From Paraburkholderia gardini (GTDB lineage: Bacteria > Pseudomonadota > Gammaproteobacteria > Burkholderiales > Burkholderiaceae), in the NCBI RefSeq assembly GCF_907164575.1, contig NZ_CAJQYY010000021.1:1-64000 (forward strand): a stretch of 64,000 nucleotides of DNA. The letters are read 5' to 3'. The position numbers and the translations under genes were made by a program. Below are positions 1-64,000 of this stretch, piece after piece. The first letter of the stretch is position 1; every line of letters begins with the position of its first letter. Under the pieces are notes generated by a model that made no database searches, was not told the origin of the DNA, and saw only the letters and a program-made list of their open reading frames with translations.

Positions 1-89
1 CGGCGGGCCCCCTCCCCCGGGGGGTCCTCGGGGAACACCGCCGGGGGCGCAAACCCGCCCGGGCCTTTCGTCAAACGCGCGCGGGTCCG

Positions 90-899
90 TTACGCCGCCG
101 CGCCCACGCCGTAGCGCGCCGCCGGACGGCTATGCGACAGGTTCGGGCCGAGCGCGAGACGCGCGTCGTCGGCCTTTTGCCAGTCCGCCGCATCCGGCAA
201 CGACGGAATCGTGACGAGTTCGCCCTGGTCGAGACCGGCGAGCGCCGCATCGACCATATCGGCGGCCGACATCACCCAGGCTTGCGGCAACGCCGTGACC
301 GGCATGCCCGCGCGATCCCAGAACTCCGTGCTGGTTGCGCCCGGCAGCACGGCCTGCACCTGCACGCCTTTCGAGCCGACTTCGTGATGCAGCGACTGCG
401 TGAAGCTCAGCACGAACGACTTCGTGCCGCCATACACGCCGTTCAGCAGCTCCGGCGAAACCGCGACGATCGACGAAATATTGATCACCGTTCCCTTGCC
501 GCGCGCGACCAGACCCGGCACCACCGCCGACGTCAGCCGCGTCAGCGCGACGACGTTCAGCTGGATCATGCTTTCGAGGCTGTCCGGATCGGAATCGATC
601 AGCGTGGCCGTCGCGCCGACGCCGGCGTTGTTGACCAGCATCGTGATGCCCGCATCGGAGCGCAGACGCGCTTCGATGCGGCGCACGTCGGCGGTCACGG
701 TCAGATCGGCGCCGAGCGTTTCGACCGTGCGGCCGGTTTCCGTCGACAGCCTGTCCGCGAGGTTCGCCAGACGCTGCGTATCGCGCGCCACCAGGATCAG
801 GTCGTAGCCGCGGCGCGCGAGACGATCCGCGTAAATCGCGCCGATGCCCGACGATGCGCCCGTAACCAGCGCCGTGCCCCTGTTCGATGAAGTTGCCAT
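90..899 (-). CDS. SDR family NAD(P)-dependent oxidoreductase
   Basis: A 269-residue classical short-chain dehydrogenase/reductase, expected to be a cytoplasmic NAD(P)-linked oxidoreductase; the substrate cannot be read from sequence. The Rossmann glycine motif TGASSGIG is at residues 13-20, NNAG near 90-93, a catalytic Ser in INISS near 142, and YGGTK gives Tyr156 and Lys160. The reading frame continues 20 codons upstream, but the ATG at 899 is preceded by a good AAGGAG ribosome site, so the shorter start is chosen. It is transcribed divergently from the GlxA-type regulator at 1121, which is therefore a candidate regulator. The product class is certain, the specific reaction unknown. Confidence 0.9.
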   Translation of the reverse strand: MATSSNRGTALVTGASSGIGAIYADRLARRGYDLILVARDTQRLANLADRLSTETGRTVETLGADLTVTADVRRIEARLRSDAGITMLVNNAGVGATATLIDSDPDSLESMIQLNVVALTRLTSAVVPGLVARGKGTVINISSIVAVSPELLNGVYGGTKSFVLSFTQSLHHEVGSKGVQVQAVLPGATSTEFWDRAGMPVTALPQAWVMSAADMVDAALAGLDQGELVTIPSLPDAADWQKADDARLALGPNLSHSRPAARYGVGAAA

Positions 900-1120
900 T
901 TGAAACTCTCCTTGAGCGCGCGGCCTGCGCCGCCGCGATGCGCCGTTCATGTTGATCAATAAGGGAAAAATCGCGACGGATGCCCGGTTGACCGGCGGCT
1001 TCCGCTGTTGACATGGGAGAGTCTAGGCGCGTATCGTCGTGTCTCAAATGACGTATTTACCTCGTTTTCGGACATTATCGTTCGATGTAGCAGGAACAGC
1101 GGCCAAACGAAGGGGGTGGG

Positions 1121-2053
1121 ATGAAGCGCGTCGGTGTGGTGGTTTTCCCGGGATTCCAGATTCTCGACATGGTCGCCGTGTCAGTGTTCGAGATTGCGAA
1201 CCTGGAGGCGGGCAAGCCAACGTATGAAATCGAGGTCATCTCCGAGCATGGCGGGCTCGTGCGCAGTTCGGCGGGCGTGCAGGTCGAATCGAAGGCGTTC
1301 GACGATCCCGCGTACGACACAGTGGTCGTGGCCGGCGCGATGTTCGTCGAGCCTTCGTCGGCTGGCCTGCGCACGTTCCTGAATCGCGCGCTGGCCGCGT
1401 CGCGGCGCACCGCCAGCATCTGTACCGGTGCATTCGTGCTCGCCGAAGCGGGCATCCTCGACGGCAGGCGGGTCACGACGCACTGGGTTTTCGCCCGCGA
1501 ACTGCAACACCGTTTCCCGAAAGCGCGGGTGGACGACGACCGCATCTTCATCGTCGATGGTTCGGTGTGGACGTCGGCGGGTATGACCGCGTGCATCGAC
1601 CTGTGTCTCGCGCTCGTCGAGGCCGATCTGGGCGCCGATGTCTCGCGCGCGATCGCAAGAAAGCTCGTGGTCTATCACCGGCGCACCGGCGGCCAGTCGC
1701 AGTTTTCCGCGATGCTCGACCTGCAGCCGCGTTCCGACCGCATCCAGACCGCACTCACATGGGCTAAGGGTCATCTGCGCGAGCGGCTGTCGGTGGAAAC
1801 GCTCGCTGAGGTCGCGCATTTGAGCCCACGCCAGTTCAGCCGCGCGTTTCGCGACGAGACGCGGCAGTCGCCGGCGAAAGCCATCGAAAACCTGCGTGTG
1901 GAAGCGGCGCGATCGATGATCGAGACCGGTCGTCATTCGCTGGAAACCGTCGCGGTCGAAACCGGCTTTGTCGACACCGAGCGGATGCGTCGGGCGTTTC
2001 TGCGCGCGTTCGGCCAGCCGCCGCAGGCCATCAAGCGAGCAGCGCGCGCGTAG
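1121..2053 (+). CDS. GlxA-type AraC regulator with DJ-1/PfpI domain
   Basis: A 310-residue transcription factor. The N-terminal half (about 1-180) is a DJ-1/PfpI class I glutamine-amidotransferase-like fold; ASICTGAF places the nucleophile-elbow cysteine at Cys101. The C-terminal part (about 215-305) carries the paired AraC helix-turn-helix, with LAEVAHLSPRQFSRAF as the first HTH and a second around VAVETGFVD. Members of this family sense small metabolites through the non-catalytic DJ-1 domain. It is divergent from the SDR gene ending at 90 across a 220-bp gap, an arrangement that suggests it controls that oxidoreductase. The ligand is not predictable from sequence. Confidence 0.93.
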   Translation: MKRVGVVVFPGFQILDMVAVSVFEIANLEAGKPTYEIEVISEHGGLVRSSAGVQVESKAFDDPAYDTVVVAGAMFVEPSSAGLRTFLNRALAASRRTASICTGAFVLAEAGILDGRRVTTHWVFARELQHRFPKARVDDDRIFIVDGSVWTSAGMTACIDLCLALVEADLGADVSRAIARKLVVYHRRTGGQSQFSAMLDLQPRSDRIQTALTWAKGHLRERLSVETLAEVAHLSPRQFSRAFRDETRQSPAKAIENLRVEAARSMIETGRHSLETVAVETGFVDTERMRRAFLRAFGQPPQAIKRAARA

Positions 2054-2204
2054 ATCCGGGGCGGTTTGCGCGCTTCACCATGGCTGCTTCCATAGTCTTC
2101 CACGAAGCTTTTTGCCGGGCTTCGTCGTCACCTCTCCCTGAAACGTCCCGCCGGAAAGTGTTGTAAGCACACTCATTAAATACCCACCAAATGCATGGCT
2201 TTGT

Positions 2205-2243
2205 TGCGAATCGTTACCATTTGTGAAATGATAACGATTCGCA
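2205..2243. promoter_or_regulatory. Fur-type operator upstream of the siderophore receptor
   Basis: A perfect 12-bp inverted repeat, TGCGAATCGTTA (2205-2216) and TAACGATTCGCA (2232-2243), with a 15-bp spacer that itself runs into AAATGATAACGATTC. The right half matches the known Fur box style (GATAATGATAATCATTATC) well. It lies about 140 bp before the TonB-dependent receptor ATG. Iron-replete repression by Fur is therefore likely, which is inference from the site and the gene type. The rest of the 2054-2385 gap shows no gene. Confidence 0.75.
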
Positions 2244-2385
2244 TTTAACGGCATTGCCGGTCCCTGAACAGTGGTCTGGCGGGGTTGAATCGCGCGCGCG
2301 ACATGACGCGCAGCGGGCCACGGCGGGACGTCCGTGTTTCGCCAGACCGAAAAAAGAAACGCAACAACGACAGGGATTCACGACG

Positions 2386-4602
2386 ATGATCAGGACGACA
2401 CCGCTCGCGGCGGCCATTTTGGCTGTATTCGCGACACCGCTGTACGCGCAGACCACCGCCCAGCCGGCCACGCGCGCTGCCCAGCCAGCGCAATCCGCCC
2501 CGACCGCTACCGCCGACGCCGCCAGCAATACGCTGCCCGCCGTCAACGTAACCGGCCAGGCCGACAACAGCGGCGACTTCCAGCCCGAAAAATCGAGCGT
2601 CGGCGCGAAGGTGCCGACTGCATTGCGCGACATTCCGCAGGCCGCCGTTGTGGTACCGAAAGCGGTGCTGCAATCGCAGGCCGCGACGTCGTTCAGCGAC
2701 GCGCTGCGCAACGTGCCGGGCGTCACGCTCGGCGCGGCCGAAGGCGGCCAGATCGGCAACAACATCAACCTGCGCGGCTTCACGGCGCGCACCGACATCT
2801 ATCTCGACGGCTTCCGCGACCGCGGCCAGTACTATCGCGATACGTTCAACCTGGAATCGATCGACGTGCTGTACGGCCCGTCGTCGCTGTATTTCGGGCG
2901 TGGCTCGACGGGCGGCGTGATCAACCAGGTCAGCAAGGAGCCGAATCTCAAGCAGCGCGCCGACGTGTCGGTGCAGGCCGGTACGCACGACCGCTATCGC
3001 ACGACCGTCGACCTGAACCAGCCGATCAGCGATACCGCCGCATTCCGTATCAACGCGTTCGGCCAGGATCTCGGCTCGAGCCGCGACGTGATGAAGAACA
3101 AGGACTACGGCGTCGCGCCGGAAGTGAAGTTCGGCATCGGCACGCCGACCGAAATCACGCTGTCCGCGCTGATCCAGCACAACCGCGACCAGGCGGACTA
3201 CGGCGTGCCGTCCCTGAACGGTCATCCGGCGCCGGTGAATCGCGGCGCGTTCTACGGCTTCACCGACGACCGCACGATGCAGGACGTGCAGCAGTTCTCC
3301 GCGCGCATCCAGCATCGCTTCAACGAAAACCTGACGCTGCGCAACCAGACGCAGATCGCCCACTACAGCACCGAAGCGCGCGAGACCAATGCGGCGTCCG
3401 TGCTGACCGGCCCGCTCGCGAGCTCGACCGCCCTCACGAACGGCAATTACACGACGCTGCCGCTCTCGTCGCTGTACGTGAAGCTGCAGGGCAAAGACCG
3501 CAACATCAACGACCACTCGCTGTACAACTCGACCGATCTCGAAGCGAAGTTCAATACCGGTTTCGTCAAGCACGACGTGATCGTGGGCGTCGACCTGAGC
3601 CACGAGACGTACAGCAACCAGTCCTTCGCCGCGACCACGCCGGGCCTGCCGTCGAACACGCTGGCAATCGTGCCGCTGATCGACCCGACGTACACCACGC
3701 GTCCGGCGAATGTGAACGAAGTGGCCACCAATCTCGCCGAATCGAGCGCGAACGGCATCGGCCTCTACATGAACGATACGATTTCGCTCGGCGAACACTG
3801 GAAGGTGGTCGGCGGCGTGCGCTGGGATCGCTACGAGGCGTCGATCAACAATTCGATCAACGTGCCGGGCTACGCCACGCAGACGAACTTCTTCACCAGC
3901 GTGCGCGGCGGCATCATCTATCAGCCGACCGACTGGCAGTCGTACTACGTGTCGTACGGCACGTCGTTCGACCCTTCGCTCGAAGCGCTGACGCTCACGA
4001 ACGGCCAGCAGAACCTGCCGCCGGAAAAGAACCGCTCGTATGAAATCGGCTCGAAGTGGGATCTGCTGGGCGGCGGACTGTCCGTGACGCAGTCGCTCTT
4101 CGACATCGAAAAGACGAACGCACGCACGCAGGATGCAACCGGCAACTACCAGCTCGACGGCGACATCCGCGTGCGCGGCTATCAGCTCGGACTTGCCGGC
4201 CACATCACGAACAAGTGGCAGGTGTTCGGCGGCTACACGTACATGAACGGCACCGTGCTGGAAGCGCTCGACGGCACCGCGGGCAAGACACCCGCCAACA
4301 CGCCGCGCAACATGCTCACGTTGTGGACCACGTACGACTTCACGCCGCACTGGCAGGTCGGCGGCGGCCCGGTGTACACGTCGTCGCGTTATGCGGCGAA
4401 CAACAATCTGGTGTCGGTCGGCGGCTACACGCGCTGGGATGCGATGGCCGCATATCACGCGAAGAAGTACGACGTGCAGTTCAACCTGCTGAACTTCACG
4501 GACAAGAAGTACTACGACGCGCTGATTCCGTCCGACGGCGGCCGCGCGGTGCCGGGTTACGGCCGCACCTTCCTTGCCACGCTAAACTATCGCTTCTTCT
4601 GA
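2386..4602 (+). CDS. TonB-dependent siderophore receptor (Fiu/FhuE-like)
   Basis: A 738-residue outer-membrane receptor for ferric siderophore uptake, probably a catecholate type judging from its neighbour. It begins MIRTTPLAAAILAVF with a signal peptide ending at about LYAQ, then a linker, a plug domain (about 60-190, including RDIPQAAVVVP and LRGFTARTDIYLDGF) and a 22-strand barrel ending in the terminal aromatic NYRFF. The frame is open for 44 codons upstream, but those codons lack a signal-peptide character, so ATG 2386 is preferred. A Fur-type operator precedes it and a PiuC hydroxylase gene follows 93 bp downstream, the usual partner of this receptor type. Confidence 0.93.
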   Translation: MIRTTPLAAAILAVFATPLYAQTTAQPATRAAQPAQSAPTATADAASNTLPAVNVTGQADNSGDFQPEKSSVGAKVPTALRDIPQAAVVVPKAVLQSQAATSFSDALRNVPGVTLGAAEGGQIGNNINLRGFTARTDIYLDGFRDRGQYYRDTFNLESIDVLYGPSSLYFGRGSTGGVINQVSKEPNLKQRADVSVQAGTHDRYRTTVDLNQPISDTAAFRINAFGQDLGSSRDVMKNKDYGVAPEVKFGIGTPTEITLSALIQHNRDQADYGVPSLNGHPAPVNRGAFYGFTDDRTMQDVQQFSARIQHRFNENLTLRNQTQIAHYSTEARETNAASVLTGPLASSTALTNGNYTTLPLSSLYVKLQGKDRNINDHSLYNSTDLEAKFNTGFVKHDVIVGVDLSHETYSNQSFAATTPGLPSNTLAIVPLIDPTYTTRPANVNEVATNLAESSANGIGLYMNDTISLGEHWKVVGGVRWDRYEASINNSINVPGYATQTNFFTSVRGGIIYQPTDWQSYYVSYGTSFDPSLEALTLTNGQQNLPPEKNRSYEIGSKWDLLGGGLSVTQSLFDIEKTNARTQDATGNYQLDGDIRVRGYQLGLAGHITNKWQVFGGYTYMNGTVLEALDGTAGKTPANTPRNMLTLWTTYDFTPHWQVGGGPVYTSSRYAANNNLVSVGGYTRWDAMAAYHAKKYDVQFNLLNFTDKKYYDALIPSDGGRAVPGYGRTFLATLNYRFF

Positions 4603-4640
4603 TCGCTGCGCTGGATCAGTCAGGCGACGGTTCACGAAAC

Positions 4641-4673
4641 ACCGCCCGTTTCGCTTCTGGGGAAACGGGCGGT
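4641..4673 (+). terminator. strong hairpin between receptor and piuC genes
   Basis: A perfect 12-bp stem (4641-4652 with 4662-4673) and a 9-nt loop, followed by only TTT and then GACG. This is terminator-like but lacks a proper U-tract. It may act as an mRNA 3' end or processing hairpin that lowers expression of the downstream piuC-like gene relative to the receptor. Confidence 0.45.
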
Positions 4674-4695
4674 TTGACGCAGGAAGTATCACACG

Positions 4696-5382
4696 ATGAT
4701 TGTCACGATCCCGGACGTTCTCAGTCCCGCAGACGCCGCCACGATGCGTGCGCGGCTCGAAGCCGCCACGGATTCATGGGTGGACGGCCGCGCGACGGCG
4801 GGCTATCAGGGCGCGCCGGTCAAGCGCAACCAGCAGATCGCGGAAGGCTCGCCGATCGCGGCGGAAATGGGCGAAATCATCGTCGCATCGCTGGAGCGGC
4901 ATCCGGTGTTTATCAGCGCGGGGCTGCCGAACAAGCTGTATCCGCCGCTCTTTAACCGCTACGAAGGCGGCATGCACTTCGGCAGTCACGTGGATGGCGC
5001 GATCCGCCTCGTTCCCGGACACGGCGCGCGCGTGCGCACCGATCTGTCGATCACGCTCTTTCTCACGCCGCCCGACGAATACGACGGCGGTGAGCTGCTG
5101 ATCGAGGATACCTTCGGCGTGCAGGAAGTGAAGCTGCCCGCCGGGCACGCGATTCTCTATCCGGGTACGAGCCTGCATCAGGTGCGGCCGGTCACGCGCG
5201 GCGCACGGGTGTCGAGCTTCTTCTGGGCGCAGAGCCTCGTGCGCGACGATACGAAGCGCGCGCTGCTGTACGACATGGACAACGCGATCCAGCGTCTGAA
5301 CGCAACGAACGGCGACGAATCGGCAAAGCGCACGCTCGTCGGCGTGTATCACAACCTGCTGCGGCTCTGGAGCGAGACGTAA
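4696..5382 (+). CDS. piuC: PKHD-type Fe(II)/2-oxoglutarate hydroxylase (PiuC/YbiX family)
   Basis: A 228-residue dioxygenase of the PKHD-type hydroxylase family. The iron triad is visible as His98 and Asp100 in FGSHVDGA and distal His161 in TSLHQV; Arg171 in [10 protein letters not shown] is the expected 2-oxoglutarate anchor. Family members such as PiuC sit beside catecholate siderophore receptors and are iron-regulated. The gene follows the receptor in the same direction after a 93-bp gap that holds a strong hairpin, so it is probably partly co-transcribed from the Fur-controlled promoter. The length is normal for the family. The physiological substrate is not established from sequence. Confidence 0.92.
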
Positions 5383-5411
5383 CGCGTTTCGTCTTCGTCG
5401 CCGCCGTCCGT

Positions 5412-6335
5412 TCACGCGAAGCGATCCATTCCCTGCACGAGACGTTGCGCGAGCCTCGGCTGACGCAACTGTTCGAGCCACCACTGCAGCGCGCGGCCTT
5501 CGTGATCGCCGCGCCATGCCACATAGAGCACGTTCGGCTCGCGCGGATCGGCGGTTGCCTTTTCCACCAGCTCGCCGCGTTCGAGCAGCGATGCCACCCG
5601 ATAGCGCGGCAGCCAGCCGACACCGAGCGCGTCGCGCTGGGCGAGGATTTTCGCGCGCATGCTGGGCACCGCAAGCGCCGGCTGCCCGCCGACGACGCCG
5701 TATGCGCGCCCGCCTGTCATCCGCGACGAGTCCGCCACCACGACCGCGCGATGCGCGACGATCCGCTCGCGCCGCAGCGGCTCTTCCACCGCGGCGAGCG
5801 GATGGCGCGGCGACACGGCGAACACCCATTCCATCGAGCCCAGCTCGAACCAGCGCAATCCCGGAATGGCCGGCGGTTCATTGGTCGCACCGACGATCAG
5901 GTCGGCGCGACCGTCGCGCAGCGCTTCCCACGTGCCGGAGAGCACTTCGCCCGTCATACGCAGCGTGACGCCGGAGTTCAGCTCATCGAACGCATGCACG
6001 ACCGGCATCAGGAACTCGAACTCCAGGATTTCGTCGGTGACGATCCACAGGCGGTCTTCCCAGCCGCTCGCGATCTGGCGCACGCGCTGCGTCATGCGCG
6101 AGACGTCCTGCATCAGCCGCGCCGCCTCCTGCGCCAGCAGATGCCCCGCCGGCGTGAGTTGCAGCCGGTAGCGGCGCCGGTCGAAGAGCAGCGCGTCAAA
6201 CCGGGTTTCCAGCTGCCGCGCGGCGTGCGAAACGGTCGAAGGCGCCTTGCCCAGCCGCGCCGCCGCCCGCGAGAGGCTGCCGCTCTCCCGTATCGCCTCC
6301 AGCAGGGACAATTCGTCTTCTGACAACATGTTCAA
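5412..6335 (-). CDS. LysR family transcriptional regulator
   Basis: A 307-residue LysR regulator. The N-terminal winged HTH spans about residues 4-65 (SLSRAAARLGKAPSTVSHAARQ), followed by a type 2 periplasmic-binding-fold effector domain with the typical VTDEILEFEFLMPVV and WVFAVSPRHPLA segments. It is convergent with the PiuC-like gene (30-bp gap) and divergent from the chimeric ORF at 6457. The usual LysR logic makes that divergent gene, or what it was before rearrangement, the target. The effector is unknown. Confidence 0.92.
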   Translation of the reverse strand: MNMLSEDELSLLEAIRESGSLSRAAARLGKAPSTVSHAARQLETRFDALLFDRRRYRLQLTPAGHLLAQEAARLMQDVSRMTQRVRQIASGWEDRLWIVTDEILEFEFLMPVVHAFDELNSGVTLRMTGEVLSGTWEALRDGRADLIVGATNEPPAIPGLRWFELGSMEWVFAVSPRHPLAAVEEPLRRERIVAHRAVVVADSSRMTGGRAYGVVGGQPALAVPSMRAKILAQRDALGVGWLPRYRVASLLERGELVEKATADPREPNVLYVAWRGDHEGRALQWWLEQLRQPRLAQRLVQGMDRFA

Positions 6336-6456
6336 CTCCTTCGAACGAGTTCATCGGAAAAATCGTACGGCAAAACCGGTGCGCCAGTCCACCATGGCAT
6401 CACGTCACCAGAAGATCCTGTCGGGATCGCTGGAAATCTCACCGGAGAAAACCGTC

Positions 6457-7305
6457 ATGAGCCGCTTGAACAAAGTCGCAAAGCACGCTGGCGTGGCCCT
6501 GCTGGCCGCCGGCGCGATGCTGTCGGCCGCGCATGCCGCCACGCAACCCGTCGTCCAGGATCGTTCGATCAATGCGAACGGTATCGAGCTGCATTACCTT
6601 GCGGCAGGTCACGGCGACGCAACACCGGTCGTCCTGCTGCACGGCTACGCCGAGTCGAGCCACATGTGGCTGCCGCTGATCAAACAGCTCGACGACCGCC
6701 GCGTCGTGGGGGACAAATGGCAGGGGAAGATCGTCAATAACGAGTCGTCGGAAATCATCCGCATGCTGAACTCGGCGTTCGACGGAATCGGCGCGAAAGC
6801 AGGCGATTTTTATCCCGCGGCGCTGCGCGAAGAAATCGATGCGATCAACCTGCGTGTGTACGACACCGTAAACAACGGCGTCTACAAGTCGGGCTTCGCG
6901 ACGACGCAGCAGGCGTATGAAGAAGCCGTCGTGCCGCTCTTCGATTCGCTCGACTGGCTCGAGGAGAAACTGGCGACACGCCGCTTCCTGACCGGCGATC
7001 ACGTCACCGAGGCCGACATCCGTCTCTTCACCACGCTGATCCGCTTCGACGCGGTGTATGTCGGGCACTTCAAGTGCAATCTGCGGCGGATCGCCGATTA
7101 CCCGAACCTGTCGGCTTATGCACGCGATGTTTACCAGTTGCCGGGCGTCGCGGGCACGGTGGATTTCGGGCACATCAAGCGGCATTGCTACGAGAGCCAT
7201 CCTTCAGTGAATCCGACCGGCATCGTGCCGCTCGGCCCGGTACAGAACTTCACCACGCCGCACGATCGCGCACGGCTTTCCGGTAACGCGCCGCCCATCG
7301 CCTGA
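6457..7305 (+). CDS. Chimeric ORF: secreted alpha/beta-hydrolase start fused to Xi-class GST C-terminus
   Basis: A 282-residue ORF made of two unrelated pieces. Residues 1-82 look like the start of a secreted alpha/beta-hydrolase: a signal peptide ending near SAAHA, then the oxyanion-hole region VVLLHGYAESSHMW. From about residue 85 (GDKWQGKIVNNESSEIIRM) to the end it is the middle and C-terminal part of a glutathionyl-hydroquinone reductase (YqjG/Xi-class GST), with FDAVYVGHFKCNLRRI and HIKRHCYESH. The hydrolase nucleophile, acid and His are missing, and so is the reductase's catalytic-Cys thioredoxin-fold segment. Start: ATG 6457 with GGAG upstream, in front of the signal peptide. The likely origin is an in-frame deletion joining two former genes at about 6697-6714. 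Enzymatic activity is doubtful. Confidence 0.85.
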   Translation: MSRLNKVAKHAGVALLAAGAMLSAAHAATQPVVQDRSINANGIELHYLAAGHGDATPVVLLHGYAESSHMWLPLIKQLDDRRVVGDKWQGKIVNNESSEIIRMLNSAFDGIGAKAGDFYPAALREEIDAINLRVYDTVNNGVYKSGFATTQQAYEEAVVPLFDSLDWLEEKLATRRFLTGDHVTEADIRLFTTLIRFDAVYVGHFKCNLRRIADYPNLSAYARDVYQLPGVAGTVDFGHIKRHCYESHPSVNPTGIVPLGPVQNFTTPHDRARLSGNAPPIA

Positions 7306-7473
7306 CGCCGCTCCGGCCTGCCCGGCCGGACGCGGTTGCACATATCGCGGCGCGGCATGAGGCGCGCGCCGCGTCCAGTTAGTCCAACGATCTTCGACCA
7401 CGCGGTTCGCCGCATGGTCGTGGCCAGCCTCGTCTCCAGCGTTTGCTGTCACTCACTTAATCAGGGAATCATC

Positions 7474-8157
7474 ATGCTGAAGTTTTATTTCCACCCGTCG
7501 CCGAATCCGATGAAAGCCGCGTTGCTGCTCGAAGAACTGCAGACGCCTTTCGAACTCGTCGCAGTCGACACCTTCAAGGGCGAGCAGCACCAGCCCGACT
7601 TCCTGAAGATCAATCCGAACGGGAAAGTGCCCGCGATCGATGACGACGGCGTCGTCGTGTTCGATTCGCACGCGATCCTGTTCTACCTCGGCGCGAAGCA
7701 TGGCCGCTTCATCCCTTCGACGGCGAAGGAACACGCCCGGATGCTGTCGTGGCTGCAGTTCGTCGCAACCGGCCTGTCACCGTTCTCGGGTCAGGCGGTC
7801 CACTTCCTGCATCACGCACCGGAAGCGCTGCCGTACGCGCGCAACCGCTACCTGAAGGAAGTCGGACGTCATTACCGCGTGCTCGACGACCGTCTCGCGC
7901 AGTCGAAGTATCTGGCCGGCGACGAATACACGATCGCCGACATGGCGTTGTGGGGCTGGGCGAACTTCGCCGGCTACATCCTCGGCGAGAAAGGTCTGAC
8001 GGATTATCCGGACGTGAAGCGCGTCGTCGACGAAATCTCGGCGTGCCCGGCCGCTGCCCGCGCGCAGGCACTGAAGGAAAAGCTGACGCTGAAGGCGGAG
8101 TTCGACGAGGAAACCCGTCGCGCGCTGTTCCCGCAGAACGCTGAAATCGCGGCCTGA
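7474..8157 (+). CDS. Glutathione S-transferase family protein
   Basis: A 227-residue GST. The N-terminal thioredoxin-like domain starts MLKFYFHPSPNPMK and contains the cis-proline segment NGKVPAIDDDG and the glutathione gamma-glutamyl contact FDSHAILFYL. The all-helical C-terminal domain follows from about residue 90, with the N-capping region YTIADMALWGWANF. The open frame begins 46 codons earlier, but ATG 7474 follows AGGGA and starts the beta-1 strand directly, so it is chosen. Substrate unknown. It lies downstream of the chimeric ORF, which also contains GST sequence of a different class; the two are not duplicates of each other. Confidence 0.92.
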   Translation: MLKFYFHPSPNPMKAALLLEELQTPFELVAVDTFKGEQHQPDFLKINPNGKVPAIDDDGVVVFDSHAILFYLGAKHGRFIPSTAKEHARMLSWLQFVATGLSPFSGQAVHFLHHAPEALPYARNRYLKEVGRHYRVLDDRLAQSKYLAGDEYTIADMALWGWANFAGYILGEKGLTDYPDVKRVVDEISACPAAARAQALKEKLTLKAEFDEETRRALFPQNAEIAA

Positions 8158-8260
8158 GCGGCTTCACGCATCAGTCACGCAACTGAAGGCCGGCGAGCCG
8201 GCCACCGATCGCAAAAGACAGCAACCGACGAAGCGCTGGTTTCGTCGCAAGGAGTCCGTG

Positions 8261-8701
8261 ATGTCAACGATTCAAACGAAGCCTGCGCCAGTCGGCGGTT
8301 TGCGGCTGCATAACTTCGCGCTCGCCGTGCGCGACCTCGACGCGATGATCGCGTGGTACGAAGCCGTGCTGGGCTTTGCCGTAAGCGAACGCGGGCGGTT
8401 CGATGCCGTCGGCGCCGACTACGCGATGATCGAAGCCGGCGGCATGCGCATCGAACTGGTATCGCGTGCCGGCGAAACCGGTCGCCCGGTCGATCGCACC
8501 GCGCCGCCTGGGCATCTGAACGTGCCGGGCTGGAAAGCGCTCGTGCTGGAAACGGACGATCTGCCTGCCGCGACCGCCGCGCTCGTGCGGCACACCGTCG
8601 AGATCGTGTGGGCCGACCAGCCGCTTTCAGCGCATCTGCGCTCGACGATGATCCGCGATCCCGAAGGCAACATGATCAATATCTTCGGGCCAGCGAAGTA
8701 A
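8261..8701 (+). CDS. VOC (glyoxalase/bleomycin-resistance) family protein
   Basis: A 146-residue single vicinal-oxygen-chelate protein with the paired beta-alpha-beta-beta-beta modules: LHNFALAVRDLDAMIAWYE at the start and MIRDPEGNMINIF at the end. Such proteins include lyases, dioxygenases and resistance proteins; the sequence does not identify the substrate. The ATG at 8261 sits 6 bases after AAGGAG (8249-8254), so it is preferred over a GTG one codon upstream. It is in the same direction as the GST gene 103 bp upstream and may be co-expressed with it. Confidence 0.88.
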   Translation: MSTIQTKPAPVGGLRLHNFALAVRDLDAMIAWYEAVLGFAVSERGRFDAVGADYAMIEAGGMRIELVSRAGETGRPVDRTAPPGHLNVPGWKALVLETDDLPAATAALVRHTVEIVWADQPLSAHLRSTMIRDPEGNMINIFGPAK

Positions 8702-8740
8702 CGGGATCGCCTTCTCAGACAGCGGGCGCTTCTGCGAGCC

Positions 8741-10366
8741 TTATTGGCCTCCGGGGAGCGTCATCAGGCCAGGCGCGAAGAAGTAAAACCCGACCCCGAT
8801 CACCACCAGGTAGATCAGCATGATGAACGTCCACCCCATGTTGTGGCGGATCACTTCGCCTTCGTTGCGTACAAAGCGGCTCGTCGATACACCGACACTT
8901 GCGGTCTGTGGCGCCACCGGCTTGCCGACTTCGGCTCCCACCGAATTGAGCGACGGCAGGAGCAGCGTTGGAAAGCCCAGCAGGCGCCCGACTGTCACCT
9001 GAAAGAAGCCGAACATCGCGTTCGTGGACGTATTGCTGCCGGACAGCGCCACGCCAATCCAGCCCAGAATGGGCGCGACGATGATGAAAGCGACGCCGAG
9101 CTTCGAGAATCCCTCGGCAAGGGAAGCCGCCATGCCCGAGAAATTGAAGACATAGGCGAGGCCGAAGATGAAGATGCCCACCAGCATGGCTCCCCACATC
9201 TGGTGCCATGTGCGGCGGAAGGCCTCCGCATATTGCGCGGGCTTCATGCCAAGCAGCAGGCTGATGATGAACCACGACGCCAGGATGGCCGAGCCGCCGA
9301 TAAAGGGCGCAAAAGCGAAGGTAGCGGCCACCGTCGAGCCCTGATGGATCGACGAGCCCGCGGCGACCGAAAGCTTGAACCACACGATGCGCGGCAAGGG
9401 CGACCAGGGACCGGTCCAGAGTACGACCACCACGATCAGGACGATGAAGGGCAACCAGGCGCGAAACACCCGGCCGCCGGACAGGCCGTGTGGCTCGTTG
9501 CCCGCTGCGGCAAGCGCCGCATCGACCGGCTTGCCGCCGTAGCCGAGTACGCGTTTCGGCCGCCAGAAACGCAGCAGCACAAGCAGGGCCGCAAAGCAGA
9601 CGATCGCGCCCGTTATATCGGGCAGATAAGGTCCAAGATAAACCGCCACAGGATACTGTCCTGCGATGTAGGCGAGGGAGCCGACCACGGCGAGCGGCCA
9701 GCCATCGCGCAGACCGGTTCGTCCGGAGACCAGGTAGATCAGGATCCACGGCGGCAGCAGCGCAAGCACGGCCACGATGTGCGCCACCGAGGCGGACAGC
9801 GCCATGAGCGGAAGGCCCGTCACGGCGGCAAGTGCGACGATTGGCACGCCGAGCGCGCCATACGACACCGGGGCGTTATTCGCGATCGCCGCAACCCGGA
9901 TGGCGTCGAGATCAGGGATGCCAAGGGCGATCAGGATAGGCGCGACAAATGCCCACGGATAGCCGAAACCAACGAGCCCCTCCAGCAGGGCGCCGAACGC
10001 CCAGGCGAACAGGATGGTCTGCACCCGGACGTCCGCGGTGCCGAGGCTCGTCAGCCAGCGCCGGAAGTCATCGAACGTACCGGTCAAGGTCAGCGAGTTG
10101 AACATCATCACGCCCCAGAACGTGATCCAGTCGACTGCCCAGATGCCCGTCAGCGAACCATAGACGTATGCCCGGATTCCGGTGTCGACCGGCATGTGCC
10201 ACACCGCCACCGCCAGCACCAGCGTGACAATGGCGCCGATCAATACGGAAATCCACGCGGAAAGCTTGAAGACCGCAAGCAGGATCAGAAGAACAACCAC
10301 GGGGATGAGCGCCAGCAACCATGACACAAAGAGGTTGCCAGCTGGATTGAGAATCTGCTGGAACAT
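8741..10366 (-). CDS. lldP: L-lactate permease (LctP/LldP family)
   Basis: A 541-residue polytopic inner-membrane transporter of the LctP family, importing lactate (and often glycolate) by proton symport. About 12-14 hydrophobic helices run through the whole length, with the family signatures FGALLEGLVGFGYPWAF, ANNAPVSYGALGVP and SGSNTSTNAMFGFFQ. It starts MFQQILNPAGN with AGGAG just upstream. Convergent with the VOC gene (gap 39 bp). No lactate dehydrogenase gene or LldR regulator is next to it, so it appears to be a stand-alone transport gene here. Confidence 0.93.
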   Translation of the reverse strand: MFQQILNPAGNLFVSWLLALIPVVVLLILLAVFKLSAWISVLIGAIVTLVLAVAVWHMPVDTGIRAYVYGSLTGIWAVDWITFWGVMMFNSLTLTGTFDDFRRWLTSLGTADVRVQTILFAWAFGALLEGLVGFGYPWAFVAPILIALGIPDLDAIRVAAIANNAPVSYGALGVPIVALAAVTGLPLMALSASVAHIVAVLALLPPWILIYLVSGRTGLRDGWPLAVVGSLAYIAGQYPVAVYLGPYLPDITGAIVCFAALLVLLRFWRPKRVLGYGGKPVDAALAAAGNEPHGLSGGRVFRAWLPFIVLIVVVVLWTGPWSPLPRIVWFKLSVAAGSSIHQGSTVAATFAFAPFIGGSAILASWFIISLLLGMKPAQYAEAFRRTWHQMWGAMLVGIFIFGLAYVFNFSGMAASLAEGFSKLGVAFIIVAPILGWIGVALSGSNTSTNAMFGFFQVTVGRLLGFPTLLLPSLNSVGAEVGKPVAPQTASVGVSTSRFVRNEGEVIRHNMGWTFIMLIYLVVIGVGFYFFAPGLMTLPGGQ

Positions 10367-10612
10367 GGATCAGACTCCTTTCTGTTGTTTTGACATAACA
10401 GGAGACACATGATCAGGTGAAGCTGCTGCCTGTAATGAAGTGTAGGCAGCAAAGTCCATTAGAACAAAGACTTGACCGGTTACGTCTGACAGCCGGAGTG
10501 GTGGTTGCCGCGCCGGTTGCGTGCCGGTGAAGGTGGGACGCGGCGTGGGATCGGCTGCGGTCTCCCGCATTCGCGGGCGGCAAGAACCGCTCACGCTCCC
10601 GTCACAGCACGA

Positions 10613-11251
10613 TCAGATACCGGCTTTATGCGCCGTCCAGATCAGGCGCAGGCCGAGTGCGGCGATCGCGCCTGCCGCGATCCGGTCGACCCACGCCTTC
10701 GCCCGGATATACATCTCACGTGGCCGGCGGCTCGAAAACCCGAGCGCGACGACGGTGTACCAGCCGGCTTCGATGGTGAACACGGCGGGAGGCAGCAGGA
10801 AATAGCACCACAGCGGCGGATGATGCGGCAGCAGTGCGGCGAAGATACTGCCGTAATAGATCGCCGTCTTCGGATTGCTCAGCTGCGTGCTCAGGCCGAT
10901 CCAGAACGACTTGCGTGCATCCTGCCGTCCGGCGCCCGCGGTCGCGTCGACGGTGAACGGCGAGGCCGCGCCGCGCCAGATTTTCGACGCGATCCAGATC
11001 AGATACAGGCCGCCCGCCACCTTCAGCCCCAGATAAAGCCAGCCGACGGCCGCCAGCACGGTATACAGCCCGACGAGTGCGATGCCGCTGAAAAACACGC
11101 CGCCGACGCCCATCCCAAGCGCCGTCGCGAGGCCGTCGCGCCGCGACAGGCCGATCGAGCTGCGCGCGACGATCAGGAAGCTGGGTCCGGGGCTCATCGC
11201 GCCGATCAGCAGCGCACCCAGGATAGTGACAATAGCGGCGGATGGATTCAT
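10613..11251 (-). CDS. LysE/RhtB family amino-acid exporter
   Basis: A 212-residue inner-membrane exporter with about six hydrophobic helices and the family hallmark GAMSPGPSFLIVARSSI near the N-terminus, followed by LGMGVGGVFFSGIALVG. LysE/RhtB proteins export amino acids or derivatives; specificity is not predictable. The open frame extends 85 codons upstream, but ATG 11251 follows AGGGAG with 7-nt spacing and begins directly at the first helix. It stands alone, divergent from the small membrane protein at 11400. Confidence 0.9.
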   Translation of the reverse strand: MNPSAAIVTILGALLIGAMSPGPSFLIVARSSIGLSRRDGLATALGMGVGGVFFSGIALVGLYTVLAAVGWLYLGLKVAGGLYLIWIASKIWRGAASPFTVDATAGAGRQDARKSFWIGLSTQLSNPKTAIYYGSIFAALLPHHPPLWCYFLLPPAVFTIEAGWYTVVALGFSSRRPREMYIRAKAWVDRIAAGAIAALGLRLIWTAHKAGI

Positions 11252-11399
11252 GCCCGGGCTCCCTGACAGATGGATCGACAATGGAAAAGACAGACTGCCA
11301 TTGTAGGGCGTGATGCCGCCTCGTGTGGGGGACGGTGTGTCATCATCCAGCCGGAAGTACAGACGTCCCCGACCGGTCAACCTGAAGACGGAGATCTGG

Positions 11400-11885
11400 A
11401 TGCACAGAACCTGGTTTTCGAAATTCTCGAGCTTCCTTTCCACGATGACGGGCCGCCCGCTGACGTTCGTGGTCGCCGCGGCGCTGGTCGTGCTGTGGGC
11501 GGTCACCGGGCCGCTCTTCCACTACAGCGACACGTGGCAGCTGGTCATCAACACGTCGACCACGATCGTGACCTTCCTCATGGTGTTCCTGATCCAGAAC
11601 ACCCAGAACCGCGATACGGCCGCGATGCAGATCAAGCTCGACGAGCTGATCCGCGCGATCGAGGGCGCGCACAACGCGCTGCTCGACCTCGAGGAACTGG
11701 AAGAGCGTGACCTGACCCGTTTTCGCCGACACTATGAAAAGCTCGCCGAAGAGGCCCGGATCGCGCTGAGCGCGGGCGGCGTCGACACGGATTCGCCGTT
11801 CGTCCAGAGCGACGACGGTGACGATGACGCGGGTGGCGATCGCGCCAGTGACCGGAAATCCAGCGGCCGCGAGCCACGAAAATAG
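11400..11885 (+). CDS. Low-affinity iron permease-like small membrane protein
   Basis: A 161-residue protein with two hydrophobic helices, around residues 21-40 (FVVAAALVVLWAVTGPLF) and 50-68 (INTSTTIVTFLMVFLIQ), followed by the conserved NTQNRDTAAMQIKLDELI segment and a charged C-terminal helix. This pattern is that of the bacterial low-affinity iron permease-like family; direct evidence for iron transport by bacterial members is thin. Start ATG 11400 with GGAG upstream. The C-terminal tail is acidic (residues 135-161). Confidence 0.8.
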   Translation: MHRTWFSKFSSFLSTMTGRPLTFVVAAALVVLWAVTGPLFHYSDTWQLVINTSTTIVTFLMVFLIQNTQNRDTAAMQIKLDELIRAIEGAHNALLDLEELEERDLTRFRRHYEKLAEEARIALSAGGVDTDSPFVQSDDGDDDAGGDRASDRKSSGREPRK

Positions 11886-12101
11886 CGGCATCGAAGCGCC
11901 GCGGCGAGACATATTTACCGCCCGGCTCCGGGCCGCCAGCGGCGCCGCGCGCCCGCCAGGCGGGCCAGGGCGAGCAAACCCGGCATTCGCAAACACTGCG
12001 CGCGGACTTTGGTTCGAGTAGACTGACCGGCGAAGTTCATCCAATTGCTGTCAATTATTTCAATCGACGGGATCCAGTTCAGTCGCAAGGAGGCGTCCCC
12101 C

Positions 12102-13265
12102 ATGCATGCAGTTCCCACGCTGGATAGCAGCACCCTTGATGAGGCCGCTTCCGGCGCAGCCGCGGGGGCGCCGGTGCGCGACCTGCGTCGCGTGCCCATT
12201 CACCCGGATAACTGGTATCCGCTCGCGTGGTCGCGGGAAGTGAAGCGCGGCAAGACACACGGCGTCCATTTTGCCGGCGAGCCGATCGTGCTGGCGCGCA
12301 CGGAGTCCGGCAAGGTGTTCGCGCTGGAAGACCGCTGCGCGCACCGCCAGGTACCGCTGCATCAGGGTGTCGTCGATGGCGAATCGATCCGTTGCGGCTA
12401 TCACGGCTGGACCTACGACTGCTCGGGCAAGTGCATCGATGTGCCGTACCTGGGTCGCGAACGGCTGCCGAACGGCGTGCGCTCGTATCCGTGCCGCGAA
12501 GTCGAAGGCCTGATCTTCGTGTTTCCCGGCGACCCCGCACTCGCGGAAACAAAACCGCTGCCACCGCTCGCCTCGGTAAACGACAAGGCGTACAAGACGC
12601 GTCGTTTCGGCCGCGCCGTCAAATGTCATTACTCGTTCATGCACGAGAACCTGATGGACATGAACCACCAGTTCCTGCACCGCCGGCAGATGGGCCAGAT
12701 GCGCGCCCGTTCGCTCGGGCGTCGGCGCGGCGAAGGCTGGGTCGAGGTCGACTACACGTTCGCGCGCATGGAAGGCAAGCAGCCGGTCGGCGAGGCACTC
12801 GTGTTCGGCCAGAACCGCAGCAGCGGCGGCCAGAACGACAAGGACGTGATGACGATCCGTACGGAATATCCGTATCAGACGCTACAGATCCGCACGTCCG
12901 ACCAGACGCTCGTGATGAATCTCTGGATCATCTACGTGCCGCTCGATGCCGAGCAGCGCACGAACCGCACGTTCGGGCTGCTGTCGATCAGGAAGCCGGG
13001 CATTCCGGGCGCGCTCGATCTGGCGTGGCCGTTGCTGGTGTGGTTCACCGAGCGCATTTTCAGGGAAGACCGCGAGATCGTCGAAGCCGAGCAGGCCGCG
13101 CACGACAAACAGGGCGAGGACTGGAACCATGAAGTGTTTCCGGTCATCAACGAGCTGCGCGATCTGCTGCGTGAATCCGGCGCGACGCACCTTACGCCGC
13201 GCGGCGAGGCCCACACGTTGAAGGACGAAACGTGGCAGCCGTTGCGCCGCGTAGCACGGACCTGA
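12102..13265 (+). CDS. Rieske-type aromatic ring-hydroxylating oxygenase, large subunit
   Basis: A 387-residue Rieske non-heme iron oxygenase. The Rieske cluster ligands are Cys79 and His81 (DRCAHRQ) with Cys98 and His101 (RCGYHGWTYD). The mononuclear-iron region follows at MDMNHQFLH, with His189 and His193. The start ATG 12102 follows AAGGAGG; an upstream in-frame start lacks such a site. No gene for a small subunit, ferredoxin or reductase lies next to it, so electron partners must be elsewhere. The family includes phenylpropionate- and vanillate-type oxygenases, and the substrate cannot be named. An AraC-type regulator gene is convergent downstream. Confidence 0.9.
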   Translation: MHAVPTLDSSTLDEAASGAAAGAPVRDLRRVPIHPDNWYPLAWSREVKRGKTHGVHFAGEPIVLARTESGKVFALEDRCAHRQVPLHQGVVDGESIRCGYHGWTYDCSGKCIDVPYLGRERLPNGVRSYPCREVEGLIFVFPGDPALAETKPLPPLASVNDKAYKTRRFGRAVKCHYSFMHENLMDMNHQFLHRRQMGQMRARSLGRRRGEGWVEVDYTFARMEGKQPVGEALVFGQNRSSGGQNDKDVMTIRTEYPYQTLQIRTSDQTLVMNLWIIYVPLDAEQRTNRTFGLLSIRKPGIPGALDLAWPLLVWFTERIFREDREIVEAEQAAHDKQGEDWNHEVFPVINELRDLLRESGATHLTPRGEAHTLKDETWQPLRRVART

Positions 13266-13436
13266 AACCCGCGAGCGCGGGCCGGCCTTGCGCGCTGGCC
13301 CGTCTTCATCTGCACGGCCGGCGTTCAGGCGCCGGCCTGCCCCGCGAGCGTTTCCGCGACAACGCCGAAGTGCTGGTATTCGACCAGCGGCCGAACGAAG
13401 AATCCGGCCTGTGGTCCTGATCGATCGTGGACCGGT

Positions 13437-14390
13437 TCAGGCCGACCGCATCGTCCGGCGATACGCCGTGGGCGTGGCGCCCAGCGCCGCGCGAAAACGA
13501 TGGCTCAGGTGGCTCGGATTCGCGTAGCCGCTTTGCAGCGCGACCCGCTCGAGCGGCAGCGCGGTCGTGCGCAGCAGTTCGCGCGCGCGGTCGAGTCGCT
13601 GCTGCGCGACCCACGCATGCGGCGGCAGACCAAACGACGTGCGGAACATCCGCGCCAGATGGAATTCCGACAGGCACGCGACCTCGGCCAGCTCGCCGAG
13701 CGTAAGCGACGCCGTCAGGTTCGCCGCGATGTAGTCGCGCAAGCGGCGGCGCGTCGCCACCGACAACCCGCCCTTACGTACAACGTCCGTTCGCTGCACG
13801 GATTGCGCCCTCAGCAGCAGGCTCAGCACGTCGTGGGCGGCTTCGTTGGCACGCAGGCGTCCGTCCGGGTCGTCCCACAGTTCGTTGGCGAGCGTCTGGC
13901 AGCGTTGCGCGATTTCGGCATGCTCGAAATACGTGCGGTCGGCGAGCGTCAGTTCGCGCGGCTCGCGATCGAGTTCCTGCACGGCGCGACGCGTGAAATG
14001 CCCAGGCAGGAAATACAGATGCATGAAGTGCATGTGTCCACGCACCCACCAGCGCGACTCGTGATCGCCCGGCAGCGCGCATAGCCGGCTTGGTGCGCCG
14101 TACAGGCCTGGCATCTTCTGGCGTTCGGTCCGGTAGCCGCCGTTCAGATAGCACGACAGCGTGTGATGACCGGGCCGGTCGTAGATCGTCTCCGCTTCTT
14201 CGGTATCGCGCCGCCAGATCGCGACGGCCAGCTGGTCGCCAAGCCACGCGAACTTCTCCAGCGTCGCGTTCGATTCGCCCAGCGTGCGACACACCGAGTG
14301 CAGCCCGAACGGCGGCCCGGCAGGGTCGATCAACGGAACGGGCGAATTCGTATTCACGCTGGGGCGTCGCGATGAGCAGGAAAGATGCAT
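13437..14390 (-). CDS. AraC family transcriptional regulator
   Basis: A 317-residue regulator with a C-terminal AraC DNA-binding domain (about 215-315): first HTH LTLGELAEVACLSEFHLARMF, second around LERVALQSGYANPSHLSHRF. The N-terminal part is a ligand-binding region of unclear type. ATG 14390 is chosen; the frame continues to a TTG at 14444 without a better ribosome site. It is convergent with the Rieske oxygenase and divergent from the EamA transporter at 14523, either of which may be its target. Confidence 0.88.
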   Translation of the reverse strand: MHLSCSSRRPSVNTNSPVPLIDPAGPPFGLHSVCRTLGESNATLEKFAWLGDQLAVAIWRRDTEEAETIYDRPGHHTLSCYLNGGYRTERQKMPGLYGAPSRLCALPGDHESRWWVRGHMHFMHLYFLPGHFTRRAVQELDREPRELTLADRTYFEHAEIAQRCQTLANELWDDPDGRLRANEAAHDVLSLLLRAQSVQRTDVVRKGGLSVATRRRLRDYIAANLTASLTLGELAEVACLSEFHLARMFRTSFGLPPHAWVAQQRLDRARELLRTTALPLERVALQSGYANPSHLSHRFRAALGATPTAYRRTMRSA

Positions 14391-14522
14391 GAAGTATACG
14401 GGCAACGCCCCGCCGTCGCTGGCACGGGCAGGAAAAGTGCGCAATCCTGGACAAGTCGCGCGACGCCCGCGCGTGCATAGTCAGCGCTTCCGAATGTCTG
14501 GCTGCTTCCACCCATACCGCTT

Positions 14523-15431
14523 ATGAATCCGCTTCTTTACGCCGTGACCGTGCTGATCTGGGGCACCACGTGGATCGCCATCAAATGGCAACTGGGCGTC
14601 ACGCCGCCGCCCGTCTCGATCGCGCTGCGTTTCTGGCTCGCCACGCTCGTGCTGTTCGCGATCCTGCGCGTGATGCGTCGCCCGATGTGGCCGCCGCGCG
14701 CGGCGTGGCGCTTTCTGGCGGCGCAGGGTCTCGCGCTCTTTTGTGTCAACTTCCTGTGCTTCTATTACGCGGAGCAGGTGGTGCCGAGCGGCCTGGTCGC
14801 CGTGGTGTTCTCGACGGCGCCGCTGCTGAACTCGATCAACGGCCGCCTCTTCATGGGACGCACACTGCAGCCGACGGCGATCGTCGGTGCGCTGCTGGGG
14901 CTCGCCGGCATCGCGTGTCTGTTCGAGCAGCAGATGGCGCTGCACGCGGGCGACGTCGTCATGTGGCGCGGGCTCGGCATCGCCTTTCTCGGCACGATGT
15001 GCTTCTCGGCGGGCAATCTGCTGTCCAGCCGGATGCAGGGCATGGGCTTGCATCCGCTGGTCACGAACAGCTGGGCGATGCTGATCGGCGCAAGCGTGCT
15101 GACGCTCGGCAGCCTCGCCGCCGGCCTGCCGTTCGCGCTGGAAGCGGGGCCGCGCTATCTCGGCGCGCTTGCCTATCTCGCGATCCCGGGCTCGGTCATC
15201 GGCTTCACCGCCTATCTGACGCTCGTCGGACGCATCGGGCCGGAACGGGCCGCGTATTGCACCGTGCTGTTCCCGATCGTCGCGCTCGCGCTGTCGACAG
15301 TGTTCGAAGGCTATCGATGGTCGGTGCTGGCAGTGGTTGGACTGGTGCTGGTGGTGGCCGGCAATCTGGTGGCGTTCGACATGACGCGCCGGCTTTTCGC
15401 CGGAAGGTCCGCCGCGAAGCGAACGGCCTGA
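14523..15431 (+). CDS. EamA/DMT family transporter
   Basis: A 302-residue inner-membrane protein with ten predicted helices in two EamA repeats: MNPLLYAVTVLIWGTTWIAI starts the first and GLGIAFLGTMCFSAGNLLSS the second. DMT exporters of this kind move amino acids or other metabolites out of the cell. There is no clear Shine-Dalgarno sequence before ATG 14523. It is divergent from the AraC-type gene (132-bp gap), which may control it. Confidence 0.9.
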   Translation: MNPLLYAVTVLIWGTTWIAIKWQLGVTPPPVSIALRFWLATLVLFAILRVMRRPMWPPRAAWRFLAAQGLALFCVNFLCFYYAEQVVPSGLVAVVFSTAPLLNSINGRLFMGRTLQPTAIVGALLGLAGIACLFEQQMALHAGDVVMWRGLGIAFLGTMCFSAGNLLSSRMQGMGLHPLVTNSWAMLIGASVLTLGSLAAGLPFALEAGPRYLGALAYLAIPGSVIGFTAYLTLVGRIGPERAAYCTVLFPIVALALSTVFEGYRWSVLAVVGLVLVVAGNLVAFDMTRRLFAGRSAAKRTA

Positions 15432-15530
15432 TATGCGTGGGGTACAGCGTCGTTCCGATGTTCCGCCACATGCCATGCAACCTGCCTGCTCGCGCCCGAC
15501 GCCTCCAGTCTGCCCAGGCGCCTGAAGGCG

Positions 15531-16112
15531 CTACTTCAGATCCCTGACGAGCGAAGCGCGAACACCCGGCTCGATCGCATAAAGCGGCACCGGGTAGTTC
15601 GGATGATCGCTACCGATACTGAGCGCCGCGCCGTCGCGCAGGCGCGCCTTCATCGAAGGCGTCAGTTCGAAGCGCACGAAATGCACCGCCGAGGTTTTAT
15701 CCGCGTTATCGCGCTCCAGGTCTTCGTCGGCGATGGCATACACCGGTGCTTCGCCGTCGACCTGCACGAACACGCGATCCTCGATACCGATCAGCCGCGC
15801 GAGCGCCGCGTGTCGCTCGATTTCGTTTTGATACTCGATCTGCATCGTCGCTTTCAGATTGCTGCCATCGGGCACGAGCGGCAGATAGGCGTCGAGCTCG
15901 GCCTGGATGCCTTCCTCGTCGAAAATTTTCTCGATGTGGAGCATTTCCTGGATCTGATAGCGGATCGTCGTTTCGTCCTCGAACAGGAAGGTCACGTGAT
16001 TGCCAAGCGGTACGGTGCGCGCTTTCTTGTGTTCGATGACCTGCGCACGCATCTCCTTGCGCGACTTTGCGTACGTTTCCAGCGAAAGCAGCGAATTCCG
16101 GGCGATGCTCAT
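15531..16112 (-). CDS. DUF3501 family protein
   Basis: A 193-residue protein of the DUF3501 family (SLLSLETYAKSRKEMR; FLFEDETTIRYQIQEML). Function is not established. It is the last gene of a three-gene set behind rubrerythrin and a CCG-domain Fe-S protein; the Fe-S protein stop is 22 bp upstream. DUF3501 proteins repeatedly occur with such Fe-S proteins and rubrerythrin, which points to a shared oxidative-stress or redox role (inference from context). ATG 16112 follows GTGAGG; an alternative GTG four codons upstream is less likely. Confidence 0.88.
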   Translation of the reverse strand: MSIARNSLLSLETYAKSRKEMRAQVIEHKKARTVPLGNHVTFLFEDETTIRYQIQEMLHIEKIFDEEGIQAELDAYLPLVPDGSNLKATMQIEYQNEIERHAALARLIGIEDRVFVQVDGEAPVYAIADEDLERDNADKTSAVHFVRFELTPSMKARLRDGAALSIGSDHPNYPVPLYAIEPGVRASLVRDLK

Positions 16113-16134
16113 GACGTGCCTCACTTTGTCGGTG

Positions 16135-17472
16135 TCAGATGCCGTACGCCTTGCGCAGCAGCGTTAGCGGGTGCGCAAGTTCAGCGCGATGCAGGCCGTT
16201 TTCGTCGATACCCTGTTCGATGTGATGCCCCGCGAGCTGGCAGTCCGACGAGATGTAATCAGGCTCGGATTGTGCCATCGCCTTGAAGACCGGCGTGCCG
16301 ATCTTCATCGCCATCGCGTGGAACTCCTTCTTTACGCCGAACGTGCCTGCATGACCCGAGCAGCGCTCGATCACGCTGACCTTCGTTTCGGGCACGAGCG
16401 ACAACATATCGAACGTCTTGCGTCCGATATTCTGCACCCGCGCGTGACAGGGTACGTGATACGACACTTTCCCGAGTGCGGTCTTGAAGTTGGTTTTCAG
16501 CAGTCCGTCGCGATGGCGCGACACGAAGTACTCGAACGGATCCCAGAACGCTTCGCTGACGGCACGCACCGCCTCGTCGTCAGGGAACATCAGCGGCAGT
16601 TCGTGCTTGTACATCAGCACGCAACTCGGAATCGCGCCAATGATCGCGTAGCCCTCGCGCGCGTATTTCGCGAGCACGGGCATGTTCTTCTCTTTCTTGT
16701 CCGCGACGCCCTGCAGGTTGCCCTGTTCGAGCAGCGGCATGCCGCAGCACGCTTCGCTTTTAACGAGCTCGTAAGGAATATCGTTGTGCGCGAGCACGGC
16801 AAGCAGATCGTGACCGATGCCCGGTTCGTTGAAATTCACGTAACAGGTCGCGTAAATCGCGACCTTGCCGGGCGTGCGCTCGCCGTCCCGAACCGGCTTT
16901 TGCGGAGACTTGCGGGCCGCGCCGCGAAACTTGCGGGCCGCGAAATCGGGCAACCATGCGTCTTTGTCGACGCCCAGCGCCTTTTCCATTACGCCGCGCG
17001 CCGCCGACGTGTGGTTCACCGCGTTCACCGTCTGCGTAACAACGGGAATGCCGGCCAGATGACCGAGCGCATCGGTATTCGAAAGGAACTTGTCGCGTAA
17101 CGGCACGTCGCCGCGCCTGTAATCGACCGCCTTGGCGCGCAGCATCAGATGCGGAAAATCGACGTTCCACGGATGCGGCGGCACATACGGGCATTTCGTC
17201 ATGTAGCAGAGATCGCACAGATAACACTGGTCGACGACCTTGCCGAACGCGCGCGTATCGACGTCGTGCGCTTCGCCGCCGTCGGTTTCGTCGACGAGAT
17301 CGAACAGCGCGGGAAACGCGCCACATAATGAAACGCAGCGCCGGCAGCCCGCGCAGATGTCGAATACGCGCGTCAGCTCCGTGTCGAGCGATGCCTGATC
17401 GTAAAACCCGTCTGAGAGCCAGTCGAGCGGATGTCGTGTGGGCGCCTCCAGACTGCCTTCTTTATGGGGCAT
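16135..17472 (-). CDS. CCG-domain 4Fe-4S oxidoreductase (GlpC/HdrD-like)
   Basis: A 445-residue soluble Fe-S protein. Two 4Fe-4S ferredoxin motifs are visible, CAGCRRCVSLC and CYLCDLCYMTKCP, about 55 residues apart near the N-terminus. Two CCG-type (heterodisulfide-reductase subunit B) domains follow: SEACCGMPLLEQG is canonical, whereas the second reads ERCSGHAGTFG with Ser in place of the second Cys. Members such as GlpC and HdrD pass electrons between a partner and quinone or a thiol. ATG 17472 with GAGGAG is chosen over a longer frame. It sits between the rubrerythrin and DUF3501 genes, so it may be the electron donor for rubrerythrin (inference). Confidence 0.88.
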   Translation of the reverse strand: MPHKEGSLEAPTRHPLDWLSDGFYDQASLDTELTRVFDICAGCRRCVSLCGAFPALFDLVDETDGGEAHDVDTRAFGKVVDQCYLCDLCYMTKCPYVPPHPWNVDFPHLMLRAKAVDYRRGDVPLRDKFLSNTDALGHLAGIPVVTQTVNAVNHTSAARGVMEKALGVDKDAWLPDFAARKFRGAARKSPQKPVRDGERTPGKVAIYATCYVNFNEPGIGHDLLAVLAHNDIPYELVKSEACCGMPLLEQGNLQGVADKKEKNMPVLAKYAREGYAIIGAIPSCVLMYKHELPLMFPDDEAVRAVSEAFWDPFEYFVSRHRDGLLKTNFKTALGKVSYHVPCHARVQNIGRKTFDMLSLVPETKVSVIERCSGHAGTFGVKKEFHAMAMKIGTPVFKAMAQSEPDYISSDCQLAGHHIEQGIDENGLHRAELAHPLTLLRKAYGI

Positions 17473-17623
17473 GGCGTCAGGCTCCTCTTGCGAAAGCGAT
17501 GCGATCGGACGAAGCAGCACCGCGCCGCGCCGCGCGTGCGGCACGCGACAGGCGTGCGCACACATTGCGCACGCGCGGGGGTGCGTGCTTCAGTGGCGTC
17601 GATTCAGACCGGCGAGCGGCCTG

Positions 17624-18046
17624 TCAGTCGACCAGCGCGTCGAGTGCCTTCGTATAGCGATTCGCGTGACTGCGCTCCGCTTTCGCGAGCGTTTCGAACC
17701 AGTTCGCGATTTCATCGAAGCCTTCTTCGCGCGCCGCCCTGGCCATGCCCGGATACATATCGGTGTATTCGTGCGTTTCGCCAGCAATCGCAGCCTCCAG
17801 ATTCAGACGCGAAGACCCGAACGGCAAGCCCGTCGCCGGATCGCCGGTCGCTTCGAGATATTCGAGGTGACCGTGTGCGTGCCCGGTCTCACCTTCGGCG
17901 GTCGAACGGAACAGCGCGGCGACATCGTTCTGTCCCTCGACGTCGGCCTTGGCTGCGAAATATAGATAACGACGATTCGCCTGCGATTCGCCAGCGAACG
18001 CGGCCTTCAGATTTTCTTCGGTTCTGGAGCCCTTGAGCTGTGACAT
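17624..18046 (-). CDS. Rubrerythrin (diiron protein without rubredoxin domain)
   Basis: A 140-residue rubrerythrin-like diiron protein. It carries the four-helix-bundle motifs [27 protein letters not shown] (E-x2-H), [13 protein letters not shown] and [10 protein letters not shown] (E-x2-H). It stops before the C-terminal rubredoxin module found in classical rubrerythrin, so electrons must come from another protein, plausibly the adjacent Fe-S protein. Rubrerythrins reduce hydrogen peroxide. ATG 18046 follows GGAGG; codons further upstream are ignored. It is the first gene of the rubrerythrin / Fe-S / DUF3501 set, although 151 bp separate it from the next gene. Confidence 0.92.
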
Positions 18047-18436
18047 CTGATGCCTCCATCCGTGCCTGCATTGTGGGTGCGCGCTGGACATCGGTGCGTC
18101 TCTTCACGCGCTTTGAGAGCACATGCCGACGCCACACGCCGGATGTGCCTCTTTAAATCTAGGAGTTGCGCAACCCGTTCCCCAATTGTGTTTTTCAATG
18201 CAGCCGATAGTCGAACGCGGCGGTTTTCACGCTTTTTGCGTCTTTCAGGCGGGCATTTTTCACAATAGCTGACGCCGCTGCCTTGCCGCTGTCATGGCGC
18301 GTGGGTCCGCGCAAGTATTCCGTAACAAGTGCCCGATGCAATTTGCGGGAACGTCTTGCTAATACATTGCTCCGACCTAGACTGAAGGCATCCCGCGTCT
18401 CCACGTTCGTCATCTATCTTTCGTCCGGAGCTCCCA
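18047..18436. other. Intergenic region between rubrerythrin and DUF3564-like genes
   Basis: A 390-bp gap between two divergent genes. It presumably carries both promoters. No convincing protein-coding frame, hairpin or known operator was seen. Confidence 0.6.
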
Positions 18437-18796
18437 ATGCGCCTCACGATTTTGATCAACGGGTCGGATCCCAGCGTGAATCACGATTACGCTGTGCTCT
18501 GGCTCGATACCGAGCAGCATCGATGGTCCAGAGAAGCACATCAGGGCATCGACTTCCCCGCATGGGGGGAAGTGCATGATGTCGATGGCGTGACGACGCT
18601 GTGCGCACCGCGCGACGACGAGCCGCTTTGCACGTTGCGCGGCCTGCATGTCGATCGCAAGCTGCGCGTGAGCGCGGCGCAAGGCTCGGCGGCATGGTCG
18701 TCGGCGGTGGCGCATGCGCCGATGAGCGGCTACTGGCGGCTGCAGGCCGTCGACCGCCAGCCCGTGCATGCCGAACATGGCGTGTTCGACAACTGA
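18437..18796 (+). CDS. DUF3564-like small conserved protein
   Basis: A 119-residue protein starting MRLTILINGSDPSVNHDYAV, which resembles the DUF3564 proteins that I associate with Burkholderia genomes; the assignment is from memory of the N-terminus and not certain. It has no signal peptide or membrane segment. It has alternating hydrophobic strands and a Trp-rich middle (LWLDTEQHRWSREAHQGID). The frame matches the high-GC codon pattern of its neighbours. Function unknown. Confidence 0.75.
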   Translation: MRLTILINGSDPSVNHDYAVLWLDTEQHRWSREAHQGIDFPAWGEVHDVDGVTTLCAPRDDEPLCTLRGLHVDRKLRVSAAQGSAAWSSAVAHAPMSGYWRLQAVDRQPVHAEHGVFDN

Positions 18797-18865
18797 TGCT
18801 GTTTGACGCGGCGCGGCCGTGATTCCGATGCGCGAAGCGCGGCATCTGGAATGCTGTCCGGAAGG

Positions 18866-19444
18866 TCAGTACGGCGTGGAGACCCTGAAGCGCTCGTTCC
18901 AGTTGTCGACGTACGCTCTCACGATCCTGTCGTCACCGCGCACGAGAAACCCGTTCTCGGCGTTGCGTTCCTGAGCCGATTTCGTGAAGTTGAACGAACC
19001 GGTGAAAACGCTTGCGTTATCGAACACCATGACCTTGTTGTGCGCGATCGCCGGTTTCGTGTCGATCACAACCGGAATGCCCGCATTGCGCAGGAACGTC
19101 GCGCTCGAATATCGCTGCGAAACCTGGCTCTTGTCGAGAATGACGCGAACGTCCACGCCGCGATCTTTGGCGCGCTTGACGGCGGCGGCGATCGGCGCGC
19201 TCGTGAACGAGTAAGCCTGGATCAGCAGCGTGCGCCGCGTGTTGTTGATTTCGTCGACGAGAAGATCCTGGCAGCTTGCGCCGTTCGGCACGAAACAGAC
19301 CCTGTACGACGCGCCCGGCGCAAATGGCACGCCAGGCTCCGCGTGCGAAAAAAGCTGTTTGCTCCACGTGGACAGCGAGGACTCCGCGTGGGCGACGGAC
19401 ATTGAGAACGCTAAAGCCGCGACGGCAAGAATACGTACACGCAT
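18866..19444 (-). CDS. Secreted phospholipase D-like nuclease/phosphodiesterase
   Basis: A 192-residue protein with a signal peptide (MRVRILAVAALAFSMSVAHA) and one PLD catalytic motif, HNKVMVFDN (H-x-K-x4-D), followed by the usual GSFNFTKSAQERNAEN. Single-motif members of this size, such as the Nuc endonuclease, act as dimers, each subunit giving one HKD motif. The predicted periplasmic location fits a nuclease or phosphodiesterase. The frame extends 40 codons upstream, but ATG 19444 starts the signal peptide. The genes around it give no functional hint. Confidence 0.87.
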   Translation of the reverse strand: MRVRILAVAALAFSMSVAHAESSLSTWSKQLFSHAEPGVPFAPGASYRVCFVPNGASCQDLLVDEINNTRRTLLIQAYSFTSAPIAAAVKRAKDRGVDVRVILDKSQVSQRYSSATFLRNAGIPVVIDTKPAIAHNKVMVFDNASVFTGSFNFTKSAQERNAENGFLVRGDDRIVRAYVDNWNERFRVSTPY

Positions 19445-19734
19445 GCGATGTTTCTGACCCGGAAGTGCCGTTCGGAAGAGCGTGAAAGTATATCGGCATG
19501 GCAACGCCTTCGCGATCTTTTCGACACCTTTTCGGCGACGTGAAGCATTCCGTCGTTCGATCACAGGCGCGAAATCACATGTTGCGTGACAGCGTGTCGA
19601 TAAGCGCCACTTCGCTGCCAGTCGAGGAAAGACTCGAATTCATCGACCGGTTTCCGTGCGAAATTGTCGGCTACCCGCAGGTTTGAAATGACTTTGCCGG
19701 CGGTTATGAAGAATTCGATCCGGGGACGTCATCC

Positions 19735-20280
19735 ATGAGAACACTCACCGAACAGTTGACGCAGTACGCGGCGTATCATCGCGACCGCCGCAATATCGCC
19801 ACGCACTTCGTCGGCATTCCCATGATCGTGCTTGCCGTTGCCGTGCTGCTGAGCCGGCCCGCGCTCGCCTTCGCCGCGTTGCCGTTCCCGCTTTCCCCCG
19901 CGTGCGTGCTGGTCGTCGTCATGGCGCCTTACTACCTCGTGCTCGACGTGCCGCTCGGCATCATGATGGCCGCGGCGCTTGCGCTGTGCGTCGCCGCCGG
20001 CCAGTGGCTCGCCGCGCAGTCCACGCTGACGTGGCTCGTTTCCGGTGTGGGCCTCTTCGTGGTCGGCTGGGTGTTCCAGTTTGTCGGCCACGTTGTGTAT
20101 GAACATCGCAAGCCGGCGTTCGTCGACGATCTGACCGGACTCGTCATCGGTCCGCTCTTCGTACTCGCCGAAGCGTTGTTTGGCCTGGGCTGGCGCCCCG
20201 CGCTACGCAAAGCCGTCGAGGCGCGGGTCGGCGCGACGCGCATCAATCCCGCCGCGCCGGTTCCCGCGCAGCGACGCTAG
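19735..20280 (+). CDS. DUF962 / Mpo1-like membrane protein
   Basis: A 181-residue inner-membrane protein with about four hydrophobic helices. Its start, TLTEQLTQYAAYHRDRRNIATHFVGIP, and the later FVGHVVYEHRKPAF are characteristic of the DUF962/Mpo1-like family, whose yeast member Mpo1 is an iron-dependent dioxygenase in 2-hydroxy fatty-acid breakdown. The conserved histidines in HFVG and GHVVYEH are present. Its TAG stop overlaps the stop codon of the convergent rarD gene by four bases. Confidence 0.85.
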   Translation: MRTLTEQLTQYAAYHRDRRNIATHFVGIPMIVLAVAVLLSRPALAFAALPFPLSPACVLVVVMAPYYLVLDVPLGIMMAAALALCVAAGQWLAAQSTLTWLVSGVGLFVVGWVFQFVGHVVYEHRKPAFVDDLTGLVIGPLFVLAEALFGLGWRPALRKAVEARVGATRINPAAPVPAQRR

Positions 20281-21173
20281 CGCGGCGCGAAGCGCACAAG
20301 GCGCACGCCATGCAGCGCGGTCAGCGCGACGGCGATCCAGATCGGCCCGTAAGTGGCCAGCTGCGCGGCCGTAAGCGTCTCGCGCAGCAGCGTCACCGAT
20401 ACGATCACGAGCAGCACCGGCTCGACGTAGCCAAGAACGCCGAAGAGCGCCATCGGCAACAGCCGGCTCGCCTTCAGATACGACGCGAGCGCAACGGTGC
20501 TGAGCGCGCCGAGTCCCGGCAACAATAAAAACCACATGTCGTAGCGGCCAGCGAGCAATGCGAGCGACCCGCCTGTCACGACAAACGCAATCGCGACAGG
20601 AAAAAGCAGCGCCACTTCGAGCGCAAACGCAGTCAGCGAATCGGCGTTTATCTTGCGGCGCAACACGAAATACGGCGGATAGCCGAGCGCGACGAGCAAC
20701 GTCGGCCAGGAAAATGCGCGCGTCATCCACAGTTCATGCGCGACGCCGAGCGCCGCGCATGCGACAGCCAGCCATTGCAGCCCTTCAAGACGCTCGTGAT
20801 AGTAAAAGCGCCCGACAAGCACCATGGTCAGCGGCAACAGGAAATAGCCGAGCGAGACTTCGAGCATGCGGCCGTGCAGCGGCGCCCACAGGAAAACCCA
20901 TAACTGCACGCCAAGCAGCGCGGCGCTTACCACCAGTGCAAACCCGATGCGCGGCTGTCTGAGCGCGCGCAGCGCGAGTTCGCGTAACGCCGGCAGCCTT
21001 CCCCGCAACGCGATCAGAAGCAGCGCGCCGGGCACGGTCCAGATGATTCGCCACGCGAAGATATCGAGGCCCGTGAGCGGCGCGAGCAGCTTTGCATAGG
21101 CCGAAAGCAATGCGAACAGTGCCGAAGCGCCCACGGATAACGCGATGCCGCGTCCCGGCTCATACTGGTTCAT
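20277..21173 (-). CDS. rarD: RarD family EamA transporter
   Basis: A 298-residue ten-helix membrane protein of the RarD subfamily, with the diagnostic N-terminus (SALFALLSAYAKLLAPLTGLD, then FAWRIIWTVPGALLL) and the later LRRKINADSLTAF. RarD proteins are named from chloramphenicol sensitivity in Pseudomonas, but their substrate is poorly defined. It ends head-to-head with the DUF962 gene, the two stop codons overlapping in a CTAG. Confidence 0.88.
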   Translation of the reverse strand: MNQYEPGRGIALSVGASALFALLSAYAKLLAPLTGLDIFAWRIIWTVPGALLLIALRGRLPALRELALRALRQPRIGFALVVSAALLGVQLWVFLWAPLHGRMLEVSLGYFLLPLTMVLVGRFYYHERLEGLQWLAVACAALGVAHELWMTRAFSWPTLLVALGYPPYFVLRRKINADSLTAFALEVALLFPVAIAFVVTGGSLALLAGRYDMWFLLLPGLGALSTVALASYLKASRLLPMALFGVLGYVEPVLLVIVSVTLLRETLTAAQLATYGPIWIAVALTALHGVRLVRFAPR

Positions 21174-21643
21174 CGATCCGCCGGCAGCGATACCGCGGCA
21201 TTCGAGCTGCGCAGCACGCGCTGAACCTGCCCGGCAAACGGCAAAACACCTGCCGTGCCGCGCTCAAAAGAGGCGTCTTTCATTTTCATCACAAAGATTC
21301 GTAGAGGCGGGCGGCGCATCGGAAAAGGGGCAGCTGTCACCGCCGCGTAAAAGCAAGCCCGCATTCTAGACGCAGACGCGTCGCCCCGATCGCTGCATTT
21401 ATTCCGTGCGCATCGGCGCCCGATGGACTAGAACGTAACTTCACCCGTCAGCAGCGATTCCGGTTTAGGGATAACCTTTCGCGTCGAACCGCTTCGCACG
21501 TGCAGCCGACAAGCGCGATTCTTGCTTCAACGCACGTCCTTGCCATCATCAGCGCGGGCACGTACCCGCCTTTCCGATGCGCGCGTCACCGATGCGCGCC
21601 AACCCGCACGGCCAGCAGCCACCACCGAAAAGAGGAACACTGC
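21174..21643. other. Intergenic region before egtD
   Basis: A 470-bp gap between divergent rarD and egtD. It presumably holds both promoters. No supported gene, hairpin or familiar operator was seen; the frame open from 21500 reads into egtD but lacks a start signal. Confidence 0.55.
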
Positions 21644-22612
21644 ATGACTCAGCCTGCGCTATTGCAAGAAGTGACACCCGGATTTGCCGTTGAGGTCCGC
21701 GCCGGCCTGACAAAGGCGCCGCAAAAGGAATTGCCGTCGAAATACCTTTACGACGAAGTGGGCTCCGCGCTCTTCGAAGTGATCACGGCGTTGCCCGAAT
21801 ACGGCGTCACGCGCTCGGAAGAGCGCCTCTTGGCGCGTCACGCCACCGACATCGTCGCGCAGCTTTCACCGGACGTCACCGTCGCCGAACTCGGCAGCGG
21901 CAGTGGCCGCAAGACCCGTCGAATTCTTGAAGCACTGTGTAAAAAGCGTCCCACTTCTTACTGCCCGATTGAAATTTCGCGCACTGCTTTGCAATTGTGT
22001 CGGCGCGAGCTCGGCGATATCGAACGGATTTCGATTGTCGGTTATGAGAAGGATTATCTGGCGGGGCTCGCGGAAGTCAGCGAAAAGCGGCCGGACGGAG
22101 AGCAACTGCTGGTGCTGTTCCTTGGCAGCACGATCGGCAATTTCGGGCGGCTCGCGGCGACACGTTTTCTGCGCGACATCCGCATGATGCTGAAGCCGGG
22201 CGACGCGCTGCTGCTCGGCACGGACCTCGACAAACCGGTGCCGACGCTCGTCGCTGCCTACGACGATCCGATCGGCGTGACCGCGGCGTTCAACCTGAAC
22301 CTGCTCGCGCGGATCAACCGCGAACTCGACGGCGATTTTCCGCTCGATGCGTTCGAACACGTCGCGCGCTTCAATCCGGAAGTGCGCAGCATCGAGATGC
22401 ATCTGCGCGCGAAACGGCGTGTGAGCGCGCATGTCGCGGCGGCACGGCTCACGGTGACGCTGGAAGAAGGCGAGACGATCTGGACGGAAAGCAGCCACAA
22501 ATATCGCGCCGACGAAGTCGGGCCGATTGCCGGCGATGCGGGCTTCACGTGCCAGCATCAATGGATCGAACGCGATTGGGGTTTTGCGGAAAGCCTGCTG
22601 GTGGCGCGCTAG
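21644..22612 (+). CDS. egtD: L-histidine N-alpha-methyltransferase (EgtD family)
   Basis: A 322-residue SAM-dependent methyltransferase of the EgtD/DUF2260 family, which makes hercynine (trimethylhistidine), the first intermediate of ergothioneine. The SAM-binding loop AELGSGSGRKT is at 81-91, the family start KYLYDEVGSALFEVITALPEYG at 34-55, and the FLGSTIGNF motif follows. ATG 21644 has AGAGGA upstream. The usual partner egtB, which adds the sulfur step, is not adjacent, so ergothioneine synthesis would need genes elsewhere. A terminator hairpin follows at once. Confidence 0.9.
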   Translation: MTQPALLQEVTPGFAVEVRAGLTKAPQKELPSKYLYDEVGSALFEVITALPEYGVTRSEERLLARHATDIVAQLSPDVTVAELGSGSGRKTRRILEALCKKRPTSYCPIEISRTALQLCRRELGDIERISIVGYEKDYLAGLAEVSEKRPDGEQLLVLFLGSTIGNFGRLAATRFLRDIRMMLKPGDALLLGTDLDKPVPTLVAAYDDPIGVTAAFNLNLLARINRELDGDFPLDAFEHVARFNPEVRSIEMHLRAKRRVSAHVAAARLTVTLEEGETIWTESSHKYRADEVGPIAGDAGFTCQHQWIERDWGFAESLLVAR

Positions 22613-22624
22613 TTCTTTCGGGAA

Positions 22625-22654
22625 GCGCGGCGCGGCATGCGCGCCGCGTGTTTT
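22625..22654 (+). terminator. Intrinsic terminator of egtD
   Basis: A 9-bp GC stem, CGCGGCGCG (22626-22634) with CGCGCCGCG (22640-22648), a 5-nt loop and then GTTTT. It lies between the convergent egtD and acylphosphatase genes, right after the egtD stop. Confidence 0.65.
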
Positions 22655-22667
22655 GCTTCGCGCGCGT

Positions 22668-22964
22668 CTAGTGCTGCTCGAAGCGCTCGTAGCGTTTTTC
22701 GGTCGACCGTTCTTCGCCGCTGACTTCGGTCACGCGCGCCGAAGGCGGTCCGTGACGCAGCCACGACAGCATCCGGTCGACCTGGTTGGCCGTGCCCTGC
22801 AACATCGCATCCACCGAGCCGTCCTCGAGATTGGCGACCCAGCCCCGGATGCCGAGCGCGTGCGCCTGACGCACGGTCGCGTGACGAAAGCCGACGCCCT
22901 GCACCATCCCGCGCACACGCACGTAATACGTTTCGATTCGTGAATCCAGATCTGGCGCAGTCAT
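22668..22964 (-). CDS. acyP: Acylphosphatase
   Basis: A 98-residue acylphosphatase, which hydrolyses acyl phosphates. The catalytic arginine lies in VQGVGFRHAT and the catalytic asparagine in GWVANLEDGSV, both at the usual positions. Length is typical. The start MTAPDLDSRIETYYVRV is preceded by GGAG. Convergent with egtD. Confidence 0.92.
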   Translation of the reverse strand: MTAPDLDSRIETYYVRVRGMVQGVGFRHATVRQAHALGIRGWVANLEDGSVDAMLQGTANQVDRMLSWLRHGPPSARVTEVSGEERSTEKRYERFEQH

Positions 22965-23166
22965 GCCGGCTTCTCCTGACTATCTTTTCAAGCCGGCATT
23001 CTAGTCGTCCCACCGGATTGATGCTGGCTTGCACGACATTGCGGCACACGCCGGTGACCGCCGCGCGCGCTCCACGTACAATCCGTCGACCATTCACCCG
23101 GCGCAGCCCGCTTTCGCACGCCCACGCGAACGAAACGCCGCGCGCCATGCAGGGAAACCGAAACGG

Positions 23167-24180
23167 ATGACCGATCAGAATCGCGATCTGGTGCTCGTCA
23201 CCGGCGCCTCCGGCTTTGTCGGATCGGCAGTGGCGCGCATTGCACAGCAAAAGGGTTTTGCGGTGCGCGTGCTCGTGCGCGCGACGAGTCCGCGGCGCAA
23301 CGTCGAGGCGCTCGACGCGGAAATCGTCGTGGGCGACATGCGCGACGAGGCGTCGATGCGCGCCGCGCTGCGCGGTGTGCGCTACCTCTTTCACGTCGCC
23401 GCGGATTACCGTCTGTGGGCACCGGACCCGCTCGACATCGAGCGCTCGAACCTCGAAGGCACCGAAGCGACGATGCGCGCGGCGCTCGCCGAAGGCGTCG
23501 AGCGGATCGTGTACACGAGCAGCGTGGCCACGCTGAAAGTGACGAGTTCCGGCCAGTCCGCCGATGAAACCTCGCCGCTCACGCCCGACAAGGCAATCGG
23601 CGTGTACAAGCGCAGCAAGGTGCTGGCCGAGCGCGCGGTGGAACGCATGATCGCGCAAGACAGGCTGCCCGCCGTGATCGTCAATCCGTCGACGCCGATC
23701 GGCCCGCGCGACGTCAAGCCGACGCCGACCGGGCGCATCATCGTCGAGGCGGCGCTCGGCAAGATTCCGGCGTTCGTCGATACCGGCCTGAATCTCGTGC
23801 ACGTCGACGACGTCGCCGCCGGGCACTTCCTGGCGCTGGAGCGCGGCAACATCGGCGAGCGCTACATTCTGGGCGGCGAAAACCTGCCGTTGCAGCAGAT
23901 GCTTGCCGACATCGCGAATCTCACCGGCCGCAAGCCGCCGACGATTGCGCTGCCGCGCTGGCCGCTGTATCCGCTGGCCGTCGGCGCGGAAGCAGTCGCG
24001 AAGTTCACGAAGCGCGAGCCGTTCGTCACGGTCGACGGGTTGAAGATGTCGAAGAACAAGATGTACTTCACGTCGGCGAAGGCGGAGCGTGAACTCGGTT
24101 ATCGCGCGCGCCCGTATCGCGAAGGCTTGAGCGACGCGCTGCAGTGGTTCCGGGAGGCCGGTTATCTGAAGAAGGCATGA
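23167..24180 (+). CDS. hpnA: HpnA, hopanoid-associated sugar epimerase
   Basis: A 337-residue extended-SDR/NAD-dependent epimerase matching HpnA. The Rossmann motif GASGFVG is at the N-terminus, the catalytic YKRSK gives Tyr and Lys, and the HpnA-like regions VGDMRDEASM, HVAADYRLWAPDP and NPSTPIGPRDVKPTPTG follow. HpnA is linked to hopanoid side-chain sugar metabolism. ATG 23167 has AGGGA upstream; an upstream open stretch is ignored. It opens the hopanoid locus, followed 113 bp later by a hypothetical gene on the same strand. Confidence 0.92.
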   Translation: MTDQNRDLVLVTGASGFVGSAVARIAQQKGFAVRVLVRATSPRRNVEALDAEIVVGDMRDEASMRAALRGVRYLFHVAADYRLWAPDPLDIERSNLEGTEATMRAALAEGVERIVYTSSVATLKVTSSGQSADETSPLTPDKAIGVYKRSKVLAERAVERMIAQDRLPAVIVNPSTPIGPRDVKPTPTGRIIVEAALGKIPAFVDTGLNLVHVDDVAAGHFLALERGNIGERYILGGENLPLQQMLADIANLTGRKPPTIALPRWPLYPLAVGAEAVAKFTKREPFVTVDGLKMSKNKMYFTSAKAERELGYRARPYREGLSDALQWFREAGYLKKA

Positions 24181-24293
24181 GCGCTGTCGCCGTACGGCCG
24201 CACATGCACTTTGTTACAACGTCGGCCGGCCGGCATCCGTTCAGGGCCGCACGCAGCGGTTAAAATCGCCGGTCTTACCAGAGAAAGTCTCGC

Positions 24294-24824
24294 ATGAATC
24301 TTCAAGAACAGATTGGCGCGCTCGAAACGGGCGTCGATCAGCTCCATCAGCTCATCCAGGTCGCGCTTGCCCCGAAGGCCACGGCTATGGCCGCCGCGGA
24401 ATCCGCGGCAGAAGTGGCATCGGAGGCCGCCGCTGAAGCCGGCGCCGGCGCGGCTATGTCGCCCGGGCCCGCTGAACTGGACGCTCCCGTTGCCGGTGAA
24501 AAGCCTGCGCTCAGCATCGCCCGTCCGGCGCAGAACGAAATCACGATGACGATCGGCGGCCAGACCGTCTCGCTGCATACCGAACAGGTCGGTCAACTGA
24601 TCGAGGAACTGGCGAACGCGCGCGCGTCGATGACGCCCGAGCCGCCGGGCGGCCTGCCGACAGGCTGGCGCTTCGTATCGACGAAGAATCCGGTGATGGC
24701 CGCGCAGAAGCAGTCGAACGGCGACCGTCTGCTGGTGCTGCGTCACACCGGCCACGGGTGGGTGCCGTTCACGTTCTCGCCGGAGATGGTTGTCCAGATG
24801 TACGCGATGCTGACGCAGCGTTGA
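24294..24824 (+). CDS. Conserved hypothetical protein inside hopanoid locus
   Basis: A 176-residue protein not recognised. It has a short N-terminal helical segment (MNLQEQIGALETGVDQLHQL), an Ala/Glu/Pro-rich low-complexity linker (about 30-75) and a folded-looking C-terminal part (80-176) with strands (EITMTIGGQTVSLHTEQV) and conserved-looking aromatic residues (GWRFVSTKNPV; HGWVPFTFSPEMVVQMY). It has no signal peptide or membrane helix, so it is probably cytoplasmic. It lies between hpnA and the convergent hpnB, so a role with the hopanoid genes is possible but unproven. Confidence 0.75.
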   Translation: MNLQEQIGALETGVDQLHQLIQVALAPKATAMAAAESAAEVASEAAAEAGAGAAMSPGPAELDAPVAGEKPALSIARPAQNEITMTIGGQTVSLHTEQVGQLIEELANARASMTPEPPGGLPTGWRFVSTKNPVMAAQKQSNGDRLLVLRHTGHGWVPFTFSPEMVVQMYAMLTQR

Positions 24825-24831
24825 TGCAGAA

Positions 24832-24852
24832 GGCGGCGCATTGCGCGCCGCC
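24832..24852. terminator. Hairpin in convergent gap before hpnB
   Basis: An 8-bp GC stem, GGCGGCGC (24832-24839) with GCGCCGCC (24845-24852), and a 5-nt loop, in the 54-bp gap between two convergent genes. There is no T-tract, so it is only terminator-like. Confidence 0.35.
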
Positions 24853-24878
24853 CGCGCCGTTTGCGGTTCCGGGCGGTT

Positions 24879-26057
24879 CTAGCGCTCCTGCACCGGCGCC
24901 TGAACCCGCGCTTTCCACTGACCGCCCTTGCCGCGCCAGTACCGCAACGCCGAAGCGAACGTCGCGCCGACATAGAACAGCGCGACGAGCGGCAGGAACG
25001 GCGCCCACAGCGGCGAGCGGCCGTAGTACCGGAGCATCGGCGCGTAGGCGCAACACATCAGCGCCCAGGCAAGCCACGCCGGCCAGCCGAGCGGGCCAAG
25101 CACGAGCGCCACGACCGGCGGAACCAGATAGATGACCGCCATGCCCACAAGCGTTCCGGCCAGCAGCCAGCCGTTGTAGCGCAGCTGCGTGAACGCCGTG
25201 CGCGCGATCATGTTCCAGATGTCCTTCCAGCTGTCGTAGGGCCGCAACGAAACGCTGCGCGCTGCGACGTCCAGCCGGATCGGATGACGCCCTTCGCCGC
25301 GATGCTTGATACGCGCCGCGAGGCTGCAGTCGTCGATCAGTTCGGCACGGATTGACTCGATGCCGCCGGCTTCCTCGAGCGCGGTGCGCCGCACCAGCAT
25401 GCAGCCGCCGGCGGCCGCTGCCGTCCTGTTGCGCGGGTTGTTGACCCACGAGAACGGATAAAGCTTCGCGAAAAAGAACACGAACGCCGGGATCAGCGCC
25501 TTTTCCCAGAAGGAATCGCAGCGCAGACGGACCATCAGGGAGACGAGATCGCGCTTTTCTTCCTCGGCGCGCACGACAAGCTGCGTCACGGCATCGGCCG
25601 GATGACCGATGTCGGCGTCGGTGAGAAGCAGGAAGTCGGCGGCCAGGCCGAGCGTTTTGACAGCCTCGATGCCCTGCGACTGCGCCCAGACCTTGCCGGA
25701 CCAGCCCGCCGGAAGCGGCTTCGCGGCCAGCACGGTCAGCCGGTCGGCACATTGCAGCTGGAGCGCGGCGGCGCGGGCGGCGTCGGCGGTGCCGTCGGTG
25801 CTGTGGTCATCGACGACGATCACGTGGAACGCGCCCGCGTAATCCTGACCCAGCAGCGAAGCGACCGCCCGGGCGATCACGTCGGCCTCGTTGCGGGCCG
25901 GCACGACCGCGACCACGGCTGGCCAGCCTTCGCTGCCGCGCGGTTTCGCGGCCAGTGGAGCTGCCGGACGCGTGCGCCAGAACCCGCCGCGCGCGAGCAG
26001 CAGCACACCCCAGATCAGCAGGGAAAGACACGAAAGTGCAAACAGAACCAGGATCAT
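24879..26057 (-). CDS. hpnB: HpnB, hopanoid-associated glycosyltransferase
   Basis: A 392-residue membrane-bound family 2 glycosyltransferase of the HpnB type. One N-terminal helix precedes the catalytic domain, which has VVPARNEADVIARAV, the metal-site region LLLTDADIGHP and LIDDCSLAARIKHRG. Two or three C-terminal helices follow (GTLVGMAVIYLVPPVVALVL and later). It is placed in hopanoid side-chain modification by family naming. It is on the opposite strand from hpnA and divergent from ispH. Confidence 0.9.
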   Translation of the reverse strand: MILVLFALSCLSLLIWGVLLLARGGFWRTRPAAPLAAKPRGSEGWPAVVAVVPARNEADVIARAVASLLGQDYAGAFHVIVVDDHSTDGTADAARAAALQLQCADRLTVLAAKPLPAGWSGKVWAQSQGIEAVKTLGLAADFLLLTDADIGHPADAVTQLVVRAEEEKRDLVSLMVRLRCDSFWEKALIPAFVFFFAKLYPFSWVNNPRNRTAAAAGGCMLVRRTALEEAGGIESIRAELIDDCSLAARIKHRGEGRHPIRLDVAARSVSLRPYDSWKDIWNMIARTAFTQLRYNGWLLAGTLVGMAVIYLVPPVVALVLGPLGWPAWLAWALMCCAYAPMLRYYGRSPLWAPFLPLVALFYVGATFASALRYWRGKGGQWKARVQAPVQER

Positions 26058-26496
26058 GCGTTGCCCTCAACCGACAGGTCTCGCGCGGAAACGGCCCATT
26101 CCGGCGCCCGGTGCGGCAGTTCGCGTGCGACGCGGGCGCGGACATATTCGGGGCGGTCGACCTTCATCCTGCGAGCCTTGAAATGCATCCGGTGATCCGG
26201 ACAGTGAAGCGGCCCGTGAGGCGGCCAGCAAACGCAGCCGTTACAAGCGGGTACCGCAAGGTCCGATAGTTTAAGGGTTCCGCACCCGCGCTGCAGCGAG
26301 TCATTATTGCCGCGGCGTTTGTGGTATCGGACATGTCCTGGAAAGCGCGTCCTGGCCGATCGCGTTAGAATGCGCGTTTGGTTTTCGGTGTGCCGGCTCC
26401 GGTCGGACTCAATACACCATCTAATATGATGCCGCGGCGATAAGGTCGTTTTTACCGACTTCTTCGAAACCCGCGTCAGTCGGAGTTCGCCAGCCT
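26058..26496. other. Intergenic region between hpnB and ispH
   Basis: A 439-bp divergent promoter region. No supported gene was found. No operator could be named. Confidence 0.55.
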
Positions 26497-27441
26497 ATGC
26501 GAGTCATCCTTGCTCAACCCCGCGGCTTTTGTGCGGGCGTTGTCCGCGCGATCGAGATTGTCGATCGCGCCTTGCAGCAACACGGGGCGCCCGTTTATGT
26601 GCGCCACGAAATTGTCCACAACCGTCATGTGGTCGATAACCTGCGCCGGAAAGGCGCCCGTTTCGTCGAGGAGCTCGACGAGGTGCCCCAGGGCGCCGTG
26701 GCGATTTTCAGCGCGCACGGCGTCGCCCAGACCGTCGAGCGTGATGCGGAACAGCGCGGCCTCGACGTGCTCGACGCAACCTGCCCGCTTGTCACGAAAG
26801 TGCATGTTCAGGGTCGTCAGTACGTGGGCTCCGGCCGCACGCTGATTTTGATCGGACATGCCGGGCATCCGGAAGTCGAAGGGACGATCGGCCAGATTCC
26901 CGGCAAGGTGCTGCTTGTGCAAAGCGAGGCCGAAGTCGGTACGCTCGATCTGCCGCTCGACACGCCGCTTGCGTACGTCACGCAGACCACGCTTTCGGTC
27001 GACGACACACGCGACATCATCGACGCGCTGTTGCGCCGCTTCACCGACATCGTCGGCCCGGATACGCGCGACATCTGCTACGCGACGCAAAACCGCCAGG
27101 CGGCGGTGCGCGAACTGAGCACGCAGGTCGATGTGCTGCTGGTCGTCGGTGCGACGAACAGCTCGAACTCGAACCGTCTGCGCGAAATCGGCGGCGAAAC
27201 GGGTGTGCCGAGCTACCTCGTCGCCGATGGTTCCGAAGTGCGGCCGGAGTGGTTTGCGCATGCGCAGACCGTCGGTATCACGGCGGGCGCGTCGGCGCCG
27301 GAGGAAATGGTTGAAAACGTGATCGATGCGCTGCGCGCATTGGGGTCCGTCGAAGTCACGACGATGTCGGGCCGGGAAGAGAAAGTTGAATTCAAGTTGC
27401 CGTCAAAGCTGACGCAACCACTCGCTGCACGCGAAGTTTAA
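26497..27441 (+). CDS. ispH: 4-hydroxy-3-methylbut-2-enyl diphosphate reductase
   Basis: A 314-residue IspH/LytB, the last enzyme of the MEP isoprenoid pathway, producing IPP and DMAPP with a 4Fe-4S cluster. Cluster cysteines are in [13 protein letters not shown] (Cys13) and [11 protein letters not shown]; the third is in [10 protein letters not shown]. The conserved glutamate/TxN region appears as [11 protein letters not shown]. It is located immediately before hpnH (10-bp gap), so it probably serves as a hopanoid-locus copy that boosts precursor supply; whether another ispH exists on the main chromosome cannot be seen here. Confidence 0.95.
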
Positions 27442-27451
27442 GGAGGACGTC

Positions 27452-28606
27452 TTGTCTATTCCGTTTCTGCAAAAATTCCGGGTCGGCGCATACATCATGC
27501 GTCAGCACCTTTCAGGCAACAAACGCTACCCGCTCGCACTGATGCTGGAACCGCTGTTCCGCTGCAATCTGGCGTGCAATGGCTGCGGCAAGATCGACTA
27601 TCCGGATCCCATCCTGAACCAGCGGCTTTCGCTGGAGGAATGCCTTGGCGCTGTCGATGAATGTGGCGCGCCGGTGGTTTCCATTGCAGGCGGCGAGCCG
27701 CTGCTGCACAAGGAAATGCCGCAGATCGTCAAGGGCATCATGGCGCGCAAGAAATTCGTGTACCTGTGCACGAACGCGCTCCTGATGGAAAAGAAGATGG
27801 ACGATTACGAGCCGAATCCGTACTTCGTCTGGTCGGTTCACCTCGACGGCGACAAGGAAGCGCACGATCACTCCGTTTCGCAGGAAGGCGTGTACGAGAA
27901 GGCCGTCGCCGCGATCAAGGAAGCGAAGCGCCGCGGTTTTCGCGTCAACATCAACTGCACGCTGTTCAACGACGCCGTGCCGGAACGCGTCGCCGCGTTC
28001 TTCGACACGCTCGGGCCGATGGGCGTCGACGGTATTACCGTTTCGCCGGGGTACGCGTACGAACGCGCGCCGGACCAGCAGCACTTCCTGAACCGCGACA
28101 AGACCAAGCACCTGTTCCGCGAAATCTTCAAGCGCGGCAACAACGGCAAGAACTGGTCGTTCAGCCAGTCGAGCATGTTCCTCGACTTCCTGGCCGGCAA
28201 TCAGACGTACGAATGCACGCCGTGGGGCAACCCGGCGCGCACGGTGTTCGGCTGGCAAAAGCCGTGCTATCTGGTCGGCGAAGGGTATGTGAAGACCTTC
28301 AAGGAACTGATGGACACAACCCAGTGGGAAAACTACGGTACGGGCAACTATGAAAAGTGCGCGGATTGCATGGTCCACTGCGGGTTTGAAGCGACGGCCG
28401 TGATGGATACGGTCACGCATCCGCTGAAGGCGCTGAAGGTCGCGATTTCGGGCCCGAAAACGACCGGGGCGTTCGCGAAGGATATTCCGTTGGACAAGCA
28501 GCGTCCGGCGGAATACGTGTTCTCACGTCACGTCGAGATCAAGCTGGAAGAGATCGGACGGACGGGTAAGGGCAAGAAGGTGGAAAAGGCGGCTGCGGCG
28601 CACTGA
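27452..28606 (+). CDS. hpnH: HpnH, adenosyl-hopene transferase (radical SAM)
   Basis: A 384-residue radical-SAM enzyme that joins adenosine to diploptene to form adenosylhopane, the first step of extended hopanoid synthesis. The cluster motif C-x3-C-x2-C is at Cys38, Cys42 and Cys45 (FRCNLACNGCG). The GGEPLL motif and the CMVHCGFE segment are present. It begins with a TTG, supported by the strong AAGGAGG at 27440-27446 that overlaps the ispH stop codon; spacing is five bases. It is co-transcribed with ispH. A bidirectional terminator follows. Confidence 0.94.
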   Translation: MSIPFLQKFRVGAYIMRQHLSGNKRYPLALMLEPLFRCNLACNGCGKIDYPDPILNQRLSLEECLGAVDECGAPVVSIAGGEPLLHKEMPQIVKGIMARKKFVYLCTNALLMEKKMDDYEPNPYFVWSVHLDGDKEAHDHSVSQEGVYEKAVAAIKEAKRRGFRVNINCTLFNDAVPERVAAFFDTLGPMGVDGITVSPGYAYERAPDQQHFLNRDKTKHLFREIFKRGNNGKNWSFSQSSMFLDFLAGNQTYECTPWGNPARTVFGWQKPCYLVGEGYVKTFKELMDTTQWENYGTGNYEKCADCMVHCGFEATAVMDTVTHPLKALKVAISGPKTTGAFAKDIPLDKQRPAEYVFSRHVEIKLEEIGRTGKGKKVEKAAAAH

Positions 28607-28640
28607 GCGGCGCGCGAGGTCTTCCGCCCCGGCTGAAATG

Positions 28641-28677
28641 AAAAGAGCGCAACGGTTGATGCCGTTGCGCTCTTTTT
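28641..28677. terminator. Bidirectional intrinsic terminator
   Basis: A perfect 11-bp stem, GAGCGCAACGG (28645-28655) with CCGTTGCGCTC (28662-28672), and a 6-nt loop, flanked by AAAA on the left and TTTTT on the right. It lies in the gap between the convergent hpnH and hpnM genes and can end transcripts from both sides. Confidence 0.85.
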
Positions 28678-28715
28678 ACATCCGGCGACACTGACGAAGC
28701 CCGACGGCCCCGGGC

Positions 28716-29321
28716 TTACCCCGCGCTGTGCGCGTTATGCGCGATCATGAACTTGATCAGCCCGTCGACGCCACCCTTCGCGAGTTGATCGGCGAACTGC
28801 GTCTGGTACACCTGAATGAGCCAGGCGCCCATCATGTTGATGTCGTAAATCTTCCAGCCGCTGGCCGTCTTTTCCAGCCGGTAGCCGATCGCGTCATCGC
28901 CACCATTGCTGATCACGTGCGACTGCACGACGGCGTCCCTGGCGCCCGGCGCGGCCGTCGACGGCAGGAAGTTGAACTTGACGTCCTGGTCGCGCAACTG
29001 CGACAGCGATGCCGCGTAGGTGCCCACCAGCAGTTTCTGGAACTGCTCGTACAGCTGCTTCTGCTGCTCGGGCGTCGCGGTCGTCCACGCCTTGCCGACC
29101 GCGATGCGGGTCGTGCGCTGGAAGTTCGTGGAAGGCACGAAGTGCGTCTCGACGACCTGCGTAATCTTGCCCATGTCGCCGCCGCGTGCCTGCGGATCGG
29201 CCTTCATTGCGTTGACCGTGCCTTCGACCGCGGCTTTCACGACCGCATCGGGCGCGCTTTGTGCAAAGGCCGCAGTGGACACCAGGGCGGTAACAACAAA
29301 TGCAGACAGATAACGTTTCAT
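28716..29321 (-). CDS. hpnM: HpnM / MlaC-type phospholipid-binding protein
   Basis: A 201-residue periplasmic protein of the MlaC/Ttg2D (toluene tolerance) fold, named HpnM in hopanoid loci. The signal peptide is MKRYLSAFVVTALVSTAAFA. The body has AVGKAWTTATPEQQKQLYEQFQ-type segments, and YRLEKTASGWKIYDINMMGAWL in the C-terminal part. The open frame runs 92 codons upstream, but ATG 29321 with GAAGAG begins the signal peptide. It is divergent from hpnN. Its role is inferred to be lipid transfer between membranes. Confidence 0.92.
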   Translation of the reverse strand: MKRYLSAFVVTALVSTAAFAQSAPDAVVKAAVEGTVNAMKADPQARGGDMGKITQVVETHFVPSTNFQRTTRIAVGKAWTTATPEQQKQLYEQFQKLLVGTYAASLSQLRDQDVKFNFLPSTAAPGARDAVVQSHVISNGGDDAIGYRLEKTASGWKIYDINMMGAWLIQVYQTQFADQLAKGGVDGLIKFMIAHNAHSAG

Positions 29322-29499
29322 ACGCTCTTCGGAACAGGAAGGAAAATGATCCGCTGAACTGCCAGCGGGAACCATTGAGGGCCAGTATACCGATTTTGAC
29401 TGCGCCATCCCGCCTCCCTCCGCGCGCGGGGCTGCCGCGTCTGTATACTTGTGCCCTTTCGCCGAATACGCCATTAACGACAGGGACTCTCCCGCCTGT

Positions 29500-32127
29500 A
29501 TGCTGAAGTTATCCATCGTCCGCCTCGTTGCGTGGTCGGTGCGCCATGCCCTGTGGGTCATCGCGCTCTCGATCCTGCTCGCCGTCGCAAGCGGCATCTA
29601 CGTCGCGCATCACTTCAAGATCAATACCGACATCAGCCGTCTGGTCGAAACCGACGCGCAATGGTCCGGCCTCGAAAACGCGATGGATGCGGCCTTCCCT
29701 GACCGGGGCCAGACCGTTCTCGTCGTCGTCGAAGCCCGTGCGCCCGAATTCGCCGATGCCGCCGCCCGCGATCTCACGGCCGCGCTGCAGAAGCAGTCGA
29801 AGGAATTCGTCGCGGTTTCGCAGCCCGAGGCCGGCCCGTTCTTCGAGCACAACGGGATGCTGTTCCTGCCACTGAACCAGGTTCAGTCGACCACCACGCA
29901 GCTCGCGCAGGCGCGCCCGCTGATCAATTCGCTCGCGCACGATCCGAGCCTGACCGGCCTCGCCGGCGTGCTGACCACGAGCCTGCTGCTGCCGTTGCAG
30001 ATCGGCCAGATCAAGCTCGCCGACATGAGCCACCTGCTGTCGAAAAGCGCAACCGTGCTCGACGGCGTGCTCGCCGGCCAGCCGTCCGTGTTCTCGTGGC
30101 GCGCGCTGGTGGACAAGGACGCGGCCAAAGAACCGGCGCGTGCCTTCGTCACGGTGCAGCCGGTCGTCGATTTCGGCGCGCTTGAACCCGGCGCGCGCGC
30201 CTCGGCGGACATTCGCGCGACCGCTGCGTCGCTGCATCTGGATACGCAGTACGGCGCGACCGTCCGCCTGACCGGCGAACAGCCGCTCGCGGACGAAGAA
30301 TTCGCCTCGGTGAAAGACGGCGCCGTGGTGAACGGCATCGGCACCATGCTCGTCGTGCTGGTGATTCTCTGGCTCGCGTTGCGCTCGAAACGGCTGATCC
30401 TCGCGGTATTCATCACACTTTTCGTCGGCCTCGCGATCACCGCCGCGCTCGGGCTGATGATGGTCGACGCGCTCAACATGATCTCGGTCGCGTTCATGGT
30501 GCTGTTCGTCGGGCTGGGGGTCGATTTCGGCGTGCAGTTCGGCGTGAAGTATCGCGAGGAGCGTAACCATGACGACCGCCTGCCGGCCGCCCTGCTGAAC
30601 ACGGCGCACAGCATCGGCGTGCCGCTCACGCTCGCGGCCGTGGCCGTCGCCGAAAGCTTCTTCTCGTTCCTGCCGACGGCCTATCGCGGCGTGTCGGAAC
30701 TGGGGAAAATCGCGGGCGTCGGCATGTTCGTCGCGTATTTCACGAACATGACGCTGCTGCCGGCGCTCCTCAAGGTCTTCGCGCCACTGCCCGAGCCGGT
30801 CGCGCCCGGCTTCCGGCAACTCGCGCCGGTCGACGATTTTCTCGACCGCAACCGCAAGCCCGTGCTGATCACGACGCTCATCGTCATCGTCGGCGCGTTG
30901 CCGTTGCTGCTGCATCTGCGCTTCGACTTCAATCCGCTGCATCTGAAGGATCCGCACACGGAATCCATGGCGACGCTGCTGTCGCTGCAGGACGCGCCGG
31001 AGGCGTCGGTGAACAACGTGCACGTGCTCGCGCCAACGCTCACGGCCGCCGACCAGATGGCGGCGAAACTGTCGGCGCTGCCGGAAGTCGGCCGTGTGAC
31101 GACGCTCGACACGTTCATTCCCGCCGACCAGCCGCAGAAACTCGCGCTGATTGCGAGCGCGGCGCAGCAACTGCTGCCGGCGCTCACGCAAACGCCCGCG
31201 CCGCCTGCCACGGACGCGAACCGCGTCGCCGCGCTCAAACGCGCCGCCGGCCAGCTCGCGCTGGCCGCTGGGGACCATCCGGGTCCGGGCGCCGCCGAAG
31301 CGCAACATCTGTCGGCCACGCTGACGAAGCTCGCCGCCGCCGATGCCGGCACGCGCGATCGCGCCGAACGGGCGATGTCCGCGCCGCTGAAGATCGCGCT
31401 CGGCCAGCTGGGCGCGTTGCTGCAGCCCACGCCAATCACGCGCGAAACCGTGCCGGCGCAGATTGCGCGCAACTGGGTTTCGGCCGACGGCCACGCGCTC
31501 GTCGACATCTCGCCGAAGGTTGTGCCCGGCGCCGATCCCGGCGACGACGTGATGCTGCGCCGCTTCGCACACGCGGTGAAAGCGGCCGAACCCGGCGCGA
31601 TCGGCGGCCCGATCTCGATCCTGCATTCCGCCGACACGATCATCAAGGCGTTCATGCAGGCGGCCGGCTGGGCCGTGCTGTCGATCACGATCCTGCTCTG
31701 GATCACGCTGCGCCGTTTCGGCGACGTGCTGCGCACCCTGATTCCGCTGCTCGTTTCCGCGGTGGTCACACTCGAGCTGTGTGTCGTGTTCAACATGCCG
31801 CTCAACTTCGCGAACATCATCGCGTTGCCGCTGATGCTGGGCGTCGGCGTGGCGTTCAAGATCTACTTCGTGATGGCCTGGCGAAACGGCCAGACCGGGC
31901 TCCTGCAATCGAGCCTGACGCACGCCGTCATCTTCAGCGCCGCGACCACGGCGACGGCGTTCGGCAGCCTCTGGCTGTCGCACCATCCGGGCACATCGAG
32001 CATGGGCAAACTGCTCGCGCTGTCGCTGTTCTGCACGCTTGTCGGCGCTGTGGTATTCCAGCCTGTACTGATGGGAAAACCGCGCCCCAGGCGCGCTACG
32101 AAAAAACACCACGGGATTGACGGATGA
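29500..32127 (+). CDS. hpnN: HpnN, hopanoid RND-type (MMPL) transporter
   Basis: An 875-residue inner-membrane RND transporter of the MMPL/HpnN type. HpnN moves hopanoids to the outer membrane. One N-terminal helix ([17 protein letters not shown]), a long periplasmic loop, a bundle of five helices (from [38 protein letters not shown] is family-typical), then a second loop and five more helices (from [17 protein letters not shown]). The chosen ATG follows an AGGGA 13 bases away, a long spacing; the frame is open 17 codons further upstream. Its TGA overlaps the mlaA ATG (ATGA), so the two are translationally coupled. Confidence 0.93.
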
Positions 32128-33104
32128 AGATGCAAACCTCCGCGCTGGCGCTGGTCGTCGCGTGTGTTGCCAGCGGCTGTGCAACTGGCCCTGACCGCAA
32201 ACCCGGCGATCCGCTGGAACCGATGAACCGGGCCGTCTTCAAGTTCAACGACTCACTCGATACCTACGTTGCACAACCGATCGCGAAGGGTTACCAGAAG
32301 GTCACGCCGGGTCCGCTGCGCACGGCCATCAGCAACTTCTTCTCGAATCTCGGCGATCTGGGCAACGCAGCCAACAACCTGATGCAGTTGCACATCACGG
32401 ACGCAACCGAAGACGTCATGCGCTTCGCGTTCAACTCGACCTTCGGCATTTTCGGGCTGCTCGACTGGGCGACGCCAGCCGGCCTGCCAAAACATCATCA
32501 GGACTTCGGACTGACGCTTGGACGCTGGGGCGTGCCGTCGGGTCCGTATCTGGTACTGCCGCTGTTCGGGCCGAGTTCGTTCCGCGACAGCGTCGGATTC
32601 GCGGTCGATTTCCGCTTCAATCCGCTGAATTACGCGGAGCCGGCGGTGCGCAATCCGATGTATGGGTTGCAGTTCGTCAGCAAGCGCGCCGACCTGCTCG
32701 GCGCGACCGATCTGCTTTCGCAGGCGGCGCTCGACAAGTATTCGTTCGTCCGCGACGCGTACACGCAGCAGCGCATCTCGCTGCTGCGTGCAGCGGGTGC
32801 CGTGGGCACGTCGCCGGCCGCGTTGCCGGATTACGGCGAGCCGGACGATTCCAGCGCAGCGCCGGCTTCAGGCGCTTCGGGTGCTGCGCCTGGCGGCCTG
32901 CCCGATTACACCGATCCGGGCGAAGGCGCCGCGGATTCGACCGCGCCGGCACCGGCTTCCGGCACGCAGCCCAACGCGCCACCGGATGTGCCGAACTACA
33001 CCGATCCGGGCGAGACGCCTGCTTCGGGTGCATCGGGCTCGACGCCGCCCGCCGATAACCAGACGCCCGAGGTCGCACCGTTGCCGAAGCCGGCCGTGCA
33101 ATAA
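32124..33104 (+). CDS. mlaA: MlaA/VacJ family outer-membrane lipoprotein with repeat tail
   Basis: A 326-residue MlaA/VacJ lipoprotein. A lipobox VASGCAT gives lipidation at Cys19, and [18 protein letters not shown] starts the conserved domain, which continues to about residue 215 ([17 protein letters not shown]). The last 95 residues (about 231-326) are a Pro/Ala/Ser-rich tail carrying three similar units, [18 protein letters not shown] and VPNYTDPGE, not needed by the E. coli protein. It overlaps hpnN by four bases. With HpnM and HpnN it forms the lipid-transport part of the locus. A hairpin follows. Confidence 0.92.
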
Positions 33105-33133
33105 GCCGCCCGTTTTGCGGGATGCAACGGAAA

Positions 33134-33163
33134 CAGCCCGACAGGTGCGAACCTGTCAGGCTG
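33134..33163 (+). terminator. Hairpin downstream of mlaA
   Basis: A 12-bp interrupted stem, CAGCC-GACAGGT (33134-33146) with ACCTGTC-GGCTG (33151-33163), one base bulged on each side and a 4-nt GCGA loop. There is no T-tract. It probably ends or protects the hpnN-mlaA message before the hipA region. Confidence 0.5.
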
Positions 33164-33260
33164 TCGTAGGGGCCAGGCTACGTTCGAAGGAAGACTTTCA
33201 CTGCTGGGTGATAGCCAGTGTCGCACCAGACTATTCAGCCGCTGATTCGGCAGAAAAACC

Positions 33261-33318
33261 CTTATAAGAGGCGCATAAGCAATTCATGGCTCTATCGTGC
33301 TACATTTATGAGGCATAA
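33261..33318. promoter_or_regulatory. Putative hipAB operator with ATAAG inverted repeats
   Basis: Two related inverted repeats lie directly before hipA: CTTAT (33261-33265) with ATAAG (33275-33279), and TTATG (33306-33310) with CATAA (33314-33318). The second overlaps the AAGGAG ribosome site at 33317-33322. The placement suits autorepression by the HipB-like protein (inference). Confidence 0.45.
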
Positions 33319-33329
33319 GGAGTTCCCTC

Positions 33330-34637
33330 ATGGATTGCACCCTGCAGATATTCCTGGACGACCGCTGGGTCGACTGCGCACAGATCGAACTCAACGACGG
33401 CCTTTGCCAGTGGAATCATCTGGTCATGTATGCCGTTGAACATACGGACGCCCCCCTGTCACTGGCCGAGCCCGTTGATATGGACATCCGCGCGGCTCGG
33501 ACCATGCCCGCCTTCCTCTACGACCTCGTCCCGCAGGGGGCGGGTCGTCGCTTTCTGCTGGGCGAGCTGAAACTACCGGATGGCCCTGGTGCGGACTTTC
33601 CACTGATCTGCGCGGGCGCCTTCAATCCGGTCGGCCGGATCCGGGTTGCCGAGGCAGTCGACTATTTTGAGACTCACGTGGCGCGACACCCGGCCGCGCG
33701 TGGCCTGCCTGGCCTGACAATCGACGACGTCGTCGTGCGCAGCGCGGAATTCAAGGAAAGGATGTTCCTGCACGGGATGCTGGGCACCGGCACCACGGGG
33801 GTCCAGGGTGCGGCGCCGAAATATCTGCTAACCCGGGACCGGGCGGGCTTGCTGCATGGTGATGCCGTCCTGCCCGATGCCGATGCCACCCAGCACCTGA
33901 TCGCGAAACTGCCGCGCGGAAATAGCCCGGCCGATGACAAGGTCCTGCGCAATGAAGCGGCGTACATGCGGGTGGCCGCCGCGCTCGGTATCCGTACACA
34001 TCCGGAATTGCCAACCCTTCACGGCGACGTTCTGCTGATTCCGCGCTTTGACCGGATCGCGCGCGACGGGAAGGTCGTGCGCATCCATCAGGAAAGCGTC
34101 GCATCCATTCTGGGGCTGTCCGGCTTCGACCTGCGCCCGAGCCTCTTCGAGGTCGTAGCCGGAATCCGCAGGGTCGTGACCGATCCAGCAGCCGAAACGC
34201 TCGAATTCATCAGGCGGGACGTGCTCAATCTGGCGATGTGCAATACCGACAATCACGCTCGCAACACGGCTGTGCAACGGGTCGAAGGCAAAGTCCAGCT
34301 CACGCCGTTGTTCGATTTCGCGCCGATGTACCTTGATCCCCAGCTGGTTCCACGGGTACTGAGGTGGTATCGACCAGATACCCGGGTTGAGCTGACGGAC
34401 TGGGGCGACGTGCTCGCGGCGCTGGCTGTACCCGACCACGAGCGCCGGATGCTAGCCCAGGAGTTAAGCCGGTTTGCCGTGCAGATCGAACGCCTGCCCG
34501 ACATCATGGAAGCACAGGGCGTCGATCACGACGTCATCGGGTTCCTGGCGCAACACGTAGCTACGCAGGTCCGACAGCTCAAAGCCCTTCAACCCCCAGA
34601 GGCCCATCATGCCCCGTCGGACCCGACCCTCCCGTGA
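33330..34637 (+). CDS. hipA: HipA family serine/threonine kinase toxin
   Basis: A 435-residue HipA-type kinase toxin. It contains a phosphate-loop-like GVQGAAPKYLL (157-167), the ATP-site lysine region LIAKLPRG (Lys193), the catalytic loop NTDNHARN (305-312) and the magnesium motif DFAP (329-332). HipA kinases phosphorylate aminoacyl-tRNA synthetases and cause growth arrest; this member's target is unknown. ATG 33330 follows AAGGAG. It overlaps the downstream HTH gene by 29 bases. In E. coli the antitoxin gene comes first; here the toxin comes first. The pair separates mlaA from the hpnG-shc-hpnE-hpnD genes. Confidence 0.9.
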   Translation: MDCTLQIFLDDRWVDCAQIELNDGLCQWNHLVMYAVEHTDAPLSLAEPVDMDIRAARTMPAFLYDLVPQGAGRRFLLGELKLPDGPGADFPLICAGAFNPVGRIRVAEAVDYFETHVARHPAARGLPGLTIDDVVVRSAEFKERMFLHGMLGTGTTGVQGAAPKYLLTRDRAGLLHGDAVLPDADATQHLIAKLPRGNSPADDKVLRNEAAYMRVAAALGIRTHPELPTLHGDVLLIPRFDRIARDGKVVRIHQESVASILGLSGFDLRPSLFEVVAGIRRVVTDPAAETLEFIRRDVLNLAMCNTDNHARNTAVQRVEGKVQLTPLFDFAPMYLDPQLVPRVLRWYRPDTRVELTDWGDVLAALAVPDHERRMLAQELSRFAVQIERLPDIMEAQGVDHDVIGFLAQHVATQVRQLKALQPPEAHHAPSDPTLP

Positions 34638-34914
34638 CGAGCAGAACGCCTTGCGCCGCGCTTTCTACGAAAGGATCGGCCGGGGCGATATGAGTATTCC
34701 CGAAGCCATGAAGGCGATGCGACAGATGACGGGCCTGACCCAGGCGGAATTCGCCGCGCACCGGGGTGTCAGCCGCCGGGTCATCCAGGACATCGAGCGT
34801 GGGACCGGCAATCCGACCGTCGACTCGCTCAACAGCGTTGCGAGACTGTTCGGGCTGCAGGTCGGGTTCGTCCCGGTCAGGCGGAACGAACCAGCCTCGC
34901 CTGCATCAGGCTAA
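34609..34914 (+). CDS. hipB: HipB-like XRE family antitoxin
   Basis: A 101-residue protein with an XRE helix-turn-helix at about residues 34-85 (LTQAEFAAHRGVSRRVIQDIERGTGN, PTVDSL), the layout of HipB. It begins inside the last codons of hipA (29-bp overlap), so the two genes are co-translated. It likely represses the operon through the ATAAG repeats before hipA and neutralises the kinase (inference from the E. coli system). N-terminal extension of about 30 residues before the HTH is Arg-rich. Confidence 0.87.
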   Translation: MPRRTRPSRDEQNALRRAFYERIGRGDMSIPEAMKAMRQMTGLTQAEFAAHRGVSRRVIQDIERGTGNPTVDSLNSVARLFGLQVGFVPVRRNEPASPASG

Positions 34915-35132
34915 CTTGCTGTCGCATGGCAAAACCTGCAGGTTACCGCGGTGACGGATAACGATGCTTGACCCGTCCTGGCATGGATTGACACCTGCGG
35001 GTCTCTGTTCGCGATCAGAAAAAGCCCGGTTCGGACTCAGTGCATCGTATCGGCTTCGATGTGCTCGTATCTCAAGAGGGAAGTCAGCTGCTTTAGGAGG
35101 GACTGACCGCGGAGGTGCCGGTCCTTGCCAGA

Positions 35133-35852
35133 TCAAGCAGCGCGCAACGCGCCGGCCGTGCCGAGCGCGTGCCGCGCCCGCACCAGCGACTGCCGGGCCG
35201 CGCGTGCGTCCGCCGCGACCTGGAGCAGCGCGCCCAGTTGCGACGGCTGCCGGAGCAGCTCGCGCAGAATTGGCGCGATCGCTGTCTGGCCGTCGTCGCG
35301 CAGGCCAGCCGTTGCGGCCGACGGCAACGTGCGCCAGGCCGGATCGACAATCGCCCGGCATACGGCGAACGGCACGCCGTTCGCGGCGGCGATGGCGCCC
35401 GCGATATGCGATTCCATATCGACCGCGAGCGCGCCCGTCGCACGATTGAGCGCGAGCTTGTCCTGTGCGCTGACGAGCGGCGCGGCGACCGCCGCCTGAA
35501 CACCCCGGCGCAGCCGCGCACGCAACGGCGACGCGCCGATCGCGAGCGCAAGCCGCCCCGACCAGTCGACGTCTGTCTCGACGCGCCCAAACGGTCCTTC
35601 GACTGCGTCCGCGACGATCACGGTACCCGGCTCGAGGTCCGGCGCCAGACCGCCGGCCGTGCCGAAACTGAGGATGCCGCTGCATCCACGCGCGACGGCC
35701 GCGCTCAGCGCACGTTCGAGCAGATCGGCGCGCGCCGCATAAACCACCTCGACGCCTTCACCGCGGGCGATGCGCGCTTCGAACGCCATGCCGGCCACGA
35801 CGATCACGGGCAACCTGTCGCCACGCGCCTGCGTGTTTCGCGACACCGCCAT
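35133..35852 (-). CDS. hpnG: HpnG, adenosylhopane nucleosidase (phosphorylase family)
   Basis: A 239-residue member of the purine nucleoside phosphorylase/MTA nucleosidase fold, matching HpnG, which removes adenine from adenosylhopane to give ribosylhopane. Visible features are VIVVAGMAFEARIA, the GTAGGLAP glycine segment, and DMESHIAGAIAAANG around the substrate site. ATG at 35850-35852 shares its A with the shc stop codon (TGATG), so it is coupled to shc. It is the last gene of the hpnD-hpnE-shc-hpnG operon. The hipAB unit converges on it. Confidence 0.9.
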   Translation of the reverse strand: MAVSRNTQARGDRLPVIVVAGMAFEARIARGEGVEVVYAARADLLERALSAAVARGCSGILSFGTAGGLAPDLEPGTVIVADAVEGPFGRVETDVDWSGRLALAIGASPLRARLRRGVQAAVAAPLVSAQDKLALNRATGALAVDMESHIAGAIAAANGVPFAVCRAIVDPAWRTLPSAATAGLRDDGQTAIAPILRELLRQPSQLGALLQVAADARAARQSLVRARHALGTAGALRAA

Positions 35853-37876
35853 CACATGCCGACCATGACACGCGTGCCGCCACTGCGCCTGAGCGAGCGG
35901 TAGCGCGCGAGCGCCCACAGCGGGAAGAACTTGCGATAGCCGTGATAACGCAGATAGAACACGCGTGGAAAGCCCGTCGCGGTGAAGCGCGTTTCGTCCC
36001 AGAGGCCGTGATCGCGCTGCTCGCGTTGCAGGTACTCGATGCCGCGTGCAACCGCCGGATGGTCGAGCGCGCCGGCGGCCATCAGGCCCATCAGCGCCCA
36101 CGCGGTCTGCGATGCCGTGCTCGGCGCCTGCTCGTAGCCGCGATATTCGAGCTTGTAGCTGGTGCCGTCCTCGCCCCAGCCGCCGTCTTCGTTCTGGATC
36201 TTCACGAGCCACTGCACCGCGCGCGCGATGCGCACGTCGTCATGCTTGATGCCGGCGGCGTTCAGCGCGCACAGCGCCGTCCACGTGCCGTAGATGTAGT
36301 TCATGCCCCAGCGGCCATACCAGCTGCCGTCGGACGCCTGTTCCTTCAGGATGTAGTCGTACGCGCGCTTCGACGGCTCGCTCATCGACGGCATTTCGCC
36401 AAGTTGCGCGAGCATCGACAGGCAGCGGCCCGACACGTCCGCCGTCGGCGGATCGAGCAGCGCGCCGTGATCGGAGAACGGAATGTTGTTCAGGTAGTAC
36501 TGCGTGTTTTCCGGTTCGAACGCGCCCCAGCCACCATCGCTGCTCTGCATGCCGACGACCCACTCGCGGGCGCGCGCAATCGTGGTGTTGTCCACGTTCG
36601 ACTGCGTCAGCGCCGCGGCGCGATGCATCGCCAGCGCGACCACGGCCGTATCGTCGACGTCCGGATAGTGCGGGTTCGCGTACTGGAATGCCCAGCCGCC
36701 CGGCCGCACGTCCGCGCGACGCGAAATCCAGTCGCCGCGCACGTCGAGAATCTGCAGCGGACGCAACCATTCGAGACCGCGCAGCGCGGCCTCTTCGGCA
36801 CGGGCGTCGCCGGTTTCGAGCAGCGCGTGCGCCGCGAGCGACGTGTCCCATACCGGCGACAGGCACGGCTGGCAATACGCTTCGTCTTCGTGAACGACGA
36901 GCAGCTTTTCGATCGAGCGGCGTGCGATCGCGCGGTTCGGATGATCGGCGGGATAGCCGAGCACGTCGTACATCATGACGGCGTTCGCCATCGCCGGAAA
37001 AATCGCGCCGAGACCGTCTTCGCCGTTCAGCCGTTCGTCGACGAACGCCACCGCCGCGTTCACCGCGCGCTGACGCAATGTCTTCGGGAACAGGCCGTCG
37101 ATGGCGCGCAACACGCCGTCCACGCCGCGAAAGAAGCTGAACCAGCCCTTGTGCTGATGCGGCGCACGCGGCGACAGGCCGGTCGTGACGGGCGCACCGC
37201 GGAACAGTTCGTCGATCCGCACGCCGCGCGGGTTGCGCGCGACCGGACGCTTTGCGTTGAGCACCAGCAGCGGCACGATCACCGTGCGTGCCCAGTACGA
37301 CACCTTCGACAGATGGAACGGGAACCACTTCGGCAACAGCGTGATTTCGACCGGCATCATCGGCACCGCGTACCACGTCACGACGCCGAAGAGCGCGAGC
37401 AGGATGCGCGTGAACACGTTCGACGCTTCCGCGCCGCCGTGCGCGAGAATCGCCTCGCGGGCACGGCGCATGTGCGGCGCGTCTTCCGGGTCGCCGATCA
37501 TTTTCAGCGCGAAGTACGCCTTCACGCTCGCGCTGACGTCGAGTGCGCCGTCGGTGAAGAGCGGCCAGCCGCCGTCCGCCAGCTGGATGCGGCGCAGATA
37601 GCGGCCGATTTTCTGTTCGAGCGTGGGGTTCGCCTCTTCGCCCAGGTAGTGAACGAGCAGGATGTATTCGGCGGGAATCGTGGCGTCGGCTTCGAGTTCG
37701 TAGACCCAGTGGCCATCGGCGCGCTGATCGGCGAGGATCGCGTCGGTCGCGCGCGCGATCGCGCTTTCCAGCAGGTCCTGCGACACGGCAGTATCGACGG
37801 TGTCAGCAGGGCTCGAAGCAGGGATTGAGGCGGGCGTCTCACCATCCATCGGCGGGACCTGGGATAAATCGTTCAT
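35852..37876 (-). CDS. shc: Squalene-hopene cyclase
   Basis: A 674-residue squalene-hopene cyclase that cyclises squalene to hopene/hopanol at the inner membrane. The catalytic acid motif DVDD is at 406-409 (YPDVDDTAVV), and several QW-type repeats occur (LADGGWPLF; SSDGGWGAFEPEN; NEDGGWGEDG; ASDGSWYGRWG). The N-terminal 30 residues are a family-variable extension. The ATG overlaps the hpnE stop (ATGA), and its TGA overlaps the hpnG ATG, so the four genes are translationally coupled. Length matches the family. Confidence 0.95.
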   Translation of the reverse strand: MNDLSQVPPMDGETPASIPASSPADTVDTAVSQDLLESAIARATDAILADQRADGHWVYELEADATIPAEYILLVHYLGEEANPTLEQKIGRYLRRIQLADGGWPLFTDGALDVSASVKAYFALKMIGDPEDAPHMRRAREAILAHGGAEASNVFTRILLALFGVVTWYAVPMMPVEITLLPKWFPFHLSKVSYWARTVIVPLLVLNAKRPVARNPRGVRIDELFRGAPVTTGLSPRAPHQHKGWFSFFRGVDGVLRAIDGLFPKTLRQRAVNAAVAFVDERLNGEDGLGAIFPAMANAVMMYDVLGYPADHPNRAIARRSIEKLLVVHEDEAYCQPCLSPVWDTSLAAHALLETGDARAEEAALRGLEWLRPLQILDVRGDWISRRADVRPGGWAFQYANPHYPDVDDTAVVALAMHRAAALTQSNVDNTTIARAREWVVGMQSSDGGWGAFEPENTQYYLNNIPFSDHGALLDPPTADVSGRCLSMLAQLGEMPSMSEPSKRAYDYILKEQASDGSWYGRWGMNYIYGTWTALCALNAAGIKHDDVRIARAVQWLVKIQNEDGGWGEDGTSYKLEYRGYEQAPSTASQTAWALMGLMAAGALDHPAVARGIEYLQREQRDHGLWDETRFTATGFPRVFYLRYHGYRKFFPLWALARYRSLRRSGGTRVMVGM

Positions 37877-39138
37877 CGGCGTTCCATCGGTTCATTCAGA
37901 AGCAGGTCCGCGGCCTTCTGGCCGGAGCGGATCGCTCCTTCGATCGTCGCGGGCAGACCGGTGGCCGTCCAGTCTCCCGCGAGCATGAGGTTATTCCAGC
38001 GCGCGCGCGTGGCAGGGCGCAGCATTTCCTGGTCGGGCACGGCAGCGAACGTCGCGCGTTCATCCATCACGACCTGACATACCGGCATCGGGTCAGCCGG
38101 CAAGCCGGCCGCGTGTGCGACCTCGGCCCAGACTGTCTTCGCGAGTTCTTCGTGTGGCGTGCCGGTCAGATGGTCAGCGCCATGGATCGTGACCGACAGA
38201 CGGCCGTCGAACGCAAACAGCCATCCGGCGGTCGAGCCGATGAGGCCCATCACCAGCGGCAAGCCGAACGGCGGTTCGATGGCGAAGTGCACGTTGACGA
38301 CCGCGCTGAAGCGCTGCGGCGCCTGCAAGCCGGGCACGATCGACTGCGCGACGTTCGGCGGCACGGCGAGCACCAGGCCTTCGTCGGCGCCCAGCGCGAT
38401 GCTTTCGTCGGCGAAATGCAGCGACGCGACGCGCCCGGATTCGGAAAACGTCAGATCGTTCAGCCGCGAGCCGAGCTTGATCTGTGCACCGCCATGCTGC
38501 AGCAGACGCAACGCGGGATCGACAAACGCGCTGCCAAGCCCGTTACGCGCGACGAGCGGACGGCATGCCCGGGCGCCCGCAGCAAACGTCTCGCGCGCGA
38601 CGGCACCCGCCAGTTGCGCGGTGGCATCGCGCGGTTCCACGTTCATTACGGCGTGAAACAGCGGACCCAGCAGCCGGTCCCACAGCACGCCGTTACAGCG
38701 CATGGTCTGCGCCATCGAGCGACCGGGCTTCGCGAACAGCAGCGGCAGCATCGAAAAATAGTCCGCCCAGTTCGTGTCCGGCACACGGGCATTCGCGTCG
38801 AACACCCACAGCGGCAATGGACCGGGCGAAAGCTTGACGGTCCAGCGCTCGCTGGAGGCGAGATCCATGAACGGAAACTCGGGCTGCGTGGGGCCCACCA
38901 GTTCGTCCGCGGCGCCAATTGCGCGCGCATAACCCAGCGTTGCCTGATTGCCGGAGAAGATCAGATGGTTGCCCGTGTCGATCGTCGCGCCGAGTGTCCG
39001 GGCGTAATACGAACGGCACCGTCCACCGGCCTGCGCGGCGGCCTCGTGCAGCACGACCTGCGCGCCGCGGCGCTGCAGCTGTACCGCGGCTGCGAGGCCA
39101 GCGAGGCCCGCGCCGATCACATGGACAAGTTTGACCAT
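37873..39138 (-). CDS. hpnE: HpnE, hydroxysqualene dehydroxylase (FAD-dependent)
   Basis: A 421-residue FAD-dependent amine-oxidase-fold enzyme that converts hydroxysqualene to squalene. The dinucleotide motif HVIGAGLAGLAAAVQL is at the N-terminus, then HEAAAQAGGRCRSYY and DTGNHLIFSGN, and the C-terminal FAD motif LAGDWTATGLPATIEGAI. ATG 39138 is chosen because it overlaps the hpnD stop codon (TGATG) and leads straight into the Rossmann strand; an ATG ten codons upstream falls inside hpnD. Confidence 0.93.
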   Translation of the reverse strand: MVKLVHVIGAGLAGLAAAVQLQRRGAQVVLHEAAAQAGGRCRSYYARTLGATIDTGNHLIFSGNQATLGYARAIGAADELVGPTQPEFPFMDLASSERWTVKLSPGPLPLWVFDANARVPDTNWADYFSMLPLLFAKPGRSMAQTMRCNGVLWDRLLGPLFHAVMNVEPRDATAQLAGAVARETFAAGARACRPLVARNGLGSAFVDPALRLLQHGGAQIKLGSRLNDLTFSESGRVASLHFADESIALGADEGLVLAVPPNVAQSIVPGLQAPQRFSAVVNVHFAIEPPFGLPLVMGLIGSTAGWLFAFDGRLSVTIHGADHLTGTPHEELAKTVWAEVAHAAGLPADPMPVCQVVMDERATFAAVPDQEMLRPATRARWNNLMLAGDWTATGLPATIEGAIRSGQKAADLLLNEPMERR

Positions 39139-39986
39139 CAGAACAGCGCGTAGCGGGCGACGATCCACAGCAGCCGCGCGCGCGGCTTGCTGACTTTCGT
39201 GCGCGGGATGTCAAAACCACGGTCGACGGTGCGCTCGAGCAGACACCGGTAGACGCCCGACATGATGCGCGGCGCGCGGACTTCGCGACGCGGCTGCGCA
39301 TCCATGATTTCGTCGGACTTCGCGAAATGCGCCCGCGCACGCGCGACGAGCGCGGCGCAGACGCGCGGCAGCGACGGATCGTCGGCGATCGTATCGGGGT
39401 CGGTGGTCGCGATGCCTTCGCGCGCCAGCAGTTCGCGCGGCAGATAGCAGCGATGGATGCCGGCGTCTTCGTCGATGTCGCGCAGGATGTTGGTGAGTTG
39501 CAGCGCGCGGCCCAGGTGATGCGCGAGTTCGCGGCCCGGCGCGTCCTGCATCCCGAATATCCTCACCGACAGACGCCCCGCCGCGCTCGCGACGCGGTCG
39601 CAGTACAGGTCGAGCGTGGCTTCGTCGGGCGCGCAGATGTCTTCGGCGGCGTCCATCGCCATGCCGTTGATCATCTCGTGGAAATCCTCGCGCTGCAGAT
39701 TGAAGGTGTGAATGTGCCGGGTCAGCGCGCGCAACGAAGCGCGCGGCGTGCCCGCGTAGCACGCGTCGATGTCGGTACGCCAGCGCTCCAGCGCGGCCGC
39801 ACGTTCGGCACGTGGCATGTCGCTGTCGGCGATGTCATCGACCGCGCGACAGAAAGCGTAGACCTGATACATCGCGTCGCGCTGCGCAGCCGGCAGGATG
39901 CGCATTGCGAGATAGAACGAGCTGCCCGAGGTAACGGCGGCTGCGTCGGTTTCTGTTTCGTCCACGACAAGGTTGGAAACGGCCAA
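39138..39986 (-). CDS. hpnD: HpnD, presqualene diphosphate synthase
   Basis: A 282-residue trans-isoprenyl diphosphate synthase (squalene/phytoene synthase fold) that condenses two farnesyl diphosphates into presqualene diphosphate. The two aspartate-rich motifs are DDIAD and DIDED (LTNILRDIDEDAG). No ATG is well placed; a TTG at 39986 with GGAG six bases upstream starts LAVSNLVVDE, in line with the family N-terminus. It is the first gene of the hpnD-hpnE-shc-hpnG operon. The usual next enzyme gene, hpnC, is not beside it. Confidence 0.9.
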   Translation of the reverse strand: MAVSNLVVDETETDAAAVTSGSSFYLAMRILPAAQRDAMYQVYAFCRAVDDIADSDMPRAERAAALERWRTDIDACYAGTPRASLRALTRHIHTFNLQREDFHEMINGMAMDAAEDICAPDEATLDLYCDRVASAAGRLSVRIFGMQDAPGRELAHHLGRALQLTNILRDIDEDAGIHRCYLPRELLAREGIATTDPDTIADDPSLPRVCAALVARARAHFAKSDEIMDAQPRREVRAPRIMSGVYRCLLERTVDRGFDIPRTKVSKPRARLLWIVARYALF

Positions 39987-40316
39987 GACGATCTCCGCTG
40001 AGGCGCCCGCTGTTCCTGGCCAGGTGGCCGGACGCAGGGCATGTCGTCCGCGCGCGCGGACACGCGCGAAACATTCCGGCTGGGATGCCGGAAACGCCGA
40101 AAAGTATAACAATCTTTGGCCTTCGCCGCTGAAAACACGTCGGCAAGACAGGCCGGCGTAATAATGCCGTGGCAAAGGTCACGCCAGGACCGCGGGTTCC
40201 AGCGGTTTTCCGCTTTATCGGGTCAACGCGAACATCCCCCCGGAGTCACTCACCCGTGTGCAGCGCCACCAGAAAGACAGCGCTGATTCTCACGCGCTTC
40301 AGGCGGGCGATGGGAC
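39987..40316. other. Upstream region of hpnD
   Basis: A 330-bp gap between hpnD and the diguanylate cyclase stop, on the same strand. It should carry the promoter of the hpnD operon. No supported coding sequence and no trace of hpnC was seen. Confidence 0.55.
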
Positions 40317-41255
40317 TCAGTTGAACGCGACCGACCGGTTGCGCCCCTGCCGCTTCGCGCTGTAGAGCGCGGCATCAGCTTCGTTGATCAGCACTTCGTA
40401 GGCCGGCACGCCGGTACGCGCGCACGCGCCGCCGACGCTCGCCGTCACCGGCACGAGCGTGCCCTGGACGTCGATGGCCGTATCGCCGATCTTGCAGCGG
40501 ATTTTTTCCGCGACCAGCATGGCGTCCTCGAGCGGCGTGCACGGCAGCAGCAGCGCGAATTCCTCGCCGCCGAAGCGGCCGAACGTGTCCTGTACCCGCA
40601 CCACCTCCGCGACGCGCTGCGCCATCACGCGCAACACCGTATCGCCCACAACGTGGCCGAACCGGTCGTTGATCTTCTTGAAATGATCGAGGTCGAAGAG
40701 CAGCACCGACAGGTCGCCGCCGTACCGTTGCCAGCGCGTGTATTCGTCGCGCAGCCGTGACTCGAAATAGCGCCGGTTCGCGATGCCCGTGAGGCCGTCG
40801 CGATCGGCATATTCCTGCAGCTTCGCGACCGCTTCCTCGCGTTCGCGCTGCACGATGCTCACGGCTGTCACATCGGAAATCGTCACGCAGACAGCCACGA
40901 CTTCGCGGTCGCGCGTGAGCGGCATGAAGGTGCAATCCTGCTGCATGAAGTCGACGCCGCCGGTAATCGGCCGGTCATGGTCGAACTTGAACAGATACGG
41001 CCGCTGTTCCCACGAACTGAACGCGAAGCTGCCCAGCTGGAACACGCTTTCGAGCTTGCGCGTGAGCCACACGCGCGGCAGTTCGGGAAAGCTCGCGAAA
41101 ATCGGTTTTCCGACCACCTGTTCCGCGGAAAGGCCGCTGTGGTCGTGCATGAACCGGTTCCACATCAGCACGTTCATTTCGCGATCGAGCACGAAGATGC
41201 CGAAACCAACGCGCTCGACAACCAGATCGCTCAAGGACGCGGACGGCTCATTCAT
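40317..41255 (-). CDS. PAS-GGDEF diguanylate cyclase
   Basis: A 312-residue signalling protein. A PAS domain at about 10-125 (VGFGIFVLDREMNVLMWNRFM) is followed by a GGDEF domain (about 150-312) with the active variant RFGGEEFALLLP. The I-site RVQD occurs five residues before GGEEF, so product feedback inhibition is expected. The predicted product is cyclic di-GMP. There is no membrane segment, so it is cytosolic. It overlaps the CheC-like gene by four bases, third in a response regulator / CheC / cyclase operon. Confidence 0.93.
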   Translation of the reverse strand: MNEPSASLSDLVVERVGFGIFVLDREMNVLMWNRFMHDHSGLSAEQVVGKPIFASFPELPRVWLTRKLESVFQLGSFAFSSWEQRPYLFKFDHDRPITGGVDFMQQDCTFMPLTRDREVVAVCVTISDVTAVSIVQREREEAVAKLQEYADRDGLTGIANRRYFESRLRDEYTRWQRYGGDLSVLLFDLDHFKKINDRFGHVVGDTVLRVMAQRVAEVVRVQDTFGRFGGEEFALLLPCTPLEDAMLVAEKIRCKIGDTAIDVQGTLVPVTASVGGACARTGVPAYEVLINEADAALYSAKRQGRNRSVAFN

Positions 41256-41875
41256 AGGCTGGACAGCAGCGCGTCGAGCGCCTCATTCATGTGACGGATC
41301 GACTCTTCCGCCATCAACATCACCAGGTGGGCACGGAAGCTCTGGTCTTCCAGCGCGAAATTCACTTCGACCAGCAGCGCGACTTCCCACGCGAGCACCT
41401 TCGGCTGGAACACATCGTCGAGCGACATGGACGCGCCCAGCAGCCCCGGCGCCGAAAACACCGGCGTGCGGCCCAGCTGGTCGAGAATGCACGACACGCA
41501 GGCGCCCGTCAGCACGTTCGCCACGTCGTAAACCAGCTCTTCCTGCGAAACGGTTTCGTACGCCGAACCGGCATACGGGTCGTTCACCAGCGCGCACAGC
41601 TGCGCGATGCTGTCGCTGCGGCAGATCACCAGCGCCTCGCCCTTGATGTCGGAGCGAAAGCCCTGCCGCACCGCCGTGACGGCCTCGTTGATACCGGTCA
41701 TGTCGCGCAGCGCCGCAGCCGCCTCGCGCACGTCGACGACGCGCACGCGCGGCACCGACAGCTCGATAAACGTATCGAGCAGCGTCGCGAGACGGGTCGC
41801 GGCCTGGCCCATCGCCAGGTTGGCGACCTCCTGCAGCGCGTCGCGCTGTTCTTCGTTCAGGGCTGGCTCAGACAT
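41252..41875 (-). CDS. CheC/CheX-like CheY-P phosphatase
   Basis: A 207-residue CheC-type protein. The two phosphatase signatures are visible: EVANLAMGQAATRLA near the N-terminus and YDVANVLTGACVSCIL in the middle, with the conserved Glu/Asp and Asn of each. CheC proteins dephosphorylate CheY-like receivers, and the overlapping upstream gene encodes a CheY-like receiver, a probable partner. It overlaps that gene by eight bases and the downstream cyclase by four. Confidence 0.88.
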   Translation of the reverse strand: MSEPALNEEQRDALQEVANLAMGQAATRLATLLDTFIELSVPRVRVVDVREAAAALRDMTGINEAVTAVRQGFRSDIKGEALVICRSDSIAQLCALVNDPYAGSAYETVSQEELVYDVANVLTGACVSCILDQLGRTPVFSAPGLLGASMSLDDVFQPKVLAWEVALLVEVNFALEDQSFRAHLVMLMAEESIRHMNEALDALLSSL

Positions 41876-42236
41876 ACAACCCGTACTCCTTGAGGATGGG
41901 CAGTAGCGCCTCGGGCGTCACCGGCTTGGCGACGAATGCAATGGCACCCAGCGTGCGCACGCGCGCCTGCGCCATCGGCTGAACGTCGGCGGACACGACG
42001 ATCACGAACGTATTGAGATCTTCGTGCTGCAGCGCTTCCAGCACCTGAAAACCCGTCATGTCGGGCATCGTCAGGTCGAGGAACATGACGGAAGCCTTGC
42101 CGGCCCGATACAGGTCGAGCGCCTCGACGCCGTTCGATGCGTAGGCGATATCGACATCCCAGTCTTGCGGAAGGGCTTTGGTCAGCACCTTGCGGGCAAG
42201 AAGCGAGTCGTCGGCAATCACAATAGGCAAGGACAT
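41868..42236 (-). CDS. CheY-like single-domain response regulator
   Basis: A 122-residue receiver domain with no output domain. Acidic pocket Asp9-Asp10, phosphoacceptor Asp54 (MFLDLTMPDM), switch Ser in IVVSADV and Lys in FVAKPVTP are all present. It is the first gene of the operon with the CheC-like phosphatase and the GGDEF cyclase. It could pass a phosphorylation signal to cyclic di-GMP output, with CheC resetting it (inference). No kinase is in the operon; a hybrid kinase is encoded divergently at 42932. Confidence 0.9.
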   Translation of the reverse strand: MSLPIVIADDSLLARKVLTKALPQDWDVDIAYASNGVEALDLYRAGKASVMFLDLTMPDMTGFQVLEALQHEDLNTFVIVVSADVQPMAQARVRTLGAIAFVAKPVTPEALLPILKEYGLYV

Positions 42237-42931
42237 GGCGGCGGTCGGTAGACGTTATAGGCTCAATCGGGTTAACGGCAGCGCGACGCCGTTCTTGAGC
42301 CGCCGCCGGACCGGCCATGCGGATAAACAGTCAGAAAGGGATCGAACGAAGGTGACCGCGCCGCAAAAGCCGGCATGCGAGGAACAAGCGCCCGCACAAC
42401 AAGGTGCATGAGCGCAAAAGACAACGCCAGAATCCGACATGATGGAAGCCTACCCCGTACATGAACGGCGCAGCAGTAGACGACCTCTGGACCTGAGACC
42501 TGGTGCCCCCGCGCCTGCATCCGCGGATGGCCCCAGCATGCATGTCACACGCACTGTCTGATGGGCCCCGCTGGAGATACGTCCGGGCATGGCGGACGTA
42601 CTAATTGTCACAGGAATGATTCTTGAATTAATTCAGCGAAAAAGCAACGCGCCAAAATCGATCGGCTTGACAGAATCCACCCATGAATAGCGCTGAATCG
42701 AATAAATCATTTCAAAAAATAGTAAATATTTATAATTTATACTTTTGTGTACGTTTGCGCTTCTGGATTCGTCGCTGATTGCGGCTGCCTCGCGAAAAAA
42801 CCGCTCGAAAACCGTATGCGTACGGGAAAACCTTTTCCATTGTGCGTCGCGCAATCCGAGCCGGACTTTCTTCTCGTTTATGATATTGGACACGGTGTCC
42901 CTGTTTTCCGACGTTTCCAGCCCTGCCGACG
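42237..42931. other. Long divergent intergenic region with AT-rich patch
   Basis: A 695-bp gap between the response regulator operon and the divergent hybrid kinase. No gene is supported. A strikingly AT-rich stretch lies at 42698-42748 (AAAAAATAGTAAATATTTAT and neighbours) in otherwise GC-rich DNA, which fits a regulatory or nucleoid-protein-binding region. Confidence 0.6.
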
Positions 42932-45184
42932 ATGAATCCTGAACGGCCCGACCTGCTCCGGGCGAGCCGCGCGCCTGCCAGCCGGCAAGACGAACCGCTG
43001 TTTCCGGCGGCGCCTCCCGAACATCATTTCGCGGCGCGACGCCTGACATTGATCGCGCTGCTCATCGCGGCCGTCGTGTTGCCGTGCGTTTACGTCGCGA
43101 CGATGGCGTGGAGCGACCTGAAAGCGCGCGAATCCGATGCAACCGATGTCACGCTGCGCACGGTGCGCGTCGCCGAAGAGCACGCGTTGAAGGTTTTCGA
43201 CATGAACGAGGCGCTCGACGCGCGCGTCGTGGACCTGGTGAGCGGTCTTGACGACGCGGGCATCCGCGAGCGCGAAGCGGGAATTCACGAGAAGCTGCGC
43301 ACGATGGGCGGCGGTTATCCGCAGATCGCCGCAGTGTCGATCTTCAGCGGCACGGGCGAGCTGCTCGTGAGTAGCCGGTTGTATCCGGTGCCGGCCGTTT
43401 CGATCGCGGACCGTGCCGATTTCACCGGCTTGCGCGACAACAAGGTGCTGGAGCACGTCTCGAAGGTAATGGCTGGCGACGTCGCCGGTGAAACGGTGTT
43501 CAACACCGGCGTGGCCCGTCACGACGAGAACGGCGCGTTTGCCGGCGTGGTCTCGGTTGCGCTGCGGCCGGGCTACTTCAACGCGTTCTATCGCGAACTG
43601 CCCGGCGGCGAAGGCACCCCGATGACGCTCGCGCTCACCCGCGCCGACGGCGCCACGCTCGCGCAATATCCGCAACGGTTGCACGCACCGTCACCCACGC
43701 CTTTCACGGAAGCACTGGCGCAAGGCCGCCGCGCGGGCGTCGTCAAGATGCGCGGCGTGGACGGCGACAGCATGATTCTCGCGTTCCGGCGCGTCGGCTC
43801 GTATCCGGTGTATGTGTCGTGCGGCTATCGCACGTCGGCGATCTGGGCCGGCTGGTACCGGCATCTGAGCCTGCTGGTTCTCTCGATGTTCACGCCCTCG
43901 ATCGTGCTGTGGTGCGTGATCTGGCTTTCGCTCAGGCGTCTCCACGCGGAAGAGGAAGGGTGGGAGCGCTGGCAGGCGGAAGTGTCGATGCGTCGTTCGT
44001 TCGAATCCGCGTACCGGCAGTCGCGCAAGATGGAGGCGCTCGGCAATCTGGTCGGCAGCGTCGCGCACGACTTCAACAACCTGCTGATGATCGTCTCGAC
44101 CAACGTGCAGATCGCCCGCCGGCGGGGCGCGCCTGGCCTCGATCGTGAACTGTCCGCCATCGAGCGCGCGCTGAAAAGCGGTCAGTCGCTGACGCGGCAA
44201 CTGCTCGGCGTCGCGCGCAAGCAGCCGCTGCGCAACGAAACCATCGTCGTGGAACGCTGGTTGCCCGGCTGCCGCGAACTGCTGGGCGCGTCGCTTGGCG
44301 CGAAGGTCGCGCTCGTCGTCGACGTGAGCGCGGGCGTGTGGCCCACACGCGTCGACGTCGCCGAACTCGAACTCGCGCTGATCAACGTCGCCGTCAACGC
44401 ACGTGACGCGATGCCGAGCGGCGGCCGCTTCACCGTGCGCGCGGGCAACGTCGCGTTCCGGCACGACGACGGCTTTCCGCTCACCGGCGACTTCGTGCAG
44501 ATTTCGCTCGAGGACACGGGCGTCGGCATGCCGCCTGACGTACTCGCGCGCGCATTCGAGCCGCTCTTCACGACGAAGCCAAAGGGCATGGGTACCGGCC
44601 TCGGGCTGCCGCAGGTGTTCGCGTTCTGCGAGCGCTCGGGTGGTCTCGCGGCAATCGACAGCGCGACTGGAGCGGGCACGTCGGTGCGTCTGTACCTGCC
44701 GCGCGCCGAGGCCGCGCCGCAGATCGCGCGCCCGGAGGAACCCGGCGCGGAAAAACCCGCTGCCGTGCGCCAGGGTTTGCGGATTCTGCTTGTCGAGGAC
44801 AACGAGGAAGTCTCCGCCGGCACCGAAGCATTGCTGCAGATGATGGGACACGAAATTACCTGTGTCTTCAACGCCGACGCCGCGATACGCCTGTTCGACG
44901 AAGCGCGTGCAAAGCAGGCGCGCAGCGGCGAACCGCTACCGTTCGATCTCGTGATTTCGGACATCCACATGCCGGGCGCGATGAACGGCATCGACCTTGC
45001 CGAAGCCGTGCTCGCGTTCGAAACGAAGCTGCCGGTGATTCTCGTGACCGGCTACGCCGAGGAACTGGACCGGGCGCGTCACGTCGACGTGCGCGTGCTG
45101 TCGAAACCGTTCGATATCGCTTTGCTCGACAAGATTCTGCAGACCATTCAAGGCACGCTCTCGCCCACGCATCCCGCAGTGTAG
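42932..45184 (+). CDS. Hybrid sensor histidine kinase with receiver domain
   Basis: A 750-residue membrane kinase. Helix one (about 33-58, LTLIALLIAAVVLPCVYVA) and helix two (about 305-330) enclose a PDC/Cache-like periplasmic sensor. The dimerisation/phosphoacceptor box is LVGSVAHDFNNLLMIV. The ATPase domain shows the N box VAVNARDAMPSGG, the G1 box DTGVGMPPD and the G2 box GMGTGLGLPQVF. A C-terminal receiver (about 620-745) contains LLVEDNEEV, the acceptor Asp in LVISDIHMPG and the Lys in VLSKPFDI. Ligand unknown. It is divergent from the receiver/CheC/cyclase operon. Confidence 0.92.
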   Translation: MNPERPDLLRASRAPASRQDEPLFPAAPPEHHFAARRLTLIALLIAAVVLPCVYVATMAWSDLKARESDATDVTLRTVRVAEEHALKVFDMNEALDARVVDLVSGLDDAGIREREAGIHEKLRTMGGGYPQIAAVSIFSGTGELLVSSRLYPVPAVSIADRADFTGLRDNKVLEHVSKVMAGDVAGETVFNTGVARHDENGAFAGVVSVALRPGYFNAFYRELPGGEGTPMTLALTRADGATLAQYPQRLHAPSPTPFTEALAQGRRAGVVKMRGVDGDSMILAFRRVGSYPVYVSCGYRTSAIWAGWYRHLSLLVLSMFTPSIVLWCVIWLSLRRLHAEEEGWERWQAEVSMRRSFESAYRQSRKMEALGNLVGSVAHDFNNLLMIVSTNVQIARRRGAPGLDRELSAIERALKSGQSLTRQLLGVARKQPLRNETIVVERWLPGCRELLGASLGAKVALVVDVSAGVWPTRVDVAELELALINVAVNARDAMPSGGRFTVRAGNVAFRHDDGFPLTGDFVQISLEDTGVGMPPDVLARAFEPLFTTKPKGMGTGLGLPQVFAFCERSGGLAAIDSATGAGTSVRLYLPRAEAAPQIARPEEPGAEKPAAVRQGLRILLVEDNEEVSAGTEALLQMMGHEITCVFNADAAIRLFDEARAKQARSGEPLPFDLVISDIHMPGAMNGIDLAEAVLAFETKLPVILVTGYAEELDRARHVDVRVLSKPFDIALLDKILQTIQGTLSPTHPAV

Positions 45185-45437
45185 TTCCGGATGACCCGCT
45201 GACCCGGCGCCATGCCATGCGCAGTGCTAATTACGTGGCGGTTGTAAAAAGCGCGTCGACGCCGAATCAGGGGGCGTCGCGGCGCCCGCCGCGAAACCGT
45301 GCGCGCCCCTTCGTAGCGGGACTTTTGCAGACCCGGCATGGTCGTTGCGTTCGCTTCCATGACTGGGCAGCGACGCGCCTCGCGCCGCGCGATCCGGACC
45401 CACCGGACCGGCCCTGTGAAAACGAAGGGAGGCAGCC

Positions 45438-46439
45438 ATGCGACACACCGTGATCGGGTTATTCGACACCTACACCCAGGCCGAAGGTGCACGCGACACA
45501 CTCGTACAAACCGGTTTCGCGCGTACCGACATCGAATTGCAGGCCAATCCGGTCACGCCATCCGGGGCCGGCATCGATCCAGCCGCTAATCTCGAGGCCG
45601 GCCACGGTTTCATGGCCAACATCGAGCGGTTCCTGTCGAGCCTGTTCGCTTCGGGGCCGCGCCCGGCCGACCCCGCCACCACTGCCCGCTACGCCGACGC
45701 CGTACGGCGCGGCGCGGTACTCGTTTGTGTGAGCGCAGCGAGCGAATCGCACGCGGAACTCGCCGGGCGCACGCTGGCGAAACTCGGCGCGGTCGATATC
45801 GGCGAGCGGGCGCCGGCGTGGGATTCACCGATGATGGATGCGACCACGGCGCGCGACCAGTCGATGCTCGACGAACTCGGGATCGGTGCGGCTGGCGCCG
45901 TGCCGCCGCCGCTCTCCCCCGTCCCGCCGGTGTCTCCGGCGACTGAACGCCCGATGCTGGAGCCGCTCGATCCAGTCGACCCGGCGCGTGTCGAGGCACG
46001 CGATCACGCGCCGCTGGGCGGTACATCTTCAGGCTACGACACGCCGGAACCGTACGACGACGCGACACGCGCGGTCTCGATGGCTGCCGCGCCAGGATCG
46101 GGCGCCTACATGACGCCCGCCTCGCCTGCGGCTGACGCTGACGCTGACGCTATTGGTGCGCCGGTGCCTGACGAGTTTCTCGAATACGAAGAGGACTTCC
46201 GCGGCCATTACGACGAAAAATACGCAGCCGAAGACGCGCGTTACGAAGACTACTCAGGCGCGTATCACTACGGTGCAAAGATGGGCCAGGACGTCCGTTA
46301 CCGCGACCGTCAGTGGGACGACATCGAACCCGAAGCCCGTCGCAACTGGGAAACGACACCTCAAGGCGACACGTGGGAACGCGTCAAGGCGGCTGTGCGT
46401 CACGGCTGGGATCGGGTGACGGGTCACCATCACGTTTAA
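45438..46439 (+). CDS. YflT-like general-stress domain protein with acidic linker
   Basis: A 333-residue protein. The N-terminal ~120 residues (MRHTVIGLFDTYTQAEGARDTL, then AVLVCVSAASESHAELA) resemble the heat-induced stress protein YflT domain. A long Pro/Asp/Ala-rich linker includes an ADADADA stretch encoded by a tandem GCTGAC-type repeat at about 46133-46150. The C-terminal part (about 250-333) is rich in Tyr, Asp, Arg and Trp (EEDFRGHYDEKYAAEDARY). No signal or membrane segment is seen. GGGAGG precedes the ATG. A terminator follows. The role is probably stress-related, by family. Confidence 0.8.
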   Translation: MRHTVIGLFDTYTQAEGARDTLVQTGFARTDIELQANPVTPSGAGIDPAANLEAGHGFMANIERFLSSLFASGPRPADPATTARYADAVRRGAVLVCVSAASESHAELAGRTLAKLGAVDIGERAPAWDSPMMDATTARDQSMLDELGIGAAGAVPPPLSPVPPVSPATERPMLEPLDPVDPARVEARDHAPLGGTSSGYDTPEPYDDATRAVSMAAAPGSGAYMTPASPAADADADAIGAPVPDEFLEYEEDFRGHYDEKYAAEDARYEDYSGAYHYGAKMGQDVRYRDRQWDDIEPEARRNWETTPQGDTWERVKAAVRHGWDRVTGHHHV

Positions 46440-46485
46440 GTCAGGTCTGTCGATTTCGTCCGGCGTGTAGCGTGTAGCGGGACAT

Positions 46486-46516
46486 GCGGCGCTCCTTCCG
46501 GAAGCGCCGCTTTTTT
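46486..46516 (+). terminator. Intrinsic terminator after the stress-type gene
   Basis: An 8-bp stem, GCGGCGCT (46486-46493) with AGCGCCGC (46503-46510), a 9-nt loop and a TTTTTT tract at 46511-46516. It lies in the gap between the stress-type gene and the convergent FMN reductase gene. Confidence 0.85.
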
Positions 46517-46561
46517 GTCGCGTGGTCTCGCGATAACCGGTGAATCGGCGGAGCGGAATGC

Positions 46562-47119
46562 CTATCGTGTCCCGCCGTGCGTCTTGACCCACGCGACATA
46601 GCGATCGACAAACGACTGCAGGAACTTGCGCGTGTCGTCGTTGAGAATCTTGCCGTTTTCGTCGATCGTGGCCGCGTTGTGCTTGATGAACATCTCGGGC
46701 TGGCCGAGCGTCGCGACATCGAGATACGCGAGCACGTTGCGCAGATGCTGCTGCGCCAGTGCCGTGCCGGTCGCACCCGGCGAGGTGCCAGCGACCGCGC
46801 CCGGCTTGTTGCCCCAGGCGCTGGTTCCCCACGGCCGCGAACCCCAGTCGAGCGCGTTTTTCAGCACTCCGGGAATCGACCGGTTGTACTCGGGCGTGAT
46901 GAACAGCAAACCGTCGGCCGCCTGAATCTTCTGTTTGAACTCGCGCGCCACCGGGGGGTAATCCGCGTCGTAATCCTGGCTGTACAACGGCAATCCGCCG
47001 ATATCCACGAAGTCGAACGAAAAATCGGCCGGCGCGAGCGAGATCAACGCCCGGGCCAGTTGCCTGTTCGTCGAATCCCGACGCAAGCTGCCTACGATAA
47101 CCGCGATCTGATAAGCCAT
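46562..47119 (-). CDS. NADPH-dependent FMN reductase (ChrR/YieF-like)
   Basis: A 185-residue flavodoxin-like NAD(P)H oxidoreductase. The FMN phosphate loop is GSLRRDSTNRQLA (11-23), and the family motif LLFITPEYNRSIPGVLKNALDW is present, followed by KPGAVAGTSPGATGTALAQ. Members reduce quinones, chromate or azo compounds and protect against oxidative stress. Length normal. It is convergent with the stress-type gene. Confidence 0.93.
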   Translation of the reverse strand: MAYQIAVIVGSLRRDSTNRQLARALISLAPADFSFDFVDIGGLPLYSQDYDADYPPVAREFKQKIQAADGLLFITPEYNRSIPGVLKNALDWGSRPWGTSAWGNKPGAVAGTSPGATGTALAQQHLRNVLAYLDVATLGQPEMFIKHNAATIDENGKILNDDTRKFLQSFVDRYVAWVKTHGGTR

Positions 47120-47241
47120 CTTCGTTTCCTCAGGTGGAGCGCGCGCCGCGCGAAAAGGTCTCGATGCTCAATCATAGGCGGTCAGCGGAGCCGATGCCGA
47201 CAGAAAGGGAAACGTCCTGAGACGCCCACGCCACGGCGTGC

Positions 47242-47302
47242 GGTGGATAACTCGCAGCGCATCCGAGATATCCACAGTTTCGTTGAACAACCTTGTGGAT
47301 AA
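47242..47302. promoter_or_regulatory. Cluster of three DnaA-box-like 9-mers
   Basis: Three sites lie within 61 bp: 47242-47250 (reverse strand TTATCCACC, one mismatch), 47268-47276 (ATATCCACA, one mismatch) and 47294-47302 (reverse strand, perfect TTATCCACA). The consensus is TTATCCACA. They sit in the 357-bp gap (47120-47476) between the FMN reductase and the small ORF at 47477. A role in DnaA binding is inferred. Confidence 0.6.
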
Positions 47303-47476
47303 GTGAGCTGCAAACCTTGCCCATCAAGGAAAACGCCCGGCATCTATTTCCGGGCCCCAAAACCGCGGTAAAGACGAAACAGTCCGCAGGCGGGTTGCGT
47401 CGTAGAAAAGTGAACCTGTGCAGGCGCGACGGCATCGAATCTCTGTGGTCCGTGGTTTTTTCAAGAGGAGAGAGAC

Positions 47477-47683
47477 ATGACATTGAACTACGCAGGCAAG
47501 TCACACGATGAAGCCGTTGCAGCACGCAAGCACAAGGAGCAGAAAGCGCAGGAACAGGCCGGCGGCGACATGGCGGTCAAGGGCACCGAGGGCGATGCGG
47601 GGCACAGCAGCGGCGAACTCTCGGAGCGCGGCAAGGCGGTGTGGCGGCAGGGATGCGGAATCGACGGTGGCGGCAAGGTGTGA
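47477..47683 (+). CDS. Small hypothetical protein, 68 residues
   Basis: A small, very hydrophilic protein (MTLNYAGKSHDEAVAARKHK...), rich in Lys, Glu and Gly, ending in a Gly-rich tail with one Cys (WRQGCGIDGGGK). It resembles small disordered stress proteins in composition only. A good AGGAGAG ribosome site just upstream of the ATG supports translation. Family not recognised. It could also be a chance frame; codon use is compatible with a real gene. Confidence 0.55.
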   Translation: MTLNYAGKSHDEAVAARKHKEQKAQEQAGGDMAVKGTEGDAGHSSGELSERGKAVWRQGCGIDGGGKV

Positions 47684-48231
47684 CGCGCGTCCGGCATCAG
47701 GACCTGTAACAGCGCTCGCGGCGGTGGTCCGGTTTGAGCGCGAGGTTGAAGATCGCGACGCGGATCGGGAAATCATTTGCAAGCCAACTGTCATAAAGCC
47801 GCCATTCGCGCGACCAAGGTGAGATGACTGAAAACCGGACCGCTGCCCGCGACACGCCGAATTTTGTCTCGCGACACGGCAAGGTGCGGGAGAATGACGG
47901 GCGAACCAGCCCGCGACCGCTCCGGTTGCAGAAGGCATGCTGTGCGTCCGGAGCTGGAGTTCGCTTCGTGCGGTTATGCTGTCGGGCCGCTTCCTGAGCT
48001 TGCCCCGCAGTCGAGCCCACGTCGGCACCCATCCGTCATCGCACACGCACACATGAACCCGATTGATTTCGCCGACCGCGACAGCAGCAGTCATGCATTC
48101 ACACCGACGATCACTGGACAGCGACCACCGTCGCGCATCCCGGGCGCTGCTCCGGCGCGGTCCGATGCCTCGTGCGCATGGGCTACCGGGCGGATTCGCG
48201 CGGAAAGCACCGTCCGTCTGGAGTGGCGCGT
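47684..48231. other. Gap before the sigma factor gene
   Basis: A 548-bp stretch with only weak overlapping frames on both strands and no convincing ribosome site. It should contain the sigma factor promoter. Nothing else recognised. Confidence 0.5.
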
Positions 48232-48840
48232 ATGACCGGCCCGATGCGTCCCGCTTTCGACGATCCGGCCTACCTGGCGCAACTGCGCCGCGACCTGCTC
48301 CGGTTTGCACGCCTGCAGCTCCGCGATGCCGCCGCAGCGGAAGATGCCGTTCAGGAGGCGCTCACCGCAGCCTGGACGCAGGCCGATCGTTTCGAGGGAC
48401 AGTCCGGGCACAAGACCTGGGTATTCGGCATCCTGCGTCACAAGCTCGTCGATACGTTGCGCGCGCGACACCGCACCGTGAACCTGTCGGCGCTCGAATC
48501 CGAACTCGACGACGAATCCGCGCTCGACCGGGAGCTGTTCAAGGAGAACGGGCACTGGTCGGCACAGGCCAAACCGCGACCGTGGCCGACGCCCGAAACA
48601 GCGTTACGTCGGCAGCAGTTCTGGGAACTGTTCGAGATCTGTCTCGACCGTCTGCCGGAAAACATCGGACGCGTGTTCATGATGCGTGAGTTCCTCGAAC
48701 TGGAGACGGCCGACATCTGCACCGAGCTTCAGATGACGGCAAATCACTGCAGCGTGCTCATCTACCGTGCGCGGCTGCGACTGCGCACCTGCCTCAGCGA
48801 GAAAGGCTTTTCCAGCGAGGATATCAATGGGCAAGTGTAA
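48232..48840 (+). CDS. ECF-type RNA polymerase sigma factor
   Basis: A 202-residue sigma-70 family ECF factor. Region 2 lies around 15-80 (LLRFARLQLRDAAAAEDAVQEAL; GHKTWVFGILRHKLVD) and region 4 around 130-185 (LFEICLDRLPENIGRVFMMREFLELETADIC). It has a somewhat long linker with PRPWPTPE. ATG 48232 is favoured by GGAG nine bases upstream. It overlaps the small zinc-finger gene by 14 bases, the usual sigma/anti-sigma layout. Confidence 0.92.
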   Translation: MTGPMRPAFDDPAYLAQLRRDLLRFARLQLRDAAAAEDAVQEALTAAWTQADRFEGQSGHKTWVFGILRHKLVDTLRARHRTVNLSALESELDDESALDRELFKENGHWSAQAKPRPWPTPETALRRQQFWELFEICLDRLPENIGRVFMMREFLELETADICTELQMTANHCSVLIYRARLRLRTCLSEKGFSSEDINGQV

Positions 48841-49030
48841 GCACATCACGCGACTGTTATCCGACGCGCTCGACCGCCCGCTGACAGCGGGCGAGTGGGT
48901 CGCCATCGGCGTGCATTTGCCGACATGCAGCGGTTGCCGCAACTACCGGCGACATATCAGCCTGCTGCGCGCGGCGTCGCAGGAAATCAACGGCACCGCC
49001 AGCAACCCTGAGGCTGGGGACGAGCAATAA
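48827..49030 (+). CDS. Short zinc-finger anti-sigma-like protein
   Basis: A 67-residue cytosolic protein starting MGKCKHITRLLSDALDRPL with the H-x3-C-x2-C zinc motif HLPTCSGC at about 34-41. This is the anti-sigma zinc-finger pattern, but without the membrane helix and periplasmic domain of larger anti-sigma factors. It overlaps the ECF sigma gene by 14 bases with GAGG just before its ATG, so it is the likely regulator of that sigma factor. Confidence 0.85.
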   Translation: MGKCKHITRLLSDALDRPLTAGEWVAIGVHLPTCSGCRNYRRHISLLRAASQEINGTASNPEAGDEQ

Positions 49031-49141
49031 GTTTTCTGGTGCTCGTTGGGCGCATTTCGGGTTCGGCTCTGGCGAACTCAGGTTGATGGACGACGGTTCG
49101 CCGCGGGTTTGCGCTGCGCGACCCCGGGCAAGCCGGATCGC

Positions 49142-49432
49142 TCAACGCCTGGACGGTGGTGTTGTGCGATAGCGCTCGAAATACTCCGCATGCGACGCTT
49201 CGTCGAGCTTCGCTTCGTGCCGCTCTGTGCGTGCCGGATGTTTCGCCAGCATCGCCTTCGGGCGATTCGGCCGCAACTGAAAATTGCCGCCACAATTCGG
49301 ACAGACATTGCGTAGCACGCTCAACGCGCAAACTTCACAGAACGTACATTCGTACGTACATATCATTGCGTCGGTTGCGCTGGGCGGCAGGGATTTGCCG
49401 CAGCATTCGCAGGATGGTCGCAACTCCAGCAT
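49142..49432 (-). CDS. DUF1272 cysteine-rich protein
   Basis: A 96-residue protein of the DUF1272 family. The start MLELRPSCECCGKSLPP, the middle CTYECTFCEVCA and the CPNCGGNF motif give zinc-type cysteine pairs. The C-terminal third is basic (RPNRPKAMLAKHPARTERHE). ATG 49432 follows AGGAG with 7-base spacing; codons further upstream read into a noncoding stretch. Function unknown. Confidence 0.87.
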   Translation of the reverse strand: MLELRPSCECCGKSLPPSATDAMICTYECTFCEVCALSVLRNVCPNCGGNFQLRPNRPKAMLAKHPARTERHEAKLDEASHAEYFERYRTTPPSRR

Positions 49433-49708
49433 AAAAAGACTCCTGAGCGGAATGGAAAGGGCGTGACGCGCTTCTGCAGATCGCCGGGTTCGTTCGCTGG
49501 TGCGCCACATCTTCATGCGGCGCACCTGACGCTGATGCAACCAGTCTAGCGACGCGGCGCCACGCACGGTTGCCACCCAGCAGGCAATTCCTGCCAGCCT
49601 GCGGATGGCACGCGCGTGGCGCATCGCAAATCGCGTAACGTTGCTGGTTCGCCGCGCGTTTCGCTTCCATCGTGCAGGGGCGCCATGCTTCGGCGCCGGA
49701 ACCTCACC

Positions 49709-51112
49709 TCAGGTCAGCACGCCCCATAGAACAAGCGTCAGGGCCAGTCCGACCACCGAAACAATCGTTTGCAGAATCGACCAGACGAAGACCGTCTGCT
49801 TGAGTTGCAGCCCGAAGTACTCGCGCACCATCCAGAAACCCGCGTCGTTCACGTGGCAGAAGAAGACTGAGCCCGCGCCGATCGCAAGCGCCATCAACGA
49901 ATTGTGCGTCGCGCTCAGGCCAGTGACGACAGGTGCAACGATGCCGGCCGTCGTGGTCGTGGCGACGGTGGCAGAACCGGTTGCCTGACGCAACGCGACG
50001 GCGATCAACCAGGCGAGCAGGATGAGCGGAAGATGCGCGCCGACCGCGATCTTGCCAATGGTCGTGCTGATGCCGGCGACGACGAGCGTCTGCTTGAGAC
50101 CGCCGCCCGCGCCGATGGTCAGAAGCAGCGCGGCAATCGGCGGCAGGCTCTTGCGGAGAATGCCGCCGACGCGCTCACGGGGCATGCCGCGTGACCAGCC
50201 CAGTGCGACGATCGCGAAAAGCACGGTAAGGCCCAGCGCCACGAGCGGCTCGCCGAGAAAGTTGAGCGCATCGAAGAGAAACGTCTCCGGCGACAGACCC
50301 AGTTTTGCGACCGTGCGGCCCAGCATCAGTATGACCGGCAGCAGGATCGTGATCAGCGAAATCGCAAAGCCGGGCGGCTCCAGCTGGCTGGATTCGGCCG
50401 TGAACAGCTTGCCCATCTCCTCAGGCTCGACGACGTGCATGCGCTTCGACAGCCACATGCCGTACAGCGGCCCGGCGAGAATCACAGCGGGAATCGCGAC
50501 AATCAGTCCCAGCCCCAGCGTGATGCCGAGATCGGCGTGGAGTGCGCTCACGGCGATCAGCGGCCCCGGGTGCGGCGGCAGCAACGCATGCAAGGTTGTC
50601 ATGCCCGCCAGCGCGGGAATCGCGATGCGCAAGATGGGTTGCTGCGAGCGGCGCGCCATCACGAAGATGATCGGCACCATCATGACGAGCCCGACTTCGA
50701 AGAAAAGCGGTAACCCGATAATGATGGCGACGAGCGCCATCATCCATGGCAACAGGCGCGGCGTGGAGTGCTTGAGAATCGTGGAAACGAGCCGGTCGGC
50801 CGCGCCCGAATCGGCCATTAGCGCGCCGAGCATCGCGCCCAGTGCAATGATGATACCGACGTCCCCCAGCAACGCGCCGGCGCCCTTGCTAAACGCACTT
50901 GCAACTGCTTCGAGCGGCAAACCCGCCGTGAATCCCGCCGCGAACGTGCCGACCAGAATGGACAGAAACGGTGCGAGCTTGAGCGCGCTGATAAAGACAA
51001 TGATGATCGCGAGGCCCAACACACAGGAAAGAATGAGCTGGGTGTCGTGGGCTGCCCATGGCGCAAGAGTGGTCAATGGATGCAAGGCGTTTCCTGTGTC
51101 GGTTGAAGACAT
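49709..51112 (-). CDS. GntP family gluconate:H+ symporter
   Basis: A 467-residue inner-membrane transporter of the GntP family with 12-14 helices. It carries characteristic segments ADSGAADRLVSTIL, GLPLFFEVGLVMMVPI, LLPPHPGPLIAVSAL and ATVATTTTAGIVAPV. It imports gluconate or a related sugar acid. ATG 51112 is taken because it begins a normal N-terminus; the frame is open upstream to 51217. No gluconokinase gene is adjacent. Confidence 0.9.
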   Translation of the reverse strand: MSSTDTGNALHPLTTLAPWAAHDTQLILSCVLGLAIIIVFISALKLAPFLSILVGTFAAGFTAGLPLEAVASAFSKGAGALLGDVGIIIALGAMLGALMADSGAADRLVSTILKHSTPRLLPWMMALVAIIIGLPLFFEVGLVMMVPIIFVMARRSQQPILRIAIPALAGMTTLHALLPPHPGPLIAVSALHADLGITLGLGLIVAIPAVILAGPLYGMWLSKRMHVVEPEEMGKLFTAESSQLEPPGFAISLITILLPVILMLGRTVAKLGLSPETFLFDALNFLGEPLVALGLTVLFAIVALGWSRGMPRERVGGILRKSLPPIAALLLTIGAGGGLKQTLVVAGISTTIGKIAVGAHLPLILLAWLIAVALRQATGSATVATTTTAGIVAPVVTGLSATHNSLMALAIGAGSVFFCHVNDAGFWMVREYFGLQLKQTVFVWSILQTIVSVVGLALTLVLWGVLT

Positions 51113-51333
51113 TACGTGAGAGGCACAGACGGATTGTAGCGGGCGCTGAAGAACGCGACACCCTGGCCATCCGGACGATACCGGAGTGTCGCGGTTGTCT
51201 GTTTCAATCGTTGGCATAGAGGGGCCGCGTGATTTGCTTATGCGAATCCATCAGTTCGCAATTGGCGCGGGGCGTCTTATCGTTGGCCGCAACCGGTCCC
51301 TGTTGCGGCCGTCATAACGTCAGAAATCCTCTT

Positions 51334-52299
51334 ATGCCACGAACTTTTATACCGACACGTCGTGCATTCATTGTCGGCGCCGGCGTCGCGCTGGCCGCGT
51401 CTGCCCTGCCCGTTTTCGCGGGCACGTCCGCGCGGGAACTGCGCATTGGCTACCAGAAGGCTGCGAGCACGCTCGTGCTGCTCAAGTCGAAGCAAACGCT
51501 TGAGAAACGCCTTGCACCGCTCGACGTATCGGTGAAGTGGACCGAGTTTCCGGCGGGCCCGCAGCTACTGGAAGGCCTGAACGTCGGCGCGATCGATTTT
51601 GGCTACGTCGGCGAGGCGCCACCTGTTATTGCGCAGGCCGCGGGCGCGAACTTTGTCTACACCGCCTACGAGGTGCCGACACCGCACGCCGAAGGCATCC
51701 TTGTCCATCGGGAGGCGCCAATCCACACACTTGCTGATCTGAAGGGCAAGAAAATTGCGTTGAACAAAGGTTCGGACGTGCACTGGTTTCTGGTCGCAGC
51801 GCTGCAGAAAGCGGGCGTCCCGTATGCGGACGTACAGCCGGTGTTCCTGCCGCCGGCCGATGCGCGCGCTGCATTCGAGCGCGGCGCGATCGATGCGTGG
51901 GCGATCTGGGATCCCTTTCTCGAAGCCGCAAAACAGCAACCAGATGCACGACTGCTTGCGGACGCGAGCGGGATCGTGGATCACCATCAATTCTTCCTGA
52001 GCGCGCGGCCGTTCGCTCGGGACAACAGCGATGTGCTCGCCGTCGTGATCGACGAAGTCAACAAGGAAGGCGCCTGGGTCCGTGGCCATTATTCAGAAGC
52101 GGCGGCGCAGCTCGCTCCCATTCAGGGCCTCGACGCAAAGGTGATCGAAGCGGGACTCCGACACTACGAACACATCTACAAGCCCGTCGACGCCGCCGTG
52201 CTTGCCTCACAACAGCGAATTGCAGACACGTTCGCTGAACTGCATATCATTCCGGCAAAGATCGTGACTCAGGATGCCGTGCTCGGCGCGAAAGGATAA
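51334..52299 (+). CDS. Aliphatic sulfonate ABC transporter substrate-binding protein (SsuA-like)
   Basis: A 321-residue periplasmic binding protein of the SsuA/TauA type. The N-terminus has a twin-arginine-like signal (TRRAFIVGAGVALAASALPVFA). Then come LRIGYQKAASTLVLLKSKQ, NVGAIDFGYVGEAPPVIAQAA and GAIDAWAIWDPFL, typical of alkanesulfonate binding. The permease, ATPase and FMN monooxygenase genes usually next to ssuA are not here. It is probably an orphan component or uses a transporter elsewhere. Confidence 0.88.
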   Translation: MPRTFIPTRRAFIVGAGVALAASALPVFAGTSARELRIGYQKAASTLVLLKSKQTLEKRLAPLDVSVKWTEFPAGPQLLEGLNVGAIDFGYVGEAPPVIAQAAGANFVYTAYEVPTPHAEGILVHREAPIHTLADLKGKKIALNKGSDVHWFLVAALQKAGVPYADVQPVFLPPADARAAFERGAIDAWAIWDPFLEAAKQQPDARLLADASGIVDHHQFFLSARPFARDNSDVLAVVIDEVNKEGAWVRGHYSEAAAQLAPIQGLDAKVIEAGLRHYEHIYKPVDAAVLASQQRIADTFAELHIIPAKIVTQDAVLGAKG

Positions 52300-52357
52300 G
52301 CGCGCCATCACGCTTATTCTTTTGTTTGAGTCGATGTTTTATCGCAACCGTTGCTGA

Positions 52358-52726
52358 TCAATCCGCGCTGGTAAACAGCGCGGAGATGTTCTCGGGCGGG
52401 CGGCCAATGACCGCCCGTCCATTTCGCACGACAATCGGGCGTTGTAGCAGGATCGGGTTCGCCACAATTGCTTCGTATAACTGATCATCCGTCAACTCGG
52501 GAGCAGCGAGACCTAACGCCGTGTATTCCTTTTCCGTATCGCGCATCATCTCGCGTACGGAACAACCCAACATGCGGTTGAGCTCTTTCAGTTGGGCAAC
52601 CGAAGGCGGGGTCTTCAGATATTCGATGATTTCCACTGGTTCATTTTTCGGATTGAAGGCGTTTGCGACGAGATCGCAAGCGCCTCTCGATTTCGAGCAG
52701 CGAGTGTTGTGATAGATCGTGATCAT
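52358..52726 (-). CDS. arsC: Arsenate reductase (glutaredoxin), ArsC family
   Basis: A 122-residue ArsC/YfgD-type protein. The catalytic cysteine is Cys10 in HNTRCSKSRGA, and the Arg-rich LLQRPIVVRNGRAVIGRPPE follows. Members reduce arsenate with glutathione and glutaredoxin, though some (YfgD-like) have other roles. ATG 52726 starts the typical MITIYHNTRC sequence; an upstream frame is ignored. No ars operon partner is near. Confidence 0.9.
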   Translation of the reverse strand: MITIYHNTRCSKSRGACDLVANAFNPKNEPVEIIEYLKTPPSVAQLKELNRMLGCSVREMMRDTEKEYTALGLAAPELTDDQLYEAIVANPILLQRPIVVRNGRAVIGRPPENISALFTSAD

Positions 52727-53285
52727 GGTTTGAAGTGCCTGCGGGTCGTTGAGCAACCGGAAGTGTACCGATTCCGCCCGATTTAGGCGGCCACGGTTCC
52801 TGGGATGACGACCGGATGGATCGACGTTCGATGTGAATTCTGCGCGGCTTGCTTACGCCGCCGTGCTTTAGACGTGGGTGGGCGTCGAGTGTCGATTTGC
52901 TGGCCGATCGACGGCCGTGGGTCGTTCGCGGTTTATATCGTCCTGTTGTCGAAGCGCTGGTTGCCACATCAAAGACGACGGGTGAATACGGGTTACGGCC
53001 CGAATCGAAGCCCTTTCGCTGAACGTGAGGTACGTCTCCCACAGCGAGCAGTTCCGGTGCCAATCGTGCCAGCCAGAAGACCGGGGATTGACGCATTCCC
53101 AACCGTCACATTAAGCCGCCTTTTTAGCGGTTCACCATCGATGCATGCCTCGCGGCCAAGGCACTCGATGCACTCGCAATCACGCGGCCCGCTCTCTGGT
53201 TTCGCAGCTTGACGACTGTATTACCGGCAGCGGACAAATCTGTCCGTCTTGATCCCATTCCACGATAACGATTCATTGACCTCTG
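52727..53285. other. Noncoding stretch before the partition genes
   Basis: Together with 53302-53638 this leaves about 0.9 kb without a supported gene. Two frames (52641-53102 minus, 52805-53212 plus) overlap each other and look unlike proteins. The sequence reminds me of repeated intergenic DNA in Burkholderia genomes, which cannot be tested here. Confidence 0.5.
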
Positions 53286-53301
53286 GTTTATGCGCATAAA
53301 C
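53286..53301. promoter_or_regulatory. parS centromere site 1
   Basis: A perfect 16-bp palindrome GTTTATGCGCATAAAC, 350 bp upstream of parA. I recall this as the parS sequence of Burkholderia second chromosomes; the match is from memory. ParB is expected to bind here. Confidence 0.85.
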
Positions 53302-53521
53302 GCCAGTCTGATTGTTGAGACCTGCGGGGATGCCGTGTGCAGATCAGGGTGGGTACGCGTTTGTGAGAGAGACGTTGGTACATCCGCAACGTCTCCTCAA
53401 AATGGCGAACCGCATCGCCACAAAATAAATAACCGCAGTACGTCTCGGCCAAAAACCCAGCCTCCGGCCAACGAAATGTCGAAAGTCGTGGTTGCCGTGA
53501 CCCATCAGCCCGCAGGAGCCC

Positions 53522-53537
53522 GTTTATGCGCATAAAC
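53522..53537. promoter_or_regulatory. parS centromere site 2
   Basis: A second perfect copy of GTTTATGCGCATAAAC, 236 bp after the first and about 100 bp before the parA start. It is probably a ParB binding site. Confidence 0.85.
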
Positions 53538-53638
53538 CTTGGCCGAATAGCTAATTCGTCGCGTCTGAACTACGAAAATCATTGAAATCGAAATTCATCA
53601 CGGTAAAATCCATCAGCGTCTAAAAATGAGGTGAAGAA

Positions 53639-54301
53639 TTGGCAGCTGAAATCATCGCGGTCACGCAACAAAAAGGCGGAGTCGGGAAGAGCACTATCGC
53701 CATGCATCTCGGCGCTGCCTTCCATGAAAAAGGTAAGCGCGTCCTCGTTGTAGACGCCGATGGCCAGAACACCCTCGTTCACTGGGCAAGCGCATCGTCT
53801 GAAGGAGAATCGGGAATTCCGTTTCCCGTCGTCAATCTCTCTGAAGCTGGCGGCCAGATCCATCGCGAGATCAAGAAATTCGTCGGCGACTACGACATCA
53901 TTGTTGTCGACTGTCCGCCGTCCATTACCGAAAAAGTCTCTGGCGTCGTTCTGCTCGCAGCGACGGTCGCCGTCATTCCTACCTCATCATCGCCCGCCGA
54001 CTATTGGTCAAGCGTCGGTCTCGTCAAACTCATTCAGCAGGCTCAGGCCATGAATGAGGACCTTCGCGCAGTCTTCCTGCTCAACAAGACTGAAGAGAAG
54101 CGCATGCTGACCCGCGAACTGAAACGGGCCCTCGAAGAACTCGGATTTCCGCTGCTCAAAACCCAGATTCCGACCCGAGAAGCCTATAAACAGGCAATGG
54201 CACTGGGGCAGACCGTCCTGCAGATGAATGACCGCGGCGCCAAACTCGCCAGCCTTGAAATACGGGCGTGCGCGAACGAGATCGCCGCCTTGCTCCCCTG
54301 A
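53639..54301 (+). CDS. parA: ParA family partition ATPase
   Basis: A 220-residue ParA-type ATPase for chromid segregation. The deviant Walker A motif KGGVGKST is at 12-19 and the Walker A' region IIVVDCPPS follows; there is no N-terminal HTH extension, so it is the short ParA class. It starts with TTG (53639) preceded by GAGGTGA at the proper spacing. It is followed by a parS-like site and then parB 25 bp after its stop. Confidence 0.95.
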   Translation: MAAEIIAVTQQKGGVGKSTIAMHLGAAFHEKGKRVLVVDADGQNTLVHWASASSEGESGIPFPVVNLSEAGGQIHREIKKFVGDYDIIVVDCPPSITEKVSGVVLLAATVAVIPTSSSPADYWSSVGLVKLIQQAQAMNEDLRAVFLLNKTEEKRMLTRELKRALEELGFPLLKTQIPTREAYKQAMALGQTVLQMNDRGAKLASLEIRACANEIAALLP

Positions 54302-54302
54302 A

Positions 54303-54316
54303 TTTATGCGCATAAA
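54303..54316. promoter_or_regulatory. parS-like site between parA and parB
   Basis: A 14-bp core TTTATGCGCATAAA in the 24-bp gap between the genes; the outer G and C of the other two copies are absent. Its right end overlaps the AAAGGA ribosome site of parB, so ParB bound here might affect its own expression. Confidence 0.75.
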
Positions 54317-54325
54317 GGACCCTGA

Positions 54326-55396
54326 ATGAAACCCTCTCAATTCGCTAAAGGCTTCCAGGCGCGCCCTGATACGACCAGCAGTGAAAAACGCACCGCGCTC
54401 GACCGACTCAACGCTATCGATGGCCTTGTTCAGCGTAGCGATGCGAAGTCAGCCGACGTGCCGGGACGCTCCAGCCAGTCCGACGTCGCGGTTGTGCCGA
54501 TGATGGAAGAACCAGCACTGTCACAAGCTGGGAGCGAATCGGCTGAGTACCACGCCTGGCGCATCGAACATGGATACCGTTCTGGCCAGGTCATTGAGCT
54601 TGCACTGAAAACGATCAAGCCGAGTCCGTTCAATCCACGTCATTTCTATTTGAAATCATCGATTGCCGAACTCGCAGTCAATCTGGCAAAGCAGGGGCAA
54701 CAACAGGCGATCCATGTCATCCCTGACTATGACAATCCTGGCAGTTATTTCGTCAGCGATGGCGGCCGCCGCGTTCGGGCGTTGAAAGAGGCGAACAAGG
54801 ATTTCGTCAAGGCGATCGTCATCGATCTGCCGATCGGTATCCAGAGCTACAAACTCGGCTACGACCTCAACGTTCAGCGTGATTCGCAGACTGTCTTTGA
54901 TAACGCCGTCGTCTGGAAGCGTTTTCTAGATGACAAACATTTTCAAAGCCAGAAAGAACTCGCCGAACATCTCGGTCTCGATGAATCCACTGTGGCCGTC
55001 GCGCTGTCAATCGCGAAGTTGCCCGAAGCAGTCATGCATGAGATGGTCGCCCGGCCAGACCGCTTTGGTTCGAACATGGCCTATCAGGTTGGCCGGTACC
55101 ACAGTGCGCGCGGCGCTGACGCCACGCTGCGCCTGATCAACAAGATTCTTTCAGATGATCTGAGCACGCGGCAAGTCGCGGACATCGTTAAAGGCCGGGC
55201 CACGGCGCAGGAAAGCGCGAAGCCGACAGGACGCCAGCGCTACGCCCAGCGACTCGATATCAAACTCGACGGAATGACGGTCGGAGACCTGAAATCATAC
55301 GGTGATGACCGTCTGGAGCTCAGGTTGCGCGGGCTGACGCGTGAAAAGCGCGACGACATCCTGAAGCAGATCGAACAGATGTTGCTGCCGAAGTAA
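54326..55396 (+). CDS. parB: ParB family centromere-binding protein
   Basis: A 356-residue ParB. A long N-terminal region holds the CTP-binding-type segments IKPSPFNPRHFYL and SDGGRRVRALKEAN (GxRRxRA). The DNA-binding HTH is at about 210-240 (QKELAEHLGLDESTVAVALSIAKLP), and a C-terminal dimerisation part follows. It binds the three palindromes next to it and works with ParA to separate the chromid. It is in an operon with parA. Confidence 0.95.
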   Translation: MKPSQFAKGFQARPDTTSSEKRTALDRLNAIDGLVQRSDAKSADVPGRSSQSDVAVVPMMEEPALSQAGSESAEYHAWRIEHGYRSGQVIELALKTIKPSPFNPRHFYLKSSIAELAVNLAKQGQQQAIHVIPDYDNPGSYFVSDGGRRVRALKEANKDFVKAIVIDLPIGIQSYKLGYDLNVQRDSQTVFDNAVVWKRFLDDKHFQSQKELAEHLGLDESTVAVALSIAKLPEAVMHEMVARPDRFGSNMAYQVGRYHSARGADATLRLINKILSDDLSTRQVADIVKGRATAQESAKPTGRQRYAQRLDIKLDGMTVGDLKSYGDDRLELRLRGLTREKRDDILKQIEQMLLPK

Positions 55397-55410
55397 ACCT
55401 CGATCCGACC

Positions 55411-55442
55411 GAGGCTGCCTGCCATTACAGCGGGCAGCCCTC
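55411..55442. terminator. Hairpin between convergent parB and rep genes
   Basis: A stem of 9 bp with one bulge, GAGGCTGCC (55411-55419) with GGCAGCC-TC (55433-55442), in the 63-bp gap between the two stop codons. There is no T-tract. It may still end or insulate the two convergent transcripts. Confidence 0.45.
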
Positions 55443-55459
55443 ATTGGCAAACCGCCGGA

Positions 55460-56812
55460 TCAGGCAGCGCGGGACTGGCTCAGCGTGAAGGCGAGCAGAT
55501 CACCATCGGTGGGATCGCCCCATGTCTTGCGGGCCAGCCAGTCAAAGAATGCGGTCTCGGCCAGCTTCGAATCCAGGCCGCGACGACGCCAGTCATCACG
55601 CATATGCGCGCCCAGCGACGGCAGTTCGTCTTCCTCGAAAGACTGCCGCGCCACATCCCGCTCCGACTCACCCTGCTCGTCATACAGTGCGCGCGCTTCC
55701 TTGCGACGGTAGGCGGAGTATTCGCCCAGCAGGCGCGCCTTCAGGTCATCCGCCGGCACGGCCGCGGTGATGCCCTTCACGCCATCCACCGAAGGCAGCA
55801 CTTCGACTGGCGGAGCGTAGCCCTTCTTCAACGCGTCCTTGAAGAGCGCCGGGGCGCTGCGTACGGGCGGCAACGTCGTGCTGCGCATGCGCTGCTCGGT
55901 CATCTGCAGGGCCGCACGAATCCGGTTCTCCTCGCTATCGGCGTAAAGCGTCTGCGCCTCTTTTAGCGGAATGCCGATCTTCACCATCCGGTCGACGAGC
56001 GTGCTGTCGAAGACATTCGGATGTTCGTCAAGCGCGAGCATCGGTTGCTTGCGTTCCGTGACACGAAACTGGATCTCCCCGACGCGTCGACCTTCCCGAT
56101 GCTCGATCAGCTCGACGAAGATGTTGGTCACGGCATTCACTTCGGCAATCGCGGGGCGCAGATAATCGCGCTTGAAGTATTTGTATTCGCGCTTCGCTTC
56201 GTCACCGGCTTCCGTATCCGGCGTGCCCGACAGAATCGGGCGCCACCATTCCCACGCCTCGCGCATCGTGAGATGGCTCGGGTTCGTCAGATAACGCACG
56301 CAGATTTCATAGAGCGCGAGACCTGCGCTGCTGCGCAACTGGCTCTGGAACTGCAGGCTCAGCCGCGCGTACTGCACTGGATCGAGCAGCTTCTTCTTGA
56401 TTTTCGGCGCAAACGAGAATTCGACCCACACGCGCCGCGTGGCCGGATCCTCGAGAATTTCGGCGTCCGCAATCAGCGTGGAAATACCCCACTTGCGGCC
56501 CGGCTTCTGGCTCGAGGTACCTGTGCTCCATTCCACCTGCACCGACACCATCCGTCGCAGATGCTCTTTGACCAGTGCCGTATCGTTCGAATCAAACGCG
56601 GAATTCGCGACGATGTCGGACAATAATGCGCGATAGGTATCGCCAGATTCGTCTGCCTGCTGAGCCACGGCTAGCAGCACATTGAACAGCTTCCGGGTAA
56701 GCAGGGTGATCTTGCCGCTCTTGGGCTGAATGGCAATGGCCTCAACGGCCTTGCGCAATTCCGCGGAGCTCGGGCTCACCACATCAGTCTTCTTCGCGCG
56801 CTTCGTGGCCAT
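55460..56812 (-). CDS. repA: Rep_3-type replication initiator protein
   Basis: A 450-residue initiator of the Rep_3 (RepA/RepE-like) winged-helix family, which binds iterons to start replication. First winged-helix domain: ITLLTRKLFNVLLAVAQ through the SLQFQSQLRSSAGLALYEICVRYLTNP region. Second: WRPILSGTPDTEAGDEAK to AVTNIFVELIEHREG. The C-terminal 150 residues are charged (MRSTTLPPVRSAP; EDELPSLGAHMRDDWRRR). ATG 56812 starts MATKRAKKTDVV; an ATG at 56845 is 11 codons earlier, and neither has a clear ribosome site. It is adjacent to the iteron array, as expected for an origin. Confidence 0.9.
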   Translation of the reverse strand: MATKRAKKTDVVSPSSAELRKAVEAIAIQPKSGKITLLTRKLFNVLLAVAQQADESGDTYRALLSDIVANSAFDSNDTALVKEHLRRMVSVQVEWSTGTSSQKPGRKWGISTLIADAEILEDPATRRVWVEFSFAPKIKKKLLDPVQYARLSLQFQSQLRSSAGLALYEICVRYLTNPSHLTMREAWEWWRPILSGTPDTEAGDEAKREYKYFKRDYLRPAIAEVNAVTNIFVELIEHREGRRVGEIQFRVTERKQPMLALDEHPNVFDSTLVDRMVKIGIPLKEAQTLYADSEENRIRAALQMTEQRMRSTTLPPVRSAPALFKDALKKGYAPPVEVLPSVDGVKGITAAVPADDLKARLLGEYSAYRRKEARALYDEQGESERDVARQSFEEDELPSLGAHMRDDWRRRGLDSKLAETAFFDWLARKTWGDPTDGDLLAFTLSQSRAA

Positions 56813-56932
56813 GCGTCGGGTCGAGGAGGGATTTGGCGAAAGCATACCGGCTGCGGTGAAGCACGTCTATAGCGCGCATCTCACCATTGCCGGTGAAGTG
56901 TGTTTACGAACCGCACCTCACCTCGAAACGTT

Positions 56933-58285
56933 CCCGTAAGTCCTCACCGCAGCCCGAATGCACCCAGGGCAGCAAGCGTTGTCCGTCGCCGGATCCCGAA
57001 ATTCACTCCGTTTTTGGCCTTCCACTCGCCGCAATTTCAGCTCCCGTATCGGCTCACCGGTCAATATCGTCGGAATTTTACGACGCAGGCGCGAAAACTG
57101 GTCGTGAACGTCAGGTTTTCGCGTTTCGCATCACAAAAGTCAGCTGGACCGTCCCACGTTCGGCCATTTTCATCCTCGGTCGCCAGGATCGCCGGAGGTT
57201 TTTGCATTCCATACTCTTCAGAGTGTCTCGAATCCGGCTGAATCGATCGATGGCGGCAGGAAAGGTCCCGAAAAGCCTCACCTTTGACGTGCGCGAGGCC
57301 CCGTTTGCACGGGATTCCCGGCCAGCAGGCTGTCCAGATGACCGTTTTCCCTCCCGAAAAAGCTCACCAAAGGCGCAAGATCGACACCGGACGAGGTTAA
57401 CAACGAGAGGTCCTGAAAAACCTCACCTTTCAGCGGCCATGGAAAAATACCCAATCGTTACCGGCACTTACCTTCGATTCGTCAACCGGTATCTTCACTC
57501 GATCACGCTCCCGGAAATACTCACCGGAAGGCCAGACCCAAGCTTCGGGTACGCAGGGCAGAAGAAAATCATCCATCTCCTGCATTTCCTCACCTTTGCA
57601 TCGTGAGCAACCTGAAAGAGACACTCACTGACCAACGTCAGCGCAGTGTTTCCGGTAAGTGACTGCAAACTTGCTCCCGAAAAGCATCACCAGACCAGAA
57701 TGCCCCCCCCAATCTGGTTCCTGAAAAGCCTCACCATTGTCACCCGGCCCATAAGACCATCGGGTTCAGCATTTTTTCTGACATATCTCCCGAATCTCCT
57801 CACCTTTACCCGTTCCGACCGTCATTGATACCTGAAATCCCGCGTCGATCCAGCGCTGACCGTCACTACACCTCCCGTAAAGACTCACCGCAAGGCCGTG
57901 GGCCGCCCAAAACCGGCGCGTTTCGGCGGCCAATCCCTGAAAACCCTCACCTTCGCATGCCGTTCTGTCCCGTTATGTCTCACCACCAGCCTTTTTCGAC
58001 TCGAAAATCAGGCAAAACGAAGAGGCGATGCGCGTCCCGCAAGCACTCACCACTGCTTCTGGGCTCCCGGCATCCTGTTTTCAGGTCGTTATGGGCGTTC
58101 CGGCCGGTCTGCTCCCGAAGAAACTCACCTATAGAAATGGCCTGCCTGACGCACAGCTCCCGAAGCCACTCACTCACTGTCCTGAACCCTCTCACCCGTA
58201 TCCCTGAACCCCATCACCGTCACCTCCCGGGATCGCTCACCAACTGTCCCGCAAAGCCTCACCTCACCGCCCGCAAACCCTTACC
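56933..58285 (+). repeat. Iteron array of the chromid replication origin
   Basis: At least 21 copies of a 16-bp motif with consensus CCYGNAANNCCTCACC, all in the same orientation. Starts seen: 56933, 57043, 57267, 57353, 57412, 57510, 57579, 57676, 57720, 57789, 57874, 57936, 57969, 58036, 58114, 58159, 58181, 58203, 58226, 58248, 58270. The first fifteen are loosely spaced (33-224 bp). The last six are 22, 22, 23, 22 and 22 bp apart, two helical turns, so they lie on one DNA face. The CTCACC half is best conserved. The array lies upstream of the divergent initiator gene and is the likely binding region for it. Confidence 0.92.
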
Positions 58286-58649
58286 TGGTATAGCTTTGCC
58301 ATGGCGTTAACGTTTTTAACCTAGGTTCAAGGGTGTTTACTTCTATTACTCTCAACGAAGATCCGCGGTGCCGTCAGGAACAACACCGGACATCAAAACC
58401 GCCCCGCGTCATCCCGCTTCGTGAAACAGCCCCGATTTTTTGGCAAAGGCAGAATCTTCTTTATTTACAGATGCTTATTGACTATTCTTCGATTTGTTTC
58501 ACGGTAAATCTTCGATGTTGAGCTATACACGCGGTAAAGGCGACCCTTGACGCACTGTTTACCTGTCAAGCAAGTCAGGAACTGAAATTTGTATCGTTTA
58601 CTACGTAAATTGTTATGATTAGCTGGATCGTCGTTCCATTGAGGCATGA
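58286..58649. other. AT-richer region after the iterons, candidate unwinding element
   Basis: A 364-bp gap between the phased iterons and the KfrA-like gene. It contains AT-rich stretches (about 58430-58530 and 58590-58625) and GTTAACGTTTTTAAC at 58305-58319. An inverted repeat TTTAC-TAC-GTAAA is at 58597-58609, just before the KfrA-like gene. Unwinding and autoregulation roles are inference. Confidence 0.5.
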
Positions 58650-59861
58650 ATGAATTCAGATGAAGAACGCCAGGCCATTCGCCAGGAACTTGAACAGATG
58701 CGGGCAAACGGGGCGCGCCGTCAGGAACTGTCGCTTCATGCCTGCAAGCGACTCTTTTTCGACCTGGGTATCCGCCCTTCAATGGCGACCGTGCGTGAGC
58801 TAACCCAGACGGGCAGCGCGAGTGACATTCCAAAAGACATCGACAGTTTCTGGGAACGTATTCGAAGTGCATCGAAGGTGCGCGTCGGTGCGGGCGTAAT
58901 ACCGAAAGCGCTTGAAGACCGCGCTGGCGAACTGTTGGGTGAGCTGTTCCAGGCGGCAATGACACACGCGCGCTCAACGCTCGACGAAGACCGAGCGACG
59001 ATGCAACACCAGGTCGAAGTCGCCGAGCAAAAAGCGCGCGAGGCGGAAATTCGCTTTGACGCGTCGGAGGAAGCGATCGAGCGTGCGGAAATACGCGCTG
59101 ATGCCGCATGGAACCGGATCCGCGAACTGGAAACGGAACTCGCTGCCGTGAATTCCCACGGATCGGCGCATCAGGAAAGTCTGCAGGCAATGGTCCGACG
59201 TCTCGAAGCGGAAACCGAAGCGCTTCGCAAGCGCCTCGATACCGAGCAGACCACCAACGCTGGATTACGCGACCGGATGGATGCCCTGCACGCGGATATG
59301 CGGCAAAGCACCGAACATTATGCACAGCAGATCAAGGACGCCGTCGCCGAAGCCGAACGTCGGGTAAAACCGATGCTGGTCGAGCTCGACTCGCTGCGCA
59401 GCATGGCGGCGACGTACCAGTCCGGCGTACGTGACGCGAGCCGCAAGGAATTCGATTTCATTCAGCAGATCGCTTCGTCGAAGGCCCGCGGCGACCGGCT
59501 GGACGCACAGGTTCGCGAGCAGTCAGATGAGATCGATGCACTGAGCAAGGAAGTGACTGCCTTGCGTTCGCACGAAGGTATCGATCCTGCCATTGCCGGT
59601 TTGCTGTGCGCGCTGGCTGGCGCCGGGCGCCTGACGCCTGACGAGCTAAGCGCGATCGGAACCCTCGCCGACGCTCAGGTCGCCCTTCCGCTTCACTGCC
59701 CGAAATGCGGGGATGGCGAACCGGAGTTGTCGCAGGTGGATCACCGCTTCGAACTGCAGTGTCCGGAATGCGAGCATTCGTCGGGCATGGGCGACTCCAG
59801 ACTTCAGGCGGTGGCGCGGTTTCTGTCCGCCAGGACCGTTTCCGCTTCGACGGCAAACTAG
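58650..59861 (+). CDS. KfrA-like DNA-binding coiled-coil protein with zinc ribbon
   Basis: A 403-residue protein. An N-terminal KfrA-type HTH (about 5-70, LHACKRLFFDLGIRPSMATVRELTQTGS) is followed by a very long coiled coil (about 110-310: VEVAEQKAREAEIRFDASEE and on). It ends in a C-terminal four-cysteine zinc-ribbon, HCPKCGDGE and CPECEHSSG (about 350-380), which classical KfrA proteins lack. ATG 58650 with GAGG just upstream. KfrA proteins bind their own promoters and support plasmid maintenance; it lies beside the origin, so a similar role is likely. Confidence 0.85.
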   Translation: MNSDEERQAIRQELEQMRANGARRQELSLHACKRLFFDLGIRPSMATVRELTQTGSASDIPKDIDSFWERIRSASKVRVGAGVIPKALEDRAGELLGELFQAAMTHARSTLDEDRATMQHQVEVAEQKAREAEIRFDASEEAIERAEIRADAAWNRIRELETELAAVNSHGSAHQESLQAMVRRLEAETEALRKRLDTEQTTNAGLRDRMDALHADMRQSTEHYAQQIKDAVAEAERRVKPMLVELDSLRSMAATYQSGVRDASRKEFDFIQQIASSKARGDRLDAQVREQSDEIDALSKEVTALRSHEGIDPAIAGLLCALAGAGRLTPDELSAIGTLADAQVALPLHCPKCGDGEPELSQVDHRFELQCPECEHSSGMGDSRLQAVARFLSARTVSASTAN

Positions 59862-59925
59862 AAAACGAATCGGGCAACAAAACACAAACACCCGGCCAGT
59901 CGAGCCGCGATCGACGTGCGATAAA

Positions 59926-59965
59926 GGTGAGCCATTTCGGGAGCCTGTGGGTGAGCCCTTTCGGG
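59926..59965 (-). repeat. Two inverted iteron copies beyond the KfrA-like gene
   Basis: Two 16-mers read on the minus strand as CCCGAAATGGCTCACC (59926-59941) and CCCGAAAGGGCTCACC (59950-59965), 24 bp apart. Both match the consensus of the main array, but in the opposite orientation. They lie in the 143-bp gap between two convergent genes. Confidence 0.8.
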
Positions 59966-60004
59966 ATCAGGAATCGGCGCCCGCCCGGCTGGCGGGCATG
60001 ATCG

Positions 60005-61039
60005 CTAGATAGAACGCGTTGATGAGGCTGGATCTGGAATGTCGCTCGCCGGTGCGTCCTGCAGGTTCATCCAGTTTTGCCACGCGCGGTGCAGCCGGTT
60101 CGAAGAGACGGGCTGCATGAATCCAAGCCACTGACCCACGAGTTCCGGCTCAACACCGGCTTCGAACAGATCTGCCGCGTAGGTATTGCGCAACGTATGC
60201 GGACTGGCGCGTGTTGTACGTGCGTCCGAAATGCCCGCGGCATCGATCAGCGCATCGACCGATCGCAACATCGTCGCCTTGTGCATCGGCCGTCCCGAAG
60301 GCGAAGCCGGAAACACAAGATTGCCGGCCAGTTCGGAAAGACGCCGCTCGGCAAGCCATGCATCCATGACGGCCACGGCGAACGGCGAGAGCCGGGCGCG
60401 TCGCGTGAAGGCAGGATTGGCGGCTTCGACCAGAACCCAGGGCGAGCCTGGATTCACGCAACTAATGGTTAGCGTTCGCGCTTCGCCGGTCTTGAGTCCG
60501 CCACCGAGAAAAACCGCGATCAAGGCGCGATCGCGACGCTCACGCCATCGGGCCGCAGCGGAGAGATCGGCGAGCGGCGAGAACAGATGTGCAACCAGAA
60601 GCGATCGTTCGACCGAAGCGAGAAATCCGGTTGGTTCATTGTCGCGGGCGTTGCGCCATGCGGCGTCTCCATCCTGGGCAATAAAGCGCGCGGGGTTGGT
60701 CGATGCCAGCTCGATTTCGCGGACGTGATCGAGCACACGCTCAATCAGCCTTAAATATCGGGCACGTTGCGGTTTGCGGATATCGAGACCAGCGACGAAA
60801 TCGGCGATGGTATGCATGTCGACGGTTGAAAGACTTTTGCGACGAACCTTCAACCAGTCGAGAAACAGTCCCCATTGCGCACGATACACATCGGCCGAAG
60901 AGCGGCGGAACTGCTGACCCGCGAGCCAGGCGTCGAACGCGATGCGAGGATCGCGTCGCCAGTCTTCGCGTTGCTGGTCGAACAGATCGGTACTGGCCGG
61001 TTGCCGTCGTGGTTGCGATGAAGGAGGCGAAGCGACCAT
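60005..61039 (-). CDS. Tyrosine recombinase-like protein lacking key catalytic residues
   Basis: A 344-residue protein of the phage-integrase/Xer fold: SAM-like N-terminal domain (about 35-120; DAWLAGQQFRRSSADVYRAQW) and catalytic-fold domain (about 165-325). Box II keeps His281 and Arg284 (SPHTLRNTYAADL). However, Arg I in GGGLKTGEARTL is Lys183, the LGH position is LGF (Phe307), and the nucleophile Tyr position in VSSNRLHRA is Leu316. So it cannot act like XerC/XerD and may be a DNA-binding remnant or divergent protein. ATG start without a clear ribosome site. Confidence 0.82.
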   Translation of the reverse strand: MVASPPSSQPRRQPASTDLFDQQREDWRRDPRIAFDAWLAGQQFRRSSADVYRAQWGLFLDWLKVRRKSLSTVDMHTIADFVAGLDIRKPQRARYLRLIERVLDHVREIELASTNPARFIAQDGDAAWRNARDNEPTGFLASVERSLLVAHLFSPLADLSAAARWRERRDRALIAVFLGGGLKTGEARTLTISCVNPGSPWVLVEAANPAFTRRARLSPFAVAVMDAWLAERRLSELAGNLVFPASPSGRPMHKATMLRSVDALIDAAGISDARTTRASPHTLRNTYAADLFEAGVEPELVGQWLGFMQPVSSNRLHRAWQNWMNLQDAPASDIPDPASSTRSI

Positions 61040-61275
61040 GATTGAATATCCGTTAGTTGCGTGAAGTGTAGGGCATTCATATGGCGTTTTCCAGACGCGA
61101 AGCGCAAGGTCAACACGCTATCGGTCCCAGGCTCACAGATCTTCGGGCGCCTTCAGCGCACAAATACGGATAAAAAGACATCGCTTCTGAGGCACGCTTT
61201 CCGCGATGCGTCGCCCCCCGATGCGCACCGCGCCTGCTGACCTCCAATGCAACCATAACGGACGAGACCCTTCGC

Positions 61276-61662
61276 CTAGCCGCCCCAGGCGCGGGGGCGC
61301 ATTGCCGCCGCCCGCTTTCCAGCAGACTGCATCGAGGCGACGTGCGCCTTCTCATAAGCATTGACCGCAAAGGCGAATACCGCTGGCAACGCGTTCGATG
61401 CGCCGAAATCCACCGTATCGTCGGTTTCCGGGTATGGCAGGTTATCCGGCCGCTGGAACAGCACGAGCAAAAATGCGTCGTGGCGGCTCGCGAAGCCCAG
61501 ATCGGCCAGCGCCTCCGCTTCGATTGCATGCAGCAGCCGCCACGTCAGCGGTACCTGCTGCGCGATATATCGCTCTGCGATGTGACGCACGATGTGTTCG
61601 AGATCGCGCGCGGCCGCCTGGAAGCGCAGCGCGGCAAGGTCATGCTCGTTCGGGTGGTTCAT
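61276..61662 (-). CDS. Hypothetical protein behind a LexA-type box
   Basis: A 128-residue mostly helical protein (LAALRFQAAARDLEHIVRHI; VPLTWRLLHAIEAEALADLG) with no signal or membrane segment. Family not recognised. The ribosome site GGAG is seven bases before the ATG. A LexA-style CTGT-N8-ACAG lies 27 bp upstream of the start, so DNA-damage regulation is likely. It is downstream of, and on the same strand as, the XRE-cupin gene but has its own promoter-like elements. Confidence 0.75.
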   Translation of the reverse strand: MNHPNEHDLAALRFQAAARDLEHIVRHIAERYIAQQVPLTWRLLHAIEAEALADLGFASRHDAFLLVLFQRPDNLPYPETDDTVDFGASNALPAVFAFAVNAYEKAHVASMQSAGKRAAAMRPRAWGG

Positions 61663-61687
61663 TCTGGGCTCCGGTCAATCTGCCTAT

Positions 61688-61716
61688 ACTGTACAAACAT
61701 ACAGTAGTTGGTGCAA
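61688..61716 (-). promoter_or_regulatory. LexA-type SOS box over a promoter
   Basis: ACTGT-ACAAACAT-ACAGT at 61688-61705, the palindrome CTGT-N8-ACAG known for LexA. On the minus strand, TTGCAC (61711-61716) and TACAGT (61688-61693) are 17 bp apart, a possible -35/-10 pair that the box overlaps. It serves the 128-residue ORF. Confidence 0.7.
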
Positions 61717-61789
61717 CCTCGGCCATCCGGCCGAGGCGTCAGATTGCTGCCGTTGCGCTATCGTGAAGGCGTTGCATGAGCGCGGAGGT

Positions 61790-62413
61790 TCACCCGTGAA
61801 TCACCACCAGCAAGGCCTTTGCCTCGCCTTTTCCTGCATTGCGGATCGCGTGCGGTTCGTCGGCGATGTAGCGCGCCGTGTCGGCTGCCTTCAGCTTGCG
61901 GCTCGTGCCCGCGGCGTCGATTTCGATCGTGCCGTTCAGCACCGTCAAATGTTCGCGCGTGCCGGGCTCGTGTGCGTTCGAGACGAGCGCGCCGCCCGGC
62001 TGCAGTGTCAGTTCGTACCACTCGAACTTGCCCGCGAGCTCGATCGGCCCCCATACCCGCAATTGATAGCGACTGTCGTGGCCGCTCAGCGTCGGAATTT
62101 CGTGTGGTCCGGATACGGCGATGGCTTCCGGCGGCTTCTGCTGGGCGAACAGCGAATCGAGGCTGACACCAAGCGCGTTCGTGAGACGCCACGCCACCGC
62201 GATCGTGGGATTAGCCTTGTCGCGCTCGATTTCCGACAGCATCGATTTCGATACGCCGGCTGCGCGGGAGAGATCGTCGAGCGTCATCCGCCTTTCGCCA
62301 CGCAGGCGCTGGATCTGCTCGCCCACGCGTGGAGGAGCGGCGACCGTCGCAGCCTGGGCCGTGGGCGTGAGAGGGGACGCTGTCGATGTGCGGCGCGTTC
62401 CGGAACTTGCCAT
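61790..62413 (-). CDS. XRE-cupin transcriptional regulator
   Basis: A 207-residue regulator. A Ser/Thr/Pro/Ala-rich N-terminus (1-25) is followed by an XRE HTH (about 30-88; MTLDDLSRAAGVSKSMLSEIERDKANP) and a C-terminal cupin sensor domain (about 110-207; HEPGTREHLTVLNGTIEID). Such proteins sense small molecules via the cupin. It is divergent from kbl-tdh, with two TTC-N8-GAA repeats between, so it likely controls threonine breakdown as well as itself (inference). Confidence 0.9.
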   Translation of the reverse strand: MASSGTRRTSTASPLTPTAQAATVAAPPRVGEQIQRLRGERRMTLDDLSRAAGVSKSMLSEIERDKANPTIAVAWRLTNALGVSLDSLFAQQKPPEAIAVSGPHEIPTLSGHDSRYQLRVWGPIELAGKFEWYELTLQPGGALVSNAHEPGTREHLTVLNGTIEIDAAGTSRKLKAADTARYIADEPHAIRNAGKGEAKALLVVIHG

Positions 62414-62437
62414 CGGGTGACCTATCGTTTAAAGTTG

Positions 62438-62471
62438 TTCGATATACCGAACTTAGGTTCGAAATATAGAA
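62438..62471. promoter_or_regulatory. Two TTC-N8-GAA inverted repeats, candidate operator
   Basis: TTCGATATACCGAA (62438-62451) and TTCGAAATATAGAA (62458-62471) start 20 bp apart, about two helical turns. They lie between the divergent XRE-cupin gene and kbl. They are plausible binding sites for the regulator. Confidence 0.55.
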
Positions 62472-62566
62472 TTAATCCGGTAAAGCTGACAGCCGACTAT
62501 AACAGGCTGGCGGTCCGCGAGCTAATGCCACGGCGTGATCCGCCGGGCCATTCAGGAGCCTGATTC

Positions 62567-63766
62567 ATGCGTGAACCCTTTCTCGCCCATCTGCGCAGCA
62601 CGGTTGAGCAGATTCGTAACGACGGCTTTTACAAGACCGAGCGCGTGATCGCCAGTCCGCAGTCGGCTGACGTTCGTCTTGAGGGCGGCGCCGATGTGCT
62701 GAACTTCTGCGCCAACAATTATCTGGGCCTCGCGAACGATCCGCGGCTCGTGGCCGCCGCAAAAGACGGACTCGACCGGGACGGGTTTGGCATGGCATCG
62801 GTCCGTTTCATCTGCGGCACGCAGACGGTGCACAAGGAACTGGAGCGTGAGATCGCCGCGTTTCTGCAGACGGACGACTGCATTCTCTACTCCAGCTGTT
62901 TCGATGCGAACGGTGGCCTGTTCGAGACGCTCCTCGACGAATCCGACGCGATCATCAGCGATGAACTGAATCACGCCAGCATTATCGATGGCGTGCGTCT
63001 GTCGAAGGCAAAGCGTTTCCGTTACCGGAACAATGATCTCGCCGATCTCGAAGCTAAGTTGCAGGAGGCCGATGCCGCTGGCGCGCGATTCAAGCTGATT
63101 GCCACTGACGGCGTGTTTTCGATGGATGGCATCATCGCCGATCTCGCCGGCATCTGCGATCTGGCGGACCGGTACGGTGCGCTCGTCATGGTCGACGATT
63201 CGCACGCAGTGGGATTTATCGGCGAGAACGGGCGCGGTACGCCCGAGCATTGTGGCGTGCTCTCGCGCGTCGACATCATCACGGGCACGCTTGGCAAGGC
63301 ACTCGGTGGCGCATCGGGCGGCTATGTCGCCGCACGCAGGGAAGTCGTCGAGTTGTTGCGGCAGCGCTCGCGTCCATACCTCTTTTCGAACACGCTCACG
63401 CCCAGCATCGCCGCGGCCTCCCTGAAGGTGCTCGACCTGCTTGCCAGCGAGGAAGGCGCGAAGCTGCGCGAGCGCGTTCGCGCCAACGGCGCGCATTTTC
63501 GCAGCGCCATGAGCGCACTCGGTTTCACGCTCGTGCCGGGTGAGCATCCGATCATCCCGGTGATGCTTGGCGACGCGCAACTCGCCTCACGCATGGCCGA
63601 CGCGCTGCTGCGCGAAGGCGTCTATGTCATCGGTTTTTCGTTTCCAGTGGTGCCAAAAGGCCGTGCGCGCATCCGCACGCAGATGAGCGCGGCGCATACG
63701 CCGGAGCAGATCGGTCGCGCCGTCGATGCGTTCGCGCGCGTCGGTAAAACGCTTGGCGTTATCTGA
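62567..63766 (+). CDS. kbl: 2-amino-3-ketobutyrate CoA ligase
   Basis: A 399-residue PLP enzyme of the alpha-oxoamine synthase family that cleaves 2-amino-3-ketobutyrate to glycine and acetyl-CoA in threonine breakdown. The glycine-rich [11 protein letters not shown] is near the start. Further segments are [20 protein letters not shown] (aspartate and histidine at the PLP ring) and [16 protein letters not shown] with the PLP Schiff-base lysine. AGGAG precedes the ATG. It is followed by tdh after 15 bp, the usual kbl-tdh operon. Confidence 0.96.
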
Positions 63767-63781
63767 AACGGAGTCCATCAC

Positions 63782-64000
63782 ATGAAAGCACTTGCAAAAC
63801 TCGAACGCGCGCCTGGCCTTACGCTCACGCGCGTGAAAAAGCCCGAAGTCGGTCACAACGACGTGATGATCCGCATCACACGCACCGCGATCTGCGGCAC
63901 GGATATTCACATCTGGAAATGGGACGACTGGGCGCAAAAGACGATCCCCGTGCCGATGCACGTCGGACATGAATATGTCGGTGAAATCGTCGAGATGGGT
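63782..64000 (+). CDS. tdh: L-threonine 3-dehydrogenase (cut by window end)
   Basis: Only the first 73 residues are present. It begins [20 protein letters not shown] and includes the zinc-enzyme segments [17 protein letters not shown] (catalytic zinc Cys) and [14 protein letters not shown] (His-Glu). Tdh oxidises threonine to 2-amino-3-ketobutyrate, the substrate of the kbl product. The start is 15 bp after the kbl stop, with GGAG upstream. Confidence 0.94.

Follow-up and report, generated by a model that had tools for sequence, protein, structure and literature searches.

The window, a 64,000-nucleotide stretch of the Paraburkholderia gardini genome (contig NZ_CAJQYY010000021.1), carries on its forward strand an open reading frame (ORF) of 282 amino acids at 6457..7305, which the state of the frame, structure-database matches, Pfam searches and a breakpoint alignment mark as a probable pseudogene. 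Upstream of it lies a divergent LysR-type regulator (5412..6335, reverse strand; Pfam HTH_1 and LysR_substrate), and downstream a GST-family gene (7474..8157, forward strand; Pfam GST_N and GST_C). Both neighbours are conserved in the equivalent loci of close relatives (L112, L113 and L114), at 96-97% and 93-95% identity, respectively. The GST-family gene is followed in the window by a VOC-family gene (8258-8701), as it also is in the genomes G130 and G079; around positions 2760-2819 of L112, the locus of the closest relative (G080), no match to this gene was found.

The ORF is composed of the beginning of one gene and the end of another. Its first part (6457..6708, forward strand) is the remnant of a secreted epoxide-hydrolase-like gene, comprising a signal-peptide-like stretch within residues 1-84, which are 83-86% identical to residues 1-84 of the intact hydrolases in L112-L114. 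The second part (6710..7305, forward strand) encodes roughly 198 residues from the C-terminal end of a glutathionyl-hydroquinone reductase (GHR) and is 92-94% identical to the intact GHRs of the same loci. Residues 83-282 match the Xi-class GST structures 4fqu (E 2.9e-78) and Escherichia coli YqjG (3r3e, E 5.4e-74); the match to 4fqu spans residues 83-264 and includes the C-terminal helical domain typical of the family, and the alignment with YqjG runs without gaps from residue 83 of the chimera and residue 135 of YqjG. A Pfam search of the fused ORF returned GST C-terminal domains alone (GST_C_2). The first-pass annotation had read this frame as an in-frame, two-part ORF in which a GHR follows a hydrolase from about residue 85, and this reading holds: the frame is open throughout, and each part matches its own family. 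The hydrolase part was correctly assigned to the N-terminus, but it had been described as the first half of the enzyme and amounts to about a quarter (84 of 317 residues).

The parent enzymes were characterized from a relative in which both are intact. The intact GHR is homologous to YqjG over its full length (E 6.4e-144) and belongs with the glutathionyl-hydroquinone reductases, or Xi-class GSTs, which also include Sphingobium PcpF. The solved structure nearest to the intact hydrolase is that of Cfl1 (7jqx, E 4.1e-54), a Cif-like epoxide hydrolase of Burkholderia cenocepacia (PMC8244358). The two match over most of their length, and the relative's enzyme has its Asp in a GHDIG motif and HGYA instead of HGXP.

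In L112, L113 and L114, the LysR and GST genes that flank the ORF in the window enclose a whole hydrolase gene and a whole GHR gene in tandem, and complete copies of both are likewise found in tandem in the more distant L115, L116 and L117. The DNA identity between the window and L112-L114 is 91-94% upstream of 6708 (across a PiuC-like gene, the LysR gene and the start of the hydrolase) and 88-92% downstream of 6704-6707. In a search of 146 genomes of the genus, G080, G130 and G079 each carried the GHR part (92-94% identity) within a frame of approximately 360 codons, and the hydrolase part lay in a different frame, of approximately 410 codons, some 1.2 kb upstream. Synonymous divergence (dS) of both remnants from the two nearest relatives was 0.17-0.20, compared with 0.12-0.23 for the flanks. 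As the remnants resemble their flanks in this respect, both were inherited vertically; a horizontal origin of the piece was rejected on the same values and on its unremarkable GC content.

Side-by-side alignment with L112, L113 and L114 revealed a deletion junction at 6707..6710, at which about 1.2 kb is missing from the window. Hydrolase sequence ends at 6708 in the window and GHR sequence has begun by 6710, which places the break inside the range of about 6697-6714 proposed earlier. The net loss is 1200, 1194 and 1185 bases relative to the three closest relatives, and 1158 relative to L116. There is a single sharp break, at which the sequence common to both sides is 2-3 bp at most, and one or two bases of a G run at 6708-6712 derive from neither side. 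Such stray bases and such short sharing are expected for an illegitimate join. A repeat search of the first 20 kb found no repeats of 20 nt or longer at the junction, and recombination between long repeats or involvement of a mobile element was rejected given this result and the shortness of the shared sequence. Two positions differ in codon 88 (6718-6720), two codons past the first GHR codon, where the window has TGG and the relatives AAG; this change may have arisen in one event with the deletion.

The rest of the genome, which is 99.79% complete, was also searched. The missing segment of approximately 1.2 kb is absent elsewhere (best chance match, E 0.02), and its relocation within the genome was discounted for this reason. 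An intact GHR from a relative found the remnant alone when used as a query; i.e., there is no second GHR in the genome to compensate for the damaged one. The intact hydrolase, used in the same way, found the remnant and paralogues of no more than 37% identity. Neither enzyme of the locus therefore survives in the sequenced genome, which has lost its only GHR.

The window is equivalent to the tandem arrangement of its relatives minus approximately 1.2 kb, as the first-pass annotation had suspected in calling the ORF a scar between two former neighbours. A deletion that took the end of one detoxification-type gene and the start of its collinear neighbour and left a fused ORF, most likely without catalytic function, accounts best for these observations, with a probability of about 0.93. 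Such a deletion would have taken the last three quarters of the hydrolase gene, the spacer and approximately the first 137 GHR codons; comparison with the nearest sampled relatives places it in the window's own lineage, after the split from them. The join was probably illegitimate, requiring little or no homology, because repeats are absent, and the frame was presumably kept by chance. Any product would begin with a signal peptide and a hydrolase stub lacking both nucleophile and core; what follows would be the C-terminal domain of a GST, with neither the domain that binds glutathione nor the catalytic Cys. Such a protein would most likely be catalytically inert. The fused ORF is a lineage-specific, very probably non-functional deletion scar, and the event one of ordinary gene loss, since close relatives still have both genes whole. 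In having two truncated neighbours, a single breakpoint, sister lineages with both genes whole and a distribution confined to one lineage, the locus resembles other fusion pseudogenes formed by deletion between adjacent collinear genes; it differs from the typical case in that its frame happens to be kept, as occurs in about one third of cases.

The condition of the remnants was examined next to that of the intact enzymes. As had been proposed, both active sites are lost. The hydrolase nucleophile (Asp129 of an intact relative, in the GHDIG motif) lies beyond the retained residues 1-84, and the chimera contains no GHD motif; compared with Cfl1 it lacks the nucleophile and the His of the alpha/beta core, as well as the cap domain. 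The thioredoxin-like, glutathione-binding N-terminal domain of the GHR has been deleted together with the catalytic Cys (Cys63 if numbered from Met), and no CPWA motif is left. The active site of Xi-class GSTs also contains a tyrosine triad: Y224, Y301 and Y346 in yeast ECM4 (PMC5063366), and Tyr189, Tyr247 and Tyr290 in NmGHR, where it is stated to be perfectly conserved (PMC6345682). In the chimera the triad is incomplete. The equivalents of YqjG Tyr195 and Tyr253 are kept, and codon 244 (7186..7188, forward strand), which falls at YqjG Tyr296 in the gapless alignment, encodes Cys; Tyr is present in 109 of 109 related GHR loci. An H-Y-x-x-x-H motif surrounds this position, just as Y346 lies between H345 and H350 in ECM4. 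The change to Cys may have preceded or followed the deletion.

Codon changes private to the window's remnants number 10 nonsynonymous and 12 synonymous, compared with 10 and 37 for these segments in the relatives (two-sided Fisher p 0.05) and 5 and 22 for the genes that flank them in the window (two-sided Fisher p 0.06). This ratio, a weak sign on its own, would be consistent with relaxed constraint and agrees with a loss of constraint on the ORF. In an AlphaFold2 model of the chimera, residues 1-112 fall below a pLDDT of 50 and confident helices are predicted only in the GST C-domain; the low values in the hydrolase part arise partly because the alignment had no rows there.

Among the alternatives, an assembly error that dropped or misjoined 1.2 kb, with the organism itself having two intact genes, is very unlikely. 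The draft assembly comprises 76 contigs, and 6.7 kb separate the junction from a contig end, but no repeat of the kind sought involves the junction, its two sides have just 2-3 bp in common, the missing segment is on no other contig, and a misjoin does not explain the change of an active-site Tyr elsewhere in the remnant. Slightly less probable again is a functional hybrid, in which the signal peptide exports the GST C-terminal domain to bind small molecules or serve some other new role. The start site is kept, with a Shine-Dalgarno-like GGAGAA, and since the frame is also still open, expression is possible; the N-terminus remains signal-peptide-like and the helices of the GST C-domain are predicted with confidence. 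However, when random hydrolase-to-GHR deletions were simulated in L112, 32% left an open in-frame fusion, so the open frame is unremarkable and needs no explanation. Furthermore, a Tyr that is invariant in relatives has been lost, constraint appears relaxed rather than tightened, no stable fold is predicted for the hydrolase stub, and the hybrid occurs in one genome only among those searched. The new role that had been left open earlier is therefore without support, and its more specific form, in which the GST C-terminal domain, redirected to the periplasm by the fusion, binds small molecules there and is expressed from the former hydrolase promoter, is more doubtful still.

An ancient, conserved two-domain fusion family, for which nothing speaks beyond the single ORF, can be dismissed almost entirely: in 146 genomes of the genus and 398 sampled from the family, no other has the two parts in one frame or a full-length homolog of the same layout, all other GHR matches start at or after chimera residue 83 with hydrolase matches in separate frames, and none of the plasmid records matches 80% of the query at a single site. 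Seemingly longer matches in L042 and L076 (from query residues 61 and 46) were rejected: what aligns there with the hydrolase part is GHR sequence, and the two matches belong to GHR frames of 370 and 402 codons.

The deletion reading makes the locus a clean example of a deletion between neighbours creating an ORF, and one that annotation may list as a normal glutathione S-transferase family protein, though it cannot be one. Damage to the GHR is also seen elsewhere. In G058 (L118, 3306-4042) the gene, next to an intact hydrolase, is broken into three frames and its C-terminus is missing, and in G459 (L133, 3022-3246), from another genus of the family, approximately 75 C-terminal GHR residues are left downstream of an intact hydrolase. 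These two cases are separate from, and independent of, the window's deletion, and such repeated decay at one locus suggests that bacteria with this cluster can often do without its GHR.
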